Source: Hyalangium ruber
Lineage (GTDB): Bacteria > Myxococcota > Myxococcia > Myxococcales > Myxococcaceae
DNA length: 64,000 nt
Direction: 5' to 3'
Assembly (NCBI RefSeq): GCF_034259325.1
Contig: NZ_JAXIVS010000001.1
Coordinates: 682,001-746,000 of the forward strand
Shown: piece by piece, positions 1-64,000 of the stretch
Position numbering within the stretch: position 1 is the first letter of the stretch
Layout: each line of letters opens with the position of its first letter
The notes under the pieces: generated by a model
Databases searched by the model: none
What the model saw: only the letters and a program-made list of their open reading frames with translations
What the model was told of the DNA's origin: nothing
Position numbers and translations under genes: made by a program

Positions 1-297
1 GCCGCCACCTTCGAGAAGAGCGTGGCGTGCCTGCCCTACGGCGGACGGCTCGTCACCTGCGGGGCGACGACGGGCTATGAGGCGAAGCTGGACCTGCGGG
101 TGCTCTTCTACAAGCGCATCTCCCTGCTGGGCAGCACCATGGGCAGCAAGGGCGACCTCTTCCGCGTGCTGCAGCTCGTCGAGGAGGGCAAGCTCAAGCC
201 GGTGCTGGACCGCACGCTGCCGCTGGCGGACGCCGCCCAGGCCCACCGGCTCATGAAGGACAGAGCGCAGTTCGGAAATCTCGTGCTGATCCCGTAG
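1..297 (+). CDS. Zinc-type alcohol dehydrogenase / quinone oxidoreductase, C-terminal part
   Basis: The reading frame is open from the left edge and ends with TAG at 295-297, so only the last 98 residues are present. The text has the end of a medium-chain dehydrogenase/reductase: a nucleotide-domain strand and glycine turn (GGRLVTCGATTG), then the conserved stretch around LLGSTMGSKGDLF and the terminal helix LADAAQAHRLMKDRAQFGNLVLIP, which in this family closes the catalytic domain (compare the usual A-HR-ME--GKIVL ending). Such enzymes use NAD(P)H to oxidise alcohols or reduce quinones and enals. The substrate cannot be told because the zinc and substrate residues lie outside the window. The next gene starts 13 bases later on the same strand. 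Confidence 0.85.
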   Translation, partial: AATFEKSVACLPYGGRLVTCGATTGYEAKLDLRVLFYKRISLLGSTMGSKGDLFRVLQLVEEGKLKPVLDRTLPLADAAQAHRLMKDRAQFGNLVLIP

Positions 298-310
298 GCT
301 CCGTCCCCCG

Positions 311-1132
311 ATGCCGTTCCCCCTCCCCCGCTTCCTCCAGGGCCTGAAGCCCACCCTCCACATCGCCCACCGCGGCGGCGCCTTGCTGGCGCCGGAGAAC
401 ACCCTGACCGCCTTCCGCATGGCGGTGGAGCGCTACCACACGCAGATGCTGGAGCTGGACGTCCACCTCACGCGCGACGGAGAAGTCGTCGTCGCCCACG
501 ACGCCACGCTCGAGCGCTGCACCGACGGCACGGGCCCGCTGGCCGCCCTCACCCTGGCCGAGCTGCAGCGCCTGGATGCCGGCTACCGCTTCACCTCCGA
601 CGAGGGCCGCACCTTTCCCTTCCGAGGCCTGGGCGTGCGCCTTCCCACCCTCCGCGAGGTGCTGCGCGCCTTCCCCGGCCTGCGCATCAACCTGGAGATG
701 AAGCCGGAGACCCCGGGCACCGAGGACGTGCTCCACGGGGTGCTGCGCGAGGAAGAAGCGCTGGAGCGGGTCTGCATGGGCAGCGAGCACGACGCCGTGG
801 GCGAGCGCCTGGCCGCCCGCATGCCGGACGCCTGCCACTTCTACCCCCGCGAGGCCCTCGTCCAGTACGTGCTCGCCCTGCGCAGCGGCGAGCAGCCCTT
901 CGTGGATCCGCGCTACACCGTCATCGACATGCCCGTGTACTTCGGAGAGATGCGGCTCATCGACGCCGACTTCCTGCGCGCCACCGCCGCCCACGGCAAG
1001 TGGGTCAATGTCTGGACCGTGGATGATCCGGACGAGATGCGCCGCCTCGTCGCCGAAGGTGTCGGCGGCATCATGACCGACCGACCGGATCTGCTGCGGC
1101 AGGTCCTCGACGCCTCCCCTCACGCTCCCTAG
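311..1132 (+). CDS. Glycerophosphodiester phosphodiesterase
   Basis: 273 residues, the usual size for a cytoplasmic GDPD enzyme that splits glycerophosphodiesters into glycerol-3-phosphate and an alcohol. The GDPD signature is complete at the N terminus: HRGG followed by PENT (about residues 20-31), then ELDVHLTRDGEVVVAHD with the metal-binding Glu and Asp and the second catalytic His, and NLEMK further on. The end (VNVWTVDDPDEMRRLVAEGVGGIMTDRPDLL) is also the family's standard strand-helix-strand closing. There is no signal peptide, so it probably acts inside the cell like UgpQ. It follows the dehydrogenase and precedes the nucleoside kinase by 13 bases, so the three may be co-transcribed. 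Confidence 0.92.
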   Translation: MPFPLPRFLQGLKPTLHIAHRGGALLAPENTLTAFRMAVERYHTQMLELDVHLTRDGEVVVAHDATLERCTDGTGPLAALTLAELQRLDAGYRFTSDEGRTFPFRGLGVRLPTLREVLRAFPGLRINLEMKPETPGTEDVLHGVLREEEALERVCMGSEHDAVGERLAARMPDACHFYPREALVQYVLALRSGEQPFVDPRYTVIDMPVYFGEMRLIDADFLRATAAHGKWVNVWTVDDPDEMRRLVAEGVGGIMTDRPDLLRQVLDASPHAP

Positions 1133-1145
1133 CCCCTGCCCGCCC

Positions 1146-1925
1146 ATGCCCCGCACCGTCTCTCGCAAGCGCCCCTCGCCCGCCGCTCCCACCACTCCCG
1201 CCGCGGCACCGACCCCCACCCCCGCGGTGTCCACTCCGGAGCCCGCCGCCGTGGCCTCCCCCACGCCGAAGTCCCGTAACGCGCTCAAGGCGCGCCTGCC
1301 CAAGGCCAAGCGCTTCGTGGCCCTGGCCGGCAACATCGGCGCGGGCAAGACGACGGCCGCCAAGCTGATCAGCCAGGCCTTCGGCTTCGAGCTCTTCGAC
1401 GAGCCGGTCATCGATAACCGGTTCCTCAAGGACTACTACGCCGACATGCGCCGCTGGAGCTTCACGCTCCAGCTCGAGTTCCTCATCCGCCGCGTGGAGC
1501 ACCACGAGCTCATCCACTCGGTGAAGAAGAGCTGCGTGCAGGACCGCACCCTCTACGAGGATCCGGAGATCTTCGCCAAGTACCTGCACGGCCTGGGGCA
1601 CATGACGAACGCGGAGCTGGACCTCTATTACGAGTACTTCCAGCGCCTCTCGCGCACCATCGCCCCGCCTGACCGGGTCATCTGCTTCTCGGTCGGCTCC
1701 GTGGACGTGCTGCTCGACCGCATCCGCACCCGAGGCCGCGCCGAGGAGAAGGGCATCCAGGGCCAGTTCCTCACCGGCCTCAACGGCTACTACGTCAGCT
1801 TCCCGCACGTGCTGCAGAAGAAGTACGGCGTGGACTGCCTGGTGCTGGATGTCTCCACCCAGGACATCCGCCGGGGCAAGGGACGCGAGGAGTTCCTCGA
1901 TCGCGTCTCCGCCTTCCTGGACTGA
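1146..1925 (+). CDS. Deoxynucleoside kinase (dGK/dAK type)
   Basis: 259 residues. After about 55 Pro/Ala/Thr-rich residues that look disordered comes the P-loop GNIGAGKTT (near residue 60), which is the version typical of deoxynucleoside kinases rather than thymidylate kinases. The DRTLYED segment carries the Asp-Arg pair of the family's DRS-like motif, and a lid-like segment RIRTRGRAEEKG follows. The expected role is salvage phosphorylation of deoxynucleosides; the specificity cannot be read from the sequence. The Pro/Ala-rich N-terminal extension is longer than in Gram-positive dGK/dAK. The stop at 1923-1925 directly abuts the stop of the convergent PAS gene. Confidence 0.88.
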   Translation: MPRTVSRKRPSPAAPTTPAAAPTPTPAVSTPEPAAVASPTPKSRNALKARLPKAKRFVALAGNIGAGKTTAAKLISQAFGFELFDEPVIDNRFLKDYYADMRRWSFTLQLEFLIRRVEHHELIHSVKKSCVQDRTLYEDPEIFAKYLHGLGHMTNAELDLYYEYFQRLSRTIAPPDRVICFSVGSVDVLLDRIRTRGRAEEKGIQGQFLTGLNGYYVSFPHVLQKKYGVDCLVLDVSTQDIRRGKGREEFLDRVSAFLD

Positions 1926-2363
1926 CTAACGCCCGCCGGGCGGCGGCGTCACCGAGGTCTGCGAGATGAGGACCCATACCGAGTCCGTCTTGTCGCTGTA
2001 GAACAGGGTGATGGCCACGTTGCGCCAGCCGTGGTCGAACTTGAAGACGAAGCCGAACGTCTCGTACAGCGAGCGCTGGTGCAGCCCCTGCATGAAGCGT
2101 CCGTAGAAATCACGCACCTTGGTGCAGGGGGCCACCTCATCGAAGAAGTTGCGGCCGATCTGCCGGTCGCGGTTGATGCGCGCCAGCTTCGCCTCGGTCT
2201 GGTTGAACTTGAGGATGCGGCCCGTGCGGTCGAGCTGGATGAGCCCGAAGGGCAGCGTGTCCAGTTCGCGCTCCGGCAGGTGCTCCACCTGCCGCAAGAG
2301 CTCTTCGTGAGTCGTGGACGCAGGGGTGCTTTGAGCGAGCGAAGTGGCGGTCACGGAGGCCAT
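1926..2363 (-). CDS. PAS protein of the photoactive yellow protein (PYP) type
   Basis: 145 residues, a single PAS domain with a short N-terminal extension. The stretch from LPFGLIQLD through IGRNFFDEVAPC aligns without gaps to Halorhodospira PYP (known sequence: LAFGAIQLD to IGKNFFKDVAPC). This puts Cys80 at the place of Cys69, which carries the p-coumaric acid chromophore, and Glu57 at the place of Glu46, which hydrogen-bonds it. The other chromophore contacts differ: Tyr42 is Phe53, Thr50 is Ala61 and Arg52 is Ile63. It may therefore be a blue-light sensor with shifted properties, or a PAS sensor that has lost pigment binding. No chromophore-synthesis genes are in the window. It stands alone, convergent to the nucleoside kinase, so its output partner is unknown. 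Confidence 0.75.
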   Translation of the reverse strand: MASVTATSLAQSTPASTTHEELLRQVEHLPERELDTLPFGLIQLDRTGRILKFNQTEAKLARINRDRQIGRNFFDEVAPCTKVRDFYGRFMQGLHQRSLYETFGFVFKFDHGWRNVAITLFYSDKTDSVWVLISQTSVTPPPGGR

Positions 2364-2536
2364 TGGGGGGGGCTCCAGCTACAGGGATAAGAGGAGGAGG
2401 ATCTTCTGACGGATAGGGCTCTTTCCCTCCAGGGGCAACCTCCGACCCTGCTATCCCGTACAAAAGGGCAATCCGCACAACCACCGCCCAACATACCCGG
2501 CCGGCCACGAGTCCCACCGAGCCCAGGAGATGTCCG

Positions 2537-3052
2537 ATGGAAGACACCGCAGCCAAGAGCGCCCGCCAGTCCGAAGTGGTGATGACCCAGATGATCCTGC
2601 CGCCCGACGCCAACAACCTGAACGCGGCCTTCGGCGGCAAGGTGATGGAGTGGATCGACATCTGCGGGGCCATCGCCGCCCAGCGGCACTGCCGGCAGGT
2701 GGTGGTGACCGCGTCCATGGACGACCTTCACTTCCATGCGCCGATCCGGGTGGGGTGGATCGCCCTGCTGCGCTCGCGGGTGCTGGCCGCCTTCCGCTCC
2801 TCCATGGAGGTGGGGGTGACGGTGCATGCGGAGAACCCGCTCACGGGCGAGCGCACCCTCACCACCAGCGCGCTGATGACATTCGTGGCGCTGAACAAGG
2901 ACGGTGGGCGGGTGATGGTGCCGCCGTTGCGCCTGGACACCGAGGAGGAGCGCGTCGCCTTCCAGGAGGCCGAGAAGCGCCGCGCCCAGCGCATCGAGCG
3001 CCGCAACGCGTCCCAGTCCTGGCTGAAGGTCATGCCTGGCGAGTTGGACTGA
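2537..3052 (+). CDS. Acyl-CoA thioesterase, hotdog fold (YciA/BACH-like)
   Basis: 171 residues. The segment LPPDANNLNAAFGGKVMEWID is the standard hotdog-thioesterase opening (usual form: P-D-N--G--FGG-L--W-D), with the active-site Asn and Asp in place, followed by an HF-APIRVG strand and a VEV-like strand (MEVGVTVHAENP). The C-terminal helix is highly charged (EEERVAFQEAEKRRAQRIERR), as in the YciA/Acot family. It hydrolyses fatty acyl-CoA to free acid and CoA in the cytoplasm; chain-length preference cannot be read. The ATG at 2537 sits 173 bases from the divergent PAS gene, and that gap is the likely promoter region for both. Confidence 0.88.
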   Translation: MEDTAAKSARQSEVVMTQMILPPDANNLNAAFGGKVMEWIDICGAIAAQRHCRQVVVTASMDDLHFHAPIRVGWIALLRSRVLAAFRSSMEVGVTVHAENPLTGERTLTTSALMTFVALNKDGGRVMVPPLRLDTEEERVAFQEAEKRRAQRIERRNASQSWLKVMPGELD

Positions 3053-3240
3053 GCGGAGGCTGAACGCCCTCTGCTTTTTGGGAAGCTGGGAAAAACCGCT
3101 CCCATCCATCCACTGCTGAGCAGCCGATCCCACTCTGTCTGTCGGCCCTCAGAAGGATGGGCCTGGCGGGCGTAGCAGGGACACGAGGGGCTTCCTACCT
3201 CTGGGCGCGCCCTATGAACGCCCAGCGGCGCGGAGGCAGC

Positions 3241-4392
3241 ATGCGACGGGTGAGCGTGGGAGGAGCGTGGCTTGCGCTCCTGGTCCTGAGCGGGTGTGGG
3301 AACCGCAAGGGCACGGAGGGCCCACAGCAGGGGCCGCAGGGCGCCAGCCGTGCCCTGCCCGTCGAGGTGCTGGCGCTGGAGCCCGGGCAAGTCCAGGACA
3401 CCGGAGAGTACCTGGGCCAGCTCATCTCCCGCCGCAGCGTCACCCTGCGGCCGCAGGTGAGCGGCTACGTGCAAGCCATCCACGTCCGGCCCGGCGAGCA
3501 GGTGAAGGCGGGCCAGGTGCTGCTGGTGGTGGACCCCCGGCGCGAGCGCGCGGGGCTGCGCGCGGCGGAGGCCCAACGCGCCTCGGCCGTGGCCAATCGC
3601 GAGTATGCCCGGAACACGCGCCAGCGCGCCGAACAGCTCCTCGCGGAGGGGCTGTTGAGCCGGCAGGACTATGAGCAGGCCGTGGCCCAGGCCTCCTCGG
3701 CCGAGGCCAGCGCGCGCGCCGCCGAGGCGGAGATCCAGTCGCAGCAGGTGCAGCTCGGCTACCACCAGGTGAGCGCGCCCTTCGCCGGCGTGGTGGGAGA
3801 CATCCCGGTGAAGGTGGGCGACTCCGTCACCCCCGAGACGGAGCTGACCCGCGTGGACCAGAGCCAGGCGCTGGAGCTGTCCGTGCAGGTGCCGGTGGAG
3901 CGCGCCGCTCGGATCGAGCCCGGCCACACCCCGGTGGAGGTGCTGGATGGGGAGGACAAGCTCCTGGTGAGCGCCCCGGTCTTCTTCGTGGCGCCCACGC
4001 CCGTGGAAGCCACCCAGCTGGTGGAGGTGAAGGCCGCCTTCGAGAACACGATGGGCCTGCGCGCCGGACAGCTCGTGCGCGCGCGCGTGGTGTACGCGAC
4101 GCGCCAGGCGCTGCTGCTGCCCACCTACGCGGTATCGCGGCTCGGCAGCCAGTCCTTCGCCTTCACGGTCGTCCCGGGAGATGGCGGCACCGTGGTGCAG
4201 CGCCAGCCCGTGACGCTGGGACAGGTTCAGGGCAACTCCTTCGAGCTGCTGGAAGGCCTGGAGGCGGGTACTCAGGTGGCCGTCAGCGGCGTGCAGCTGC
4301 TGCAGGACGGCCAGGCCGTGGTGCCCAAACCGGCGGAGCCCAAGGGCGCTCAGGGCACGGGAGTGGGCGGAGCTTCGGACGCGGGGCAGTGA
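3241..4392 (+). CDS. RND efflux pump periplasmic adaptor (membrane fusion) lipoprotein
   Basis: 383 residues with the start at ATG 3241, chosen because GGAGG lies just upstream and the protein then begins with a type II signal (LLVLSGC, lipid Cys at about residue 19). An upstream in-frame start at 3157 would bury this signal. The body is a classical AcrA/MexE-type adaptor: a lipoyl half (VRPGEQVKAGQVLLVVDPRRERA), a coiled-coil hairpin (about residues 95-155, TRQRAEQLLAEGLLSRQDYEQ), the second lipoyl half (VSAPFAGVVGDIPVKVGDSV) and beta-barrel and membrane-proximal domains. It links the inner-membrane pump to an outer-membrane channel. The permease follows after 9 bases, and no TolC-like gene is in the window. 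Confidence 0.95.
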   Translation: MRRVSVGGAWLALLVLSGCGNRKGTEGPQQGPQGASRALPVEVLALEPGQVQDTGEYLGQLISRRSVTLRPQVSGYVQAIHVRPGEQVKAGQVLLVVDPRRERAGLRAAEAQRASAVANREYARNTRQRAEQLLAEGLLSRQDYEQAVAQASSAEASARAAEAEIQSQQVQLGYHQVSAPFAGVVGDIPVKVGDSVTPETELTRVDQSQALELSVQVPVERAARIEPGHTPVEVLDGEDKLLVSAPVFFVAPTPVEATQLVEVKAAFENTMGLRAGQLVRARVVYATRQALLLPTYAVSRLGSQSFAFTVVPGDGGTVVQRQPVTLGQVQGNSFELLEGLEAGTQVAVSGVQLLQDGQAVVPKPAEPKGAQGTGVGGASDAGQ

Positions 4393-4401
4393 GGGGCGCG
4401 C

Positions 4402-7400
4402 ATGTTCACCGACTTCTTCATCCGCCGTCCCATCTTCGCCTCCGTGCTGTCCATCCTCATCACCCTGGTGGGCACCATCACCATTCCGGCGCTGCCCGTG
4501 GAGCAGTACCCGGATCTCTCCCTGCCCCAGGTGACGGTGAATGCCACGTACCTGGGCGCCTCCGCCGAGGTGGTGGAGAGCGCCGTCACCACCGTGCTGG
4601 AGCGCGCGCTCAACGGCCTGCGGGGCATGCGCTACATCACCTCGAACAGCACCAATGAAGGCGCCAGCAGCATCACCCTCAGCTTCGAGCCCGGGTACGA
4701 CGTGGACCTCGCCGCGGTGGAAGTGCAGAACCGCGTGGCCACCACCTCCGCGCGTCTGCCGGCCCAGGTCAACGCGCTGGGCATCACCATCAACAAGACC
4801 CAGTCACAGCTGTTGATGTCGTTTGGCCTCTACGACACGCAGAACCGCTATGACCGGGGCTTCCTCAGCAACTACGCGGACGTCTACCTGCGAGACGCGC
4901 TCCTGCGCGTGAAGGGCGTGGGAGACGTGCGCATCTTCGGCGAGCGGCGCTTCGCCATGCGACTGTGGCTGGACCCCACGCAGCTGGCGCGCCGGAACCT
5001 CACCCCACAGGACGTGGTGGCGGCGCTGCGCGCGCAGAACCTGCAAGTAGGCGCCGGGCAGGTGGGACAGCAGCCGGCTCCCGAGGGGCAGACCTACCAG
5101 TTCACGGTGCGGGCGCTGGGGCAGCTCGCCACGGCCGAGGAGTTCAACGGCATCGTCGTGCAGCGCGGGGAGGATGGCTCCCTGGTGCGGCTGCGGGACG
5201 TGGGCCGGGCGGAGCTGGGCGCGGAGAACTACGCGCAGTTGCTGCGCTTCAACGGACGCGAGGCGGTGGGCCTGGGCATCTTCCAGCTCCCGGGCTCCAA
5301 CGCGCTGGAGGTGCGCGACGGGGTGGTGGCGGTGATGGAGCGACTCGAGGCCACCTTCCCTCCGGGCCTCACCTACGAGCCGGCCTTCGACACCACGCGC
5401 GCGGTGCAGTCCTCCATCGAGGAGGTACTCACCACGCTGGCGGAGGCCATCCTGTTGGTGGTGCTGGTCGTGTTCGTCTTCCTGCACGGCTGGCGCAGCG
5501 TGCTGGTGGTGGCCACGACGCTGCCCGTGTCCCTGGTGGGCACCTTCGCCTTCGTCAGCCTGTTCGGCTTCTCGATCAACACACTGACCCTCTTCGGCCT
5601 GACGCTGGCCACGGGCCTGGTGGTGGACGACGCCATCGTCGTCATCGAGAACGTCGAGCGCATCATGGCGCAGGAGAAGGTGGGCCCGCGCGAGGCCACC
5701 GAGCGGGGCATGCGCCAGGTGGCCGGCGTGCTGGTGGCCATGGCGCTGGTGCTCTCGGCGGTGTTCGTCCCGGTGTCCTTCTTCCCAGGCACCACGGGCG
5801 CCATCTACCGGCAGTTCGCCCTCACCCTCGCCTTCTCCATCTCCCTGTCGGCGCTGGTGGCGCTCACGCTGTCTCCGGCGCTGTCGGCGCGGCTGCTGCG
5901 GCCGCACGAGGGCCAGAAGTGGCGAGCCGCCCGCTGGGTGGACCAGACGCTGGACGCCTTTCGCGATGGCTATGGGCGGCTGCTGGGACGGCTGCTCGGG
6001 CGATTGCGATGGGTGGTGGTGGGGGCCTTCGTCGTGTGCCTGGTGGGCACGGCGTTGCTGTACCGGGCCACCCCCTCCGGCTTCATCCCCGCCGAGGACC
6101 AGGGCTACCTCATCGTCGCGCTGCAGGGACCGGAGGGCACCTCCCTGGACTACACCCGCCAGATGCTGCTGCGGACGGAGGAGGTCCTTCGACGCCAGCC
6201 GGAGGTGGCCGACATCTTCACCGTGGGCGGCTTCTCGCTGCTGGGCGCGGGCGGCAACACCGGCACGCTCTTCGTCAACCTCAAGCCTTGGGACGAGCGA
6301 GAGAAGGAGGAGCAGGGCGTGGGCGCGCTGGTGGATCGGCTGCGCGGGCAGTTGCTCTCGGTGGGTGGGGCGCGCGTGCTGCCCTTCCAGCCGCCGACCA
6401 TCCGAGGCGTAGGCAGCGTGGGCGGCTTCGAGTTCGTCCTGGAGGACCAGCTGGGCACCCAGTCGCTGGAGCAGCTCGCGCAGGTGACCCAAGGGCTCGT
6501 GGCCCAGGCCAACCGCAACCCGGAGCTGCGCGGGGTGTTCTCCTCCTACTCAGCGAGCACCCCGCTGCTGGATGTGCAGGTGGACCGGGAGAAGGCCGAG
6601 GCGCTGGGCGTGCCGCTGGATGAGATCTACTCCACGCTCTCGGTGTACCTGGGCAGCCAGTACGTCAATGACTTCACCTTCGCCAGCCGCGTGTACCGCG
6701 TCTATGTGCAGGCGGCGGTGCCCTTCCGCAACGAGCCCAAGGACATCGGCTCCTTCTATGTGCGCTCGGCCGGGGGACAGATGGTGCCCCTGGAGTCCCT
6801 CGTCACGGTGCGGCCCGTCACCAGCGCGGCCAGCATCCAGCACTACAACCTCTTCCGCTCCGCGACGATCAACGGCCAGCAGGCGCCCGGGGCCAGCACC
6901 GGGGATGCGCTGCTCGCCATGGAGCAGGTGGCCCGGCAGTCGCTGCCCTCCGGCTTCGCCTTCGAATGGACGGGGTTGTCCCGCGAGCAGAAGGAGGCCA
7001 GCGGCAAGGTGCTGATCATCTTCGCGCTGGGCATCGTCTTCGTGTTCCTGGTGCTCTCCGCGCAATACGAGAGCTTCGCGCTACCGCTCGTGGTGATGCT
7101 GGGCGTGCCGGTGGCCATCCTCGGAGCACTGGGGCTCCAGAACCTGCGCGGACTCTCCAACGACGTGTTCTGCCAGGTGGGCCTGGTGATGCTGGTGGGC
7201 CTCTCCAGCAAGAACGCCATCCTCATCGTCGAGTTCGCCGAGCAGCTCCGCGTCGAGGGCCGGAGCGTGGTGGACGCCGCCATCCACGCGGCACAGACGC
7301 GCCTGCGGCCCATCCTGATGACCTCGTTCGCGTTCCTGCTGGGCGTGGTGCCGCTGGTGCTGGCCTCGGGGGCTGGCGCTCAGTCGCGCAAGTCGCTGGG

Positions 7401-7527
7401 CACGGCGGTGTTCGGTGGCATGCTGCTGTCCACCTTCGTGAACCTCATCTTCATCCCCGTGCTGTACACGTTGGTGGAGTCCGCGCGCTCCCGGGTCCTC
7501 AAGCGCCGGGAGCACAGCCCTGCCTGA
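4402..7527 (+). CDS. RND multidrug efflux permease (HAE-1 family)
   Basis: 1041 residues, the normal length for AcrB/MexB/MexF proteins. It opens with MFTDFFIRRPIFASVLSI, the typical start of TM1, and has the twofold TM-plus-porter-domain layout. The proton relay is intact: the Asp pair in TM4 (GLVVDDAIVVIENVER, near residue 408) and the Lys in TM10 (LSSKNAILIVEFAE). The first periplasmic domain begins with LPVEQYPDLSLPQVTV, the usual HAE motif. It is an inner-membrane drug/proton antiporter working with the adaptor encoded 9 bases upstream. The substrate range is unknown. The gap after this gene is only 42 bases, so the DUF488 gene may be read through. Confidence 0.96.
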   Translation: MFTDFFIRRPIFASVLSILITLVGTITIPALPVEQYPDLSLPQVTVNATYLGASAEVVESAVTTVLERALNGLRGMRYITSNSTNEGASSITLSFEPGYDVDLAAVEVQNRVATTSARLPAQVNALGITINKTQSQLLMSFGLYDTQNRYDRGFLSNYADVYLRDALLRVKGVGDVRIFGERRFAMRLWLDPTQLARRNLTPQDVVAALRAQNLQVGAGQVGQQPAPEGQTYQFTVRALGQLATAEEFNGIVVQRGEDGSLVRLRDVGRAELGAENYAQLLRFNGREAVGLGIFQLPGSNALEVRDGVVAVMERLEATFPPGLTYEPAFDTTRAVQSSIEEVLTTLAEAILLVVLVVFVFLHGWRSVLVVATTLPVSLVGTFAFVSLFGFSINTLTLFGLTLATGLVVDDAIVVIENVERIMAQEKVGPREATERGMRQVAGVLVAMALVLSAVFVPVSFFPGTTGAIYRQFALTLAFSISLSALVALTLSPALSARLLRPHEGQKWRAARWVDQTLDAFRDGYGRLLGRLLGRLRWVVVGAFVVCLVGTALLYRATPSGFIPAEDQGYLIVALQGPEGTSLDYTRQMLLRTEEVLRRQPEVADIFTVGGFSLLGAGGNTGTLFVNLKPWDEREKEEQGVGALVDRLRGQLLSVGGARVLPFQPPTIRGVGSVGGFEFVLEDQLGTQSLEQLAQVTQGLVAQANRNPELRGVFSSYSASTPLLDVQVDREKAEALGVPLDEIYSTLSVYLGSQYVNDFTFASRVYRVYVQAAVPFRNEPKDIGSFYVRSAGGQMVPLESLVTVRPVTSAASIQHYNLFRSATINGQQAPGASTGDALLAMEQVARQSLPSGFAFEWTGLSREQKEASGKVLIIFALGIVFVFLVLSAQYESFALPLVVMLGVPVAILGALGLQNLRGLSNDVFCQVGLVMLVGLSSKNAILIVEFAEQLRVEGRSVVDAAIHAAQTRLRPILMTSFAFLLGVVPLVLASGAGAQSRKSLGTAVFGGMLLSTFVNLIFIPVLYTLVESARSRVLKRREHSPA

Positions 7528-7569
7528 GGCGGGGGTGAATCAATGCGAGCCCTCGAGTGTTGAGCGACG

Positions 7570-7944
7570 ATGCCCATCAAGACCAAGCGCTGGTGCGTTC
7601 CCGCCGAGCCCGATGACGGCTTCCGCGTCCTCATCTGCCGGTACCGGCCGCGCGGGCTGACCAAGGCCAAGGAGACCTGGGACGTGTGGATGCGCGACCT
7701 GGGGCCCAGCCCCGAGCTGTTCGACGCCTTCCACGGAAAGGGCCAGACGCCCATCACGCTGGACGCCTACCGCGAGCGCTACGTTCGCGAGATGGAGGCG
7801 CAACGAGAGACGATCACCGAGCTGGCCGCCCGGGTGGACACAGGGGAGACGGTGACGCTGCTCTGCTCGAAGGACTGCATCCTCGAGCCGGCCTGCCACC
7901 GCTCCATTCTCGCCGAGCTCATCGAGGCGGCCCGCCGCCGGTGA
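7570..7944 (+). CDS. DUF488 family protein
   Basis: 124 residues. It has the family hallmarks: an R-PRGL segment near the start (ICRYRPRGLTK), WMRDLGPSPEL, and the cysteine-containing end VTLLCSKDCILEPACHR, equivalent to the usual LLC-E----CHR of DUF488. The biochemical role of this family is not established; the Cys-rich loop has suggested redox or metal binding. It may be translated from the efflux transcript, but there is no functional reason to link them. Confidence 0.8.
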   Translation: MPIKTKRWCVPAEPDDGFRVLICRYRPRGLTKAKETWDVWMRDLGPSPELFDAFHGKGQTPITLDAYRERYVREMEAQRETITELAARVDTGETVTLLCSKDCILEPACHRSILAELIEAARRR

Positions 7945-7977
7945 GGGCGCGGGCCAGCCCCATGCGCTTCGAGGCGA

Positions 7978-8370
7978 TCAGGTCGTGAACGAGGTGCCGC
8001 AGCCGCAGGACGACTTGGCGTTCGGGTTCTCGAACTTGAAGCCCGCGCCCGTCACGCTCGACACGTAGTCCACCGTCGTGCCCAGCAGGTACTTGCTGCT
8101 CAGCGCGTCGGTCGTGATCTTCACCCCGTCCTGCTCCCAGATGTGGTCGTTCGGCTTGGCTTCCTTCACCAGGTTCAGGTCATAGCCGAGCCCGCTGCAG
8201 CCGGCCGGCACCACCCGAATCGAGAAGAAGTAGCCCTCGAAGCCCTGGGCCTTGATGACCTCCTTCACCTGGCTGATCGCCGCCACGGACAGCCGCATCG
8301 GCACATGCGGGGTGGGCTCCCAGGCAGGCTGGGCCACGGGAGTGGCAGGAGTCGTCGTCGTCGTTTCCAT
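7978..8370 (-). CDS. A-type iron-sulfur carrier (IscA/ErpA/HesB family)
   Basis: 130 residues from ATG 8370, preferred over the upstream start at 8460 because AAGGAG lies a few bases before it and the longer form adds no domain. The first 28 residues are Thr/Pro-rich. The core carries the three cluster-binding cysteines in the family pattern: one in VPAGCSGLGYDL and two in the C-terminal SSCGCGTSF. Proteins of this family deliver Fe-S clusters to target enzymes in the cytoplasm. It is divergent from the rhodanese-MoeB gene (90 bases between starts), which fits a shared sulfur-metabolism theme. Confidence 0.9.
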   Translation of the reverse strand: METTTTTPATPVAQPAWEPTPHVPMRLSVAAISQVKEVIKAQGFEGYFFSIRVVPAGCSGLGYDLNLVKEAKPNDHIWEQDGVKITTDALSSKYLLGTTVDYVSSVTGAGFKFENPNAKSSCGCGTSFTT

Positions 8371-8460
8371 GTATGTCTGTCTCCTTGCTTGCGCCTTATA
8401 ACGCCGGGCACCCAAAAAGCCACCGAACCCCCATTCCCGGCAAGTTATACCCTTACCCAC

Positions 8461-9618
8461 ATGGCCACCACCTTCCGAGAACTGCTGTCCAACGTGAAGC
8501 GGGAGATCCGCGAGGTCTCCGTGGAGGAGGTCCGCCGCCTGCTGGACACCCGAACCCCCGTGAAGCTCGTGGACGTCCGCGAGTCAGACGAGCACTCGGC
8601 TGGCCGGCTGCCTGGAGCGCTCCATATCCCCCGAGGCTACCTGGAGCTGCGCATCGAGGAGCAGGCCCGCCGGGACGAGGCGCTCGTCGTCTACTGCGCG
8701 GGCGGCACGCGCTCGGCGCTGGCGGTCCGCACCCTGCGGGACATGGGCTACGAGAACGTGGCCTCCATGGCCGGCGGCTTCAACCGCTGGAGCGACGCCG
8801 CCTACCCCGTGGAGAAGCCCCTGGTCCTCTCCGCCGAGCAGAAGGAGCGCTACCGCCGCCACCTCATCCTCCCCGAGGTGGGCGAGGCCGGGCAGACGAA
8901 GCTGCTCAAGTCCCGGGTGCTGCTGCTGGGCGCGGGCGGGCTCGGCTCGCCGGCGGCGCTCTACCTGGCCGCGGCGGGCGTGGGCACCCTGGGCATCGTC
9001 GACATGGACGTGGTGGACCTGAGCAACCTCCAGCGCCAGGTCATCCACACCCGCGAGCGCCAGGGCCAGCCCAAGGTGGAGAGCGCCCGGGCCGCCATCG
9101 AGGCCCTCAACCCCGATGTGAAGGTGGTGCCCTTCGCCGAGCGGCTCACCTCCCAGAACGTGCTGCGCATCCTCGAGGGCTTCGACATGGTCCTCGACGG
9201 CGGGGACAACTTCCCCACCCGCTACCTGCTCAATGACGCGTGCGTGGTGCTCAAGCGGCCCAACATCCACGGCTCCATCTTCCGCTTCGAGGGCCAGGTG
9301 ACGACGTTCGTCCCCGGCGAGGGCCCCTGCTACCGCTGCCTCTACCCTGCCCCGCCCCCACCGGAGCTGGCGCCCTCGTGCGCGGAGGCCGGCGTGCTGG
9401 GCGTGCTGCCCGGCATCATCGGCCTCATGCAGGCCAACGAGGCGCTCAAGCTCATCCTCGGCAAGGGCCAGCCGCTCACCGGCCGGCTGCTCACCTTCGA
9501 CGCGCTGGGCACCCGCTTCCAGGAGCTCAAGCTGCGCCGAGACCCCAAGTGCCCCGTGTGCGCCGACGGGGCCAAGGTGGAGTTCATCGACTACGAGCAG
9601 TTCTGCGCCACCGCCTGA
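8461..9618 (+). CDS. moeB: Rhodanese-MoeB/ThiF fusion (sulfur-carrier adenylyltransferase)
   Basis: 385 residues. Residues about 15-115 are a rhodanese domain (VKLVDVRESDEHSAGRLPGA, active loop VVYCAGGTRSA with the catalytic Cys). Residues about 128-380 are an E1-like adenylyltransferase: YRRHLILPEVGEAGQ, GAGGLGSPAALYLAAAGVG (ATP site), LSNLQRQ, LNDAC, and two zinc-binding CxxC pairs (CYRCLYP and CPVCAD). It activates a ubiquitin-like sulfur carrier such as MoaD or ThiS and supplies sulfur. The domain order is the reverse of MoeZ/MOCS3, where rhodanese is C-terminal. The start is ATG 8461; an in-frame extension to 8143 is the shadow of the convergent Fe-S carrier gene. Confidence 0.92.
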   Translation: MATTFRELLSNVKREIREVSVEEVRRLLDTRTPVKLVDVRESDEHSAGRLPGALHIPRGYLELRIEEQARRDEALVVYCAGGTRSALAVRTLRDMGYENVASMAGGFNRWSDAAYPVEKPLVLSAEQKERYRRHLILPEVGEAGQTKLLKSRVLLLGAGGLGSPAALYLAAAGVGTLGIVDMDVVDLSNLQRQVIHTRERQGQPKVESARAAIEALNPDVKVVPFAERLTSQNVLRILEGFDMVLDGGDNFPTRYLLNDACVVLKRPNIHGSIFRFEGQVTTFVPGEGPCYRCLYPAPPPPELAPSCAEAGVLGVLPGIIGLMQANEALKLILGKGQPLTGRLLTFDALGTRFQELKLRRDPKCPVCADGAKVEFIDYEQFCATA

Positions 9619-9637
9619 GCCGCACGAGCCCCTGCCC

Positions 9638-9970
9638 ATGCCCATCCCGGAGATCGCCCCCGCGGAGCTCGCCGCCCAGCTCGCGGGCCCCGCCGAGACG
9701 CGCCCCGCCCTGCTCGATGTGCGCTTTCCCTATGAGCACGCCTACGTGGCGCTGCCTGGCTCGGTGCTCATCCCCCTGCCCGAGCTGGACGAGCGCGCCG
9801 ACGAGCTGGAGGCCCTCCGGGGCCGCCCCGTCGTCGTCTACTGCCACCACGGCGTGCGCAGCCTGGATGGCGCGGCATACCTGCGCGCGCGCGGCCTGGA
9901 CGCGGTGTCGCTCCACGGTGGCATCGATCTCTACTCAGAGCTCGTGGACCCGCGCCTGCCCCGCTACTGA
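9638..9970 (+). CDS. Single-domain rhodanese-like sulfurtransferase
   Basis: 110 residues, one rhodanese domain with an intact active loop YCHHGVRSL containing the catalytic Cys. The opening PALLDVRFPYEHAYVALPGSV matches the conserved DVR---E---GHIPGA stretch. It starts 19 bases after the rhodanese-MoeB gene and is probably in the same transcript, giving two sulfurtransferase domains for one E1-like enzyme. The partner or substrate cannot be inferred further. Confidence 0.9.
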   Translation: MPIPEIAPAELAAQLAGPAETRPALLDVRFPYEHAYVALPGSVLIPLPELDERADELEALRGRPVVVYCHHGVRSLDGAAYLRARGLDAVSLHGGIDLYSELVDPRLPRY

Positions 9971-9984
9971 GGCAAGCGCTCTCC

Positions 9985-12318
9985 TCAGAGCTTGTCGGAC
10001 ACGTCCACGACCTTCTCGGTCAGGTCCCTCGCCTTGACGGTGACCTCGACCATGACCGACTCCTTGAGGTTGTCGCCACGCAGCTCCAGCGTGTGCGTGC
10101 CCTCCATCAGCTCCAGCTTGCCGCCCGGCAGGTAGGGGCCGAGATCCTGCCCGTCGCGGGTGATCTTCAGCGCCCCCGCGCTCTTGGGGATGACCTTGAG
10201 CCGCACGTGCCCGAGCCGGAACTCGCGCTTGATGGTCTTGGTCTCGCCAGGCTCGCCGAAGCGCAGGGCCTCCTCCTCCTCGGCATAGATGCCCTGCTCC
10301 TTGTTCTCGAGGATGAGGGTGTCCTGGATGTGCGCGCCCGACACCGCACGGAGCGGCGTGAGGCCCAGCTCGGTGAAGGGCTCGGGGCTGCCGCACTTGT
10401 CGCTGTGGCGCACCTTCACGTTCACCTTCGGCAGGGTGTCCACCGAGACGAACACGCCCATGCCGTCGATGGGCTTGCGCATCAGCTTGGGCCAGAAGAT
10501 GACCATCAGCGCAGCCACCGCCACGGCCGCCAACCCGAAGAAGACGATCTTCAGGGTCTCGGCGGGGAGCCGCAGCTTGGGCAGGCGCGACTCCGCCTTC
10601 TGCATGACCCGTGCTGGCGCGTCGTCCTCATTCCGGGCCTGCCTGGGAGGCGGCGCCTGCTTCACGTCCACCCGGCTGGAGGTGCGCCGACGCGGAGGTG
10701 GCGCGGCCTGCTCGGCCGGCTGGATGCGGCTCACATGCCCCGTGGGGCGGCGACGCGGCGGCGGAGACGGCGGCGGCAGCGTCTCCATGTCGTCGGGATA
10801 CGAGTCCTCGGGCTCCTCGTCGCGCTCGCGCTCGCGCTCACGCGGCGGCAGCCGGGTGCGCTCGGGGTCGGCGTATGGATCCTCGTCGTACCGGGCGCGG
10901 GCATCGACGGCGAGCGCCGCCACGCGCGAGGGCCGGGGCCCGGGCCTCGGCTCGTCCTCGTCCATGGGCAACTGGCGCGAATTGGTGCGACGCGGCGGAG
11001 GCGCGTCTCCGTCGGCCTGGCGCATGTCCGAGCGCGAGTTGGTGCGCGCGATGGTGGTGTGCTGGGCGCTGGTGGGGCGGCGGGGAGACTCGCCCGTGCG
11101 GCGACGGCCCACCGAGGTGCCACCGGCGGGCGCCGCGTACTCGGCCATCTCCTCGGCCAGCGACATGGTGCGCGTGCTGGGACGCGCCCCCACGTTGGTC
11201 CGCCCGCGCTCGCCTCGCTGGGGGTCGCCCGGCGGCTCCTCCCAGTTCCTGTCCGCGGCTGGCGACGAGCGCCCACCGCCCGGGTTGGAGCCGGGATCCG
11301 TAATGCGCTCGGACGGAGGGTTGGGCGCCGCCGGGTTGGCCGAGGCGACCGAGTCCTCGCCGATGGGCTCCGGGTTGCCCGACTTCTTCTCCTCCTCGAG
11401 CCGGTCGGCGAAGAGCGTCTCCATCAGCTCGGAGATCTGCACCGAGCTGGCCACCCACCGCTGGGCGACGAGCGTCTCCTCGAGGGCCACCTGGAACTGC
11501 CGCGCGTCGCGGTAGCGGTCATCGGCCGCCTTGGACAGCGCGTTCATCACCACCGAGTCCAGCTCCGAGGGCACATCGGCCACCTCGGAGGGCGCCTGGA
11601 TGGCGCACTCGAGCGCCGCCTGCAGCGTGGCCAGCTCCGAGTCGCGCTTGAGCGGACGCACCCCGGTGAGCAGCTCGTAGAGCACCAGGCCGATGGCGAA
11701 GATGTCGGCGCGCGCATCCAGCGCCTTGCCCGCCGCCTGCTCCGGCGCCATGTACGCGAACTTGCCCTTGATGGCGCCCGACTTCGTCAGGCCCATCGAG
11801 TCGGCCGCCTTGGCGATGCCGAAGTCCACCAGCTTCACCGAGCCGTCGAAGCTGATCAGGATGTTCTGCGGAGAGATGTCGCGGTGAACCACCTTGAGCG
11901 GGCGGCCCGCGCCATCCAGGCGCGTGTGCGCGTAGTAGAGACCCTCGCAGGCGCTGGCGACGATGCGGATGGCCAGCGGGCGGGCGATCCACTGGCCCGC
12001 GCCCCACGCCTTGCGCATCACCCGGCCCAGGTCCTCGCCGTGGATGAACTCCATGGCGATGAAGTAGGTGCCGTTGGCTTCGCCGAACTCGTAGACCTGG
12101 GCGATGTTCGGGTGGTTGAAGTTGGCGGCGATCAGCGCCTCGTTCTTGAACATCTCCACGAACTCGCGGTCCTCCGCCAGGTGCGGAAGGATGCGCTTGA
12201 TGACGACGTTCTTGGCGAAGCCCTCGATACCCGCCTGGCGCGCAAGCCACACCTCGGCCATGCCGCCCGTGGCGAGTTTCTTCAGAAGCTGATATTTGCC
12301 GAAGGGTTGAGGGTTCAT
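9985..12318 (-). CDS. Transmembrane Ser/Thr protein kinase
   Basis: 777 residues. The kinase domain occupies about residues 8-275: glycine loop LATGGMAEVWLA, VVIK lysine, catalytic HRDISPQN and Mg-binding LVDFGIAK. A roughly 230-residue Arg/Pro/Ser-rich linker follows, then one membrane helix (VFFGLAAVAVAALMVIFW, near residue 600) and a 155-residue domain that would face the periplasm. That domain ends in a PEGA-like beta segment (GQDLGPYLPGGKLELMEGTHTLELRG). The HRDIS variant (Ser in place of Lys at HRDxK) is common in myxobacterial kinases. Target and ligand are unknown. The gene is divergent from a membrane protein, with 32 bases between the starts. Confidence 0.93.
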   Translation of the reverse strand: MNPQPFGKYQLLKKLATGGMAEVWLARQAGIEGFAKNVVIKRILPHLAEDREFVEMFKNEALIAANFNHPNIAQVYEFGEANGTYFIAMEFIHGEDLGRVMRKAWGAGQWIARPLAIRIVASACEGLYYAHTRLDGAGRPLKVVHRDISPQNILISFDGSVKLVDFGIAKAADSMGLTKSGAIKGKFAYMAPEQAAGKALDARADIFAIGLVLYELLTGVRPLKRDSELATLQAALECAIQAPSEVADVPSELDSVVMNALSKAADDRYRDARQFQVALEETLVAQRWVASSVQISELMETLFADRLEEEKKSGNPEPIGEDSVASANPAAPNPPSERITDPGSNPGGGRSSPAADRNWEEPPGDPQRGERGRTNVGARPSTRTMSLAEEMAEYAAPAGGTSVGRRRTGESPRRPTSAQHTTIARTNSRSDMRQADGDAPPPRRTNSRQLPMDEDEPRPGPRPSRVAALAVDARARYDEDPYADPERTRLPPRERERERDEEPEDSYPDDMETLPPPSPPPRRRPTGHVSRIQPAEQAAPPPRRRTSSRVDVKQAPPPRQARNEDDAPARVMQKAESRLPKLRLPAETLKIVFFGLAAVAVAALMVIFWPKLMRKPIDGMGVFVSVDTLPKVNVKVRHSDKCGSPEPFTELGLTPLRAVSGAHIQDTLILENKEQGIYAEEEEALRFGEPGETKTIKREFRLGHVRLKVIPKSAGALKITRDGQDLGPYLPGGKLELMEGTHTLELRGDNLKESVMVEVTVKARDLTEKVVDVSDKL

Positions 12319-12350
12319 CCCGGGTTGCTCGCCGGGGGGAGCAAGCTCAA

Positions 12351-13118
12351 GTGGAAGGCGCTGCTGAGGCTCGGCATCTTAGGCTACGAAACTCCAGGAG
12401 GCAAAGCCGTCTCGTCGCCGCCCGGTGGGTGGTGCTGGGAGCGAGCCTGCTCGCCCTGGGCACGGCCCTGGCCGACACCCCGCTTGTCGCCCTGGGCAAG
12501 CCGGACCAGATCACCGTGGACAAGCGCAACAACGTGCTGCAGCTGTCCTGGTCGGACACCGAGGAGCGCCTCCAGGGCGCCCTCCAGCCCGACGTGCCCC
12601 GCGAGGGCCAGCCCCTCAAGGTCCAGCTGAACGTCGGCAGCTTCGAGGGGGCCGACTTCGAGGGCCCCATCACCGTCACCTTGCGCGAGGCCGGCGTCAC
12701 CCACGGCCAGGTGCGGACGCTCACCAAGGGCCCGGTCAACTGGACCACCGAGTTCATCCCCGAGCGGGATGGCCGCCACCAGCTGGATGTGAGCTTCCGG
12801 ACTACCCGGCTCAAGGTGCTGCACGCGGACTTCGACGTGGCCCCCACCCTGATCCCCCGCGTCATCCTCTGGAGCCTGTTGGGGCTGGCGGCCTTCTTGG
12901 CCCTGGTGTTCGGCGTGCGCGGCCTGCTGCGCAAGGAGAAGGCCCCCGAGGTCCACCCGATCCTCGCCGAGCTCCAGGCGGCGGAAGCCGCACCTGTCCC
13001 CACCTCCACCCCGCCCTCCCCGGACGCCAGCCCGCAAGCCCCGGTCGCCGCTCCCGAGAACGCGCCGGTGGCTGAAAGCTCTACCGGATCCGCTCCGGAC
13101 AAGCCTTCCGTGCTGTAA
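12351..13118 (+). CDS. Membrane protein with extracytoplasmic beta domain, unknown function
   Basis: 255 residues from GTG 12351; a later GTG at 12429 is also possible and would start right at the signal-like helix. That helix (WVVLGASLLALGTALA) should export the next 125 residues, which are beta-rich and Ig-like in pattern (GPITVTLREAGVTHGQVRTL, then RDGRHQLDVSF). A second helix (VILWSLLGLAAFLALVFGV, near residues 170-188) anchors the protein, and the cytoplasmic tail is Pro/Ala/Ser-rich. It lies head to head with the kinase gene, so the two may be co-regulated. I recognise no named family. Confidence 0.65.
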   Translation: MEGAAEARHLRLRNSRRQSRLVAARWVVLGASLLALGTALADTPLVALGKPDQITVDKRNNVLQLSWSDTEERLQGALQPDVPREGQPLKVQLNVGSFEGADFEGPITVTLREAGVTHGQVRTLTKGPVNWTTEFIPERDGRHQLDVSFRTTRLKVLHADFDVAPTLIPRVILWSLLGLAAFLALVFGVRGLLRKEKAPEVHPILAELQAAEAAPVPTSTPPSPDASPQAPVAAPENAPVAESSTGSAPDKPSVL

Positions 13119-13297
13119 GTCCGTAAGGCAGCCGACCGACCCCAGAAGGGAAAATTCCTTCCCTCTCACGGTGGAGAACGACCGTGGAACGGGGGCTTAC
13201 CGGCGCACCTGCCCTGCCGCGCGTCCCCTGCTGGACACTCGGCCGCCGGGCATCCGCGTTGCACCTGAAGCTCGCGGGCTGCGGCGTGGAGGCGGGC

Positions 13298-14485
13298 ATG
13301 GCGGGTGGGCGTGGGGCGGATCAGAATTGGCGGGGCCTTCTCGCCGCAGTCCTCTTGAGTTCACCGGCGCTGGCGCAGGAGCCAGTGGACGAGGCAGCGC
13401 CGGAGTCCACCGAGGAGGCGCCGATCGAGACGGCGGCGATGGACACGACGGCGTTGCCCTCGGTGGAGCGCGAGGTGCCCGCGGTGGACGTGGCGGCGCC
13501 CGTGGCCACCCCCGAGGCGCCGAAGAAGAAGAAGAAGAAGAAGGAAGCGAAGGTGGAGCCGCTGGGTGAGAACCCGGACGCGGCGGATGACGCGAAGCAT
13601 GAGCGCAAGCTGCGCGTCTTCGGGCGTGTCTTCGCGCGGGCCAGCGCCGACGAGCGCGAGGACTTCACGCGCTCCATCTCGGTGTCCTCGGCCCGCCTGG
13701 GGGTGACGACCTCCTTCGAATATGTCGAGGCCGAGGTGACGGCGGACCTGTCCTCGAAGTCGATGCTCAAGGATGCCTTCGTGCGGCTGTCCGACAGCGC
13801 CAAGCAGCTGCGCCTCTATGGTGGCCAGTTCAAGGCGCCCTTCCTGGCGCGCACGCTGGAGTCCACGTGGGACCTGCCGCTCATGCGCCGGGGGCTCGTG
13901 GAGGACTACCTCACGGAGACGCACGCGATGGGCGGTCGGCGCCTGGGGCTGATGGGCGAGGTGCGCCTGAAGGAGACGTGGAACCTCAAGGTGTCCGGCG
14001 GCCTCTTCGAGGGCTCGAAGGATGAGCTGGGCCAGCGCACCAGTGAGGACGCCTCGGCGCGCGTGAGCGTGCGTCCTTTCAAGGCGCTCACCGTGGGGGC
14101 CAGCAGCTACATGTCCCAGGTCTTCGAGGGCACGAAGAAGCACGCGGTGGCCGCGGACGGCACGCTGGAGCTGGGCAACCTGGCGCTGTCGGGCGAGGCC
14201 GTCACCGGGCAGTTGGCGCTGGGGCCCTTCACCGCGCAGATGGGGCTGGTGAGCTACACGCTGCCGCTGGGCAAGACGCGGGAGTGGGCCGTGCAGCCCC
14301 TCCTCGGCGGCGAGGCCCTGCAGCTTCGGGGCGAGGTGACGGGGCGTGGCTGGGCGGCCGTGGGGGGTTTCAACATCCTCTATTCCGACTCCTTCAAGGC
14401 CCAGCTGCAGGCCGAGCGCGCGCTGCGTCCGGGGGATGAGGCCCCGGGCACCGAGTACTCGCTGCAGCTCGCCACACGCTTCTAG
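13298..14485 (+). CDS. Outer-membrane porin, phosphate-selective porin-like
   Basis: 395 residues from ATG 13298, chosen for GGAGG six bases upstream and a following signal peptide ending SSPALAQ. The mature N terminus is Ala/Glu/Thr-rich with a run of seven lysines (near residue 75) before the barrel. The barrel part resembles the OprP/OprO-like family: YGGQFKAPFLARTLESTWDLPLMRRGLVEDYL is the usual strand-loop with Arg-rich pore motif, and the last residues (YSLQLATRF) form a typical C-terminal barrel strand ending in Phe. It heads a five-gene operon; the VTC gene begins 15 bases later. If it passes anions such as phosphate or pyrophosphate, it would fit a polyphosphate role, but this is inference. 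Confidence 0.78.
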   Translation: MAGGRGADQNWRGLLAAVLLSSPALAQEPVDEAAPESTEEAPIETAAMDTTALPSVEREVPAVDVAAPVATPEAPKKKKKKKEAKVEPLGENPDAADDAKHERKLRVFGRVFARASADEREDFTRSISVSSARLGVTTSFEYVEAEVTADLSSKSMLKDAFVRLSDSAKQLRLYGGQFKAPFLARTLESTWDLPLMRRGLVEDYLTETHAMGGRRLGLMGEVRLKETWNLKVSGGLFEGSKDELGQRTSEDASARVSVRPFKALTVGASSYMSQVFEGTKKHAVAADGTLELGNLALSGEAVTGQLALGPFTAQMGLVSYTLPLGKTREWAVQPLLGGEALQLRGEVTGRGWAAVGGFNILYSDSFKAQLQAERALRPGDEAPGTEYSLQLATRF

Positions 14486-14500
14486 GGACGGAGGCTCGAG

Positions 14501-15217
14501 ATGCTCTCGTTCGCCGAAGGGGAAGTCACCAAGCTGCGCCGTGAGTTCAAGCTCGTGCTGGAGGCGCAAGAGGCGCTCCAGCTCTGCTCGCGGCTGTCCT
14601 CGGAGCTGGGCGGGTGCCTGCCACCGCCCACGCGGATCGTCTCCGTGTACTTCGACAAGCCGGGCCTGCCGCTCACGCACCGCGCGGTCTGTACGCCGGA
14701 GGACTGCCTCAAGGTGCGTACCAAGGAGTACTCGCCGGACATGGGGGCCGGCGGCGTGCAGCGCGTGGTGCTGGAGGTGAAGCGCGAGCGCAACGGGGTG
14801 ACGCAGAAGCGGCGGGTGTGGGTGCCGCGCTCGGAGCTGCGCCAGGTGATTCGGCGGGGTAGCCGCTTGCTGCCGCTCATCGCAGGGGGCAGCTTGCTGC
14901 CGGTGCTGGGGGTGACGTACCGGCGGCATGTGTACCAGGCCACGCACGCCTGGCGGGTGACGGTGGACCGGGACATCGGCTTCCACCACGTCACCTCCGA
15001 GCTGGCGCTGTCGGAGACGACGCTCACCCCCGAGCAGTTGGGCGCTCCGCTGTTCGAGGACGGGCGCGTGGTGGTGGAAGTGAAGCACCTGGGCGCGGAG
15101 CTGCCGTCATGGCTGGCGGCGCTCCACCCGGGGAGCAGGAAGCCGGCGTACAGCAAGTTCGCCGAGGGGATGGCGAAGGTTCACGCCTTCGCCGCGGATG
15201 GGGTTCTTGGGGGCTAG
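14501..15217 (+). CDS. VTC-domain polyphosphate-polymerase-like protein
   Basis: 238 residues, almost entirely a VTC domain, the catalytic fold of the yeast vacuolar polyphosphate polymerase Vtc4. The tunnel's basic and acidic landmarks can be followed: RREFKLVL, VYFDKPGL, KVRTKEYSPD, VVLEVKRERNGVTQKRR, YRRHVYQ, WRVTVDRDIGF and VVEVKHLG near the end. This is the complete set of Arg/Lys/Glu motifs expected for binding ATP and polyphosphate, so activity is plausible. There is no membrane segment; the membrane part is probably supplied by the DUF4956 protein two genes down. The start at ATG 14501 follows GGAGG. It is known that bacterial VTC domains often sit beside DUF4956 genes. Confidence 0.85.
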   Translation: MLSFAEGEVTKLRREFKLVLEAQEALQLCSRLSSELGGCLPPPTRIVSVYFDKPGLPLTHRAVCTPEDCLKVRTKEYSPDMGAGGVQRVVLEVKRERNGVTQKRRVWVPRSELRQVIRRGSRLLPLIAGGSLLPVLGVTYRRHVYQATHAWRVTVDRDIGFHHVTSELALSETTLTPEQLGAPLFEDGRVVVEVKHLGAELPSWLAALHPGSRKPAYSKFAEGMAKVHAFAADGVLGG

Positions 15218-15223
15218 GGCACC

Positions 15224-16918
15224 GTGTTCATCGACTTCGAAGGCATTGACGGCAGCGGAAAGACAACGCTCTCCAACCTCCTGGCCGCCCGGCTGCGGCG
15301 GCTGGGCTACAAGGTGGCGCACGCGCGCGAGGGAGGCGAGCTGCAGGCGCCCACGGCGCGGCGCATCCGGGAGCTGACGCGCGACGCGCGGCTCCTGGAG
15401 ATGTGCCCGCGCACCGAGTTCTTCCTCAACCTGGCGCGCGACGCGCAGCAGCTCGAGGAGGTCATCGCTCCCGCGCTGTCCCGAGGCGAGCTGTGCATCA
15501 GCGATCGCTACCTGTACTCGCAGCTGGCCCTGAGCGGCGGCGGGCGCGGCCTGCCCATGGAGGAGCTGGCGCCGGCGTGCGCCATGGCCTCGAAGGGCCT
15601 CTGGCCGGACCTCGTCATCCTCGTGGACGTGGAGCCGGACCTGGCGCGGCTGCGCAAGCGGCTGGGCAAGCTGAAGGAGGGCCGCAGCTCGGACGGCGAC
15701 AGCCGCAAGGGGCTGGTGGGCGCGGGGCTGGCGGTGCGTGTGCGCGAGTCCTTCCTGGAGATGGCGCGCAAGGATCCGTCGCGCTGGCTCATCATCGAGA
15801 ACAACGAGCAGCCGCTGTGGGTGCTGGAGCAGCGCATCGTCGACGCGGTGGTGGCGCGGCTGCAGGGGCGCGAGCCCCAGGTGCAGCGCATCTCCCCCTC
15901 CAACACCGTGCCGATGGAGCCGGTGACGGTGGACAGCGTGGAGGAGCGCTTCTTCCACGCGCTGGACTCGCTGGAGGTGCGCGAGCCCTCCCTGGCGGTG
16001 TGGATGTTGGGCGGCATGCCCGGGCTGGCGGCGCACCAGCGGCGCCTGGCGGCCGTGGAGCGCTTCCCGGGGCTGGCCGTGCGCAGCCTCACGGGGCTGG
16101 AGGACGAGGCCGCCTGGGCGCTGCGTGAGCTGCTGGCCAAGGTGGTGCCGGTGGATGTGGTGGCCAGCCTCGGCACCAGCCTGTCGCCTCGGGCCATGGC
16201 GCTGCGCGAGCAGCTCTATGAGCTGGCCCCGGGCGAGGTGCTCGCGGGTCTCAAGCGCAACGACAGCCCCGAGGCCTGGGCCCTGCGCGAGCGCGGCATG
16301 AGGGACCGGAAGCTCGCCGAGGTGCTGCTGGGCCTCGCGGGCGTGGACGGAGAGGCGGCCTGGTCCGTGCGCGAGCTGGGGGTGCAGAAGAAGCTGTACG
16401 CCGAGGTGGCGCGCAGCCTCACGGGCCTGAGCGGCGAGCGGGTGGACGCGCTCCGCGAGGCGCTGCTGCCCCATGACCGGCTCTCGGTGCTGCGCAGCAT
16501 CACCGGCCTGGACTCGCCCTTCGCCAACGGCCTGCGCGAGCAGCTCGAGGGCAAGGCGCTCAAGCTGGTGCTGCGCTCGCTCACGGGCCTCACCACCGAC
16601 GAGGCCTTCGCGCTGCGCGAGCGCGGCGCTCCGCTGACGAAGGAGGCCATCGACTCGCTGGACGGGCTGGATGATCCGCGCGCGTGGCAGCTGCGCGAGC
16701 AGTACGCGGAGCGCTGGCCGGCCACGGTGCTGTCCTCGCTCAAGGGGCTGCCGATGACGGCACGCGCCGAGGCGCTCATCGTCCGCATCCTGAGCGCCGC
16801 GCCCGGCAGACTGCCGCTCCTGCGCAACGCCTATGGCGTCATCGCCGCCTCGCACGAGGCCCCGGCCGAGCGCACGGCGCGTCCGGCGGCCAGCACCGAG
16901 TCGCGGGTCACGGTCTAG
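15224..16918 (+). CDS. Thymidylate-kinase-like P-loop protein with long repeat tail
   Basis: 564 residues from GTG 15224. Residues 1 to about 215 match the thymidylate kinase fold: FIDFEGIDGSGKTTLSNLL (P-loop), the AREGG equivalent of REPGG, and SDRYLYSQLAL (DRY motif). The remainder is about eight repeats of roughly 28 residues with the consensus LRSLTGLxxxxAWALRExxx, near residues 285-520, likely an alpha-helical solenoid. A normal dTMP kinase is about 210 residues, so the tail is extra. It lies 6 bases after the VTC gene and is directly followed by the DUF4956 gene, so it more likely acts on a nucleotide or phosphate connected with polyphosphate than in dTTP synthesis. That substrate is inference. 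Confidence 0.8.
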   Translation: MFIDFEGIDGSGKTTLSNLLAARLRRLGYKVAHAREGGELQAPTARRIRELTRDARLLEMCPRTEFFLNLARDAQQLEEVIAPALSRGELCISDRYLYSQLALSGGGRGLPMEELAPACAMASKGLWPDLVILVDVEPDLARLRKRLGKLKEGRSSDGDSRKGLVGAGLAVRVRESFLEMARKDPSRWLIIENNEQPLWVLEQRIVDAVVARLQGREPQVQRISPSNTVPMEPVTVDSVEERFFHALDSLEVREPSLAVWMLGGMPGLAAHQRRLAAVERFPGLAVRSLTGLEDEAAWALRELLAKVVPVDVVASLGTSLSPRAMALREQLYELAPGEVLAGLKRNDSPEAWALRERGMRDRKLAEVLLGLAGVDGEAAWSVRELGVQKKLYAEVARSLTGLSGERVDALREALLPHDRLSVLRSITGLDSPFANGLREQLEGKALKLVLRSLTGLTTDEAFALRERGAPLTKEAIDSLDGLDDPRAWQLREQYAERWPATVLSSLKGLPMTARAEALIVRILSAAPGRLPLLRNAYGVIAASHEAPAERTARPAASTESRVTV

Positions 16919-16927
16919 GTGAGCGCC

Positions 16928-17629
16928 ATGGAACCTACCTTCACGCAGCTGTTCAGCGAGGTCGGCAAGGAGTTCACCTCGCTGAACGTGGGCGCCATCC
17001 TGCCGCGCATGGTGGCGGCGGTGATCATCGGCGCCGTGCTGTCGCTGCGTCCCTGGCGCCCGCTCATGGGGCGGGCGATGCCCAAGTCGGAGATGATCCA
17101 GGCCCAGGTGCTCCTATGCACCGCGGCCGCCGTCATCACCGCCGTCATCGGCGACAGCCTGGCCAAGGCCTTCGGGTTGGTGGGCCTGGGCGGCTTCGTG
17201 CGCTTCCGCTCGGGGCTCAAGGATCCGCGCGACGCGGCGATCCTCTTCCTGATGATCGGCCTGGGCATGGCCTGCGGGCACGGCAGCCTGGGGCTGGCGG
17301 GCGTGGGCACGGTGTTCGTCGCCCTGCTGCTGCTGGTGCTCGACTTCTTCAACAAGGAGGAGAAGGTCGCCAAGCAGCGGGTGGTGCTATCGGCGCAGGC
17401 GGATGACCTCATCGGCGCGGAGGCCTCGCTGCGCAAGGCGCTGGGCGAGCGCAACGTGCTGGTGAAGGGCTGTGCGTTCGACTTCGACGGGCGCCGGCTG
17501 GAGCTGGAAGTGGAAGAGAAGGAACCCGGGACCCTCGCCCAGGCGCTGGGCCGGACGGAGGGCGCGCCCCTGCGTGGGCTGCGATGGACCGCGGTGAACC
17601 CCAAAGGTGGACGGGAGGAACTCGTATGA
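16928..17629 (+). CDS. DUF4956 membrane protein
   Basis: 233 residues from ATG 16928; a GTG at 16919, touching the previous stop, is the alternative start. Three to four membrane helices fill the first 145 residues (VAAVIIGAVLSL, VLLCTAAAVITAVIG, ILFLMIGLGMACG, VFVALLLLVLDFF). Between them is the DUF4956 signature LGGFVRFRSGLKDPRDAA, whose Arg/Lys cluster faces one membrane side. A cytoplasmic alpha/beta tail of about 80 residues follows. The family function is unproven; its frequent pairing with VTC domains suggests it holds the polymerase at the membrane or passes its product. Its stop overlaps the start of the lipoprotein gene (ATGA). Confidence 0.87.
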   Translation: MEPTFTQLFSEVGKEFTSLNVGAILPRMVAAVIIGAVLSLRPWRPLMGRAMPKSEMIQAQVLLCTAAAVITAVIGDSLAKAFGLVGLGGFVRFRSGLKDPRDAAILFLMIGLGMACGHGSLGLAGVGTVFVALLLLVLDFFNKEEKVAKQRVVLSAQADDLIGAEASLRKALGERNVLVKGCAFDFDGRRLELEVEEKEPGTLAQALGRTEGAPLRGLRWTAVNPKGGREELV

Positions 17630-18396
17630 AGAGGGCTGTGGTGGCCGCGTTGGCGGCGGGGGCGTGGCTGGTGGGGTGTGGTGGCGGGGGCAGCCTGCCG
17701 CCCGGAGAACAGCCCGTGAATCCAGGGGGGCCGGTGGCGCTGCCGGGCACCCCGGAGACGCCTGGAGAGGAGAACAAGCCCACCGTCACGCAGAGCCTCT
17801 GGCCGCTCACGACGGGCTCGACCTGGACGTACCTCATCACCGATCCCAACCAGGGCACCTTCCATAAGACGGTGGAGGTGAAGGGCCCCAGCGAGGTGCC
17901 GAACATCACGCCGAAGATGACCGGCGTCCTCGTCCACAGCCGCCAGGCACGCGCCACCGAGACCTATGAGGAACAGTCCTGGCAGTTGGAGCTGACCAAC
18001 GGCCTCGTGGTTCGCCTGCGCGAGGAGGACATCCAGGACGGCATCCCCATCCGGGCCACCACCTGGACCACGGCCAGCGGCACCGCCGCCACCGTGAAGT
18101 CCATCTCCCGTGAGCAGGCGATGACCTGGAAGCACGCGGACACCATCACCGAGTGGACCCGCATGGGCGACGGCTCCCAGGACAGCAAGGAGCGCACCTA
18201 TGAATGGACCGTCCTCGCGGTGAACGACACCGTGTCCACCCCGGCGGGCACCTTCACCAACGCCATCAAGCTGCAGCGGCGCCGGCTCGACAAGCAGTCC
18301 AAAGACCGCACCTACTGGCTCGTGCCCGGCATCGGGAAGGTGAAGGAGACGGGCGAGCGCGACGAGGAGCTCGTCTCCTTCGACATCAAGAAGTAG
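17626..18396 (+). CDS. Lipoprotein of the VTC operon
   Basis: 256 residues from ATG 17626, which overlaps the DUF4956 stop by four bases and has GGGAGGA upstream. A type II signal ends in WLVGCGGGG (lipid Cys near residue 18). After a Pro/Gly-rich spacer comes a beta-rich domain starting LWPLTTGSTWTYLIT, with WTVLAVNDTVSTPAGTFTNAIKLQRRR and YWLVPGIGKVKE. This pattern is common in secreted bacterial lipoproteins of unknown role. It is the last gene of the five-gene operon and would sit in the cell envelope. Confidence 0.8.
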   Translation: MKRAVVAALAAGAWLVGCGGGGSLPPGEQPVNPGGPVALPGTPETPGEENKPTVTQSLWPLTTGSTWTYLITDPNQGTFHKTVEVKGPSEVPNITPKMTGVLVHSRQARATETYEEQSWQLELTNGLVVRLREEDIQDGIPIRATTWTTASGTAATVKSISREQAMTWKHADTITEWTRMGDGSQDSKERTYEWTVLAVNDTVSTPAGTFTNAIKLQRRRLDKQSKDRTYWLVPGIGKVKETGERDEELVSFDIKK

Positions 18397-18490
18397 GCCC
18401 GCTCCGGGAGATTGCGACCGCCCGAGGGCTCCTCCGTCCGCCTGCTGACCAGTCGCCAGGTTGGATGGAGGTCCAACGGTGAACGGTTGA

Positions 18491-18526
18491 GCCTCCGAAC
18501 CCAGACTCCACTGGGTCGGAGGCTTC
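18491..18526 (+). promoter_or_regulatory. Hairpin that covers the ribosome-binding site of the metallophosphatase gene
   Basis: The arms 18491-18504 and 18511-18523 pair over 13 positions with one bulged A and a six-base loop (ACTCCA). The right arm contains GGAGG at 18518-18522, the only good Shine-Dalgarno for the ATG at 18527. In RNA the site would be hidden. It could act as a translational switch (thermosensor or protein-controlled) or end transcription of the upstream operon; there is no T-run, which argues against a simple intrinsic terminator. Confidence 0.6.
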
Positions 18527-20149
18527 ATGCATCTGGCGAAGGTACCCGCGCTTGGCGCTCTAGCCCTGGCGCTCACTCTGACCACGGGGGCTGCCCACGC
18601 GGCGACCCTCACGCGTACGCCCTATCTGCAACGCGTGGGCCCCGACACGGCCACCGTGGCCTTCCGGCTGGACACCAACTGCTCGCCCGAGGTCCGCTAC
18701 GGCATCAACGGCGCGACGAACCTGGTCGCCCGCTCGCAAGCAAGCGGGCGTGTGCATGCCGTGGTGCTCACCGGGCTGACGCCGGGCGCCGAGTACACCT
18801 ACCTGGTGGAAGGCTGCGGCGCCAAGACCGAGCCCAAGCGCTTCAGCACCGCGCCCGTCCCCGGCACGCGCAAGGTGCGTTTCGCGGCCGTGGGCGACTT
18901 CGGCACCGGCGGCAAGAGCCAGAAGGAAGTGGCCGCCGCCATGCTCACCCAGCAGCCCGAGCTCTTCGTCGCGCTCGGTGACAACGCCTACTCGTCCGGC
19001 ACCGAGGCGGAGATCCAGAACAATCTCTTCGCCCCCATGGCGGCGCTGCTCGCGGAGGTGCCCTTCTTCGCGGTGGCCGGCAACCACGAGTACGTCACCA
19101 ACGCCTCCCAGCCGTACCTGGACAACCTCTACCTGCCCACCAGCCCCAGCGGCGGCGAGCGCTACTACTCGTTCGACTGGGGCCACGTTCACTTCGTGGG
19201 GCTGGACTCGAGCTGCGCCATCGGCCTGGCCTCCAAGGACCTGTGTACCCTGGAGGCGCAGAAGAAGTGGGTGGAGGCGGATCTCGCGGCCAGCACCGCC
19301 GACTGGAAGGTCGTCTACTTCCACCACCCGCCCTGGTCGAGCGGCGAGCACGGCTCGCAGCTGCTCATGCGCCGCGAGTTCGGGCCACTGTTCGAGCGCT
19401 ACGGCGTGGACCTCGTCCTCACCGGGCATGACCACAACTACGAGCGCAGCCACCCCATGCTGGGAAATGACCGGGCTCCCTCGGGCCAGCGTGGCGTCCC
19501 CTACCTCGTGGTGGGCGGCGGCGGCGCCTCCCTGCGCGCATTCTCCGCCTCGCAGCCCGCGTGGAGCGCCAAGCGCAACAACACGGACTTCGGCTTCCTC
19601 GACGTCACCGTCATCGAGGGCACCCTCACCGCCCAGCTCCGGACGCCCAAGGGCGGGGTGATCGACTCCTTCACCCTGACGAAGCAGCTCGCGCCGCGCG
19701 AGGATCCTCCTCCCGCCGCGAAGCTGAGCATCGACGTGGAGGGGGAGCGGGGCAACGCGCCGCACCAGGCCTTCTTCCTCGCCACCCCGCCCTCCTCCGA
19801 CACCACGGTGAGCTGGGACTTCGGAGACGGGCAGAGCGCCGAGGGCACTCAGGTGACGCACCTCTATAACGAGCCGGGCCAGTACACCGTGACGGCGACA
19901 GCCTCCAACGGCGACACGGCCACCACCCAGGTCGCCGTGGCGGAGGCGGACACCGGCGAGGTGCCGACCACGCCAGGAACTCCCGTCACCGGCACCCCGC
20001 AGCCCTCTCCCGGTCCGTCGCAGGGGACGAATCCCCCGCTGTCCGATGAGGGCGGCGCCAGCGCCGGGTGCGCCACCGTCCCCATGGGCGCGTTGCTCCC
20101 GCTGGGTGCGCTCGCCCTGGCCGGGTTGCTGCGCCGCCGGCGGCGCTGA
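18527..20149 (+). CDS. Secreted metallophosphoesterase (purple acid phosphatase-like) with PKD domain and MYXO-CTERM tail
   Basis: 540 residues. A signal peptide ends GAAHA, then an Fn3-like domain (TLTRTPYLQRVGPDTATVAF). The metallophosphoesterase core follows with its metal motifs in order: VGDFGTGG, LGDNAYS, AGNHEY, HHPPW and TGHDHNYER. A PKD domain (VSWDFGDGQSAEGTQVTHLY) lies near residues 400-460. After a Thr/Pro linker the protein ends with GCATVPMGALLPLGALALAGLLRRRRR, shown here as Cys, helix, Arg cluster: the MYXO-CTERM tag for myxosortase-type surface sorting. It probably hydrolyses phosphate esters outside the cell. Translation may be controlled by the hairpin just before the start. 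Confidence 0.9.
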   Translation: MHLAKVPALGALALALTLTTGAAHAATLTRTPYLQRVGPDTATVAFRLDTNCSPEVRYGINGATNLVARSQASGRVHAVVLTGLTPGAEYTYLVEGCGAKTEPKRFSTAPVPGTRKVRFAAVGDFGTGGKSQKEVAAAMLTQQPELFVALGDNAYSSGTEAEIQNNLFAPMAALLAEVPFFAVAGNHEYVTNASQPYLDNLYLPTSPSGGERYYSFDWGHVHFVGLDSSCAIGLASKDLCTLEAQKKWVEADLAASTADWKVVYFHHPPWSSGEHGSQLLMRREFGPLFERYGVDLVLTGHDHNYERSHPMLGNDRAPSGQRGVPYLVVGGGGASLRAFSASQPAWSAKRNNTDFGFLDVTVIEGTLTAQLRTPKGGVIDSFTLTKQLAPREDPPPAAKLSIDVEGERGNAPHQAFFLATPPSSDTTVSWDFGDGQSAEGTQVTHLYNEPGQYTVTATASNGDTATTQVAVAEADTGEVPTTPGTPVTGTPQPSPGPSQGTNPPLSDEGGASAGCATVPMGALLPLGALALAGLLRRRRR

Positions 20150-20152
20150 GCC

Positions 20153-20614
20153 CTACGCGGGTGACAGCACCATGCGCATGCGTGCCCACAGGTCCGCGAG
20201 CTCGAAGGGCTTGTCGGGTACGCATGCCGCTCCCAGCCGTGCCGCCTCCGCATGCAGCGCCGTGTCCTCCGAGGAGGTGATGAAGATGACGGGGGTGAAC
20301 CAGTTCTCGCGCCGCAGTCGGGCCAGCAGCTCCAGGCTCGGGAAGCCCGGCATCCGGACATCCGCGATGAGGAGATCCAACTCGCGTGGCTGCTCCTCCA
20401 GCAATCCGGCGACGAGGGCGCGGAGCGTCGTGGGGCCATCCTCCGCCTCCTGCACCTCGTAGCCGTCCCTCATCAGCGTGGAGCGGATGAGGGAGCGGAG
20501 CCCCGACTGGTCCTCGCCCAGCAGCACGCGCAGCGGCCGCGGAGTCCGGTGGGCCTGCTCGGCTCGCAGCGGGTTGCTCCGCACCGTCTGCTTCGCCCTC
20601 CAATGTGTCGCCAT
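20153..20614 (-). CDS. Response regulator, receiver domain only
   Basis: 153 residues from ATG 20614, chosen because GGAGG precedes it; the in-frame extension to 20782 has no domain content. The receiver domain fills about residues 28-150: RVLLGEDQSGLRSLIRSTL (acidic pocket with Glu-Asp), LDLLIADVRMPG with the phospho-acceptor Asp, VIFITSSED with the switch Ser, and VPDKPFE with the conserved Lys. There is no output domain, so it should act as a phospho-relay protein or diffusible regulator. No partner histidine kinase is adjacent. Confidence 0.9.
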   Translation of the reverse strand: MATHWRAKQTVRSNPLRAEQAHRTPRPLRVLLGEDQSGLRSLIRSTLMRDGYEVQEAEDGPTTLRALVAGLLEEQPRELDLLIADVRMPGFPSLELLARLRRENWFTPVIFITSSEDTALHAEAARLGAACVPDKPFELADLWARMRMVLSPA

Positions 20615-20793
20615 GGGCCCTCCTCGTGTTGGGGCTTTCCGAACGAAGAGCAGGCGCCGTGCCAACCTCCACTCAGAGCGAGCACAGAGGGCGGAGAGCC
20701 CGTGGGGCTGTGGCAGATTGCTACGGGTGGTGAGGATTGCCACGACCCACCCGCCACACCTGCCTGCCCTGTTCCACTTCAAAGCGAGAGCCG

Positions 20794-21951
20794 CTACGGA
20801 GTCTGGGCCAGCCCTTCAGCGGGCTGCCCCTCCGGCGCGCGCACCCGGGGGACGCGCAGGGTGAGCCCCACGCTCCAGTGGAACAGCGGCAGGCCCTTGA
20901 AGGCCTGGAAGAGGAGCCAGGGGCCCACGCAGCCCGCGAGGCACCCGAGCACGAAATGCACCGCCAGCGGCATCCCCGGGTGCAAGCGCTCCAGCGCGAT
21001 GCGCATCCCCGAGACGAAGTAGATGTGGAAGAGGTAGAGCGTCATGCTGATGGAGCCCGTGAAGACGAGCCGGCTCCAGGCCTCCTTCCACGCCGCGCCG
21101 CCCTCGGAGACCCGCTGGCGCAGGAAGACGATCAGCGAGAACAGCATGCCGAAGCCCAGGGGACCGTTGAGGCCGCACACCACCGGGTACAGCTCCTCGG
21201 GGAACACCGCGTAGATGAGGACGATCAGCGCGAAGAAGGCCGTGGGCAGCAGCGCCTGGAGCGCCACCGGCCACCGGGCGATCGCCTGGCGCACCGCGGG
21301 CAGCAGCGGGTAGACGAGCAGCCCCAGCCCGAAGAAGCGGTTCCAGGACAGGATCATCTCCACGTAGCCGCCCACGTTGCTGCTATCGCTCCAGGGGATC
21401 GCCAGCAGGTGCAGGAGGACGGCGAGGCCGAAGTAGACCGCCCCGCTCCAGCGCCCCAGCGCGGACGCGGCGTACTTGCGGAACAGCCACGCCATCAGGG
21501 TGCAGCCCACCAGCGCATGCACGAACCAGAAGATGGAGTAGGCGGGGAACCACGTGGTGGGCATCCGCAGTAGCACCGACAGCCAGCCCTCGCGCCCGTG
21601 GACCGCGCCCCGCGTGAGCTCCTGCATGAGGAACAGGACCGGCGCCCACACCAGCATCGGAACGAGGAGCTTGTTCACCTTCTTGCGCATGAAGTCGAAC
21701 AGCGACAGGTCCGCCCGCCCGAAGGCGGCCACCGCCACCCCCGAGCCCATCAGCATCACCGCCATGTTGAAGCTGTGGAGCAATTCGACCACGACCCGCA
21801 GGTCGGTCCGGTCCGCGGCGAAGAGCTTTCGGACCCCGTGGGTCGCGTCTACGCCGAGCACATGCACGACCACGACAAGCAGGATGCCGATGCCCCGCAT
21901 GCTGTACAGGTCACTGGAAAGCCTCTGGATGTCTTCCCGGTTGTCGCGCAT
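20794..21951 (-). CDS. Acyltransferase 3 family membrane protein
   Basis: 385 residues with about ten membrane helices. The opening SSDLYSMRGIGILLVVVVHVLG is the family's typical start (usual form: L-RGIAI--V---H), with the catalytic His in VVHV. Later segments such as YSIFWFVHALVGCTLMAW and SISMTLYLFHIYFV also match the O-acyltransferase pattern. These enzymes acylate sugars of the envelope or exopolysaccharides from inside the inner membrane. It stands alone; the gap upstream is unusually AT-rich for this genome and probably holds its promoter. Confidence 0.85.
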   Translation of the reverse strand: MRDNREDIQRLSSDLYSMRGIGILLVVVVHVLGVDATHGVRKLFAADRTDLRVVVELLHSFNMAVMLMGSGVAVAAFGRADLSLFDFMRKKVNKLLVPMLVWAPVLFLMQELTRGAVHGREGWLSVLLRMPTTWFPAYSIFWFVHALVGCTLMAWLFRKYAASALGRWSGAVYFGLAVLLHLLAIPWSDSSNVGGYVEMILSWNRFFGLGLLVYPLLPAVRQAIARWPVALQALLPTAFFALIVLIYAVFPEELYPVVCGLNGPLGFGMLFSLIVFLRQRVSEGGAAWKEAWSRLVFTGSISMTLYLFHIYFVSGMRIALERLHPGMPLAVHFVLGCLAGCVGPWLLFQAFKGLPLFHWSVGLTLRVPRVRAPEGQPAEGLAQTP

Positions 21952-22040
21952 ACCGCCCCTTTGCGGTCCAATTATTACTGAAAACAGGAAAACTTGCGAG
22001 ATTCAGACAACCCGGGTTCCGAACAAGCATTCCGGCATTT

Positions 22041-22072
22041 ACTGATTTACAAGCCAGACAAAAAGAATCAGT
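22041..22072. promoter_or_regulatory. Inverted repeat in an AT-rich intergenic region
   Basis: ACTGATT at 22041-22047 is mirrored by AATCAGT at 22066-22072, 18 bases apart, in a 220-base gap that is clearly AT-richer than the rest of the window. The same 7-base arms form the TetR-type palindrome at 35668-35682, but there with a one-base centre. This might be a spaced binding site or chance. Confidence 0.25.
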
Positions 22073-22172
22073 CAGGCAGTCAATTCGAAGTGCCTGCCCA
22101 GGGGGCCATGCTTGTGCTTCTGCGTGCTTGCCACCGGGCAGCCGGGATGCGATGGCCGACGGACTGCCCGCC

Positions 22173-23627
22173 ATGAAACGACCGCACCGCCCGGCCTCCA
22201 AGAAGTCCTCCTCGAAGAGGTCCTCCCCGCCTTCTTCCCAGAAGTCCGCCTCCCGGCCCGCGCCCTCGCGAGCGGCCCCTCGGGAGGAGGCTTCGGCGCG
22301 CTCCACCCGCCCGCTGCGGGAGGATCTGGTGCTGCAGGCCAGCCTGGAGGCCTATGGCCTGGTGCGTCACGAGGGCCGCCTCTCGGATCGGGCGCTCGAC
22401 TTCACCCTGCGCCGCAAGGCGCACCTGTACTCCACCGAGCGCCGCGCCGTGTCCGAGCGCGTCTACGCCCTGCTGCGCCGCCAGCGCACGGTGGACTACC
22501 TGCTCTCCCGCGCGCGCTCCGGCTTCGAGCGGCTGGAGACCACTCGCCAGGATGTGCTGCGGCTGGCCGCCTCGCGCGTCCTCCATGGAGAGAGCACCCC
22601 CACCGTGGCCCGCGACTCGGCGCTGTCGGGCGAGGATGCCGCCGCCCTGAACGCGCTCCCCGAGGCCGCCGCGGCCCTGGAGGCCCTGCCCGCCGCGAAG
22701 CGCTTCCCCATCGCCGCCTCCCTGCCGGACTTCCTGGCCGCGAAGTTCCAGGAGACGTTTGGCGAGGACGCGGTGCGCGCCGCCGAGGCGATGAACGAGC
22801 GGGCGCCGCTCACCGCGCGCTTCAACCCGCTGAAGACCGACCGCGAAACCCTGAGGAAGCGCCTGGCCGAGGAGGGCGTCGAGAGCACCCCCACGCCCCT
22901 GTCCCCGCTGGGCCTGTGGCTGGAGACGCGCGTCAACGTCTTCTCGCTCGAGAGCTTCCGCGAGGGCTTCCTGGAGCTGCAGGACGAGGGCAGCCAGCTG
23001 CTCGGCATGCTGGTGGATGCTCCTCCTACCCGGGTGGTGGATGCGTGCGCGGGCGCCGGGGGCAAGACGCTGCAGCTCGCGGCGCAGATGAAGAACCGGG
23101 GCGACCTGCATGCCCTGGACGTGGACGAGGGCCGCATCGACGAGCTGCGCAAGCGCGCGCGCCGGGCGGGCGTCCACAACGCCCGCACGCAGGTCATCCC
23201 TCCCGAGGGCGCTCCCGCCGAGGAGGCCATCGCCCCGCTGAAGGACAAGGCGGACCGGGTGCTGGTGGACGCGCCGTGCAGCGGCACGGGCACCTACCGC
23301 CGCAAGCCGGACGCGCGCTACCGCGTCACCGCCGAGGAGCTGAAGAACCAGGTGGCGCGGCAGAAGGCGCTGCTGGAGCGCTTCTCCGCCATGGTGAAGC
23401 CGGGCGGCCGGCTCATCTACGGCACGTGCAGCATCCTCCGCGAGGAGAACGAGGCGGTGGTGGAGGACTTCCTCTCGCGCCACCCGGACTTCTCCGTGCG
23501 CCCGGTGGCCGAGGAGCTGGGCGCGGAGCTGGGCGCCAAGGTCAGCCGCGGCCCGTTCCTGCGGCTGGCGCCCCACACCCACGGAACGGATGGGTTCTTC
23601 GGCGCCATCCTGGTCCGAGCGAAGTAA
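22173..23627 (+). CDS. RsmB-family 16S rRNA (cytosine-5) methyltransferase
   Basis: 484 residues from ATG 22173; an ATG at 22152 is also possible, and neither has a good ribosome site. After a basic Ser-rich start comes an RsmB/NusB-like helical region (residues about 50-130), then the methyltransferase domain: VVDACAGAGGKTLQLAA (AdoMet site), LDVDEGRIDELRKRA, and the two catalytic-cysteine motifs DAPCSGTG and YGTCSILREENE. It methylates a cytosine in rRNA using the Cys of the TCS motif as nucleophile. At 484 residues it is somewhat longer than E. coli RsmB, mainly from the disordered start. Which rRNA position it modifies cannot be told. Confidence 0.88.
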   Translation: MKRPHRPASKKSSSKRSSPPSSQKSASRPAPSRAAPREEASARSTRPLREDLVLQASLEAYGLVRHEGRLSDRALDFTLRRKAHLYSTERRAVSERVYALLRRQRTVDYLLSRARSGFERLETTRQDVLRLAASRVLHGESTPTVARDSALSGEDAAALNALPEAAAALEALPAAKRFPIAASLPDFLAAKFQETFGEDAVRAAEAMNERAPLTARFNPLKTDRETLRKRLAEEGVESTPTPLSPLGLWLETRVNVFSLESFREGFLELQDEGSQLLGMLVDAPPTRVVDACAGAGGKTLQLAAQMKNRGDLHALDVDEGRIDELRKRARRAGVHNARTQVIPPEGAPAEEAIAPLKDKADRVLVDAPCSGTGTYRRKPDARYRVTAEELKNQVARQKALLERFSAMVKPGGRLIYGTCSILREENEAVVEDFLSRHPDFSVRPVAEELGAELGAKVSRGPFLRLAPHTHGTDGFFGAILVRAK

Positions 23628-23661
23628 TCTGGGGCCTCCCTCGCAACGGAGAGCCCTGGCA

Positions 23662-25431
23662 ATGTCGGAAGCCGTCCACTACCGCGTCTCCATGTCCCGC
23701 CCCCACACTCACCTCTTCGAGGTGGAGGCGCGCTTCCCGGCGGGGCCCGAGGTGCTCGATGCCGTGCTTCCGGTGTGGACGCCGGGCAGCTACCTGGTCC
23801 GCGAGTACGCCCGACACCTCCAGGACGTGACGGCGGTGGGCCCGGGCGACGAGGCACTCCCCGTGCAGCGCGTGGACAAGCGCACCTTCCGCGTCCGCGC
23901 GGGTGGCAAGGCCGTGAGCCTGCGCTACCGCGTCTACGCCCACGAGCTGACGGTGCGCACCAGCCACCTGGATGGCTCGCACGGCTACTTCAACGGCGCC
24001 ACCCTCTTCCTTTATACGGAGGCCACGCGCCACCTGCCCCACCACGTCACCGTGAAGGAGCCCGAGGGCTGGCGGACGTTCTGTGCGCTGGAGCGCCAGG
24101 GCGAGGCCTTCATCGCCTCGGACTATGACGAACTGGTGGACAGCCCCTTCGAAGTGGGGCCGCACACGCCGCACACTTTCACCGCCGCGGGCGTGCCCCA
24201 CGAGGTGGTCATCTGGGGCGACACGGTGGCGGACGCGGAGAAGCTCACCTCGGATCTGCAGCGCATCTGCGAGGCCGAGGCGCGGCTGTTCGGCGGGCTG
24301 CCCATGCGGCGCTACCTCTTCCTCGTCTACCTGTCGGACAAGGGGCGCGGCGGGCTGGAGCACCAGGCCTCCACGGCGCTGCTGTTCCCCCGCGCGGGCC
24401 TGCAGAGCAGCCGGGGCTGGGAGGACTTCCTCACGCTGGCGGCGCACGAGTACTTCCACCTGTGGAACGTCAAGCGCATCAAGCCGCGCGCCCTGGTGCC
24501 CTTCGACTACTCGCAGGAGAACTACACCACGCTGCTGTGGTCCTTCGAGGGGATGACGTCGTACTACGACAACCTCTTCGTGCGGCGCGCGGGCCTCATG
24601 TCCGCCCAGCGCTACCTCACGCGCCTGGGCGAGACGCTCACCAACCTGCACACCACGCCGGGTCGCCGCGTGCAGACGCTGGCCGACGCCTCGCTGATGA
24701 GCTGGATCAAGCACTACCGCCCGGACGAGAACTCGCCCAACAGCGCCATCTCCTACTATCTCAAGGGCGAAGTGGTGTGCGCCCTGCTGGACCTGGAGAT
24801 CCGCCGGGCCACCGACAACGCCAAGGGCCTGGACGACGTGATGCGCCTGCTGTGGCAGCGCTACGGAGACGGTTCGGGCGTGACGGAGGAAGGCGTGGAG
24901 GCGGCGGTGAACGAGGTGGCGGGCAAGGACCTGACGTCCTTCTTCGACCGGGCGGTGCGCTCCACCGAGGAGCTGGACTACTCCGTCTTCTCGCACGTGG
25001 GCCTGGAGGTGAGCTTCCGGGTGCGCGACTCGGCCGCGGACAAGGGCGGTACGCCGCCGGCGCGCAAGACCGGCGAGGTGAAGCCCAAGGGCTGGCTGGG
25101 GCTCACCACCCGGGGCCAGGCCACGGTGTCCATGGTGGTGGACGGCTCGCCGGCGATGGAGGCCGGGCTCTACCCCGAGGACGAGGTGGTGGCGCTGGAT
25201 GGATACAAGGTGGATGGGGCGGGGCTGGTGGGCCGGTGCGAGGACCGACGCCCAGGCGAGACGGTGCGGGTGACGCTGTTCCGCCGCGACAAGCTGATGG
25301 AGCTCCCGGTGGTGCTGGGCCAGAAGCCCGCGGACGCGGTGTACCTCACCCGGGTGGACAAGCCCTCCGAGGCGCAGAAGACCGCCTTCCAGGCCTGGCT
25401 GGGCGCGGCGTGGGACGAGGCGTTGGGTTAG
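23662..25431 (+). CDS. M61 family metallopeptidase with PDZ domain
   Basis: 589 residues from ATG 23662. It starts with a beta-rich M61 N-terminal domain (VWTPGSYLVREYARHL is the standard motif). The zinc site is AAHEYFHLWNVKRIKP near residue 270 (HExxH), with the third ligand expected in LWSFEGMTSYYDN. A PDZ domain follows near residues 470-560 (WLGLTTRGQATVSMVVDGSPAMEAGL). It belongs to the glycyl-aminopeptidase-like M61 group. No signal peptide is visible, so it is probably cytoplasmic. It begins 34 bases after the methyltransferase stop and may share its transcript. Confidence 0.92.
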   Translation: MSEAVHYRVSMSRPHTHLFEVEARFPAGPEVLDAVLPVWTPGSYLVREYARHLQDVTAVGPGDEALPVQRVDKRTFRVRAGGKAVSLRYRVYAHELTVRTSHLDGSHGYFNGATLFLYTEATRHLPHHVTVKEPEGWRTFCALERQGEAFIASDYDELVDSPFEVGPHTPHTFTAAGVPHEVVIWGDTVADAEKLTSDLQRICEAEARLFGGLPMRRYLFLVYLSDKGRGGLEHQASTALLFPRAGLQSSRGWEDFLTLAAHEYFHLWNVKRIKPRALVPFDYSQENYTTLLWSFEGMTSYYDNLFVRRAGLMSAQRYLTRLGETLTNLHTTPGRRVQTLADASLMSWIKHYRPDENSPNSAISYYLKGEVVCALLDLEIRRATDNAKGLDDVMRLLWQRYGDGSGVTEEGVEAAVNEVAGKDLTSFFDRAVRSTEELDYSVFSHVGLEVSFRVRDSAADKGGTPPARKTGEVKPKGWLGLTTRGQATVSMVVDGSPAMEAGLYPEDEVVALDGYKVDGAGLVGRCEDRRPGETVRVTLFRRDKLMELPVVLGQKPADAVYLTRVDKPSEAQKTAFQAWLGAAWDEALG

Positions 25432-25514
25432 GCGCGCTTCGCCCAGGCACATCTTCCGATGACTTCCTGACGGTTCACGTTGCCGCGCCAGGGGGGCAGC
25501 ACCACCTTCGGGCC

Positions 25515-25898
25515 ATGTTTCGGTTGCGCATCCTCGCGGTGATCCTCGGCCTCGGCTTCCTGCCGGCGTGTGACAACAGACCGGTGGTGGATAATGGGGG
25601 GGACCTCTGCGAGGAGGAGCTCGTCACGCTGCGGGTCGAGGTGTTGACGGCCGACGGAGCCCGGGTCAAGGGCGCCACGGTCACCGCCATCCATCTGGAG
25701 ACGAACCAGAGCATCACCGGAGTCACCAACGAGGAGGGCATCAGCCGGGCGGTGAACGAGTCGTTGGGCGCGGGCACCGTGCGGCTCCACGCCACGGCCG
25801 GAGCCAAGGTCTCTCCTCCCCTGGAGGTCGAGTGGCAGTGTGATGGTTGCCACTGCTCGCCCATTCCGGGGGCGGTGACACTGCAGCTCAACCCGTAG
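25515..25898 (+). CDS. Small lipoprotein with Ig-like/carboxypeptidase-regulatory-like domain
   Basis: 127 residues from ATG 25515. The type II signal is clear (LRILAVILGLGFLPAC, lipid Cys near residue 19). The mature part is one beta-sandwich: VTLRVEVLTADGARVKGATVTAIHLETNQSITGVTNEEG is the usual pattern of carboxypeptidase-regulatory-like or Cna-B-like modules, and the end has a Cys cluster (WQCDGCHCSP). It would be a lipid-anchored envelope protein; binding partner unknown. The same frame stays open far upstream, but that part is a shadow of the M61 gene. Confidence 0.75.
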   Translation: MFRLRILAVILGLGFLPACDNRPVVDNGGDLCEEELVTLRVEVLTADGARVKGATVTAIHLETNQSITGVTNEEGISRAVNESLGAGTVRLHATAGAKVSPPLEVEWQCDGCHCSPIPGAVTLQLNP

Positions 25899-25916
25899 AG
25901 TCCACGACCTGTAGGG

Positions 25917-25958
25917 TAGGCTGTCCGGCGGGCGTGCCTGAAACGATAGGTTGTCCGG
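25917..25958. promoter_or_regulatory. Direct repeat upstream of RNase HII
   Basis: TAGGCTGTCCGG at 25917-25928 recurs as TAGGTTGTCCGG at 25947-25958, with one mismatch and a 30-base spacing, inside the 90-base gap before the RNase HII gene. The spacing of close to three helical turns suits a regulator bound on one face of the DNA, but no regulator is identified. Confidence 0.3.
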
Positions 25959-25988
25959 AGATCTTCCGCTCGCTAGCCTTCGGGAGTC

Positions 25989-26843
25989 ATGCCGAGCGTT
26001 GAAGAACTCCTCCGAACTCCCCTATCGGAGCTGACTGACCGTTTCCTCGAGCGAGCCCAACCGGTACCTCGCGGGCTCCTGGAAGCACTGGAGGCAGACT
26101 CCCGGCAAGGCGCTCGCTCGCTCGCTCGCCGCATCCGGGCCCGGCAGGAGCAGAACCGCTCCGAGGGTCAGCGGCTTCGCCACCTGCTGCGCTACGAGCA
26201 GGAATTGTGGGTGCAGGGCCTGGAGCGGGTGGCGGGGGTGGACGAGGCGGGCATGGCGCCCCTGGCAGGCCCGGTGGTGGCGGCTGCGGCGATTTTGCCG
26301 AAGAACTACCGACTCAAGGGGTTGGACGACTCGAAGAAGATCCTCGATGAGGAGCACCGCGAGGAGCTGGCCGCCGTCCTCAAGAAGGACGTGGTGGCCT
26401 GGGCCGTGGGCGTGGCGGAGGTAGAGGAGATCGACCGCATCAACATCTACCACGCGGGGCTGCTGGCCATGCGGCGGGCGGTGGAAGGCCTGGGGATGGT
26501 TCCGGACTATGCGCTGGTGGACGCGCGCAAGATCCCCGAGTGCCCCTGCCCCCAGAAGGGCATCATCCACGGAGACGCGCTGTCGATGAGCATCGCGGCG
26601 GCCTCCATCCTGGCGAAGACGACGCGGGATCGGATGATGAAGGAGCTGGACGCGAAGTACCCGGGCTACGGGCTGGCCTCGCACAAGGGCTACCCGACGC
26701 CGCAGCATTTCCAGGCGATGAAGGAGAAGGGCGTGCTACCCATCCACCGCCGCAGCTTCGGACCGGTGCGGGAGGCGCTCGGGCTGGTGCCCGTGCAGGA
26801 GGAGATGTTCCCCCCGCCGCCGCCTGTGCCACCCCGCCCGTGA
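25989..26843 (+). CDS. rnhB: Ribonuclease HII with unusual GRG motif
   Basis: 284 residues, of which the first 75 are a helical, charged extension that the usual 200-residue enzyme lacks. The catalytic DEDD set is present: Asp85 and Glu86 (GVDEAG), Asp178 (ALVDARK) and Asp214 (KTTRDRM), together with the [10 protein letters not shown] and YGLASHKGY stretches. The enzyme cuts RNA in DNA/RNA hybrids and single ribonucleotides in DNA. The motif after DEA is normally Gly-Arg-Gly, which contacts the ribonucleotide; here it is Gly88-Met89-Ala90. Specificity may differ. The stop overlaps the next start. Confidence 0.9.
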
Positions 26844-27469
26844 GCGCCGACCGCGATATCGACGAGTGGCTGGCCGAGCGAGGGATTACCCTCCCGGACT
26901 CGCGGGAGCGGGCGCGCGAGGCGCTGGTGGAGGCCAAGGTCATCAACCCGAAGAAGGCGCGCATGAGCGAGCAGAAGCTCGAGCGCGCCGAGGCGCTGCT
27001 GACCGAGCGCTTCTTCCGCGTGTGTGGCGCGCCGGCGTGCATGCAGGTGGCGCACGCGAGCGGACGGGAGCCGCTGCTGGTGGAGCCGAAGACGCACTGC
27101 GAGCGGTGCGGGGGCTCGGACAACCAGCGCGCGGTGGTGGAGTTCCTGGAGGCGTGCCGCCGCAAGGGCGTGCGGCGCATGGTGGTGGTGGGCGGCTCGC
27201 CGGCGGTGCGCGAGGAGCTGGAGGCGCGGCTGGGAAGTCAGGTGGAGCTGCGCATGGTGGACGGCACGGAGCGCCGCACGGCGGACCGGGCCCGGCATGA
27301 CCTGGAGTGGGGAGACCTGGTGCTGGTGTGGGGCGCCACGGAGCTGCACCACAAGGTGAGCGAGCACTACACGAGCGCGGCGCCCCCGTTGAACCGCAAG
27401 GTGGTGCATGTGGCCAAGAGAGGCGTCGCTTCGTTGCTCGAAGAGGCCATCAAGCACCTGAAGCGCTGA
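26840..27469 (+). CDS. Cys-cluster protein of unknown function downstream of RNase HII
   Basis: 209 residues from GTG 26840, which overlaps the RNase HII stop (GTGA), so the pair is translationally coupled. The N-terminal part is helical and charged; the middle holds CGAPAC and CERCGG, which look like a zinc ribbon. The C-terminal half has an alternating strand-helix pattern: [21 protein letters not shown], then [19 protein letters not shown] and [21 protein letters not shown], reminiscent of DUF2325-like Rossmann domains. Coupling with RNase HII suggests a nucleic-acid role, but this is inference. No close family is recognised. Confidence 0.7.
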
Positions 27470-27478
27470 GCCCGCGCC

Positions 27479-28891
27479 TCACGCTGTCGTGCTTCTCTCT
27501 CGAGGGGTGATGAGGGAAGGCAGCTCGTCGGCCGGCCGCAGCGTGATGAGGGGCTCGGGCCTGGGCGTGTAGCCAGCCACCATCCGAGGCCGGTAGCGCT
27601 GGGCGAGCGTCGCCAGGATCAGCGTGCCTTCCATCAGCGCGAAGTTGCTGCCGATGCACTGACGCGGGCCGCCGAGGAACGGGAAGTACGCGTACCTCGG
27701 CCTCGCGGCGATCTGCTCGGGCGTGAAGCGGTCCGGTTCGAAGCGCTCGGGTTCCGGCCAGAACTCCGGCAGGCGCTGCGTGACGTAGGGGCTCATGTCG
27801 AGCGAGGCGCCACCGCGTATCTGGTAGCCGTAGACCGTGTCGTCCTCCACCACCTTGCGGCTCAGGACGTAGACCGGTGGATAGAGGCGCAGCGACTCAT
27901 CCAGCACCCTGCGTGTGTACACGAGCCGGGGAACATCGTCGGCCGTGGGCAACCGGCCTCCGAGCACGGCATCCAGCTCCTCGTGGAGCTTCCGCTCCGG
28001 CTCCGGGTTCTGTTCGAGCAACACCCAGGTCCACGCGAGCGCCGTGGCGGTGGTCTCATGGCCCGCGAGCATCATCGTCAGCACCTCGGCCTGGAGGTGC
28101 GCATCATCCATCTGCTCGCCCGTCTCTTCGTCTCGCGCGAGCATGAACATGGAGAGCAGGTCTCCCCGATCCTCCAGGTGCTTTCGGCGCTCCGCGATGA
28201 CCCGGCCCACCACATCTCTCAGCGTGGCGCCGGCCTGGCGGAAGGCTCGATCATACGCGGTGGGCAGCACCGGAGGGAGGAGCCGAAGCGAGCGGAACCG
28301 CTCCACCGTCTGCTCGCTGAGGACGTTGAAGGCCGCCGACACGGCCTCGACCTCCGCGCGCACATCCGTCCCGAACAGCGCCTCGCCGACGATGCGCAAG
28401 GTGAGCGCCATCATGTCCCGCACCACGGGGCGCGGCGTTCCCGAGCGCTGGGATTCACTCCAGTGTTCGGCGAGCTCCGCCGCCGCTCGCACCATCTGCT
28501 CGGCCATCGCCGAAATCCGCGCGCGGTGGAAGGCGGGCTGCGCGAGCCTGCGCTGCTTGAGCCACGTCTCGCCCTGGCTGGTGATCAGACCATCGCCCCC
28601 GATGCGGCGGAACAGCGCATAGCTGAAATGGTCCTTCGTGTAGTTCTTCACGTGGTCCTGCAGCACGTGCTTGAGCCCCTCGGGATGGGTGACCAGATAG
28701 GCGCGCCCGGGACCGAAGCGATACTGCGCCACCGGCCCATGCTCCAAGGCGGTGCGCATGAGCCAACCGAGCGTGTCCTTTCGGACGTCTCGAATGACTC
28801 CGATGAGAGGAAGCCCGCGAGGACCGGTGGCGATACGGAACGGGACGTTCATAAGATTCCAATCACGGGCCACAGCCCGCGCACCCTTCAT
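27479..28891 (-). CDS. Cytochrome P450
   Basis: 470 residues from ATG 28891 (an ATG at 28852 is also possible). The family marks are all present: I-helix oxygen-binding MMLAGHETTATALAW, the ExxR motif in DESLRLYPP, and the haem-binding loop FPFLGGPRQCIGSNFA with the axial Cys. The length and the MMLAGHETT pattern resemble class CYP102/CYP110-like bacterial P450s that oxidise fatty acids or similar substrates. No ferredoxin or reductase is next to it. It is divergent from the diiron oxygenase-like gene, so the two may belong to one tailoring pathway. Confidence 0.95.
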   Translation of the reverse strand: MKGARAVARDWNLMNVPFRIATGPRGLPLIGVIRDVRKDTLGWLMRTALEHGPVAQYRFGPGRAYLVTHPEGLKHVLQDHVKNYTKDHFSYALFRRIGGDGLITSQGETWLKQRRLAQPAFHRARISAMAEQMVRAAAELAEHWSESQRSGTPRPVVRDMMALTLRIVGEALFGTDVRAEVEAVSAAFNVLSEQTVERFRSLRLLPPVLPTAYDRAFRQAGATLRDVVGRVIAERRKHLEDRGDLLSMFMLARDEETGEQMDDAHLQAEVLTMMLAGHETTATALAWTWVLLEQNPEPERKLHEELDAVLGGRLPTADDVPRLVYTRRVLDESLRLYPPVYVLSRKVVEDDTVYGYQIRGGASLDMSPYVTQRLPEFWPEPERFEPDRFTPEQIAARPRYAYFPFLGGPRQCIGSNFALMEGTLILATLAQRYRPRMVAGYTPRPEPLITLRPADELPSLITPRERSTTA

Positions 28892-28950
28892 CAGGATCTG
28901 CGCTCCAGCACACCTTGACGAGAATTGAGCAACGGTCGTCTGCTTCCAGC

Positions 28951-29874
28951 ATGCTCAATCAAGACTCCGAGTACCAATCCTGCATCCAGAGTTCCGAGCG
29001 CGTGTCCTGGCGAATCGACGAGCTGTTGCCCAAGGACACTGTCATCGACTTCAGCCGGCGGATCCTCTCGGATGCGCTGACGGGAACGGAAGGAATTCGC
29101 TGCTTGAGCGATCAGGAGAAGCTGATGCTCAATCAGATCCGCTCCAACAGCTACGCCCACCTGTTCCTGTTCCTGGAGGAGTACGCGGTGGCCCTGGCGG
29201 CGCATCGCGCCAGCCTGGAGCTCCACGGGAAGCCGACCCACATGCGCGCGCTGCTGCGCTTCAGCGAGGAAGAGCTCAAGCACCAGCAGCTCTTCGCGCG
29301 CTACACCAGCGCGTTCGCCCGGGGCTTCAAGGTCGCTCCGGCCCTGCTCGACAACCAGGTCCAGGTGGCCAAGGCCATCATGGCGAAGTCGAACCTGGGG
29401 GTGCTGTTCTTCAACCTCCACATGGAGCTCATGACGCAGCAGCACTACATCGAGACCATCCGCGACAATAAGCGCGAGGAGCTCGATCCCCTGTTCTGCA
29501 ACATGCTCAAGCACCACTGGCTCGAGGAGGCGCAGCACACCCGCCTCGACTTCCTGGAGGCCCAGAAGATCATCGCCCAGGAGCCCGAGACGGTGGAGGC
29601 GGCCATGAACGAGTACGCCGAGCTGCTCCAGGCGCTCCGGGGCACCTTGAACGCCCAGCTCGAGCTGGACGTGCAAACCCTCGAGAAGGCCACGGAGCGG
29701 AAGTTCACGGAGGCCGAGCGGAAGGAGATCCTCGAGGCCCAGGAGCGCTCGTACGTCTGGGGCTTCATCGGAATGGGGATGAAGGCGCCCCTCTTCCTCT
29801 CCCGCCTGCGCGCGCTCTCTCCCATGGCCGAGCAGCGGGTCCTCGAGCTGGCCCCGACGTACTACTGCAACTGA
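28951..29874 (+). CDS. Ferritin-like diiron protein, AurF/N-oxygenase-like
   Basis: 307 residues from ATG 28951. It is nearly all helical and contains the two-fold carboxylate/histidine ligand pattern of diiron enzymes: Glu in FLEEYAVALAAHR, ExxH in SEEELKHQQLF, Glu in NLHMELMTQQHY, and ExxH in HWLEEAQHTRLD. The spacing fits the AurF type (p-aminobenzoate N-oxygenase) and related monooxygenases better than ferritin. Such enzymes oxidise amines or other small metabolites. The divergent P450 suggests a small oxidative metabolite locus, although no polyketide or peptide synthase lies nearby. Confidence 0.65.
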   Translation: MLNQDSEYQSCIQSSERVSWRIDELLPKDTVIDFSRRILSDALTGTEGIRCLSDQEKLMLNQIRSNSYAHLFLFLEEYAVALAAHRASLELHGKPTHMRALLRFSEEELKHQQLFARYTSAFARGFKVAPALLDNQVQVAKAIMAKSNLGVLFFNLHMELMTQQHYIETIRDNKREELDPLFCNMLKHHWLEEAQHTRLDFLEAQKIIAQEPETVEAAMNEYAELLQALRGTLNAQLELDVQTLEKATERKFTEAERKEILEAQERSYVWGFIGMGMKAPLFLSRLRALSPMAEQRVLELAPTYYCN

Positions 29875-30191
29875 GCCGCGCTTCTCCGCCGAGGGCGCTG
29901 TTCCCGGGGACTTGCGGAACGGCGCCCACGCGGATATCTGTTCCGGAGCTGTCTTGGAGGCGTTTTTGTCCCGACTTCCCTTTCCCATGAGTGCATCGAC
30001 GCCTCGGCGCGGCGCTCAGGAGAGGTGTGTCCGGAAGACGCCCTGCCCTGATTTGCGCGCCTCGACGGTCACTGCCTAACCAGCCCGTCGACGGCGCGCC
30101 TCCACGCCCGTCAGCCAGCTCCCCCCTCCACCAAGCCGTCCATCACCATTGCGCTTCCGGCCACACCCTGGCCGGAACGTCGAGGTTCACC
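29875..30191. other. Intergenic region with a 5'-UTR hairpin before rnk
   Basis: No gene is supported here. TTCCGGCCA (30155-30163) and TGGCCGGAA (30169-30177) form a perfect nine-pair stem with a five-base loop, ending 14 bases before the rnk ATG and just before the GAGG ribosome site at 30182-30185. It may stabilise the message or regulate rnk. The rest shows no structure I can name. Confidence 0.5.
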
Positions 30192-30626
30192 ATGGGTTCC
30201 ATGACGCTTCTTTCCCCTGCTCCGGCCGTGCGCATCACCACCGAGGACATGTCCCGCCTGCGCACCATCGTGGAGCGCTACCTCGAAGGCTCCCGGGCTG
30301 AAGCGGCCGAGCTGCTCGAGCTCGAGCTGGACCGCGCGTCCATCACGCCGCAGCACCAGATCCCGGCCGATGTCGTCACCATGAGGTCGCGCATCCTCTT
30401 CGAGGACGTGGAGACGGGGCGTCGCCGCGAGGCGACGTTGGTCTACCCGGATGAGGCGGACATGGCCCAGTCGAAGGTGTCGATCCTCGCGCCGGTGGGG
30501 CTGGCGGTGCTGGGCCTCAGGGTGGGCGACGTCATCGACTGGCCGCTGCCCAACGGGCGCGTCACCACGCTGCGCATCGTGGCGGTCCTCTACCAGCCCG
30601 AGGCGGCTGGCGACTTCCACCTGTAG
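30192..30626 (+). CDS. rnk: Nucleoside diphosphate kinase regulator / Rnk-GreA C-terminal domain protein
   Basis: 144 residues from ATG 30192; an in-frame extension to 29991 is Arg/Pro-rich and looks untranslated. A short helical part (ITTEDMSRLRTIVERYL) is followed by the GreA/GreB C-terminal fold: PADVVTMRSRILFEDVETGRRREATLVYP, then SILAPVGLAVLGLRVGDVIDWPLPNG, the classic signature of Rnk and the GreA FKBP-like domain. Rnk-type proteins bind RNA polymerase near the secondary channel. The gene is alone, preceded by a hairpin leader. Confidence 0.88.
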   Translation: MGSMTLLSPAPAVRITTEDMSRLRTIVERYLEGSRAEAAELLELELDRASITPQHQIPADVVTMRSRILFEDVETGRRREATLVYPDEADMAQSKVSILAPVGLAVLGLRVGDVIDWPLPNGRVTTLRIVAVLYQPEAAGDFHL

Positions 30627-30687
30627 CCCTCGACCGGAGCGGGGCGCTTGCCGTCCCCGCTCTTCTCTCCCAGTGCGACGCCCCTCT

Positions 30688-31995
30688 TCAGACGGTCACC
30701 TGGCGCATGCTGTTGAGCTGAGTGGCCCGGGCGAGCGCGCCCAGGTTCGGCCCCTCGTAGTTGGCGGAGAAGACGCGGTTCTTGAAGTCGTCGCGCGACA
30801 TCTTCTCCTCGTCGCCCCAGGGGTTGGTGAAGTGGACGAAGTCCTTGCCGTTGTCCTTGGAGGTGCCGGTGACGAGCACCTCGTGGAACGAGTGCGGCTT
30901 GCCCGGCTCCTCGAAGCGCATGCCCGTCATGACGTTTCTGTCCTGGGACAGCTCCGAGTCGATGATGCGCATGGCGGTGTCCTTCTGCTTGTCGCCGAAC
31001 TCGGAGGACTTCATGTCCTTGCCGGAGATGGCGTCGTTGAGCTTGTCGAGCCCTCCGGAGGTGGCCCCGGCGCCATCGCCCGACTTGTCGTTGTAGTCCC
31101 GCTCCAGGTTGGACATCTCCATGAGGGCGGGCGCGAGGATGCGCTGGTTGATGGAGCGGTTGGAGCCGTCGTCCTTGAAGGACGTCTCCTTCTCGCGGTG
31201 CAGCGTCGTCTTTCCGTCCGCCAGGTCCACCTTGCCCTCCTTGCTGGCCAGGCCCACGGAGATGCGCGCGTACTCGGCGGGGTTCTTCTCCGCCAGGTTG
31301 ATGCTCAGCGCGGTGGGGGCGCAGGTGCCCTTGGAGCCCTGGTTGATGGAGCTGGGGGTGGCCAGCTCCCGGGCCAGCGTGCCCGCGAAGTCACCGCGCT
31401 GCACGCCCTTGGCCAGGTCATCGCCCTTGGCCGCCCGGGCCAGGTGGTCCAGCGTGGTGCCCTCGCCCTTGAGGTCCTTCTCTCCGGGCAGCTTGCCCTG
31501 GAAGAGCAGCTTCTGCAGCGCCAGCTGCTCCGAGCCCTTGTCGTGGTAGGTGGCGATGGCGTCCTTCACCTCCTTGTACTGATTGCGCTCGCCCTCCGAG
31601 AGCTTGGAGAGCGCCTCCTTCTCCAGCTTCTCGTTGGCCTTCACCAGCTTGGAGGCCTGGGCCTCCTCCTTCTTGCCCGTGGCCTTGCCATCCCGACCGT
31701 TGTGCGTGACATGCCAGTCCTCGCCGCGCTTCTCGTCCGACTTGGGGTTGAGGAACTCGTCCGCGCGGGCCACGGCCTCCTTGTACTCGGCCGGCATCTC
31801 CTTCTTGGGCGCCTCGGCCTTCTCGGGCGCCTTCTTGGCCTGCGCCTCGAACATGTCCTTCATGGAGTGGCCCAGCGCCTTGTTCTCGCTCTTGGGCTCG
31901 GAGGCCTTCTGCGTCTGAGCACCGAGCGTGTTCCCGGTGGCGGCGGTGGGGAGGCGGGCAACGACGGGGCGGTTGTTCAGGGCGGGCAGGTTCAT
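30688..31995 (-). CDS. Papain-like cysteine protease-like protein, possible effector
   Basis: 435 residues from ATG 31995, preferred to 32058 because GGAGGAAGG lies just upstream. The first 210 residues are Lys/Glu/Ala-rich, probably helical and disordered. The C-terminal half has the layout of a papain-type active site: Gln219 and Cys225 in NQGSKGTCAPTAL (Gln six residues before Cys, as in papain), His371 in HSFHEVLV and Asn391 in FTNPWGDEE. No signal peptide is seen. The charged, repeat-poor N-terminal part may be a secretion or processing region. The gene has no coupled neighbour. A substrate cannot be proposed. Confidence 0.6.
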   Translation of the reverse strand: MNLPALNNRPVVARLPTAATGNTLGAQTQKASEPKSENKALGHSMKDMFEAQAKKAPEKAEAPKKEMPAEYKEAVARADEFLNPKSDEKRGEDWHVTHNGRDGKATGKKEEAQASKLVKANEKLEKEALSKLSEGERNQYKEVKDAIATYHDKGSEQLALQKLLFQGKLPGEKDLKGEGTTLDHLARAAKGDDLAKGVQRGDFAGTLARELATPSSINQGSKGTCAPTALSINLAEKNPAEYARISVGLASKEGKVDLADGKTTLHREKETSFKDDGSNRSINQRILAPALMEMSNLERDYNDKSGDGAGATSGGLDKLNDAISGKDMKSSEFGDKQKDTAMRIIDSELSQDRNVMTGMRFEEPGKPHSFHEVLVTGTSKDNGKDFVHFTNPWGDEEKMSRDDFKNRVFSANYEGPNLGALARATQLNSMRQVTV

Positions 31996-32197
31996 GCCTT
32001 CCTCCCATAGCCAGCCCCGTGCCAGCGCCAGGCACCAATGATTCCGAGAGGTTGGCAAGGCCTAGAGGGGCGCATCCCTGGTAACTCTTGTTTCCGCCTG
32101 ATCACAGCTGTCGCCAGGGGGGCGTACTCGGGGGCTTTTCGACAGGGACTCCCAGTGTAGGGTGTGGCCTTCCCCGAATCCCTCGGAACCGCCAGAC

Positions 32198-33949
32198 ATG
32201 ACAACCCACACAGCTGACTCCACGCCGCTCATGGCGGACCGCATCTACCGGGGTGGCACCATCCTCACGATGAACGATGCCCAGCCCGAAGTAGAGGCGC
32301 TGGCGGTCCGGGGCGAGCGCATCCTTGCGGTGGGCACCTGGGAGAACCTCCAGCAACTCCAGGGCACGGACACGGAGGTGGTGGACCTGGCGGGCCGCAC
32401 GCTGATGCCAGGCTTCATCGACGCGCACGGGCACCTCATGGGCTGGATCCTCTACTGGGGCACACCGGATCTGTCGCCGCCGCCCGCGGGCACCATCAAG
32501 AGCATCCCGGACATTGCCAACGCACTGCGGAAGTACATCGAGGAGAAAGCCATTCCCGAGGGCACGCTCGTGCTCGCCAGTGGGTATGACGACTCGTTGC
32601 TGGCGGAGGGGCGGCATCCGACCCGCGAGGAGTTGGATGCAGTCTCCGAAAAGCACCCCATCTGCATCGTACACACCTCGGCGCATCTGGCGGTGTTCAA
32701 CACCCCGCTGCTGAATGCGGTGGGCTATGTGAGTGCTGAGTCCGCCCCACCGGGAGGGGTCATCCAGGTGGATGAGAACGGCGAGCCTACTGGCGTGGTG
32801 GAGGAGGAGGCCGTCAACGCCTTCCATAAACTGTTGCCCCAGGAGCCGGACATTCCCGGGCTGTTGAAGACGCTGCACGAGGTACAGCAGCGCTATGCGC
32901 GCCTGGGGATCACCACCGTGGAGGACGGCATCTCGGGCAAGAGCTCGGTCGAGCTATTGCAACTCGCCGCGTCTCAGCAGGTGCTCTTCCTCGACGTGCT
33001 CATGTTTCCGAAGTGGACGGAGGCAGATGACATCGACACGATCCCCAACCTGCCCCGGGAGAACTACGTGGGCCACCTCAAGGTGGGCGGCGTGAAGATC
33101 ACCCAGGATGGCTCGCCCCAGGGCAAGACGGCGTTTCTACGAGAGCCCTACCTCATTCCGCCGCCGGGCGAGATCTCTACCTACCGTGGGCGGCCCATCC
33201 TGAGTGAGGAGGAGCTGGACGCGGAGGTAGAGAAGGCCTTCAAAAACGGGCGGCAGCTCCACATCCACTGCAACGGAGATGCGGCGGCGGACATGATGCT
33301 GAAGTCCGTGGAGCGGGCCACACAGAAATTCGGGCCAGCCGACCGACGACCCGTCATGGTGCATGCGCAGACGGTGCGAGAGGATCAGCTCGACACCATG
33401 AAGGCCCTGGGCATCATCCCCACCTTCTTCGTGGCGCATACCTTCTACTGGGGTGACTGGCACCGGGACGAGACGCTGGGCTTGGTGCGAGCACGGCGCA
33501 TCTCACCCCTGCGCTCCACCGCGAACCGGGGGATGCTCTACACGATCCACAATGACTCGCCCGTGGTGCCTCCAGACATCCTGCCGCTCGTATGGAGTGC
33601 CGTGTCACGCACCACGCGCAGCCAGAAGGAGCTGGGACCCGAGCAGCGCGCGACGCCGCTGGAGGCGCTCAAGGCGGTGACGGCATGGGCCGCGTACCAG
33701 AACTTCGAGGAGAAGGACAAAGGCACCCTGGAGCCGGGCAAGCTGGCGGATCTGGTCGTGCTGTCGGACAACCCGCTCACGGTCTCCACGGAGGCATTGC
33801 GAAATATCAGCGTGGTCGAGACCATCAAGGGTGGAACCACCGTCTACCCCCGCGCACCTGAGTTCTCCACGAAGGCCCAGCGAAGCCTCTCCTCCCATAC
33901 GGGAGCAGCAACCCTCCGGGCCTTCCTGCCACGACACACGTGCTGCTGA
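32198..33949 (+). CDS. Amidohydrolase (YtcJ-like, metal-dependent)
   Basis: 583 residues from ATG 32198. The composite amidohydrolase architecture is visible: an N-terminal beta domain (DRIYRGGTILTMNDAQPEVEALAV), the metal-binding MPGFIDAHGHL, the carbamoyl/Lys-type strand (VGGVKITQDGSPQGKTA), HIHCNGDAAADM and VMVHAQTV with further metal ligands, and the end GKLADLVVLSDNPL. It is the Amidohydro_3 type that includes YtcJ and N-substituted formamide deformylase. Substrate unknown. The last 25 residues after the barrel (Ser/Thr-rich, ending THTCC-like) are odd and may be recent drift. Confidence 0.9.
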   Translation: MTTHTADSTPLMADRIYRGGTILTMNDAQPEVEALAVRGERILAVGTWENLQQLQGTDTEVVDLAGRTLMPGFIDAHGHLMGWILYWGTPDLSPPPAGTIKSIPDIANALRKYIEEKAIPEGTLVLASGYDDSLLAEGRHPTREELDAVSEKHPICIVHTSAHLAVFNTPLLNAVGYVSAESAPPGGVIQVDENGEPTGVVEEEAVNAFHKLLPQEPDIPGLLKTLHEVQQRYARLGITTVEDGISGKSSVELLQLAASQQVLFLDVLMFPKWTEADDIDTIPNLPRENYVGHLKVGGVKITQDGSPQGKTAFLREPYLIPPPGEISTYRGRPILSEEELDAEVEKAFKNGRQLHIHCNGDAAADMMLKSVERATQKFGPADRRPVMVHAQTVREDQLDTMKALGIIPTFFVAHTFYWGDWHRDETLGLVRARRISPLRSTANRGMLYTIHNDSPVVPPDILPLVWSAVSRTTRSQKELGPEQRATPLEALKAVTAWAAYQNFEEKDKGTLEPGKLADLVVLSDNPLTVSTEALRNISVVETIKGGTTVYPRAPEFSTKAQRSLSSHTGAATLRAFLPRHTCC

Positions 33950-33961
33950 GTCCTGGAGGGC

Positions 33962-34441
33962 CTACGCGTGCCTGGAGAAGTGCGTCTTCAGGGCGACGAG
34001 CTGCTGATCGATGATCTGCTTCAGCGGCTCCACGCTGGCTCCGGCCTGCAGGGTGATCTCTCGTGAGTACTCCACCACGGTCTGCTTTTCCCCCTCGGGG
34101 GTGAACTTGATCTCCGCGGAGTACGTCTGCATGCCAAGCCCTGGGCTGCGCAGGTGGTAACGGACGGCGTGCTCTCGCTCGTCGCAGGCGGTGATTTCCT
34201 CCTGAAGCGTCAGGTCACCGAGGGTCAGCTGGTAGCGCGCTGGGAGCTTCGGAAGGCTGTGTCCTTCAACCCATTGAAAGACCCCGGCGGGAATGAGGAT
34301 CTTCGCTATCTGAGGGAAGTCCCGAAGCGTCGGCCACGTCTCGCTGATGGGAGCGCCCAGCGTGGCCCGCTGGAAGAAGGTGAAACGGCCTGGCTCGACC
34401 TCCTTGAACGTGGACACTTCTTCCCCGCGCCGTGCGTGCAT
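33962..34441 (-). CDS. SRPBCC (START/polyketide cyclase-like) protein
   Basis: 159 residues from ATG 34441, chosen because GGGAGG precedes it; ATG 34453 is four codons longer. The helix-grip pattern can be followed: RFTFFQRATLGAPISETWPTLRDFPQIAKIL, then LQEEITACDEREHAVRYHL, and a long C-terminal helix (GASVEPLKQIIDQQLVALKTHF). Such proteins bind small hydrophobic ligands. It is convergent with the amidohydrolase and 12 bases separate their ends. No ligand is evident. Confidence 0.75.
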   Translation of the reverse strand: MHARRGEEVSTFKEVEPGRFTFFQRATLGAPISETWPTLRDFPQIAKILIPAGVFQWVEGHSLPKLPARYQLTLGDLTLQEEITACDEREHAVRYHLRSPGLGMQTYSAEIKFTPEGEKQTVVEYSREITLQAGASVEPLKQIIDQQLVALKTHFSRHA

Positions 34442-34526
34442 ACGACCTCCCATGAAGGTAGCCGGGACTCTAGTGGCACCGGCACGGTGGGCCTACCCCC
34501 TACGTGCCCCGTGCTAAGCTTCGGGC

Positions 34527-34985
34527 ATGAGCTCAACCCGCCTGCGTCGTCACGTGAAGGCGCCCCGCGCGCGCGTCTATCTCGCGCTTCTCGATGCACG
34601 CTCGGTCACGACGTGGATGGTGCCGACCGGCATGACCAGCCACGTGCATGCGTTCGACGCTCGCGAAGGTGGCACGTTCCGGATCTCCCTCACGTACGAC
34701 TCGCCCACCGCGACCGGCAAGACGACCGCGCACACCGACACGTATCACGGCCGCTTCGTGAAGCTCGTACCGAACGAGCAGGTGGTCGAAGTGCTCGAGT
34801 TCGAGACGACCGATCCCTCGATGCAAGGTGAGATGACCATCACGTTCACGCTCGAGGATGCGGACGGTGGCACCGATGTCCTCGCCGTACACGACGGGCT
34901 ACCGCCTGGCGTGCCCCCCGCGGACAACGAGACCGGCTGGCAGATGTCTCTCGACAAACTCGCGGCGCTCGTCGAAGCGGGCTAG
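34527..34985 (+). CDS. AHSA1-type SRPBCC protein
   Basis: 152 residues. It reads as a typical activator-of-Hsp90-ATPase-homologue-1-like (SRPBCC) domain: HVKAPRARVYLALLDARSVTTWMVP, FDAREGGTFRISLTY, YHGRFVKLVPNEQVVEVLEFETTDP, MTITFTLEDADGGTDVLAVHDGLP and the C-terminal WQMSLDKLAALVE. Bacterial members often act as ligand binders or stress proteins, with no fixed function. It is divergent from the other SRPBCC gene and ends 18 bases before the TetR gene's stop. Confidence 0.85.
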   Translation: MSSTRLRRHVKAPRARVYLALLDARSVTTWMVPTGMTSHVHAFDAREGGTFRISLTYDSPTATGKTTAHTDTYHGRFVKLVPNEQVVEVLEFETTDPSMQGEMTITFTLEDADGGTDVLAVHDGLPPGVPPADNETGWQMSLDKLAALVEAG

Positions 34986-35003
34986 CGCGTACTCCTTTCG
35001 CTG

Positions 35004-35600
35004 CTACCCGAAGAGCACCTTCAGGATCTGCCGCCCCCAGGCACGGCGGTCCTCCTCGCGGTCGAAGTTGAGCGGCACGAACGCCTGGAACAGGCCGGGA
35101 AGCATCCCCAGGAGCATGAGTGCCGCCCAGATCTGCGAGAGCGCGATCCGCAGCGCCGTCTCCGATAGGTGCGGCACCGCCGGCGCGATGCGGGGGGTGA
35201 GCTCCGCAAGGAACGCGTTGAGGCGCTTCACCGCCATCGCGTCGTAGGACTGCTTCACCAGTGCGTCCCTCAGGTGCGCGTGCGCGATGCGAGGAAACCG
35301 CGTCGAGTGCATGAGGTAGTCCTCGAGGACCTTCTCGAGTGCTGCCTTCACCTCGAGCCCGCTGGCCCGCTGCTTGTCGAAGTCGCTGAGGAACGCGCCG
35401 AAGGCCTCCTCGAGCGTGCCCTCCAGCGCCAGGGCGATCAGGTTGTCCTTGCTCTGGAAGTAGTAGTTGATCGCGGCGCTGTTCACGCCGGCCTCGCGGG
35501 CGATCTCCCGGATGCCCGTGGCCTCCAACCCGTCCCGCTCGATGCACGTCACCGCGGCCAGCAGGATGCGGGTACGAACGGCCTGATTTCTCTCCGCCAT
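35004..35600 (-). CDS. TetR-family transcriptional regulator
   Basis: 198 residues from ATG 35600, selected for GGAGG upstream; ATG 35636 is the alternative. The N-terminal helix-turn-helix is classical: RTRILLAAVTCIERDGLEATGIREIAREAGVNSAAINYYFQSKDNLI. The C-terminal part is all helical and would bind an unknown ligand. It is divergent from the alpha/beta-hydrolase operon, and a perfect 15-base palindrome in the shared gap is its likely operator, so it probably represses both itself and the hydrolase operon. Confidence 0.93.
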   Translation of the reverse strand: MAERNQAVRTRILLAAVTCIERDGLEATGIREIAREAGVNSAAINYYFQSKDNLIALALEGTLEEAFGAFLSDFDKQRASGLEVKAALEKVLEDYLMHSTRFPRIAHAHLRDALVKQSYDAMAVKRLNAFLAELTPRIAPAVPHLSETALRIALSQIWAALMLLGMLPGLFQAFVPLNFDREEDRRAWGRQILKVLFG

Positions 35601-35667
35601 GCGGGGTAAACCTCCGTAACTCCTGAAACTTCCCATGCGGATTTGACAGCCGCCACGCGTCCGATCT

Positions 35668-35682
35668 ACTGATTTAATCAGT
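35668..35682. promoter_or_regulatory. Probable TetR operator
   Basis: ACTGATTTAATCAGT is a perfect palindrome with 7-base arms and a single central base, lying in the 106-base gap between the divergent TetR and hydrolase genes. The flanking C at 35666 and G at 35684 also match. It is one of the most AT-rich spots nearby. Size, position and symmetry suit a TetR dimer. Confidence 0.7.
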
Positions 35683-35706
35683 TGATTGAACCGACGGAGT
35701 AAATCC

Positions 35707-37083
35707 ATGGATTCAAGCAGCGGTGAGATTAGCGCGGATCGGAAGGCTTCGGCACGGGTCTCGCGGCGACTGGCGCTCGGCGGGGCCGGACTGTTCCTGG
35801 GCGGGGCGCTCGCGGCGCTGGGCACGCAGCGGGCCGTGGCCCAGCCCCCAAAGGAGGTTCCAGGGATCAAGCCGCGCAGCGAGGCCTGGTACGACCTGCG
35901 GTTCACCGGCGACGGGCTCATGGACAACCAGCTGCTCTGGTACCTGGGCCACGCCACCAGCGGCATGAGCGATATCGGCGAGTGCCTCGAGACGGCGAAA
36001 CGAATCCAGGCCGGCGAGGAGAAGAGCTGGTTCGACGAGTGGCTCAAGACGGCCGAGCGCGTCCACAAAGTCGCCGACACCGCCCACGGCAAGGGCCATA
36101 CGCTGAGCGCGGGAGAGACCTATGCGCGCGCCGCGAACTATTACCGGGCGGCGACGTTGCATTACACCGATCGGAGCGACCCACGACTCTTGGAGGCCAC
36201 ACGGCGCGCCACCGCCACCTTCGAGAAGTCGAATTCGCTGCTCGGCTACCCGGCCCAGCCCATCGAGATCCCTTACGAAGGAACTTCCCTCCCCGGCTAC
36301 TTCATCCGCTCGCCGTACGCGAAGCCCTCGGCGCCGATCCTCCTGCTCCACCAGGGGCTGCACGCCTGGCCCGAGGAGACGAAGTGGGTCTACGACGGGG
36401 CCTACAAGCGCGGCTACCACGCGCTCATCTTCCATGGGCCGGGCCAAGGCAGGGCGTTGCGCGAGAAAGGGCTGGCCTTCCGGCCCGATTGGGAACGCGC
36501 GGTGAGCCCGGTGGTCGATGTCGCGGAGCGGTTGGCGGGCGTGGACCCCAAGCGGATCCTCTTGATGGGCTTGTCGTTCGGAGGAGCGCTCGCCCCGCGT
36601 GCCGCGGCGTTCGACTCGCGGATCGCGCTGTGCATCGCGAACCCCGGCGTCTTGAGCTGGTGGGAGGCGATGTCCAGCCACTTCGAGCGCTTCGTGCCAG
36701 GCGTCATGTCCCTGCTGAACTCGAAGCCCGAGCTGTTCGACCAGGCGATCCACCGGCTGGCGAGCGGATGGCCGACGGCGGAGTACTGGCTCCGCGATGT
36801 GCTGTGGAAGCACGGCGCCAGGTCACCGTCGCACGTCTTCCAGCTCCTCTCGGAGTTCAACAACGAGCCCATCATCGACCGGATTACGTGCCCCGTGCTC
36901 ATCATGGAGGGCACCGCGGAGGACGCGACGCCGGGACAATCGCAAAAGCTGTACGACGCGCTGAAGGGCCCCAAGCACCTCATGATGTTCACGGAGGAGG
37001 AGGCCGCGCCGCTGCACTGCCAGGCAGGGGCGATCGCGCTCGCGTCGCAGCGGCTGTTCGACTGGCTGGACGAGAACGTCTGA
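35707..37083 (+). CDS. Exported alpha/beta hydrolase
   Basis: 458 residues from ATG 35707. A twin-arginine-like signal appears first (SRRLALGGAGLFLGGALAALG). A helical stretch (residues about 50-170) is followed by the alpha/beta-hydrolase fold: PILLLHQGLH, GPGQGRALREKG, the nucleophile elbow GLSFGGALAPR, CPVLIMEGTAEDATP with the acid, and APLHCQ with the catalytic His. It resembles bacterial dipeptidyl-aminopeptidase/acylaminoacyl-peptidase-like hydrolases of the DUF1100 or FrsA type. The outer-membrane barrel gene follows after 18 bases, so both are probably under the TetR repressor. Confidence 0.85.
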   Translation: MDSSSGEISADRKASARVSRRLALGGAGLFLGGALAALGTQRAVAQPPKEVPGIKPRSEAWYDLRFTGDGLMDNQLLWYLGHATSGMSDIGECLETAKRIQAGEEKSWFDEWLKTAERVHKVADTAHGKGHTLSAGETYARAANYYRAATLHYTDRSDPRLLEATRRATATFEKSNSLLGYPAQPIEIPYEGTSLPGYFIRSPYAKPSAPILLLHQGLHAWPEETKWVYDGAYKRGYHALIFHGPGQGRALREKGLAFRPDWERAVSPVVDVAERLAGVDPKRILLMGLSFGGALAPRAAAFDSRIALCIANPGVLSWWEAMSSHFERFVPGVMSLLNSKPELFDQAIHRLASGWPTAEYWLRDVLWKHGARSPSHVFQLLSEFNNEPIIDRITCPVLIMEGTAEDATPGQSQKLYDALKGPKHLMMFTEEEAAPLHCQAGAIALASQRLFDWLDENV

Positions 37084-37101
37084 GCGCCGAGGGGGCCTGC
37101 C

Positions 37102-38184
37102 ATGAGGGGAACGATCGTCACCGTGCTGCTGCTGTGCGCCACCGCCTGGGCCGAGGAGCAGCCACCCGAGGGCGAAGCGAAGGACGGAGGGTTCAGCGTG
37201 GTGCCCTTCGCGCTCCCGGCCTACCAACCGGAGACGAGCTGGCTGATCGGCGGCGCGGCCGCGCTCGTGCATCAGCCCTCCGAGCAGAGCGGGCTCCGCG
37301 AGTCGCAGCTTCTCCTCGCGGGCTCCGCGAGTCTGCGCAAGCAGTTCTCGGTAATCCTATCGTCCGACGTCTTCGCCCTGGAAGACCGGCTGCACCTGGG
37401 CGGAACCCTCAGCGCGGCGAAGTTCCCGGACCAGTTCTTCGGGATGGGGAACGCAACGAGCGCGAGCGGGAAGGAGCCCTACACCCCCACCTATTACGAG
37501 CTCGAGTTCAGCCCGAAGTGGCGCCTCTTCCCGGCTTTTTATGTAGGCCCGAGTGGCCGCCTCCAGGTGGCACGGATGGCGGGCCAGGCTCCCGGAGGCA
37601 TGCTCGACCGAGGCGAGGTTCCCGGCTCCCGGGGAGGAACCACCGTTCAGCTCGGCCTCTCGGCGCTGTGGGACACGCGTGACAGCACGCTGTATCCGCG
37701 CACGGGAGCGCTGGTCCGCGCGCACCTGCGCACGGCTCAGCCGGCGCTGGGCTCTACCACGGAGTTCAACCTGCTGCGCATCGACAGCCGCGGATATTGG
37801 ACGATGCCCTACGCCCAGCATGTCCTCGCGCTGCACGCGCTCCTCGAGCTGCGCAGCGGCGAGCCTCCCTTCTACGACACGGGCAAGCTCGGCAGCGGCG
37901 AGATGATGCGCGGCTACTTCGAGGGCCGCTTCCGGGACAGGCAGCACCTCGCCCTGCAGGCCGAGTACCGGGCTCCCCTCTTCTGGCGCGTGGGCGGAGT
38001 CGTGTTCGCGTCGGTCGGCAATGTCGGCCGGAGCCTGGACATGGAGCTGCTGTCAGCCCCCAAACCCGCTGCGGGCGCGGGCCTCCGGTTGGCGCCGGTG
38101 AAGGATGTGCCGGTCAACATCCGGCTCGACGTCGCGTATGGCAGCGATCTGTCGTTCTATCTGAACGTAGGCGAGGCCTTCTGA
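37102..38184 (+). CDS. BamA/TamA-like outer-membrane barrel protein without POTRA domains
   Basis: 360 residues with a signal peptide (IVTVLLLCATAWA). The remainder is a 16-strand-like Omp85 surface-antigen barrel: TTVQLGLSALWDTRDSTLYPRTGA is the typical DTRD motif, and GEMMRGYFEGRFRDRQHLALQAEYRAPLF contains the conserved (V/M)RGY-FEGRFRD loop that folds into the lumen. The N terminus is too short for POTRA domains, so it is of the short two-part type seen next to lipases and phospholipases. Acting with the exported hydrolase upstream, it may help deliver or anchor that enzyme; this is inference. Confidence 0.85.
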   Translation: MRGTIVTVLLLCATAWAEEQPPEGEAKDGGFSVVPFALPAYQPETSWLIGGAAALVHQPSEQSGLRESQLLLAGSASLRKQFSVILSSDVFALEDRLHLGGTLSAAKFPDQFFGMGNATSASGKEPYTPTYYELEFSPKWRLFPAFYVGPSGRLQVARMAGQAPGGMLDRGEVPGSRGGTTVQLGLSALWDTRDSTLYPRTGALVRAHLRTAQPALGSTTEFNLLRIDSRGYWTMPYAQHVLALHALLELRSGEPPFYDTGKLGSGEMMRGYFEGRFRDRQHLALQAEYRAPLFWRVGGVVFASVGNVGRSLDMELLSAPKPAAGAGLRLAPVKDVPVNIRLDVAYGSDLSFYLNVGEAF

Positions 38185-38218
38185 ATCTCCCGCCCGTGGG
38201 CCCCTGGGTGGTGCTCCC

Positions 38219-40009
38219 TCAGCGGCGCGGGCCTGCGGGAGCACGAGGATTGAGTCGCGTCTTCTGTTCATCGACAGGAGGCGTGGCTCCTGCACCGATG
38301 ATCTGCGTGGTCGCTGCCGCCGCGCTGGGCACCACGGGTGACTCGCGCGTGCGCAGCGCTTCCACTTCGGCGGGCGTGGGATCGCTGAGCTCCAGGAGCC
38401 CTCGCTCGCGCGTCCATCGCTCCGCGAAGTTCTCGCGCAGCCAGCTCGTGAGGTCGACCGCCGGGAGCGCCTGTCTCACCGGTTCGAGGCCACGCAGGAA
38501 GGCCCTCGCGTCGGGATAGCGCTGCCCCGGCTCGAGGTGAAGCGCCACGTCGAGGACCCGCTTGAGCAGTTGATAGGCGGGGGGCGCGTCGGCTCGCTCC
38601 AGGCGCGGAAGCCGGATGCCACTGGAGGAAATCTCGGGAAGCTCGCCCGACAGCAGCTCGTAGAGGACACAGCCGAGCGCGAAGAGATCGCCGGACGCGG
38701 TCGCGTCAGCGCCTTCGCGTCGCTCGGGCGGCATGTACTCGGCCTTTCCAACGACGAAGCCAACCTGCGTGAGCCGCTTCTCGGAAGGCACGGGAACCTT
38801 CGCGATGATGCGCTCCTGGGCCTCGCCGGAGCGATGCGCGATCCCGAAATCGACGACCTTCACCACGCCGTCGAACGACACGACGAGGTTGTCCGCGCTG
38901 ATGTCGCGGTGGATCACGCCATGCTCGTGCGCGTAGGCGAGTCCACGCAGGGACTGCTGACCGATCTCGACGATCACCTCGGGCGGCAGCGTGCCTCCCC
39001 CGTCGACGCGCTTGACGAGCTCGAACGCGTTCACGCCACTCAGGTACTCCATGACGATGAACCACGCGCCGTCGATCTGCCCGAGATCGTAGACGGAGAC
39101 GATGTTCGGGTGATGGAGCCGCGCGGAGGTGCGCGCTTCGCTAATGAAGCGCTGGGTCTGGGCCTCCGGGTCGTCCTGGACGTCATCCAGCATCCGCTTG
39201 AGGACGACGAGCCGATGAAACCCCGCGCGCCCGGTCCGCACCGCGAGCCACACCTCTCCCATGCCGCCGCGCCCAAGCCGGGTGAGCCGGCGGTAGCGGT
39301 GGATGCCGGTTCCCAGGTCCGCGCCACGAAGCGAGCGCGCGGTGAGGATCGCGAGCGCGGTGGAGGCAAGCATCAGGAAGGGAAGCCCCACGAGCACGAA
39401 GAACGGGGTCCCCTGGAGCCAGCCCGCGTCGATAGCGAGCTCACGGCCGAGGAGCGCGAGCGCGCACAGGGACGCGGCGAGCACGGCAGCCGCCATCGCG
39501 CCCCGGCGCTTCAGGAGCCGTGCCGCTTCGACGGCCCAGGTCCCTGCCACGCACGTCGCGAGGAGCCAGAACAACGGAAGACTCAGGCCCGCGGTGGCAC
39601 GCGAGAGGGCCTCCGCCGTCAGCCCGGTCTCGGGCAGCGTGAAGAGAGACCAGGAGACATCGACCACCCGCACCACACCGAGCACGAGGGCCACTCCCAG
39701 CATCACGCGTCGCCAGCGCGTGAGCGGCAGATCCAGCAGCGACCACGCGACGCGAAGCAGCGTGAACGGGAGCGGAATCGACGGCAGGACGCCGAGCAGG
39801 AGCCAGGGCCGTGTGTCGGCGATCATCGCGCTGGCTTCGTGGCTGGTGAGCCCCGTCGTGATGGAGAGCACCGCGAACCCGAGGAAGCTCGCGGCGAGCC
39901 AGAGCTGAACTCGCTGCGATCTCACCGCGGCCCAGGTCGCGAAATGCAACATCGCGAGGACGAAGAACGCTCCCGCGAGCGCGAGGTGCAGCATCGTGTA
40001 GGGAGTCAC
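38219..40009 (-). CDS. Ser/Thr kinase with N-terminal multi-helix membrane domain
   Basis: 596 residues from GTG 40009 (ATG at 39994 also possible). The first 250 residues hold about seven membrane helices (for example LHLALAGAFFVLAMLHFATWAAV and VMLGVALVLGVVRVVDVSW). The kinase domain is C-terminal, residues about 262-520: LGRGGMGEVWLAV, VVLKRML, HRDISADN and VVDFGIAHR. Usual bacterial kinases place one helix after the kinase domain; here the order is reversed, resembling 7TM-sensor histidine kinases. The helices may sense a membrane signal. The target is unknown. Ends near the stop of the barrel gene. Confidence 0.88.
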   Translation of the reverse strand: MTPYTMLHLALAGAFFVLAMLHFATWAAVRSQRVQLWLAASFLGFAVLSITTGLTSHEASAMIADTRPWLLLGVLPSIPLPFTLLRVAWSLLDLPLTRWRRVMLGVALVLGVVRVVDVSWSLFTLPETGLTAEALSRATAGLSLPLFWLLATCVAGTWAVEAARLLKRRGAMAAAVLAASLCALALLGRELAIDAGWLQGTPFFVLVGLPFLMLASTALAILTARSLRGADLGTGIHRYRRLTRLGRGGMGEVWLAVRTGRAGFHRLVVLKRMLDDVQDDPEAQTQRFISEARTSARLHHPNIVSVYDLGQIDGAWFIVMEYLSGVNAFELVKRVDGGGTLPPEVIVEIGQQSLRGLAYAHEHGVIHRDISADNLVVSFDGVVKVVDFGIAHRSGEAQERIIAKVPVPSEKRLTQVGFVVGKAEYMPPERREGADATASGDLFALGCVLYELLSGELPEISSSGIRLPRLERADAPPAYQLLKRVLDVALHLEPGQRYPDARAFLRGLEPVRQALPAVDLTSWLRENFAERWTRERGLLELSDPTPAEVEALRTRESPVVPSAAAATTQIIGAGATPPVDEQKTRLNPRAPAGPRR

Positions 40010-40170
40010 GGGTCAGGAGCGTAGTCGGCCCGATGCTCCCACGTGAAGCGGGGAGCGGCGCGGCAACATGCCGACGTGGAGCGTGCCCTCGCATCCGCCG
40101 GCTGACGCGCCATCGGGTCCCGTGGCTTCACCCCCTGTATGGGTTGGGTTATCCTCCCCAAGGAGCCACC

Positions 40171-41841
40171 ATGTCAGAGTCCGCCACGCCGGCCCCCGGA
40201 GAGCAGGTCTACGTTCAAGCGAACCTGAGCACGGGGCTGGAGACCCATCCCGTCGAGGATCCTTCCAGCCCGGCGCTGCGCGTCAGCTGGATCCACTGGC
40301 ACAGCGGCTTCCGTGGCACGGGGCTGCGTGTGGGGGATCAGATCATCGCGGTGGACGGAACCCCCGTGACTTTCCCCTCCGAGCTGCGCGAGCTCCAGCG
40401 CCTCCGCCCCACCCTCGTGGGCCAGTACCAGGAGAGCAAGCGCTGGGAGGAACGCGGGGCCACGGAAGACACGCCCGTGACGCTGACCGTCCGCCGGCGG
40501 CGCGTGCCGGGTCAAGGCTGGGAGACGCTGGAGTTTCGTGGCCGGATCCGGGCCGAGCGCGTCTACAGCAGCGCCACGGGGCGGCGACTGATCGGCTCCG
40601 GCGGGCCGGACTCCATGGCCCATGACGGCTTCGACTTCGGTACCAGCTGGAGCGCCTGGCTGGAGAAGTTCCAGAAGCAGGGCTCCCAGGTGTTGGACGA
40701 CAACTGGCAGAGCCGCAGCATGGACAGCCGCTACACCCTGAAGGAGCACCTCGCCTCCAAGCCCCGCGTGGACTTCCTGGCCGAGCGCCACCCAGGGCCC
40801 TTCGCGCAGGCCACCCGCGAGGACTGGGAGGGCATGCGCACGAAGCTGGAGGGGCGCCGCTACGAGCTGACTCCGGCGGACCTTGCCTACCGCGAGCTGG
40901 GCGAGCAGCGCGCGGCGCAAATCGAGCAGCGGGCCCGCGAGGCTCGCGAGCGCTTCCTCCAGTCCCTGGCGAAGGAGACCCTGGCGGATGGGGATCTGCG
41001 CCTCAACCCGCTCCTGGACGACCGCACTCCGGTGGTGGGCAAGTACGTGGTGCTCCCCGTCATCCGGAACCGGAACTGGATCTCCGAGGCGGGGCGGAAC
41101 TTCCTGACCAGCCAGATCGGGAACACCTGGTACTTCTTCGAGAGCCGCCTCCCAGCGGCCCAACGAATGCTCCTGGCGGCCCGGCGCTACACGAAGCTCG
41201 TCTCGACGAGCTTGCCCGAGCACTATGCCGTCATCGGGCGCATCCAGCCCGATCCCCGGCTGCTCATCATTGGGGACCGGGGTGTCGCGGGCTTCGTCGT
41301 GGAGCCCGTGGCGGCCACGCTCGGCGACAAGGCCTTCGTCGATCTCACCATTGAGCAGCAGGGCGAGTCCCCGTTCGCTGGCGAGGAGGAGCTCACGAAG
41401 ACCCACAGCGCGCTTCCTCCGGACACCGCCTCGCCCCGGCAGGTCATCGAGACGATGATCGCGGCCATCAAGGCTGGGGACCAGGCCACCTGGACGCAGC
41501 TCTTCGTCACGTGGCGGGCGAGCGCGCTGGAGGATGGCCGACCGCTCTACTACCCCCACTACCCCTACCTGCTGGACGAGCCCTGGATCCACTCCTGCCG
41601 CCTGCTCTCGCAGCGCGTGAGCGATGTGCGGGTGGTCTGGGAGGGGGATGTTCGCTTGGTCGCCGCCGAGAACCCGCGCCTGGGCACGCCTCGCATCGAG
41701 TCTGTGGACGTGCAGGTCGAGCACATCGGCCTGTTCGATGGGGAGTACCACGCCTTCACCGGGGTCGCCGTCCGCCCAGCCTGGGAGCTGCAGCGGCTGG
41801 ATGGAGGACCCTGGCGAATCTCTTCCGTCCAGAGTCTGTAG
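40171..41841 (+). CDS. PDZ-like protein of unknown function
   Basis: 556 residues from ATG 40171 with AAGGAG upstream; the in-frame extension to 40033 is discarded. The N terminus has a PDZ-like segment (FRGTGLRVGDQIIAVDGTPVTFPSELRELQ). The centre is helical (residues about 200-300), followed by mixed alpha/beta parts and a C-terminal NTF2/SnoaL-like region beginning near SPRQVIETMIAAIKAGDQATWTQLF. No signal peptide is visible. The next gene starts 23 bases later with a good ribosome site, so the two form an operon. I do not recognise a family. Confidence 0.6.
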   Translation: MSESATPAPGEQVYVQANLSTGLETHPVEDPSSPALRVSWIHWHSGFRGTGLRVGDQIIAVDGTPVTFPSELRELQRLRPTLVGQYQESKRWEERGATEDTPVTLTVRRRRVPGQGWETLEFRGRIRAERVYSSATGRRLIGSGGPDSMAHDGFDFGTSWSAWLEKFQKQGSQVLDDNWQSRSMDSRYTLKEHLASKPRVDFLAERHPGPFAQATREDWEGMRTKLEGRRYELTPADLAYRELGEQRAAQIEQRAREARERFLQSLAKETLADGDLRLNPLLDDRTPVVGKYVVLPVIRNRNWISEAGRNFLTSQIGNTWYFFESRLPAAQRMLLAARRYTKLVSTSLPEHYAVIGRIQPDPRLLIIGDRGVAGFVVEPVAATLGDKAFVDLTIEQQGESPFAGEEELTKTHSALPPDTASPRQVIETMIAAIKAGDQATWTQLFVTWRASALEDGRPLYYPHYPYLLDEPWIHSCRLLSQRVSDVRVVWEGDVRLVAAENPRLGTPRIESVDVQVEHIGLFDGEYHAFTGVAVRPAWELQRLDGGPWRISSVQSL

Positions 41842-41864
41842 GGACGAACACCGGAGGTGATGGG

Positions 41865-43268
41865 ATGGGCCTGTACGATCAGCGCAAGACCGAGCTCGGT
41901 GGGCAGGTCATCGAGATCCACGAGCAGCTCGAGTCAGCGGAGCGCCTGTACCTGCCGCTGGCCATCGGCAACTACACGAACGCCGTCCACAATGGCCTCG
42001 AGGCGCTCCTGCGCATCCTGGAGGACACGCGCCTGGATCTCCTGAAGTCCCAGTGGGAGGAGCAGATCAAGCAGATGCGGGCGGCGCTCGTGCAGCACAT
42101 CGGTGACGTGTTCAGCGCCAACTCCAGCTCGAAGCCCAGCCCCGCCGCGGCGGACTTCCGCGTCCGCGTCCTCATCGAGGAGCACCGGTTCCTCAATGGG
42201 CTCGAGGCCAAGAACGTCGGCTTCATGCGGGACATGCTCATCGCCCACCAGACGAACCTCGAGGACTACACCCAGATCCTCAACAAGAAGTGGAGCACCA
42301 TCTCCGACCAGAACAACCTCATCAGCGAGGCCGAGCGCCGCATCCTGGAGGAGACCCAGAAGGCCATGGACGAGGCGGTCAAGCAGGTGGCCGCGACGCG
42401 CCGGGAGATCCTCGAGCACCTGGGCGCGGCCATCGTGTACCTCAACGACCTGCCCAAGAAGATCCCCGGCGGGGGCATGGCGAAGAAGTACATCCTGGAT
42501 TGGATCGGCGGGCACGCCACGCTGATCTCGAGGGTCCTCGGGAGCATCTCGAAGGTCATCAAGTACCTGCTCGAGCAGAATCCCTGGTTCAAGCAGCGCG
42601 TGCAGACGTACAAGAACTCACTCGACACCCACTCGCGAGGCGTCCTCGTGGTCTACAGCCAGACGCGCGCGGACGCCGAGGAGTTCGTCCGGGACAACGG
42701 CTTCGAGCAGGCCAAGCAGTACTACTCGGACTCACGCGACGCCCTGGAGAAGTGGGAGTCGGATCTGGTCACCTCCGCCCAGAAGACCTGCGCACGCGAG
42801 TTCACCCAGGCCGCGCTCAGCCGCCTGAGCGGCCACCTGTCGAAGACGGAGCGCATCTTCAACACGTTCATCTCCACCCATCAGTTCAAGTTCTTCGGCC
42901 CCCTGGGGCCGGACATCCGCGAGGCGTTGGCGCAGGAGAAGATGTGGGAGTACGCCAACGCCGGCATGCGCTCCACGGATCTCGAGTCGCGCCTGCGTGA
43001 GTGGTACCGCGAGCCCGTGGATGTGTGGGCCGTGGATCTGGAGAAGGCCTTCTCGTACTCGGCGGCCGAGATCGCCGCCCTGCCTCCCGAGATTCGGGCC
43101 GAGGTCGAGGTCGAGCTCAAGGCCCACAAGGAGCAGATCACCAAGCTGGTACGTGAGCACGCCGAGCAGCTCGTGAAGGCCATGGAAGAGGCGCGGGAGC
43201 AGACGAAGACGGACACCTTGTCGGACGCCTTCAATCGGAACAGGTTGGTTCAGGCACTGACCCGCTGA
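41865..43268 (+). CDS. Long helical protein of unknown function
   Basis: 467 residues from ATG 41865 after GGAGGTG. Nearly the whole protein is predicted helical by eye, with coiled-coil-like stretches (ISEAERRILEETQKAMDEAVKQV; KQYYSDSRDALEKWES). Its centre has a moderately hydrophobic pair of helices (KKYILDWIGGHATLISRVLGSISKVIKYLL, near residues 205-235). Long helices flanking an apolar hairpin recall alpha-pore-forming toxins, but no family motif confirms this. It is coupled to the PDZ-like gene upstream; the pair is likely one functional unit. Confidence 0.6.
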   Translation: MGLYDQRKTELGGQVIEIHEQLESAERLYLPLAIGNYTNAVHNGLEALLRILEDTRLDLLKSQWEEQIKQMRAALVQHIGDVFSANSSSKPSPAAADFRVRVLIEEHRFLNGLEAKNVGFMRDMLIAHQTNLEDYTQILNKKWSTISDQNNLISEAERRILEETQKAMDEAVKQVAATRREILEHLGAAIVYLNDLPKKIPGGGMAKKYILDWIGGHATLISRVLGSISKVIKYLLEQNPWFKQRVQTYKNSLDTHSRGVLVVYSQTRADAEEFVRDNGFEQAKQYYSDSRDALEKWESDLVTSAQKTCAREFTQAALSRLSGHLSKTERIFNTFISTHQFKFFGPLGPDIREALAQEKMWEYANAGMRSTDLESRLREWYREPVDVWAVDLEKAFSYSAAEIAALPPEIRAEVEVELKAHKEQITKLVREHAEQLVKAMEEAREQTKTDTLSDAFNRNRLVQALTR

Positions 43269-43325
43269 CCCAGCTCGGCCCGTTCTGGCGCTCCCTCCCC
43301 TCTCTCCCTTCCGCTCGTGACGGCA

Positions 43326-43394
43326 AGGGCTTCACGCGAGCCTTTGCCACCGACTCAGCAGTGACCAGCCTCATCCTGAGCAGCGTGAAGCCCT
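43326..43394 (+). promoter_or_regulatory. Long inverted repeat in the leader of the MYXO-CTERM beta-propeller gene
   Basis: AGGGCTTCACGC (43326-43337) and GCGTGAAGCCCT (43383-43394) are perfect reverse complements, 45 bases apart, and end a few bases before the GGGAGGAGG ribosome site of the gene at 43411. It could be a leader stem or the terminator region of the preceding gene. Confidence 0.45.
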
Positions 43395-43410
43395 GCAAGG
43401 GAGGAGGCCC

Positions 43411-45645
43411 ATGGCAAGCGACCGTGCGCGGACTGTTTCTGCTGCTCGCCGTGGTCCCCTTGCCAGCCTGGCTGTCGCGGTGCTGCTGTCACTCGTCATC
43501 GCCCTGCCGCTGGCTGCTGGCGCGCAACCCAAGGCCGCCAGCCTGCAGTGGAGATCCTATGTCGGCGGCCTAGGAACCGATCGCCTCACCGCCGTTGCGC
43601 AGGCCAGCAACGGCGACATCCTGGTCGTTGGGACCACCACCTCGCAGAGCCTCAACGAGCCTCCGGCCGCGGGAACCATTCCGGCCGAGGACTATTTCAT
43701 CGCGCGCTTCACCTCCACGGGCTCGCGCGTCTGGGTACACGTGTATGGCGGCAACAGCACCTTCGACAAGGTCAACGCCATCGTCGTCACGCCCACCAAC
43801 GACATCTACATCGTGGGTTCGACCCAGACGTCGAACATGACGAACGCGGGGCCCGTGTACGGAGGCTCGCTGGGTGGAGAGGAAGGCTTCCTCGCCAAGA
43901 TCGCGTACGCGGACGGGTTCCCCGAGTGGTTCATGTACCTCTATGGAAGCTCCACCGAGGTGGCTACCGGCGTCGCCGTCACGAGCGACGCCGTCTATGT
44001 CACCGGACACACGAACTCCTCCAACTTCCTCGGCTATTCGATTGCTCAGCGGGCGGGTGATGCCTTCGTGCTCAAGGTGGACCCCTCCGATCCCGACACG
44101 TTCCCATGGTCCCCCCTCCCCTTCCGGATCATCGGCGGCACAGGGCTGGACCAGGCCTCCGACATCGCGGTGGACGCGAACAAGCTCCTCGTGGTGGGAA
44201 CCACTCGCTCCAGTCTCATCTCCACCACGCCCGTCCCCCTGATCCCGTTCCACGGCGACGCCGATGCGTTCGTGGCGAAGCTGGATCAATCCTCTGGCGC
44301 CATGGACTGGGTGACCTACGTGGGTGGCACGATGCTCGACGAGGGCAACGCGATTGCCGTGCAACCCGTGTCTCACCAGATCGGCATCGCGGGCACCACG
44401 ACCTCGACCGATTTGGGTGGGCCGGCCGCTCCTGGGGGAAGGAACGCCTTCGCCGCGTGGCTGTCCACCGATGGGATCCAATCCCGCCCCCGGGTGCTGG
44501 GGGGGAACTTCGACGATGAGGCGGTGAGCGTTGCCTTCGATGCCCAAGGCAATACCTACCTCGGTGGGACGACGGCCTCGATGGATCTTCCCGTGACGAG
44601 CAGCAGCGCGTTGGACGCCATCATGGAAGGCGGGGCTGGTTTGCGTGAGGGCTTCGTGGCGGCGCTCCCCGCCGCCGGAGGAGAGGGATGGGTCTCCTTC
44701 TTCGGCGGCGATCTCCCGGACAGTGTCACGTCCGTCCATCTCAACGCCTCTCGGCTCTTGTTGACTCTACAGACCTCCTCGAGCGCGGGGCTCCCATCGC
44801 CCGCCGCGTCCGCGTATGACCCGACCCTCAGCACCGCGCCGGATGGATACCTAGCGGTCTTGAATCTGACGGACATCACTCCGCCCATCGCGGGCAACGT
44901 GAACGACCGTCCGGCGCCCGATATCACCAACGCGGACATCGACACGCAGGACAGCGCCGACATGCTCTCCGCGAACTGGAACTCGTTCACGCATCCCGCG
45001 GGGATCGGCAAGTACGAGTGGGCCATTGGGACGCTCTCGTCCCCAGAGCTGATACAGCCCTTCACCTCGGTCGGCACCTCGACCTCCGCCTACTCAGGTG
45101 GGTTGAGCCTTCAAGGCGGTACCCGGTACTACGTCACCGTCCGGGCGCAGAGCCCGTATGGGATCACCGTTACGAGTCGCTCGGATGGGGTGCTGATCAC
45201 CGCACCGAGTGGCGGCACGGATGGCGGCACGGATGGCGGCACCGACGGCGGCACGGATGGTGGCATCGACGCCGGCACCGACGGTGGCATCGACGCAGGT
45301 ACCGACGGCGGCACGGATGGTGGCATTGACGCCGGTACCGACGGTGGCATCGACGCCGGCACCGGTACTCCTGACGCCGGCACTGGCACTCCTGATGCCG
45401 GTACCCCTGACGCCGGCACCGAGACTCCTGACGCTGGGACTGGCACTCCTGACGCTGGGACTGGCACCCCTGACGCCGGCAGTGGCACTACCGACGGCGG
45501 CCCGGGCGTCATCGACGGCGGCATGGACACGAGAGAGCCCCGGTCTCCTGTGGGCTGGGGCTGTTCCTCCGCGGGAGGGGCGGCTGTACCGCTCCTGCTC
45601 TACTTGCTGCTCCTGGCACGCAGGTCCCGCGCTTCGTCCCAGTGA
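43411..45645 (+). CDS. Surface beta-propeller protein with Thr/Asp repeat stalk and MYXO-CTERM tail
   Basis: 744 residues. After a signal peptide (VLLSLVIALPLAAGA) come SBBP-like beta-propeller repeats of about 50-60 residues (YVGGLGTDRLTAVAQASNGDILVVGTT; YVGGTMLDEGNAIAVQ), to about residue 480. An Fn3-like domain follows (TPPIAGNVNDRPAPDI to TVRAQSPYGITVTSRSDG). Next is a low-complexity stalk of GGTDGG/GGIDAGT/GTPDAGT units, encoded by the tandem DNA repeat. The end GWGCSSAGGAAVPLLLYLLLLARRSR has the Cys, helix and Arg cluster of a MYXO-CTERM sorting tag. It should be displayed on the outer surface. Role unknown. Confidence 0.88.
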   Translation: MASDRARTVSAARRGPLASLAVAVLLSLVIALPLAAGAQPKAASLQWRSYVGGLGTDRLTAVAQASNGDILVVGTTTSQSLNEPPAAGTIPAEDYFIARFTSTGSRVWVHVYGGNSTFDKVNAIVVTPTNDIYIVGSTQTSNMTNAGPVYGGSLGGEEGFLAKIAYADGFPEWFMYLYGSSTEVATGVAVTSDAVYVTGHTNSSNFLGYSIAQRAGDAFVLKVDPSDPDTFPWSPLPFRIIGGTGLDQASDIAVDANKLLVVGTTRSSLISTTPVPLIPFHGDADAFVAKLDQSSGAMDWVTYVGGTMLDEGNAIAVQPVSHQIGIAGTTTSTDLGGPAAPGGRNAFAAWLSTDGIQSRPRVLGGNFDDEAVSVAFDAQGNTYLGGTTASMDLPVTSSSALDAIMEGGAGLREGFVAALPAAGGEGWVSFFGGDLPDSVTSVHLNASRLLLTLQTSSSAGLPSPAASAYDPTLSTAPDGYLAVLNLTDITPPIAGNVNDRPAPDITNADIDTQDSADMLSANWNSFTHPAGIGKYEWAIGTLSSPELIQPFTSVGTSTSAYSGGLSLQGGTRYYVTVRAQSPYGITVTSRSDGVLITAPSGGTDGGTDGGTDGGTDGGIDAGTDGGIDAGTDGGTDGGIDAGTDGGIDAGTGTPDAGTGTPDAGTPDAGTETPDAGTGTPDAGTGTPDAGSGTTDGGPGVIDGGMDTREPRSPVGWGCSSAGGAAVPLLLYLLLLARRSRASSQ
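45213..45500 (+). repeat. Coding tandem repeat (Gly/Asp/Thr stalk)
   Basis: The DNA repeats in 12- and 18-base steps, for example GGCACGGATGGC followed by GGTGGCATCGACGCC. It encodes the GTDGG, GIDAGT and GTPDAGT units of the surface protein stalk. Repeat number is likely to vary between strains by slippage. It is not a CRISPR: the units are coding, in frame and lack spacers. Confidence 0.85.
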
Positions 45646-45670
45646 GCGCGGGCTGACTCGAACGCCCTTC

Positions 45671-48600
45671 TCACCCCTTGTGTCTCTCGAGCGGAAGCTC
45701 CAGCGTGGCCACGGCGCCCTTGCCAGGGCCCTCGCTCTCCAGCGTGAGCTTCCCGCCGAGCAGCTGTGCCGCCAGCGCGCTGGAGTGCAGGCCAAAGCCG
45801 TGGCCGTTCTCGCGCGTGGTGAAGCCGTGCGTGAAGAGTTGCTCCCGCGTCTCCGGGGCGATCCCCACCCCATTGTCCTCCACCTGGATCCGCACCCACT
45901 TCCCGTCCACTACCATTCGCACGCCCAGGTGCCGCTCCCCCTCGGGAATGGGGTCCAACGCATACTTCGCGTTGCTGATGAGGTTGATCAGGATCTGCAG
46001 CACCTTGTGCTTGTCCACCTTCAACCGGGATACGGCTGCCAGCTCGTGGCGGACCGTCACCCCGTGACGCTGGAGACTCGCCAGCTGGATGCGCAGCGCG
46101 TCCTGGACGAGCTGGGTGAGATCACACTCCTCCTCCAGCAGGGAGCTCTTGGCGTGCGTCTGCTGCACCTGGACGATGGCGCGGATGTGCTCGATGTGTC
46201 GGCCCATCGCCTCCAGGTCTTCCCCGAGGCGCGACTGCTCGCCCAGCAGCTCATCGGACAGCGCCGCCAGGTAGTCCGGCAGGTTCGCGCCACGGCCCCC
46301 CCTACCCAGGAAGCTCCCCAGCTCCTCCCGATGCTCCTGGATCAGCGTCGTCGCCTGCTTCAGCCGGCCGACGCGGGAGGAGGCCACCGCTTGCTGCATC
46401 ATCTCCAGGTTGATGACGGCGCTGGTGAGCACATTGCCCACGTTGTGCAGCACGTTGGAGGCCACCTCCGCCATGCCCACCTCGCGCGCCGTATCCACCA
46501 GCCGGGCCTGGGCCTGCTTGAGCTCCCGCGTACGCTCCTCCACGCGCTGCTCGAGCGCGTCGTTGGCCTGGCGCAGCTCCGCCTTGGCGCGCTGCACGTC
46601 CGCGAACAGCCTCGCGTTCTCGATGGAGATGGCGGCCTGCGAGGCGATGTGTCGCAGCAACATCAGGCGCGAGGGGCTGAAGGCATTGGTGGCCAGGTTG
46701 TTCTCCAGGTACAGCGCTCCCGAGAACTGCTCCTGGCGCAGCAGGGGCAGGCAGAGCACCGAGCGCGCCCCGCCGCCCGACAAGTGCTCGTCGGACGAGA
46801 AGGGATGAGGCTTGGAGACATCACCGATGAGCACATGCTCGCGCGTGCGCTGGACATAGGCGAGCAGTGACCACGGCAGCTCGTGGGGCGCGTCCGCGTC
46901 CGGCTGGACCGCCACGCCGCCTGTCGAGTTCCCCGAGGTGGCCACCACCTGCAGCGTGTTCCCGCTCGGCAGCAGCAAGGCCCCCCGCTGAGCCCCTGCG
47001 TTCTCGATGGCCGCCTGCAGCAGCGTCTTGACCAGCTGCTCCAGGACGATCTCGCTGGAGATGGCCTGCTGGGTCTTGACGATCGTGAGCGCGTCGATCC
47101 GCATCGAGTCCGTGCTGCTGGTGTCCTGGCTCGTCTTCGGCTCCGCGGGCGCCAGCTGCGGCCACCGCGTCTCCAGGTACTCGACCTTGCCAGTGGCGCC
47201 CCACTGTTGGTACGCCGCCCAGGCCTCTCGCGCGAAGGCATGGGCGACGATGGGGGCCTGCCGCGTGCGCCAGAAGTTCGCCGCCAGCTCGCTGGCCAGT
47301 CCCACATAGTGAGTCGCGCCACTTTCGCGCGCCGCGCCGATGGCCTCCTCATACGCGCGCGTTGCCTCCTCCGAGCGCCCCATCACCCGGGCCAGCTCCG
47401 CTGACACCATCCGCTCGGGCGCACGGAAGTTGGCGGGGCAGACCTCCGCCCACTCCGCCAGCTGCCGCTGGTGCCCCTGAATGGAGGCCAGGGACTGCTC
47501 CCGCTCCCGCGCCGAAGCCCCCTCGATGCACGCGGCCAGCGCCAGGGCGCGATAGAGGTGGAGTTCCCTCGCCAGGAGGTTGCCATGGATGGACCAGAGC
47601 AGCCCGGCCGCCTTGTCCGCTAGCTCGAGCACCTCCTGATAGGCGCCGCACATGAAGCGCGACTGGAGCTTGGTGATCCAGTACATGCATCGCGTGGAGC
47701 TCATGCGACGCTTCGTCAGCACTGCCTCGAATTCCTGCTCATCGAAGCCATCGCCGCTGAGCGTTTCGAACGAGAGCGATCGTCCGCGGAGCTGCTGCAC
47801 ATAGCGCTGGCTGCACAGGCCCATGTCCAGCGCATCCTGGATCCCGATCTTGCGCAGGAATTCGATGTAGCGAACCGTGTCCTGGTACACCTCGTCCAGG
47901 TTGTGCCCCATGGCGAGGCGGTTCATGAGGATCGTCGCGGAATCAAAGCTGGCGGTGGTGAAGTCTCCCGTCTGGAGCCCGTGATGGAAGGCACCGAGCC
48001 CCAGTTCCTGCGAGGCGGGGAGCGGCTGGGTCCAGCTGCAGGCGACCTGCAGGGTCATCAGCGTTATCGCCCGATAGGGGGCCAGCCCGTAGCGATCGAC
48101 GAGCGCAAGCGCGAGCCTGCCCCAGGCCTCTCCCTCCCGGTATCGCTTGAAGAAGGAGCCCGTGATGACCGCGAGCCAGGCCAGTCCCCGCACGGACGCT
48201 GGCGTGAAGCCGTGACGAAGGTAGAGGGCGGCCATCCGGCACAGGACGACGACGAGCAGGCGGTCGTCGGAAACATAGGCCGAGCTGAAGAGCGAGGAGA
48301 GCGCCTCCACCTGCAGCTTCACGTCCGGGTCGGTCATGGGCGGCAGGTCGATGAGGCTCGCGATGGAGCGCTCTCCCAGCAACCTCCCCACCTCCTCATG
48401 AGCGGCGACCACCTCCTCCTGGGTGAGGTGCGCGGGCATCGGCGCGCCCAGCAGCGCCAGGCACTCCAGCATGCACGCGGTAGCCGCCGGGATCTCGCCC
48501 ACGTTGACGCATAGACGGCTCTTCACGCAGTAGACGGCCGTGGTCTCCGCGCGGGTCCGCGTCCGGGAGAGGAGCTCCTCCAGCAGGGACCGTGCCTGGG

Positions 48601-50974
48601 GAAATCCACCGTTCAGCATCTCGCAGCGCGCGCGCTCGAGTCGCACCTGGAAGGCCAGCTCATGGTCCGTCTCCCAGGGGTCTCCCGGGATGAGGGCGAA
48701 GGCCGCCATGAAGTAGGTGATCGCGGGACGGAGCGCCACCGCGGCCTCGGCCTTCATGCCGGCCTCGGCATTGAGCCGCGCGAGGTGGTGGCGCTCCGCG
48801 GGCTCGTCGATCAGCTCCACCCCCGCGTTGAGCTGGCTCACCACCTCGAAGATCACCTCGCGAATCTGCTCCTGGGTCAAACTCGCCAGCATCAACCGGC
48901 CGATGCGCAGGTGGATGGCCTGGCGCTCCGCCTCGGAGCTGATGGAGTGCGCCGCCTGCTGGATGCGGTCGTGCAGGAAGCGGTAGTGCTCCGGGCCCGC
49001 GCGCATCAACATGCCCTCCTGGAGCGCGGGCTCCAGTCCCTGCTCCACCTCTTCCCCGTGCTCCTGGCCGGAGAGCGCGCGCAGCATCTTCAGCGGGAAG
49101 GAGTTGCCCACGCACGCCGCCAGCCTCAGCAGGTGCTGCGTGTCGGCGGGGAGCTGGCGCAGCTTGCCCACCATGAAGTCGACGACATTGTCCGAGTAGC
49201 TCTTGGCCCGCACCTTCTCGACATCCCACTGCCACCCGCTCCCGGGTGCGCGCACCAGCAACCCGTCCTGATTCAGGGTTCCCAGGAACTGGAGGAGAAA
49301 GAAGGGGTTGCCCCCCGTCTTCTCATGGACCAGCGCCGCGAGGGGGGCCACCACCTCCGCGGTCGCCCCTGGGAGCGTATCCGTCACGAGCTGCTCGCTC
49401 TGCTGGAGGCTCAAAGGCTCCAGCTTGAGCTCGGTCATCCGCGCACCGGACTGGCGGATGCGATCCAGCACGGGCACCAACGGATGAGAGTGGCTCACCT
49501 CGTTGTCCCGGTAGGCGCCGAGCCACAGCACCGGGGGCGGATTCGCCTGGGAGAGCAGTTGCTGGATGAGCTGGAGGCTGCCCAGATCCGCCCACTGCAG
49601 ATCATCCAGGAACACCACGAGCGGGTGCGCGGGGGTGGCGAACACCTGGAGGAACTGGCGGACCACCCGCTGGAAGCGGTGCTGCGCCTCGTGGGGCGCC
49701 ACGGGCTGGAGCGCGGGCTGGCGGCCCACCACCACCTCGAGCTGAGGGACCATCTCCACCAGGGCCTGCCCCTGGCCTTCCCAGGCCTGGGTCAGCCGCT
49801 CACGCCACTTCGCCAGCTCCTCCTCGCTGCCCGCCAGCAGTTGCTGCACCAGCCCGCGCAGCACCTGCGCCAGGGTGGAGAAGGGGATGTTTCGCTGGAA
49901 CTGATCGAACTTGCCGGAGAGGAAGAAGCCGCGCTGCCCCACCACCGGCTTGTGCAGCTCGTTCACCACCGAGGACTTGCCAATGCCCGAGTAGCCGCTC
50001 ACCAGGAAGAGCTCCGGCTTCCCCTCCTGGCTCACGCGCTTGAAACCCTCGAGCAGGGCGGCGACCTGGGGCTCGCGTCCGTAGAGTCGCTGGGGGAGCT
50101 GGAAGCGGCTGGGTGTGTCGTGCTCGCCAGGGGCGAACTCCTCCAACGCGGGCTCGCCCGGCTTCTCCATGAAGCGCTCGAGGTCCGCCTTCAGCCCCTC
50201 CGCGCTCTGGTAGCGCTCCTCCGCCACCTTGGCGAGCAGCTTCAGCACCACGGCGGACAAGGCCGGCGGCACCTGGGGGTTGAGCTCGTGCGGCGGCACC
50301 GGGGCCTGGGCCATGTGCGCATGGAACCACTCGAGCGCGTCCCGGCCCTGGAAGGGCCGCTTGCCCGTGAGCAGCTCGTACAGCGTGACCCCCAGTGAAT
50401 AGAAGTCGGTCCGGTAGTCCACCGCCCGGTTCATCCGCCCCGTCTGCTCCGGGGACATGTACGCCAGCGTGCCCTCGATCAGGTGGGCAGGCGCCGCCTC
50501 CAGGTGCTCGAGCTTCTGGAGCGTGGCGAGGCCGAAGTCGATGAGGCGGGCCTCCCCGGAAGGCTCGAGGATGATGTTGGAGGGCTTGATGTCCTTGTGG
50601 ATGACGTTGCGGCTGTGAATTTCCGCCAGCGTCGTGGCCAGGGAGTGAGCCACGACGAGGAAGCGCGAGAGCGCCAGGGGCTGGCCCACGCACTCGGAGA
50701 GGGACTCGCCCTGCACCTTCTCCAGCAAGAGCACGGGCCGCTCGAGGATCCGCTCGTAGGCGTAGGGCCTGGCGACGCCTCGCACGTCCCCCAGCCGCTG
50801 GAGGATCCTGAACTCCCGCTGGTAGCGCTCACGCTCGGAAGGCCCTGGAGCGGGCGCCATGGGGGTCTTGAGGATGACCGGCAGTTCGTCGGCTTCACGC
50901 ACCGCCTGAAAGAGCACGTTCGCGCCTGTTCCCCGAATCGTGCCAAGGACCTTGTAGCCAGGAATGTTCAGCAT
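45671..50974 (-). CDS. Hybrid Ser/Thr kinase, AAA ATPase, GAF and histidine kinase
   Basis: 1767 residues from ATG 50974; the in-frame extension to 51139 has no domain. Order: Ser/Thr kinase (residues 1-265, HKDIKPSNIIL and LIDFGLATL), a large predicted-ATPase region (300-850) with a P-loop VSGYSGIGKSSVVNEL, a TPR-like helical part, a GAF domain near 1400-1550 (GALLLPSGNTLQVVATSG), and a histidine kinase end. The phospho-His box is VLHNVGNVLTS, followed by LINLISNAKYAL (N box) and DNGVGIAPE and GHGFGLHSS (G boxes). This is the known multi-sensor hybrid family abundant in myxobacteria and cyanobacteria. It has no membrane helix. Inputs are unknown. Confidence 0.92.
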   Translation of the reverse strand: MLNIPGYKVLGTIRGTGANVLFQAVREADELPVILKTPMAPAPGPSERERYQREFRILQRLGDVRGVARPYAYERILERPVLLLEKVQGESLSECVGQPLALSRFLVVAHSLATTLAEIHSRNVIHKDIKPSNIILEPSGEARLIDFGLATLQKLEHLEAAPAHLIEGTLAYMSPEQTGRMNRAVDYRTDFYSLGVTLYELLTGKRPFQGRDALEWFHAHMAQAPVPPHELNPQVPPALSAVVLKLLAKVAEERYQSAEGLKADLERFMEKPGEPALEEFAPGEHDTPSRFQLPQRLYGREPQVAALLEGFKRVSQEGKPELFLVSGYSGIGKSSVVNELHKPVVGQRGFFLSGKFDQFQRNIPFSTLAQVLRGLVQQLLAGSEEELAKWRERLTQAWEGQGQALVEMVPQLEVVVGRQPALQPVAPHEAQHRFQRVVRQFLQVFATPAHPLVVFLDDLQWADLGSLQLIQQLLSQANPPPVLWLGAYRDNEVSHSHPLVPVLDRIRQSGARMTELKLEPLSLQQSEQLVTDTLPGATAEVVAPLAALVHEKTGGNPFFLLQFLGTLNQDGLLVRAPGSGWQWDVEKVRAKSYSDNVVDFMVGKLRQLPADTQHLLRLAACVGNSFPLKMLRALSGQEHGEEVEQGLEPALQEGMLMRAGPEHYRFLHDRIQQAAHSISSEAERQAIHLRIGRLMLASLTQEQIREVIFEVVSQLNAGVELIDEPAERHHLARLNAEAGMKAEAAVALRPAITYFMAAFALIPGDPWETDHELAFQVRLERARCEMLNGGFPQARSLLEELLSRTRTRAETTAVYCVKSRLCVNVGEIPAATACMLECLALLGAPMPAHLTQEEVVAAHEEVGRLLGERSIASLIDLPPMTDPDVKLQVEALSSLFSSAYVSDDRLLVVVLCRMAALYLRHGFTPASVRGLAWLAVITGSFFKRYREGEAWGRLALALVDRYGLAPYRAITLMTLQVACSWTQPLPASQELGLGAFHHGLQTGDFTTASFDSATILMNRLAMGHNLDEVYQDTVRYIEFLRKIGIQDALDMGLCSQRYVQQLRGRSLSFETLSGDGFDEQEFEAVLTKRRMSSTRCMYWITKLQSRFMCGAYQEVLELADKAAGLLWSIHGNLLARELHLYRALALAACIEGASAREREQSLASIQGHQRQLAEWAEVCPANFRAPERMVSAELARVMGRSEEATRAYEEAIGAARESGATHYVGLASELAANFWRTRQAPIVAHAFAREAWAAYQQWGATGKVEYLETRWPQLAPAEPKTSQDTSSTDSMRIDALTIVKTQQAISSEIVLEQLVKTLLQAAIENAGAQRGALLLPSGNTLQVVATSGNSTGGVAVQPDADAPHELPWSLLAYVQRTREHVLIGDVSKPHPFSSDEHLSGGGARSVLCLPLLRQEQFSGALYLENNLATNAFSPSRLMLLRHIASQAAISIENARLFADVQRAKAELRQANDALEQRVEERTRELKQAQARLVDTAREVGMAEVASNVLHNVGNVLTSAVINLEMMQQAVASSRVGRLKQATTLIQEHREELGSFLGRGGRGANLPDYLAALSDELLGEQSRLGEDLEAMGRHIEHIRAIVQVQQTHAKSSLLEEECDLTQLVQDALRIQLASLQRHGVTVRHELAAVSRLKVDKHKVLQILINLISNAKYALDPIPEGERHLGVRMVVDGKWVRIQVEDNGVGIAPETREQLFTHGFTTRENGHGFGLHSSALAAQLLGGKLTLESEGPGKGAVATLELPLERHKG

Positions 50975-51369
50975 GGTTGAGCGCGCATTGAGAACACGGG
51001 CTGTATCAACCGTGTTCGTCCCCTCGAAGCCTATACCGCTCCGCGACGTACTCCCTTGCCTGAACTGCCTGCTGCGGTGGTAAACCCGCTGCCTCTCGGA
51101 GACGGAGGAGGCAAGCAGGCCGCCGCCTTTCGAGGTCATGGCCTGGGCCAGCCCCCCACGAACCCCACTGCGCGTCCTGCGCTCGTGAGGCCCCTACCTC
51201 GCGCAAGGGGTCCAGCGGCTGACACGTCACCGGCGTGTCAGGGGTGTGTCAGCGCGCTCGAGCATCCGGCATGTCCCGCTTCCAGCGCCTCCTGGCGTGC
51301 TCGTTGCACTACCCGGCGGAGGGGCGTTCCCCACTTCAAGAGCCCCATGTCCTCTACCGGAGTCACCCG
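50975..51369. other. Intergenic region with a 21-base inverted repeat
   Basis: No gene is supported between the hybrid kinase and the astacin protease. TGACACG (51220-51226) and CGTGTCA (51234-51240) form perfect 7-base arms around a 7-base spacer, and a third copy-like TGTGTCA follows at 51245-51251. This could be a regulator's operator for the protease gene. The reading frames crossing the region lack family features and carry poor ribosome sites. Confidence 0.45.
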
Positions 51370-52278
51370 ATGACACGAGTCCGATTGTTTCATCCCCTCG
51401 CCTTGGCTCTGCTGCTCGCCGCTCCTGCCATGGTGGTCCATGCCAAGGAGTCCATGGGCAAGGGCATGCCCCCTCCCCCAGAGTTCTTGCCCGAGTCAAA
51501 GCCGTTGGCGCCCTGGCAATCATTGATGGGGGATGAGAAGCCCACGACCCTCATGGCCATCCGCGCCGGGGCGTCCAAGCCGTCCCCGATGGTCGTCGTG
51601 AAGCGGGGAGACCTGGCCATCACCGAGGGAGACATCGTCGTTGGCTGGTACAGCCAGCTCATGAGTGACTTCTCCCAGGAGAATGCCATTCGGAACCCGA
51701 ACCAGAAGTGGCCCAAGATCAATGGGAAGGTCGTTGTTCCCTACCAGGTCCACAGCAGTCTCCCGTCAGCACAAAGGGCAGCCCTCAATGCCGCGATTGC
51801 TGAATACAACGCGAAGACCTGTGTCCGCTTCGTCCCCAAGACGACCGAAGCCAACTTCGTCACCGTCATCCTCGGGAACGGGTGCTACTCTTATATCGGC
51901 TCCATCCAGCAAGGCGCTCAGGAACTCAGTCTGGGACAGGGTTGTGAGTTCAAGGGGACAGCCGTCCATGAACTCATGCATGCCCTTGGCTTCGATCATG
52001 AGCAGAGTCGGCCGGATCGCGATCAGTACCTCACCGTGAACTACCAGAACGTGGTCAGGGGAATGGAGAGCCAGTTCGACGTCTGCCAGGACTGCACGAC
52101 GCAGAATATTCCTTATGAGTATTCATCCATCATGCACTACGGCGCCCAGGCATTCACGAACAATGGCCGAGACACCATGGTGCCCAAACAGCGAGGGGCA
52201 CAGCTCGCCGAGCCCTACGACAAGCCGGGCCTCACGACTCTGGACGTCAAGAAGATCCACAAGCTGTACGGCTGCTAG
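51370..52278 (+). CDS. Secreted astacin-family (M12A) metalloprotease
   Basis: 302 residues from ATG 51370 with a signal peptide (LALALLLAAPAMVVHA). The catalytic domain (residues about 110-302) has the astacin signature HELMHALGFDHEQSRPDRD, giving three His ligands and the catalytic Glu, and the Met-turn SSIMHYG with its zinc-side Tyr. The pro-region has the usual short form. The enzyme would cut proteins outside the cell, fitting the predatory, protein-degrading life of myxobacteria. The Cys pairs (CVRF, CYSY, CQDC) suit a secreted fold. Confidence 0.93.
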   Translation: MTRVRLFHPLALALLLAAPAMVVHAKESMGKGMPPPPEFLPESKPLAPWQSLMGDEKPTTLMAIRAGASKPSPMVVVKRGDLAITEGDIVVGWYSQLMSDFSQENAIRNPNQKWPKINGKVVVPYQVHSSLPSAQRAALNAAIAEYNAKTCVRFVPKTTEANFVTVILGNGCYSYIGSIQQGAQELSLGQGCEFKGTAVHELMHALGFDHEQSRPDRDQYLTVNYQNVVRGMESQFDVCQDCTTQNIPYEYSSIMHYGAQAFTNNGRDTMVPKQRGAQLAEPYDKPGLTTLDVKKIHKLYGC

Positions 52279-52314
52279 CCTGGGCAAGGAGCCCTGCCAC
52301 CGTTGCCGCAGGAC

Positions 52315-52641
52315 TCAAAGCGGCTCGGGTCGGATGTAGGGCAGTTCTCCGCGCCGGAAGCGGGCGATGGTCTGTTCGATGAGCTGCCAGGCCGTAGCGT
52401 CATCCATACGGCTGGCTTCCGGCGAGGTGCCCCAATCCTCCTCGACGAGCCAGCCCGGGTGCTCGGGCCCAACCACCGGCATCACCTCGGGGGAGATGGA
52501 CGTGTCCTCCACGATCTCCATGCTCCAGGCGGCCCACTTGGCACGAAAGTACCAGGCGTGGCCATCGACTCGACCGTCACCTTGAACAGGGTGGTTTCCG
52601 TAGACCGAGCCGCTCCAGCCGGCCCCTTGTCGCTCGCTCAT
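52315..52641 (-). CDS. Small orphan protein next to a kinase-tail remnant
   Basis: 108 residues from ATG 52641. It is rich in Trp, Gly, Pro and Glu (HAWYFRAKWAAWSMEIVEDT; WGTSPEASRMDDATAW) and has no signal or membrane segment. No family is recognised. The frame runs without a stop into the 52642-52705 DNA that matches the end of the 59118 kinase, so it may have arisen, or been captured, by fusion of that remnant. A short immunity-like protein is possible but unsupported. Confidence 0.5.
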   Translation of the reverse strand: MSERQGAGWSGSVYGNHPVQGDGRVDGHAWYFRAKWAAWSMEIVEDTSISPEVMPVVGPEHPGWLVEEDWGTSPEASRMDDATAWQLIEQTIARFRRGELPYIRPEPL

Positions 52642-52705
52642 CTGGTTTCCCCAACAGCCTCCGTTGACCGCTCCCTTGCGCTTCTCGCACGGAGGCCGCT
52701 TCTGC
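52641..52705 (-). repeat. Remnant of a Ser/Thr kinase C-terminal tail (copy of 59221-59286)
   Basis: This 65-base stretch matches 59221-59286 with four substitutions and one missing base in a G-run. The protein read is RPPCEKRKGAVNGGCWG, the counterpart of RPPCDKRKVAINGGCWG in the 59118 kinase tail. The missing G moves the frame exactly where homology ends, at the ATG of the small gene. It looks like a decayed leftover of a kinase gene or a recombination scar. Confidence 0.75.
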
Positions 52706-52755
52706 GGTAGCGCTCCCGACGGGCGCGGCCGGGGAGTGATACAAAGCCGACCCGT

Positions 52756-53556
52756 ATGCGCTCCTCCCCGCCGCCGTCCGCCCGTGTGTTGCTGGTCCTG
52801 CTCTCCGTCCTCGCCGCGAGCGCCCTGCCGGGGCTCGCGCAGGCCAAGGACACTGACTCCAACGCCCTGGGCTTCAAGGCGTACGAGAAGGGGGACTACA
52901 AGAAGGCGCACGGCCTCTTCGAGAAGGCGCTGAAGCAGAACCCCGACAACGCCTACGCCCGGCTCAACCGCGCGCGCACCATCACCCTGCTGAACCAGAG
53001 CAAGGACAAGGTCGACAGCGCCGAGTCCTGTGACTACGCCTCCAACTGGATGTTCCGAGCCCTGGCCGACCTGTCGAAGGCCGTCGAGCTGAACCGGGCG
53101 GCCATCCTCCCCAAGATCGACGAGGACGAGAAGGGGCTCAAGCCGCTCAAGGCCCGGGAGGACTATGTGAAGTGGCGCAAGGCGGTGGGCGCCCTGGCTG
53201 GCGAGGCGGGAGGGACGGAGAAGGTGCTCCGCGAGACGTCCGACTGGTGGTTCCATGCGCCTGGCGCAATCCCCGTGGGCATCACCCTGCATCCCGACAA
53301 GAAGATCTCCGAGCTGAGCCCCGCGGGAGAGGAGCAGCCCGCGGGTCAGTGGGGCCTCAAGGGAGAGCAGCTCGAGTTCACCCCGCCTAAGGGCAAGCCG
53401 GTACACTGGAAGGTGAGCACGGAGAAGTACTACTTCAATGAGGGCAAGGACTTCTTCTTCGAGCTGCAGCTGGTGCCTGCGAACGCGGAGCTGCCCGCTT
53501 CCGGCTGGCTCGCGGGCCCCTTGAGGGCGGGGCCGATCACCGGAGACTGCGAATAG
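52756..53556 (+). CDS. Secreted TPR-containing protein
   Basis: 266 residues with a signal peptide (RVLLVLLSVLAASALPGLAQA). The first mature part is one TPR-like pair (NALGFKAYEKGDYKKAHGLFEKALKQNPDNAYARLNRART). The rest is a separate beta-rich domain (LHPDKKISELSPAGEEQPAGQWGLKGEQLEFTPP; VHWKVSTEKYYFNEGKDFFFELQLV). It should be periplasmic. No named family is recognised for the second domain. It starts 50 bases from the kinase remnant and ends 87 bases before the large receptor-like gene. Confidence 0.7.
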   Translation: MRSSPPPSARVLLVLLSVLAASALPGLAQAKDTDSNALGFKAYEKGDYKKAHGLFEKALKQNPDNAYARLNRARTITLLNQSKDKVDSAESCDYASNWMFRALADLSKAVELNRAAILPKIDEDEKGLKPLKAREDYVKWRKAVGALAGEAGGTEKVLRETSDWWFHAPGAIPVGITLHPDKKISELSPAGEEQPAGQWGLKGEQLEFTPPKGKPVHWKVSTEKYYFNEGKDFFFELQLVPANAELPASGWLAGPLRAGPITGDCE

Positions 53557-53643
53557 GACGCGGCGCGGGGCACGCTCCGGAAGGCCGAGTGGCCCTCCCT
53601 GCTTCCCGTGACGTGCGCCCCGAAGGTCGAGGATGATGCGACC

Positions 53644-56600
53644 ATGCGCATCGACGGGGACCCGCGACCGCCCCCCTACCGGGCAGTGATCCTGACCGCG
53701 CTCCCGCTGGAGTTCCAGGCGGTGCGTGCCCATCTGCGCGAGTGCCAGGAGGAGGCTCATCCGGAAGGCACCATCTATGAGCGAGGCCGCTTCTCCGGGG
53801 GGAGTGGACTCTGGGAGGTACTGCTGGTGGAAGTCGGTGCCGGCAACCTCCGCGCGGCCAGCGAGACCGAGCGGGCCCTCGAGTACTTCAGTCCTCACGT
53901 CGCGCTCTTCGTCGGCGTGGCGGGGGGGCTGAAGGACGTCTCGCTGGGTGACGTCGTGTTTGCCACGAAGGTGTATGGCTACGAGTCCGGCAAGAGCCGG
54001 ACCGCGTTCGAGCCCAGACCGGATGTGGGCGAGAGCAGCTACCTCTTGGAGCAGCGAGCCCGCGCCAACGCCCGGAAGGGAGACTGGCTGCGCCGAATCA
54101 TCGGCCCTGCTTCCGCCAGGGTACCCCGCACCCTGGCGGGACCGATTGCTGCGGGTGAGAAAGTCCTGGCGGAGACGCGCTCCGAACTCTACCAGTTCCT
54201 GCGCGCCCAGTATGGAGATGCGCTGGCCGTGGAGATGGAGGGGCGTGGATTCCTGGTAGCCACGCGGGCCCGCAGGCGCGTGGAAGCCCTGGTGATTCGG
54301 GGCATCTCCGATTGCATCGATGCCAAGGCGGAAGCCGATGCCTCCGGCTCACAGGAGCTGGCCGCGAGGCATGCCAGCGCCTTCGCCTTCGAGCTACTCT
54401 CCCGGTTCACTCCGTCCATCGCGGAGCTACTCCTGCCGGAGCCGCGGACGGAGGAGCACGGCGTCATCTGGAGCGTGCCCTATCCGCGCAACCCGAACTT
54501 CACCGGGCGGCAGTCCCTACTCCAGGAGGTCCGCGAGCACTTCCTCGCGGCCCCTGCCCGGCCGCAGCCCCTGGCCTTGCATGGGCTCGGAGGCGTGGGC
54601 AAGACCCAGCTCGCGCTGGAGTACGCCTGTCGCCAGGCTCTCGACGAGCGCCACTACACCCATGTCCTCTGGGTACGTGCCGACGACCCTGCCGTCCTGG
54701 CCACCTCCTACGCCGCTTTGAGCGAGACACTGGAGCTGCCCGAGAAGAGCGCACCGGAGCAGCGCCAGAAGATCGTGGCCGTCCAGCAATGGCTGCAGAG
54801 ACACGAGGGCTGGCTGCTCATCATCGATAATGCGGAGCAGCCCGGCGCGCTGGCGTCCTATCTGCCGCCTGCCGTCAAGGGCCATGTCCTCATTACCTCG
54901 CGGAACCCTGCCTGGGGCCGGCTGGCCAGGGCCGCGCTGGTGGATGTGCTCGGCCGCGCGGAAGCTGTGGAGTTTCTCCGCAAGCGGACCGGACAGGACG
55001 ATCCACCCGCCGCCATGCACCTGACCGGTGCCCTGGGAGGCTTGCCGCTTGCCCTGGAGCAGGCCGCAGCCTACATCGAGCAGACGGGGAAGTCGCTGAC
55101 GGACTACCTCCGGCTCTTCAAGCAACGCCATCAGGAACTCCTGATCCGTCCTGGCGCGCCCCCGGACTATCCGCACACGGTCGCCGCCACTTGGTCTCTC
55201 TCCTTCGAGCAGGTCCACGCTCAGGAGCCCGCTGGAGCTGCGCTGCTCTCGCTCTGCTCCTTCCTGGCGCCGACGCCCATCCCCATTGCGCTGCTCGCAG
55301 CCGGTGCCTCGCTGCTCCCGGAGTCACTGGCCCCAGTCGTGACCGACGAGGTGCGGCGGGATGAAGTCATCGGCACGCTTCGGCGCTACTCCCTCGTCCA
55401 GGTCCACCAGCACTACCTGCTGTTCCACCGGCTGGTGCAGGTGGTGATGAGGGAGCGCTTGGAGGAGGAACAGGCCCGCTGGGCTAGGACCGCGCTCGGC
55501 CTCATCCACCGGTTCTTCATCTTCGATACCTATGACTTGAGGACCTGGAGCCAGTGCTCCGTGCTCCTGCCTCATGCCATGGAAGTCGCGGGTCAGGCCG
55601 GGGAGCTGGAAACCGGCCTGGAGTTGCTCCCCGGGCTGCTCGCGCACGTCGGTAGCTTCTGGCAGCTGCAAGCGGAGTACGAGATGGCAAGCCACGTGCT
55701 CGACTGGGGACTGGAAGTCCTCGCTGAATCCCCAGCGCCGCAGGCTGCCCAGGAGACGCACCTGCGGCATCGCCGAGGCATGGTCGCGCTGCAGCTGGGG
55801 AGCATCGATGGAGCCCAGGAGCACCTGGAACACGCACTGAAGCTCGTCCAGGAAGCACCTCAGGAGGAGGAACGGCAGGCGGCCACAACCATCCTCTTCT
55901 GCGACATGGCGGCCCTCGACATGAAGCGGGGCCAGTACGCCGAGGCGAGAGCACATGCCGAGCGGGCCCTGGCGCTCGCGGAGTCCACGGTACCTGGCAA
56001 CCACCCGTTGATCGGTCAGGTGGCATCCATCCTGGGCAGCGTCCTCCAGCGACAGGCGTGCTTCGACCAAGCCCGAACCCAGGCTGAGCGGGCCTTGAGC
56101 ATCTCCCAGGAGAACTTTGGCCTCCTCCATCCCAAGACCGCAGAGGACCTCTATCATCTCGCCGAGGTGCTGGAGGAGCTCGGCGGCTATGGGGAGGCGA
56201 GGGCCCGCTTCGAGCAGGCGCTGGAGATCTCCAGGAAGCTCTATGGACTCGAACACCCCATCATCGCCAACATCTTGAGGGGGCTCGCGGGGCTTCATCG
56301 CCGGCTGGGTGACCTGCAGCAGGCGCTCACCTGTTGTGAGAACGCACTGCGCATCGACGAGCAGCGTCTCGGGCCAGCGCATCACATCGTGGGCGTCGAT
56401 CTAAATGACCTGGCCGGGGTACTCCAGGACCAGGGAGATCTCGTGAACGCGAGAGCCTATCTGGAACGAGCGCTCATACTGGACGAGCAGACCTTTGGTC
56501 CGATGCACCCCGAGGTGGCGACAGCGCTGGACAATCTGGGCCGCGTTCAGCAGGAGCAGGGGGAGCGGGAGGCGGCTCGGGCCAGCTTCGAGCGAGCGCT

Positions 56601-58692
56601 AACCATCCATGAGCAGACCCATGGCCCCGAACATCCCAATGTGGCCAGGGTGCTCAACAACCTGGGCGTGCTCCTGACGGAGATGAAGGATTTCCCCATG
56701 GCCATGCGCCACCTTGAGCGTGCGCTTGCCATGGACGAGAGGTTCTACGGTCCGAGCCACCACGAGGTGGCGCTCGACCTCAGCAATCTCGCCTCCGCCC
56801 TCATCATGCAGGGAGATAAGAACCAGGGCGGTGCGCTACTCCAGCGAGCCCTGTCCATCTATGACGCCCACAACGAGCTCCCCGCGTCCGAGGTCCTCAC
56901 CTGTGTCATCCTCATGGGCAAGGTCCTCTTCCAGCGTCGAGAATGGGCGGAAGCCAGGAGCTATCTGGAGCGCGCCCTCCAGTTACAGAAGCAGCTCAAG
57001 TCGGACGTGCAGCAGCGCATCGCAGTCTTGCTGACGCTCGGGGACTGTCTCCGCCACCTGGAGAGTTACCCCCAGGCCGTCAGTTGCCTGGAGCAGGCAC
57101 GGGCGCTCCTCGCGGAGACGCGCGATGCAGCCCTGCTCTGTAGTCTCCTGACCAGCCTTGGCGCCTGCTATCGCGAACTCGACCAGTCGCAGCAGGCCCG
57201 GGCGAGCCTCGAGGCGGCCCTTCCCCTCGCGGAGGAGGCAGGAAACGAGGCCCTGCTGTCCCATGCTCGTTTCGAGCTGGGACGATTGACCCGGCAAGAG
57301 CGGGAGTGGCAGAGGGCCAGGACTCTCCTCGATCAGGTCTGGGACCACAGGGAAGAAGTGGAGCTGGAGCGACCCGATCTCGTCCTCAATGAGCTGGGCC
57401 TCGTCCTGGAGGGGATGGAGAATCTGAGTGGGGCAAGGGCCCGCTTCGAGGAGGCCCTGCGGGCCGGCGAGACCCTTCGTGGCCCCGAGAGCCAGGCCGT
57501 GGCGGTGTACGCGGCGAACCTCGGACGGGTTCTCTTGAATCTGCGAGACCTGCCCGCGGCGCACCTCCAATTGGAGCGGGCGCGGGCCATCTGGGAGCGG
57601 CTCCGAGGAGCCTCCAGTCTCGCGGTGGCGGAGGTACTCCAGCTCCTGGCACAAATGAGGTTCTCGTCGGGGCAGCTCCCGGAGGCAGAGGCGGATGCCA
57701 AGCGAGCCTTGTCCATCTACTCCGCCCAGGAGGCCCCACCGGCTCAGAAGCTCACCGAGACGCTGATCGTGCTGGGAGGCATCCACTGGCGCGCAGGCGC
57801 CCTGCAGGAGGCCCAGGCCAGCATGGAGCGGGCCTTGTCACTCCAGGAGTCGGAGCCCGAGCTGGGCGAGGGGCACCTCTTCAGCGCGCTGTTCATGCTC
57901 GGAGACATCTTCGAGAAGCAGAAAGATCTCCCGCGAGCAAAGGATGTCTTTGTTCGAGCCTTGAAGCTCGGGGCGACGCAGCCGAACGTCGATCCCCTCT
58001 CGCTCTGCAAAATCAACCGCAGGCTGGGGGACCTCTACAAGCTGGAGGGGGAGCTTCGCAGAGCCCACGCCTGCTACGAGTCCGCAGTGAGCCTCCATCC
58101 ATCCCTCAGGAGTGCTGCGCCCCTCAGCCTGACGGAGGACTACATGAAGCTGGCCAACGCGTGCCGGCTCCTGGAGGTCCCCCCCACGTCCGCGTTGCGG
58201 CATGTCGAGCACGCGCTGCTGATCCTGGAGCGGATGCCGCCGGAGGAGAGAGAGGCTCCGCAAGCTAGAGTGGCGGAACTCCAGGCGAACATGCTCCGAG
58301 GAGAGATCCTCCTCAAACTGCAGCGTTGGCCGGAAGCACGCACGTTCTTCGAGAAGGCCCTGGAGAGTTCCAGGCTGGATGTGCTCCCCTTGGACCACTT
58401 GTGCAACCTGCATCAGAACCTGGCGTCCTCGCTCATGAACATGGGAATGCACAAGCGGGCCATGCTGCACTTCGAGAGGGCGCTGCCACTTGCGGCAAAG
58501 GCTCATGGGACAGAGCACCCCGAATATGCCGTGGTTGTGGCCAACATCGGCTACTGCCTCCTGGAGATGGGCAAGGGCCGGGAGGCCATCAAGAAGCTCA
58601 AGCGCGCACTGGCGATCTTCGAGCAACACGAGGGGCCCGAGCACCCCCAGGCCCCTCTGATCCGGCAAGATCTGGCGGAGCTGAAGCGCTGA
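53644..58692 (+). CDS. PNP - NB-ARC - TPR protein, NLR-like (candidate defence receptor)
   Basis: 1682 residues from ATG 53644 (GTG 53608 also possible). Residues 12-260 are a nucleoside phosphorylase/nucleosidase domain: VGAGNLRAA, FVGVAGGL, VEMEGRGF and RGISD with the catalytic Asp223. Residues about 285-560 are an NB-ARC ATPase: HGLGGVGKTQLALEY (P-loop, 313-327), WLLIIDNAE (Walker B), VLITSRN and GGLPLALEQ (GLPL). From about 720 to the end come some 20 TPR repeats of 42 residues like kinesin light chain (NNLGVLLTEMKDFPMAMRHL). The layout equals NLR immune proteins: effector, switch, sensor. PNP-domain effectors of bacterial defence degrade ATP or similar nucleotides; that activity here is inference. 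Confidence 0.88.
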   Translation: MRIDGDPRPPPYRAVILTALPLEFQAVRAHLRECQEEAHPEGTIYERGRFSGGSGLWEVLLVEVGAGNLRAASETERALEYFSPHVALFVGVAGGLKDVSLGDVVFATKVYGYESGKSRTAFEPRPDVGESSYLLEQRARANARKGDWLRRIIGPASARVPRTLAGPIAAGEKVLAETRSELYQFLRAQYGDALAVEMEGRGFLVATRARRRVEALVIRGISDCIDAKAEADASGSQELAARHASAFAFELLSRFTPSIAELLLPEPRTEEHGVIWSVPYPRNPNFTGRQSLLQEVREHFLAAPARPQPLALHGLGGVGKTQLALEYACRQALDERHYTHVLWVRADDPAVLATSYAALSETLELPEKSAPEQRQKIVAVQQWLQRHEGWLLIIDNAEQPGALASYLPPAVKGHVLITSRNPAWGRLARAALVDVLGRAEAVEFLRKRTGQDDPPAAMHLTGALGGLPLALEQAAAYIEQTGKSLTDYLRLFKQRHQELLIRPGAPPDYPHTVAATWSLSFEQVHAQEPAGAALLSLCSFLAPTPIPIALLAAGASLLPESLAPVVTDEVRRDEVIGTLRRYSLVQVHQHYLLFHRLVQVVMRERLEEEQARWARTALGLIHRFFIFDTYDLRTWSQCSVLLPHAMEVAGQAGELETGLELLPGLLAHVGSFWQLQAEYEMASHVLDWGLEVLAESPAPQAAQETHLRHRRGMVALQLGSIDGAQEHLEHALKLVQEAPQEEERQAATTILFCDMAALDMKRGQYAEARAHAERALALAESTVPGNHPLIGQVASILGSVLQRQACFDQARTQAERALSISQENFGLLHPKTAEDLYHLAEVLEELGGYGEARARFEQALEISRKLYGLEHPIIANILRGLAGLHRRLGDLQQALTCCENALRIDEQRLGPAHHIVGVDLNDLAGVLQDQGDLVNARAYLERALILDEQTFGPMHPEVATALDNLGRVQQEQGEREAARASFERALTIHEQTHGPEHPNVARVLNNLGVLLTEMKDFPMAMRHLERALAMDERFYGPSHHEVALDLSNLASALIMQGDKNQGGALLQRALSIYDAHNELPASEVLTCVILMGKVLFQRREWAEARSYLERALQLQKQLKSDVQQRIAVLLTLGDCLRHLESYPQAVSCLEQARALLAETRDAALLCSLLTSLGACYRELDQSQQARASLEAALPLAEEAGNEALLSHARFELGRLTRQEREWQRARTLLDQVWDHREEVELERPDLVLNELGLVLEGMENLSGARARFEEALRAGETLRGPESQAVAVYAANLGRVLLNLRDLPAAHLQLERARAIWERLRGASSLAVAEVLQLLAQMRFSSGQLPEAEADAKRALSIYSAQEAPPAQKLTETLIVLGGIHWRAGALQEAQASMERALSLQESEPELGEGHLFSALFMLGDIFEKQKDLPRAKDVFVRALKLGATQPNVDPLSLCKINRRLGDLYKLEGELRRAHACYESAVSLHPSLRSAAPLSLTEDYMKLANACRLLEVPPTSALRHVEHALLILERMPPEEREAPQARVAELQANMLRGEILLKLQRWPEARTFFEKALESSRLDVLPLDHLCNLHQNLASSLMNMGMHKRAMLHFERALPLAAKAHGTEHPEYAVVVANIGYCLLEMGKGREAIKKLKRALAIFEQHEGPEHPQAPLIRQDLAELKR

Positions 58693-58777
58693 CCTCGCTT
58701 CGGTGTGATTCAGGGCAGTGGGCCGATCTGAAGTAGAAAAAGTAGCGGGGACATTCGGCTGCGAGTTGGGAGGCACG

Positions 58778-59086
58778 TTGAAGCTCAGCGACATCCATTT
58801 CCACGACTGCCGTCTGCTTCGCGTCATCGAACTCGCGGATACGCACGAACTGCATTTCGAGGTGATGTATCCGGTTGACTGGGAGAACAACGTCTTCGAG
58901 CCGCGCACAATCGCCTTCCTCAACGTGCTGAACTATCGGGTCGATGAGGGACCGTTCGCGGACGCTCCCACGCTGCTGGATGCTCACGACAACGGGCTCG
59001 ACGGTGAGTATCGAAGCGTCACACTTCAGACGAACGCAGGCACGCGGTCGCTTCTTTTCAGAGACGTCGAGTTGCGGCGCTCTTGA
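58778..59086 (+). CDS. Small orphan protein between the NLR-like gene and a kinase
   Basis: 102 residues from TTG 58778, preferred because GGGAGG is four bases upstream; GTG 58718 gives 122 residues. It is a mixed alpha/beta single domain (KLSDIHFHDCRLLRVIELADTHELHFEVMYPVDWENN) with no signal. The acidic, compact make-up resembles immunity proteins of toxin loci, but no family is matched. It lies 86 bases after the NLR-like gene on the same strand, and the kinase gene converges on it. Confidence 0.55.
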   Translation: MKLSDIHFHDCRLLRVIELADTHELHFEVMYPVDWENNVFEPRTIAFLNVLNYRVDEGPFADAPTLLDAHDNGLDGEYRSVTLQTNAGTRSLLFRDVELRRS

Positions 59087-59117
59087 GGCCCTTCCGCGTC
59101 GTGTCCAACGTCGTCTG

Positions 59118-60572
59118 CTACGGGGGCTCCGAAGTGGCTGGCACTGGCATCGCGAGAACCGGCTGATAGCAGACGCCTTTCCACTCGTAGTCCCCCTGGG
59201 CACACGGTGGCTTCGAGTCTTCTGGTTTCCCCCAACAGCCCCCGTTGATCGCTACCTTGCGCTTATCGCACGGAGGCCGCTTCTGCCCTGGGAGTGGCTC
59301 CTTCGGCACCTCAACGCTGAACACCTTCGTGGCGGACTCGGGTGGCTCCACGCGAACGCTTGCCGTGAGCGCGTCCTTCGCGAGGCCCGCGGTGCCAGCA
59401 TCCGCCACACCCGCGTCATGCGCCTGCCGGGCCACTTCAGCCTCGGACGGCTCCTGCCACTGCCGCCATGCACTCCACCCTCCGTGGAGAACCAAGGCAG
59501 CGGTAATCCCAGCCGCAAGGGCAAGCCCGCCTCCCCGAGCACGGACGAAGCGCAGTGGGCCCGAGGAGTCCGTGCGCATGACAACCGCCTGGGCGGTGCG
59601 CCAGGTGATGGGCAGATCCGCCTGACGCCCGGCCCTCTCCGCTGCGCGATCGAGTTCCCGCGCTACTTCCGCTGCACTGCCCCGCGCAGAGGGGTCATCC
59701 GAGAGCATCCGACTTATGAGCCCTGCCAGGTCCGGGCACGCCTTCACCACCCCTTCGGGCAACCTGGGCTTGGGACTGGGAGCGAGGATGCCACGCACCG
59801 CCGCCGCTGGATCGATCGCAGGAGGTGGGTAGGTACACGTGACGAGGAGGTAGGTCGTTACCCCCAGCGCATAGATGTCATCGGCTGGCCCCGGCGCATA
59901 GTGCGCGCCACGGTGGCGATAGTGGAGCCACTGGTATCGCAGCGCCTCGGGGCTGCGGTACTGCGGCGTGCCGGGTGGCAGCACCTCCCTCGTGAGTGTC
60001 GGTGCCCCTCGGAAATCCCCCGCTCCGAAGTCCAGGAGCACTGCCTTCCCGTCCCCAGGCCGCACCAGCACGTTGGCCCCCTTCACGTCCCGATGCACCC
60101 CATGCACCCCATGCGTGGCATCCAGCGCCCGGGCCACCTGGGCCAGCACACGCATCAAGTGTCGCCAGCTTGGGTTGTACACACGAACCCAGTCATACAG
60201 CGGTACTCCCTCTACCCACTCCATGACGATGAAGGGGAAGGGGCCTGCTGGGTGAGCCCACAACCCCTGGCCCTTCAGCGCGGGCACATTCGGGTGGTCA
60301 ATGCGCGAGAGCAGCTCCAGCTCGCGCCCAAAGCGCGGATCCACCGGGTGCAGGGCCAGCTTCAGCGCGAAGGGTCCGGCCTCCCCCTCCCCTACCCGTT
60401 CGACGCGGTAGACGGCTCCATAGGAGCCCCGCCCGCGAAGCTCCAGCACCCGCCAGGCTCCCACCTCCGTCCCGGGGGGAAGGCAGCTCGGCTCCAACTC
60501 GGCTACGGTCCAGCGTGGCGCCATTGGCGTCCTCTCGGCGAGGGGCTCCTGCCTCTGCGCCTCCGCGGTCAT
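59118..60572 (-). CDS. Ser/Thr kinase with Cys-rich C-terminal tail
   Basis: 484 residues. The kinase domain fills residues about 20-290: LRGRGSYGAVYRV, FALKLAL, HRDVKGANVLV and VLLDFGAGDF. One membrane helix follows (GGLALAAGITAALVLHGG, near 345). The extracytoplasmic tail has a Cys-rich motif, RPPCDKRKVAINGGCWG then KPPCAQGDYEWKGVCYQP, which also ends many myxobacterial kinases. The same tail DNA occurs as a remnant at 52641-52705. The tail may bind a ligand or cap a partner; target unknown. It faces the NLR-like gene. Confidence 0.92.
   Translation of the reverse strand: MTAEAQRQEPLAERTPMAPRWTVAELEPSCLPPGTEVGAWRVLELRGRGSYGAVYRVERVGEGEAGPFALKLALHPVDPRFGRELELLSRIDHPNVPALKGQGLWAHPAGPFPFIVMEWVEGVPLYDWVRVYNPSWRHLMRVLAQVARALDATHGVHGVHRDVKGANVLVRPGDGKAVLLDFGAGDFRGAPTLTREVLPPGTPQYRSPEALRYQWLHYRHRGAHYAPGPADDIYALGVTTYLLVTCTYPPPAIDPAAAVRGILAPSPKPRLPEGVVKACPDLAGLISRMLSDDPSARGSAAEVARELDRAAERAGRQADLPITWRTAQAVVMRTDSSGPLRFVRARGGGLALAAGITAALVLHGGWSAWRQWQEPSEAEVARQAHDAGVADAGTAGLAKDALTASVRVEPPESATKVFSVEVPKEPLPGQKRPPCDKRKVAINGGCWGKPEDSKPPCAQGDYEWKGVCYQPVLAMPVPATSEPP
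59221..59286 (-). repeat. Kinase tail segment duplicated at 52641-52705
   Basis: This part of the functional kinase gene encodes GGCWGKP and the preceding RPPCDKRK. It is nearly identical in DNA to the remnant 6.6 kb away, so the two derive from a duplicated or recombining kinase tail. Confidence 0.75.
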
Positions 60573-60735
60573 GCTCGAGAGAGCATACCCCTCTTGAGAG
60601 CGAAGTAGCGCTGACCGCTCGGCTCAGCGTGCCGCCCCGAAGGATGGTCGAGCTCTGACCCAGATCGAGGCGTCCAGATGCGTGCGCGAGATCTGCCGTG
60701 CGGTCCGCGCTGCGTCATGAGCGCTGGCCTGACGT

Positions 60736-61158
60736 TCAGGAGCCGCTGACCACCTCACAGCTTCGCGTGCGGATCTCGGTGCCCCCCACCTCCAGCGTAC
60801 CGTCGACCTCCCAGACATACCTGCGCAGAACACCCTTGAACTTGAACACCCCGCTGCGGGTCGTTCCCGCGACCGGCAGCCGCCAGGACACGACCCGAGT
60901 CACCCCCGGCCGCCGCTCGTCCACATGAGGCTTCCGGTGAGTGCCAAACGACAGGCCCCACCACGTAGCGCCGATGTCATCTCCCAGCAGGGCCTGAGCC
61001 TCCGGGCAGTCCAGGAGCTGTTGCAGCGCTGCCGCGTCGGCACCGCTCCCGGCCAGCTGGGCGCGCCCGGCGACCTGGGAGAGGCCGGCCACGATCAGCG
61101 CGACTCCCCCGATTCCAACGAGGCGCGACGAGAGGGAGGTGGAGCTGCGAGTGGGCAC
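60736..61158 (-). CDS. Small membrane-anchored protein, Coa1/Tim21-like domain
   Basis: 140 residues from GTG 61158; the start is uncertain because no ribosome site is visible and the frame stays open upstream. One N-terminal helix (LVGIGGVALIVAGLSQVAG) anchors the protein. The remainder (residues about 45-135) is a beta-rich domain: LLGDDIGATWWGLSFG, WRLPVAGTTRSGVFKFKGVLRR and VWEVDGTLEVGGTEI. This matches the general pattern of the Coa1 or Tim21-like family of membrane-proximal domains. Function in bacteria is not known. Confidence 0.55.
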   Translation of the reverse strand: MPTRSSTSLSSRLVGIGGVALIVAGLSQVAGRAQLAGSGADAAALQQLLDCPEAQALLGDDIGATWWGLSFGTHRKPHVDERRPGVTRVVSWRLPVAGTTRSGVFKFKGVLRRYVWEVDGTLEVGGTEIRTRSCEVVSGS

Positions 61159-61783
61159 GAGGTCAGTGTCATCCACAAGCAGAAGGAAAGGCAATCGAGC
61201 CACACCTTCACGGGGGTATCGAGCTCCGCCAGCCCTTTGCCGCAACGACGGAAGGGCCGAAACGCGACCCGCGATCAGGCGGACCGAGGTCCCTTGGCGC
61301 GCGGGTTGGCTGGTTTCCGTGTGCCGCAAGCTCGGTTCCGCCCTGCTCCTTCCGTCGGGAGAGCCCTCCGTGCTTCCCCACCTGCCCCTTCCCAGCCACA
61401 CTTCGCCAGGGCACACACTACCGGTGGGCTCCCACGGAGTTCCGCCAAGAGTTGGATCGCTCCCGCCAGAAGCTCCGAGCGGCGGGTTCGATTGCCGCCG
61501 CCTCCACGCAGAACAACCCGCCGCTTCCAGTCTTGCACCCTCATGAAAAAGTGATGACGCCTGCAGGTAGGGACCCAATTGGGGCTTTGGGGACCAAATC
61601 ACGAGCCGCGCCTGGCCTGAGCCGCTGTCCTCGCAGGAGGGGATGGCAGAGGGGCTGGGCCTGTGAGTACCTGCTGCTTGGGGCTCAACACCACGCCAAC
61701 TGCGGGGGGGCCTACGCAACGGATGGAGAGGGAGCAGCACTCACTTCGGTAGAATCGCGAGAACCTTGGGAACGAAGCCCTTC
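61159..61783. other. Intergenic region upstream of the toxin gene
   Basis: No gene is supported in these 625 bases; the frames crossing it are unlike known families and lack ribosome sites. There is a perfect 10-base palindrome CCCAATTGGG (61574-61583) and a tRNA-like T-loop (GTTCGATT, 61487-61494) without a matching acceptor stem. The region probably holds the promoter of the toxin/immunity pair. Confidence 0.5.
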
Positions 61784-62638
61784 ATGAAGCGAAAAGATCC
61801 ATCTGGGTGGGCGGTGTGGAGGGCACTCAGCGCTGTCCTCTTCTTCACCGCCTGTGGCACAGCCAGCTACGGAGTGCCGAGCCAGTATGCTCAGGTCCCG
61901 GATTCCGTTTCGAACACCTGCCTCAGGAACCCGGCCAACTGCCCGCCCACGCCAGGACTCCGAGCGGTCCCCAATCCTCCTGCGGGACCACCTCCCCTAC
62001 CCGTGATAAGCGTCCCTGTGTTGGCCACCAGTGTGGTGGGCGCGGCTGTCATCGCGGGTCACTCTCTGGACTCCGAGTCGCGGGCCCGCATTGATGCGGC
62101 CCTCGCCGAGTGTGCGGATGCGGCACGCTCCGAGGTAATGCTCAAACATTTTGGGCGCTCCCCCACACGCGAGGAGTGCAAGGAGGTCGTCGGCACCGAC
62201 AGCAAGGGGCAGCCCATCACACGAGCGATGCAACTGGGCCTAGCGCAGCATGCTCTCGCACTCCAGTGTGCCGAGAAACGGCTCCACGAGTTGAAGCCAG
62301 GAGGCTTCAGCATCCAACCCCGCTATCGAGTCGACCCGGAGACGGGCAAGGCCGAGTACCTCCCTCGCGAGGTGGTGGAGACGTTGCTGAGACAGGGGCG
62401 CAGCGCGGAGCTTCGCGGAACCATCGAGCCCGACATCGTCATCCACGAAGGACAACCTCATCGGGTCCAGGACGTTTACGACTACAAGTTCCCGTGTGCA
62501 TCAAGCTCCAAACGTTCTGATTGGAGAACGTACCCCGAAGGAAATCCACATGCTGGCAAGCCCCAGGGAGAGGTGTACCAGAAGGCCTTGGGTGGTGAGC
62601 CTGCACGGGTTCAGCCTCACCTGGGAGTTTACCGATGA
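61784..62638 (+). CDS. Lipoprotein toxin, SitA-like, with PD-(D/E)xK nuclease-like C terminus
   Basis: 284 residues from ATG 61784. The signal ends in a lipobox (LFFTAC, lipid Cys24), so it should be an outer-membrane-type lipoprotein. A Pro-rich spacer and one apolar helix (residues about 73-92) are followed by a helical part with Cys residues. The C terminus has a nuclease-like core: EPDIVI with Asp217, then DVYDYKFPC with Asp233 and Lys235, matching PD-(D/E)xK. The immunity-like gene overlaps its stop (ATGA). In myxobacteria such lipoprotein toxins with variable C-terminal domains are passed between cells by outer-membrane exchange (SitA). Identity as SitA and nuclease activity are inferences. 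Confidence 0.72.
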   Translation: MKRKDPSGWAVWRALSAVLFFTACGTASYGVPSQYAQVPDSVSNTCLRNPANCPPTPGLRAVPNPPAGPPPLPVISVPVLATSVVGAAVIAGHSLDSESRARIDAALAECADAARSEVMLKHFGRSPTREECKEVVGTDSKGQPITRAMQLGLAQHALALQCAEKRLHELKPGGFSIQPRYRVDPETGKAEYLPREVVETLLRQGRSAELRGTIEPDIVIHEGQPHRVQDVYDYKFPCASSSKRSDWRTYPEGNPHAGKPQGEVYQKALGGEPARVQPHLGVYR

Positions 62639-63549
62639 CCGAGCATTACCCTCGGATACGCCTCCGCGACCAAGAGGGCTTCGAGCTGCTGCGCGAAGGG
62701 TTGAGCATCAGCTTCTACATGCGGCATTCCCATCAGGGACTCGTTGAGAACATCTTGCAGTCGCTGGAGGCCTATGTCCGTGCCGTAGGGCCGCAAGCGT
62801 TGGGCTGGTACCTAGATGAAGAGGGAGAGCCACAGCCGCTGAATGAACGAGGCTGGGAGTTCATACGAAAGGAACTCCGCGAGCGCCAATTTCCCATCAT
62901 CCGGCTGAGAGACGGATCCGACAACGATAACCGGTATCGCTTCAACTACTGGGGCAAGGATCTCCAAGCTCCTCATGTAGCGAAGAATCCGGGCACGGTC
63001 TGCGCGGCCACATTCTGGCTCCCCACTGAGTTCCTGGAGGAGCATGGCCCAGAGCGCGTCCGAGAACTCGCCATGGAGTGGGCGGCTCCCTTGCCCCTCT
63101 GCTCTGGGCACGGAGGATTGTCCTTTAATGCCGAGTACTCCCTGGTGGGCATCCGGCGGCAAGTGGCCCGGTATTGGCTCCGGTATCCGGGCATCGACGT
63201 CTACGACTCACCCTCGGATCACTCCTGGGACATTGGAACCCGTGTGCGAGGCCCCTCTTGGCTCACGTTCCTGGGACAGCCTGTGCTGGGAGAGCTTGGT
63301 GGCGCCGAGGGGCTGCGCGCACGGCTCCACAGTCTTGGCACGACCGTTCAGGAATTGGACAGGGATAAGGTGCTCATCACCCTAGGCGCATGGCCTGAAG
63401 CGGGCGACACAGAGCGAGGTGATACGCTGCCAGCCTACCAGGAACTGGCCCGTGTCCTGGAGCCCTGGCTCTTCCGCGATCCAGATGGACGCATGCTCGG
63501 CCAGTCCGAGGAAGACACCCGCGGCTGGGAGAGGCGCTTTCTCTACTAA
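62635..63549 (+). CDS. DUF3396 family immunity protein, SitI-like
   Basis: 304 residues, starting in the ATGA that ends the toxin gene, so the two are translationally coupled. The sequence follows the DUF3396 (type VI immunity family) pattern: ISFYMRHSHQGLVENILQSLEAYVRAVGPQALGWYLDEEGEPQPL, and later WAAPLPLCSGHGGLSFN and WLTFLGQPVLGELGGAEGLRARL. There is no signal, so it works in the cytoplasm, where a nuclease toxin would act. DUF3396 proteins neutralise toxins by binding; that this one protects against its upstream partner is inferred from coupling. Confidence 0.85.
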   Translation: MTEHYPRIRLRDQEGFELLREGLSISFYMRHSHQGLVENILQSLEAYVRAVGPQALGWYLDEEGEPQPLNERGWEFIRKELRERQFPIIRLRDGSDNDNRYRFNYWGKDLQAPHVAKNPGTVCAATFWLPTEFLEEHGPERVRELAMEWAAPLPLCSGHGGLSFNAEYSLVGIRRQVARYWLRYPGIDVYDSPSDHSWDIGTRVRGPSWLTFLGQPVLGELGGAEGLRARLHSLGTTVQELDRDKVLITLGAWPEAGDTERGDTLPAYQELARVLEPWLFRDPDGRMLGQSEEDTRGWERRFLY

Positions 63550-63602
63550 AAGCCTATTTCGGTAGGGGCGAGTGGAATCAAGTAGGGTACACGCCTGCTC
63601 AA

Positions 63603-63626
63603 GCCGCCTTCCCATGAGGAGGCGGC
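63603..63626 (+). terminator. Hairpin after the immunity gene
   Basis: GCCGCCT (63603-63609) and AGGCGGC (63620-63626) pair with a ten-base loop, 54 bases after the immunity stop. There is no T-run, so it is only a weak candidate for ending the toxin/immunity transcript. Confidence 0.3.
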
Positions 63627-63650
63627 AGGCGACGGGCCATTGCTGAGAGG

Positions 63651-64000
63651 GTGTTGATCGACCTACACGCAAGAGGACGTCGAAGCGGCAACGGGAAAGC
63701 TCCCCAGTGCCTGCGCGTCCTGCTGAGCAAGCTCCTTCAGCGCTCGCCCGCCGACCGCTACCAGACAGCCGAAGAGCTGGAGACGGATCTGCGTCGCTGG
63801 CTCGGGGGCACTTTCGGCAGGGACGACGCCGCGAAAGAACTGAGCGTGCTAAAGAAGGCAGCCGGCGAGTGTTGGCCGACGTGGAGCCCGAGACCGTTAC
63901 TTTCTGAGCGCCCCCGGTACCGGCTCCCCTTCGCGAAAGCCCCTCTCCGATTCTCCTTCCGTGAGAGGGAGTCTTCGCAGTGGGGAGTCCCCCAAAAAGA
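63651..64000 (+). pseudogene. Ser/Thr kinase C-lobe fragment at the right edge
   Basis: The frame opens at GTG 63651, after TGA at 63645, and runs to the edge. Its start reads LLSKLLQRSPADRYQTAEEL followed by ETDLRRW, the characteristic last helices of a Ser/Thr kinase domain of the hybrid type (compare KLLAKVAEERYQSAEGLKADLERF in the gene at 45671). No catalytic motifs precede it, so it is a truncated remnant rather than a whole gene. The following residues (KELSVLKKAAGECW and onward) do not resemble a family. Confidence 0.6.

Follow-up and report, generated by a model that had tools for sequence, protein, structure and literature searches.

A conserved VTC-DUF4956 operon of myxobacteria with a porin and a thymidylate-kinase-like repeat protein

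Five genes of Hyalangium ruber, encoding a porin, a VTC-domain protein, a thymidylate-kinase-like repeat protein (15224..16918, hereafter TMKr), a DUF4956 membrane protein and a lipoprotein, form a conserved operon, in which TMKr is a lineage-specific addition set between the two core genes, VTC and DUF4956. The operon is a variant of the already described CotH-VTC-DUF4956 cassette; the porin version, the versions with HlyD and TolC, and TMKr have no description in the open-licence literature searched. We tentatively propose that its products form a polyphosphate module that spans the envelope, with outer-membrane channels that are interchangeable and with TMKr as a lineage-specific accessory kinase.

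Layout of the operon and its recurrence across the phylum

The window is a stretch of 64,000 nucleotides of the H. ruber genome. The operon and its conserved neighbors in the window are as follows.

12351..13118, + strand: secreted or membrane protein, 255 aa; conserved upstream neighbor, putative operon member at most
13298..14485, + strand: porin, 395 aa, ATG start, signal peptide; probable Porin_O_P (phosphate-selective porin) family member, judged from its homologs
14501..15217, + strand: VTC-domain protein, 238 aa, soluble; PF09359 3e-16; probable polyphosphate polymerase, judged from its residues
15224..16918, + strand: TMKr, GTG start; PF02223 9e-26; Tmk-fold P-loop domain, nine repeats and C-terminal helices
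16928..17629, + strand: DUF4956 membrane protein, ATG start; PF16316 2e-11; ACT/ferredoxin-like C-terminus
17626..18396, + strand: lipoprotein, 256 aa, MKR...GC lipobox; without known family
18527..20149, + strand: metallophosphatase, purple-acid-phosphatase-like; PF00149 4e-19, PKD domain PF00801 2e-13, MYXO-CTERM tail TIGR03382

The first-pass annotation had described five genes at 13298–18396 on the + strand with gaps of 15, 6, 9, and −4 bases along porin, VTC, TMKr, DUF4956, and lipoprotein, and both the places and the gaps were exact when re-checked against the list of open reading frames. The VTC, thymidylate-kinase-like, and DUF4956 domains that it had named were recovered with the E-values listed above, and the envelope proteins that it had placed in the operon were supported. 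The lipoprotein reading frame, which is kept in 13 relatives, overlaps the DUF4956 stop by 4 bases, and the DUF4956 gene has an alternative start, GTG at 16919. No sigma-70 promoter or terminator at the operon scored above shuffled sequence. The protein encoded at 12351..13118 had no Pfam match above the cut-off, and its gene adjoins the operon in same-family genomes too. The metallophosphatase gene lies 130 bases 3' of the operon and is retained there in many relatives; it is a conserved neighbor and a putative operon member at most.

Among the first 60 relatives, 21 genomes contained TMKr, in one case split over contigs, and 22 contained VTC. Direct reading of 14 loci gave the order porin-VTC-TMKr-DUF4956, mostly followed by the lipoprotein, with 3–8 bases between VTC and TMKr, and the gene order and tight spacing were repeated in the type-A relatives examined. 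When 195 genomes of the phylum were surveyed, 75 possessed TMKr, 94 possessed VTC, and 70 possessed both (Fisher p 8e-26, a value inflated by relatedness). Absence of the kinase gene beside VTC in all relatives would have refuted the first-pass annotation; the gene-neighborhood survey showed instead that it adjoins VTC in most relatives having it, so that the annotation withstands this check. The VTC gene lay upstream of TMKr on the same strand in 90 of the 98 loci, immediately upstream in 70 and at 1.2–1.3 kb, a porin-sized gap, in 20. This conservation rules out a chance grouping of the five genes. The remaining eight loci comprised two contig ends, three VTC profile misses or possible misses, two rearranged paralogs, and genome G037; in the two loci that were read (G045 and G144), the VTC gene missed by the profile was recovered by tblastn. 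In G037, TMKr is present, VTC was not found, and the genome seems to be without it, which counts against the module.

Several genomes carry a second operon type, CotH-VTC-porin-TMKr-DUF4956. In the H. ruber genome, this type is split into CotH-TMKr-DUF4956 and VTC-porin-DUF47, the DUF47 gene after the split-off VTC-porin pair being PhoU-like. In a Planctomycetota MAG, VTC and then TMKr come directly after a barrel-like gene without Pfam match, and in a Myxococcales MAG (L063) VTC is followed by a Na/Pi cotransporter and then by TMKr. Among the VTC-bearing genomes without TMKr, DUF4956 directly follows VTC in 20 of 22, in agreement with the first-pass view of DUF4956 as a frequent VTC partner. 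Five same-family genomes without TMKr, from sister genera, possess a tight operon of VTC-DUF4956-HlyD-TolC (HlyD_3 and OEP), and in four of them a PPDK_N-domain gene lies upstream or close by. The set is CotH, VTC, DUF4956, HlyD, and TolC in another family, and Porin_O_P, a CotH-domain membrane protein, VTC, and DUF4956 in two others. These gene orders show that VTC and DUF4956 are the constant parts and that TMKr is specific to a lineage; many of these Gram-negative versions include an outer-membrane channel. The CotH-containing paralogous operon, the HlyD/TolC version of the sister genera, and the probable phosphate-selective family of the porin had not figured in the first-pass annotation.

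The nearest described set is the CotH-VTC-DUF4956 cassette of Gram-positive Pel operons (PMC7112168), including S. intermedius SIR_1592-1594 (PMC12345266). The two have in common the VTC and DUF4956 pair, a DUF4956 protein with membrane helices and an ACT-like tail, and CotH, which sits here in the paralogous operon. In contrast to the Pel accessory cassette, the window operon is Gram-negative, includes a porin and a lipoprotein, and has TMKr between VTC and DUF4956. The likeness raises another explanation, namely that VTC, DUF4956, and secreted kinases modify the matrix or surface proteins, as may be the case in Gram-positive Pel loci, with polyphosphate as a signal or phosphate donor. CotH, a polyphosphate polymerase, and DUF4956 are indeed accessory genes in those Pel operons (PMC7112168), and Pel-dependent aggregation is altered in DUF4956 and CotH mutants (PMC12345266). 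However, no Pel genes were noticed beside the window operon or in the relatives read, and type A is without CotH: a search of the reading frames and Pfam matches of the operon proteins and near neighbors gave no CotH and no Pel-type match, CotH being present in the paralog only. We regard this surface role as quite unlikely. Searches of the open-licence literature (VTC with DUF4956; VTC with thymidylate kinase) found no description of the operon, its porin version, the HlyD-TolC version, or TMKr.

Residues of the VTC-domain protein

The VTC protein passed the cut-off for PF09359, and the only significant PDB matches to a profile of 21 VTC homologs were VTC4, VTC2, and VTC3 (best 7e-12). Residues K94, K103, R142, R152, E193, S218, and K219 of the protein are invariant in the 21 homologs. 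The VTC4 residues were placed by profile alignment together with the usual VTC4 numbering. On this numbering, the equivalents of R266, K281, K294, R361, R373, E426, and K458 are invariant in the 21 homologs, and the position of R264 is occupied by K or R. According to the study from which the roles of the VTC4 residues were taken, plant and bacterial triphosphatases have an acidic patch where VTC4 has basic residues, the plant triphosphatase can do without the equivalent of the catalytic Lys458, and the tunnel-enzyme superfamily spans many activities (PMC4641920).

Given the diversity of the superfamily, the VTC protein might have triphosphatase or other tunnel-enzyme activity instead of being a polymerase. 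The second position of its ExExK motif is still Glu (Glu15), so that one acidic position typical of triphosphatases remains, which counts against the module, and the protein resembles type-B copies at the 20–24% sequence level only. On the other hand, the first position of the motif is mostly basic, the second residue after the E426 equivalent is an invariant Lys instead of Glu, the Lys458 equivalent is likewise invariant, and VTC chains are the sole significant profile matches in the PDB. We thus consider a non-polymerase improbable; the residue pattern favors a polymerase, short of proof. The open-licence literature searched yielded no bacterial VTC-domain protein whose activity had been measured, which counts against the module.

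The window protein and the yeast VTC complex share a homologous VTC4 tunnel domain with mapped catalytic residues and, by analogy, synthesis would take place beside a membrane partner. Unlike the yeast complex, the window protein has neither SPX nor membrane helices of its own, and its partner is DUF4956 instead of VTC1-type helices. The H. ruber genome also contains two PPK1 matches and one PPK2 match, so that the VTC module would not be needed for bulk polyphosphate and is probably specialized rather than the main polyphosphate source.

The thymidylate-kinase-like repeat protein

In a fold search with the AF2 model of TMKr (pLDDT 90, pTM 0.87), residues 1–215 matched thymidylate kinase 4edh with a Z of 26.6 and an rmsd of 1.7 over 202 residues. 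Residues from about 262 to 505 form nine two-helix repeats of ~27 residues each, followed by C-terminal helices. The repeat consensus is S-L-x-G-L-D-x-x-x-A-W-x-L-R-E, its arginine is 98% conserved over the nine repeats, and the Pfam matches of 21 members include no repeat family. A polyphosphate-binding ladder of these arginines was considered and rejected: the solenoid is about neutral, Asp/Glu neighbors of the repeat arginine are common, and a structural role is as likely. The solenoid, not being net basic, gives no hint of polyanion binding, and this counts against the module.

The residues of 26 TMKr proteins were compared with those of 78 canonical thymidylate kinases from many phyla, a set chosen by P-loop pattern, in which only the columns outside the pattern are informative. 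Pro37, Arg73, and Gln104 are present in 78 of 78 canonical enzymes and Tyr103 in 77, whereas none of the 26 TMKr proteins keeps any of the first three. Pro37 is replaced mostly with Gly, Asp, or Lys, Arg73 with Asp or Glu, Gln104 with Ala, Ser, or Thr, and Tyr103 mostly with Leu; Arg72 is new and invariant in TMKr, and the LID motif D-R-x-E is changed to S-R-K-G. The replaced positions include those holding the thymine base in Tmk. TMKr retains the P-loop (EGIDGSGKT), Arg49, Asp94-Arg95 (the DR motif), Arg144, Arg161, and Arg174. All 26 TMKr proteins lie on one side of a fully supported branch, apart from canonical Tmk. Because Pro37, Arg73, and Gln104 are replaced, the acceptor of TMKr is probably other than dTMP, and TMKr looks like a neofunctionalized thymidylate kinase. 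The first-pass annotation had credited the operon with a dedicated nucleotide kinase, a reading that finds no support in that form: TMKr retains the P-loop, the DR motif, and the arginines of the LID, but the acceptor-site residues invariant in Tmk are lost, so that a nucleotide as acceptor is unproven.

A housekeeping dTMP kinase was rejected in view of the residue loss and of the separate canonical-type match in the genome. That TMKr is a plain second dTMP kinase lying in the operon by happenstance is highly improbable. At 98.3 bits it does exceed the NCBIfam threshold for dTMP kinase, 83.25 bits, which makes dTMP kinase its automatic annotation, and its fold match is strong. However, the three invariant residues are replaced in all 26 proteins, a standard-length Tmk match is located elsewhere in the genome, and TMKr is a separate clade with a long repeat domain and a fixed VTC linkage. 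TMKr and bacterial Tmk are alike in fold, P-loop, DR motif, and LID arginines, but differ in the acceptor site, the LID sequence, the long nine-repeat solenoid, and the fixed VTC linkage. PPK2 enzymes are also P-loop kinases described as thymidylate-kinase-like (PMC3163519, PMC3680246). TMKr resembles them as a P-loop kinase with a presumed polyphosphate link, but its profile library match is Tmk, not PPK2; in this comparison, made at the level of Pfam matches, PPK2 was absent from the matches of 21 TMKr members.

Membrane partners and the proposed module

The DUF4956 protein scored 44.2 bits against a PF16316 cut-off of 30.6. Its AF2 model, of middling quality (pLDDT 74), has helices followed by a beta-alpha-beta-beta-alpha-beta tail that is ACT-like; the fold search gave no match with E < 0.001 and weak ACT-like matches. 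The same layout, helices and an ACT-like tail, has been described for S. intermedius SIR_1592 (PMC12345266). The window porin alone had no Pfam match, and of the 20 proteins in its alignment, 13 matched Porin_O_P (PF07396, best 2e-9); related Porin_O_P genes are also located 5' of VTC in other families.

The HlyD and TolC neighbors point to export. The Porin_O_P, Na/Pi cotransporter, DUF47, and phosphatase neighbors point to phosphate traffic, which is compatible with import too. The operon might thus serve phosphate uptake and storage only: the porin would import phosphate or pyrophosphate released by the phosphatase, and VTC would store cytoplasmic polyphosphate with no export. Porin_O_P includes the OprP/OprO uptake channels, a metallophosphatase neighbors the operon, in L063 the Na/Pi cotransporter gene separates VTC from TMKr, and in the window genome VTC-porin is followed by DUF47. 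Nevertheless, the sister operons carry HlyD-TolC, which are export parts, and the CotH secreted kinases of other versions suggest an outward role. We consider uptake and storage alone somewhat unlikely.

The scheme of an envelope-spanning module starts from computed gene content, conservation, folds, intact VTC residues, and changed TMKr acceptor residues; from these, we infer polymerase activity, translocation and its direction, and everything on the TMKr substrate. The soluble VTC protein, docked on DUF4956, would polymerize polyphosphate from ATP at the cytoplasmic face of the inner membrane. The polyphosphate chain, or the phosphate feeding it, would cross the envelope via DUF4956 and the Porin_O_P barrel, with the lipoprotein assisting. 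TMKr may be an accessory P-loop kinase of thymidylate-kinase descent, its phosphoryl-donor machinery kept and its acceptor pocket changed, and its helical-repeat half probably tethers it to VTC or DUF4956. As to its reaction, the weakest step of the scheme, we guess that a phosphoryl group is passed at the synthase between ATP or polyphosphate and some small acceptor, for priming, recycling, or regulation. Also counting against the module, the HlyD/TolC neighbors come without a classical inner-membrane pump, DUF4956 as a channel is a guess, and the PPK1 and PPK2 matches make it dispensable for bulk polyphosphate.

A bolder version, which we regard as unlikely, holds that bacteria have a VTC-type machine that exports polyphosphate through the full envelope. 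Synthesis would occur at the inner membrane, DUF4956 would be the inner-membrane part, and the outer-membrane exits, either a Porin_O_P barrel or HlyD plus TolC, would be interchangeable. Myxobacteria would have added a Tmk-derived enzyme whose acceptor is new, and surface kinases such as CotH may draw on the polyphosphate that is exported.

Annotation pipelines will name TMKr a dTMP kinase despite its apparent neofunctionalization. In the usual view, PPK enzymes make the polyphosphate of bacteria, which is retained inside the cell. If true, the link of a VTC-type synthase to outer-membrane channels would add a second route, by which polyphosphate is exported or deposited in the envelope; the counterpart would be the eukaryotic VTC complex, in which polyphosphate synthesis is coupled to translocation.

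Conserved flanks of the operon

Two genes that adjoin the operon also do so in other Myxococcaceae genomes, and a third lies downstream of it in many relatives.

9985-12318, minus strand: Ser/Thr kinase, adjoining
12351-13118, plus strand: 255-aa secreted or membrane protein without known family, adjoining
18527-20149, plus strand: purple-acid-phosphatase-like enzyme with a PKD domain and a MYXO-CTERM sorting tail, downstream

Split paralogous operons

The paralogous operon, CotH-VTC-porin-TMKr-DUF4956 (TMKr, the thymidylate-kinase-like repeat protein), is broken at different points in two genomes: into CotH-TMKr-DUF4956 and VTC-porin-DUF47 in the window genome (loci L033 and L056; C7 and C8), and into CotH-VTC and porin-TMKr-DUF4956 in genome G145 (L175 and L176). 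The window genome contains seven CotH-domain matches.

Related gene arrangements

The genes at a Kofleriaceae MAG locus (L061) encode a PPDK_N protein, TMKr, a barrel protein and one resembling a lipoprotein; VTC was not found within the stretch of DNA examined. Five Myxococcaceae genomes carry VTC-DUF4956-HlyD-OEP (OEP, TolC-type outer-membrane protein) without TMKr (L168, L169, L183, L184, and L191), and a lipoprotein-like PPDK_N (ATP-grasp) gene lies upstream of or near most of these operons.

Follow-up and report, generated by a model that had tools for sequence, protein, structure and literature searches.

Background

PPK2 kinases have the thymidylate kinase (TMK) fold, and a cluster of Lys and Arg residues holds polyphosphate between their core and lid (PMC8776046). 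In the eukaryotic (yeast) VTC, a basic route leads the polyphosphate chain to a membrane channel, and a sensor domain is required (PMC9911596). VTC, DUF4956 and CotH are known as an accessory set at some Pel loci (PMC7112168). Among toroidal repeat proteins, Rpn1 was predicted to have 9 to 11 hairpins (PMC8405992). In the open-licence literature, no paper was found that links a TMK-like protein to VTC or describes the protein studied here, and none on the control of bacterial VTC-type polymerases.

The gene under study lies in Hyalangium ruber (assembly GCF_034259325.1, contig NZ_JAXIVS010000001.1, positions 682,001-746,000, forward strand). This whole stretch of 64,000 nt is called the window, and positions are given within it. 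The gene has a GTG start and an open reading frame (15224-16918, + strand) of 564 amino acids, with a TMK domain (residues 1-213) followed by approximately 310 residues of tandem repeats. We refer to its product, after the predicted shape of the tail, as the TMK-ring protein. TMK-ring clusters and the Pel-locus set have VTC, DUF4956 and often CotH in common. However, the Pel-locus set (PMC7112168) does not include a TMK-ring gene, whereas here, in two phyla, this gene adjoins VTC, and the Myxococcota clusters also have a porin-like gene.

Results

Locus and gene neighbourhood

The following features were assigned in the window:

13184-14485, + strand: porin-like outer-membrane beta-barrel gene, conserved upstream of VTC
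14501-15217, + strand: VTC-domain gene (triphosphate-tunnel polyphosphate polymerase; PF09359, 3.4e-16), directly upstream of the TMK-ring gene
15224-15862, + strand: TMK-like P-loop kinase domain with a rebuilt thymine pocket, residues 1-213 (Pfam/NCBIfam, Foldseek, residue table versus canonical Tmks, tree)
15929-16843, + strand: repeat domain covering residues 236-540, with 11 helical hairpins, each about 27 residues long, predicted closed toroid (autocorrelation, model, alignment)
16919-17629, + strand: DUF4956/MgtC-like presumed membrane protein gene (PF16316, 2.2e-11), its GTG abutting the TMK-ring stop codon
17584-18396, + strand: probable lipoprotein, conserved downstream, no significant family
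18527-20149, + strand: purple-acid-phosphatase-like metallophosphoesterase with PKD and MYXO-CTERM (domain matches), conserved downstream in Myxococcaceae

The porin-like, VTC, TMK-ring and DUF4956 genes form a run on the same strand with gaps of 15, 6 and 0 bases. The promoter scan of the cluster did not find a sigma-70-type site. The product of the porin-like gene has no Pfam match; it is our reading that it is a porin, and the gene is homologous to the barrel gene of the paralogous cluster described below (hhalign probability 98 %). In Planctomycetota, the ORF upstream of VTC was also considered as the same porin, which hhalign did not support. The conserved phosphatase-like gene downstream suggests a phosphate-handling locus.

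When 93 TMK-ring loci from two phyla were compared (some of them being one gene fetched twice), 91 had VTC immediately upstream, in the same orientation. The remaining two are a locus at a contig edge (L097) and the paralog of the window genome on contig C7. This gene order strongly supports the link to VTC that had been made in an earlier reading from the sequence alone (hereafter the sequence-only reading). In Myxococcota, as in several loci of Planctomycetota, the gene that follows the TMK-ring gene encodes DUF4956. The tunnel motifs RxExK, [KT]xR, ExK, RxTxD, ExK and SKF are preserved in the VTC neighbours (16 loci), and these proteins are bare catalytic domains of about 240 amino acids without a sensor domain.

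Some Planctomycetota clusters have additional genes. Four CotH-like genes in tandem, together with DUF4956 and VTC, are present in L036 (7668-12990) and L037 (6496-11660). Two others, L031 (439-2508) and L034 (268-2814), start with a large protein with lamin-tail and dockerin-like domains, and a coiled-coil protein without a recognised family lies between this protein and VTC.

Kinase domain

Residues 5-196 match Pfam Thymidylate_kin (PF02223, E-value 9e-26), and residues 1-196 score 97.2 bits against TIGR00041 (dTMP_kinase), above the cut-off of 83.25. The dTMP-kinase motifs that the sequence-only reading had seen in the first 215 residues were thus confirmed by both models. Among solved structures, the best Foldseek matches of the full-length model were solely TMKs (E-value about 1e-9). 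PPK2 (PF03976) was absent among the Pfam matches of the protein at E-values up to 1. Since the equivalog cut-off of TIGR00041 is passed, automatic annotation would name the protein a dTMP kinase, which is probably a systematic misannotation.

Residues of the active site were compared in 24 members, divergent ones included. K13 (P-loop/Walker A), R35, R49, R95, R144 and R161 (lid) are invariant in all 24 and R174 is retained in 23, while D94, which forms the DR motif with R95, is invariant across the 19 members of alignment A1. Position 73, which we take from TMK structures to be the site of the thymine-contacting Arg of Tmk, is occupied by Asp or Glu in 24/24 members. The Tyr103-Gln104 pair of the Tmk acceptor site is kept in none of them, and the residues at these positions vary between clades (Leu, His; Ser, Ala). 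The lid Glu of Tmk is replaced by Gly in 23/24. Six positions near the acceptor site and lid (53, 72, 108, 142, 146 and 162) have become basic relative to canonical Tmks. As ATP and catalytic residues are kept while the thymine pocket is lost and basic positions are gained, the kinase frame is intact and the acceptor site rebuilt.

In summary, bacterial Tmk (PF02223, TIGR00041) and the TMK-ring protein share the fold, P-loop, DR motif, REPG-type Arg and lid Arg, but the latter differs in the changes at the acceptor site and lid listed above, in its predicted C-terminal ring and in its position next to VTC. Of the carrier genomes, six were tested (five from Planctomycetota plus the window genome), and each of them also has a separate and stronger canonical Tmk, with Tmk scores of 125-172 bits versus 75-94 bits for the TMK-ring protein. 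A tree of 31 sequences separated the TMK-ring family from the canonical Tmks at 100/100 support, with a branch of 1.73.

Repeat domain

The autocorrelation of the tail peaks at a lag of 27 (-0.06), which exceeds all 500 shuffles (maximum -0.32). LRE/VRE-type motifs at residues 300, 327, 354, 382, 410, 437, 464 and 490 mark eight clear units with a period of 26-28 residues, most often 27, and R274 lies in a ninth, degenerate unit. The sequence-only reading had counted eight repeats of 28 residues; the eight clear units stand, but the period peaks at 27, and the degenerate ninth unit and the 11 modelled hairpins have to be added.

That reading had not recognised the repeat family and had named HEAT and LRV as well-known families to be checked. 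The Pfam search of 19 tails (E-values up to 10) returned no HEAT, LRV or TPR model. The one Arm match (E-value 0.36) is under the cut-off and outside the repeats. The tail profile matched none of the PDB chains at E-values up to 1, and PC repeats (PF01851) gave no sequence match to the tail in Pfam or PDB. With both searches empty, a known repeat family was rejected for the tail.

The AlphaFold2 models had a pLDDT of 89.7 and a pTM of 0.88 for the full-length protein, and a pLDDT of 96.0 and a pTM of 0.89 for the tail alone. The prediction of the tail structure, which had been suggested as a check along with the first reading, thus gave a confident, toroid-like model, in which 22 helices form 11 hairpins (residues 236 to 540). 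When the tail model was aligned with VIA-align, ranks 1-25 were all Rpn1/Rpn2 (Z 12.2-15.2, rmsd 4.5-5.6 A, 283-304 residues). Because a chance arrangement of helical repeats can give Z values up to 13, the ring is counted as a prediction. Armadillo/HEAT chains came next, at Z 9-11 and rmsd mostly of 10-20 A. Foldseek with the tail alone found no match in PDB or viral models at E-values up to 0.001.

Tail length provides independent support. It is 301-315 residues in 68 of the 69 distinct tails, and the remaining one (256) is cut short, so that no member has gained or lost a 27-residue unit. Open solenoids usually differ in unit number, and the fixed number of repeats therefore argues for a closed ring. 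We consider an open solenoid, as proposed in the sequence-only reading, less likely given the toroid match and the constant unit number, and the tail is instead predicted to be a closed toroid of 11 short helical hairpins. A role as binding or scaffold domain is plausible.

The Rpn1/Rpn2 toroids, with two-helix repeats closed in a ring, are the best structural match of the whole modelled tail, over about 300 residues. However, the unit of the predicted bacterial ring is shorter, about 27 residues against up to 40 (PC repeats have 35-40), and the ring shares 8-13 % identity with them and shows no sequence kinship in these searches. HEAT, LRV and armadillo proteins also have two-helix repeats and a conserved Arg in one helix, but differ from the tail in register and length, in addition to the Pfam result and the high rmsd.

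Each of nine units has one Arg that is kept in 67-69 of the 69 distinct tails; along its helix, this Arg is central in the conserved face (A-4, L-1, L+3). A polyphosphate-binding Arg ladder was rejected as the leading idea because of this position and because the arginines are kept in a VTC-less homologue without the lid motif (L110, see below). The nine arginines are likelier to form a structural ladder between repeats than a polyphosphate-binding one.

Distribution, paralogs and outliers

With the tail profile, the TMK-ring family was found in 75 of 195 Myxococcota genomes (76 matched, of which G009 was left out as a weak match of 64 positions) and in 13 of 294 Planctomycetota genomes. VTC is present in 94 of the same 195 genomes. 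The Pfam model detects VTC in 70 of the 75 carriers. Three more (G026, G008 and G035) carry a divergent VTC immediately upstream of the TMK-ring gene, and in G027 the locus is interrupted by a contig edge. Only G073 appears without VTC. One true VTC-less carrier among 75 is the pattern expected for an accessory of VTC. About 24 Myxococcota genomes have VTC without the TMK-ring family, which therefore looks like an optional accessory. VTC also occurs without the family in other phyla.

The solo homologue of G073 (L110, 3109-5223) is flanked by sirtuin-like and RNA methyltransferase-like genes and has no VTC nearby. It has lost the RKGL motif of the lid and retains the ring repeats. The window genome has a second TMK-repeat gene, 39 % identical, on contig C7 (L102, 3459-6837), located between CotH and DUF4956 with no VTC there, and a lone VTC on contig C8. 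In relatives (L111), the paralogous cluster has the order CotH, VTC, porin-like gene, TMK-repeat gene and DUF4956. The cluster, with myxobacterial gene order and a TMK-repeat gene of 74 % identity, also occurs in a record titled 'Comamonas sp. KCTC 72670' (L012), which, by these features, may be mislabelled.

Discussion

The association of the TMK-ring family with VTC is strong. On the precedents of PPK2 and yeast VTC, we favour, tentatively and at slightly less than an even chance, that the protein is a dedicated accessory phosphotransferase of the bacterial VTC polyphosphate system, docked by its ring and acting on polyphosphate or a primer. The kinase domain would derive from a thymidylate kinase. 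Its thymidylate pocket is gone, whereas the ATP site is kept, as are the lid arginine and the arginines that clamp phosphate. The predicted ring of 11 hairpins would, as we infer, be a docking platform, with the adjacent VTC or DUF4956 protein as the likeliest partner. VTC polymerase is proposed to make polyphosphate from ATP, and beside it the kinase domain would shift phosphate between a nucleotide and a phosphate-rich acceptor. By analogy with the TMK-like PPK2 kinases, the likeliest acceptor would be the chain of polyphosphate itself or a short primer. The chain reaching the membrane protein would thereby be started, trimmed or gated.

PPK2 resembles the TMK-ring protein in its TMK-like P-loop architecture and phosphate-polymer context, and we also count its Lys/Arg-rich cleft between core and lid (PMC8776046) as a likeness. 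However, the TMK-ring protein does not match PPK2 and is clearly nearer Tmk in sequence, and polyphosphate binding is conjectural by this analogy. We count against the accessory phosphotransferase the lack of a PPK2 match, the ring kept in L110 without VTC, and the occurrence of VTC elsewhere without the family. A more specific version is speculative and in our view unlikely: that the closed ring of 11 hairpins, shaped like Rpn1/Rpn2 and unrelated to them in sequence, holds the TMK-derived kinase on VTC, where it acts directly on the growing polyphosphate chain as a built-in starter or terminator for bacterial VTC.

Two rivals of the accessory phosphotransferase have to be taken seriously: a nucleotide kinase with altered specificity and a nucleotide sensor. 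In the first, Asp/Glu73 could recognise a different base (cytosine, adenine or guanine), and the protein would be an ordinary nucleotide kinase with changed specificity. We regard it as somewhat unlikely that such a nucleoside monophosphate kinase is tethered by the ring and recycles nucleotides beside VTC (e.g. ADP or AMP left by polymerisation). In its favour, the catalytic frame is fully retained, an acidic residue instead of the thymine-reading Arg in every member compared is what is expected for a base with an amino group, and VTC releases ADP from ATP. However, residues that differ by clade at the Tyr-Gln positions for sugar and base would be odd for one nucleotide, and the six gained basic positions suit a more anionic ligand. 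In a nucleotide-sensing regulator, the kinase domain would bind ATP or some other nucleotide with no relevant turnover, and the ring would toggle VTC, like the SPX sensor domains of yeast VTC. The constant pairing with VTC fits this role, as does the lack of a sensor domain in the bacterial VTC proteins here when yeast VTC requires one (PMC9911596). Yet all 24 members show strict conservation of the catalytic residues, which suggests turnover, and we consider such a sensor improbable.

That the protein is a genuine dTMP kinase with an extra tail would agree with the TIGR00041 score and the intact kinase core. Against this are the acidic residue at the thymine Arg and the loss of Tyr-Gln throughout, the canonical Tmk in each genome tested, the clade of its own in the tree and the fixed link to VTC. 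We give this explanation very little weight. Because the thymidylate pocket is lost, dTMP kinase activity is very unlikely.

The protein combines a kinase fold that is already known with a new acceptor site and with a repeat domain absent from Pfam, and it is probably a dedicated, undescribed accessory of the polyphosphate machinery. Its misnaming as dTMP kinase, an essential enzyme and drug target, would affect genome annotation and essential-gene lists. If the prediction is true, bacteria would have, in this tail, a compact closed helical ring whose repeat is shorter than that of the proteasome toroids. Bacterial VTC-type polymerases are found in many phyla, and the TMK-ring protein would, if the proposal holds, be the first dedicated partner protein for them.
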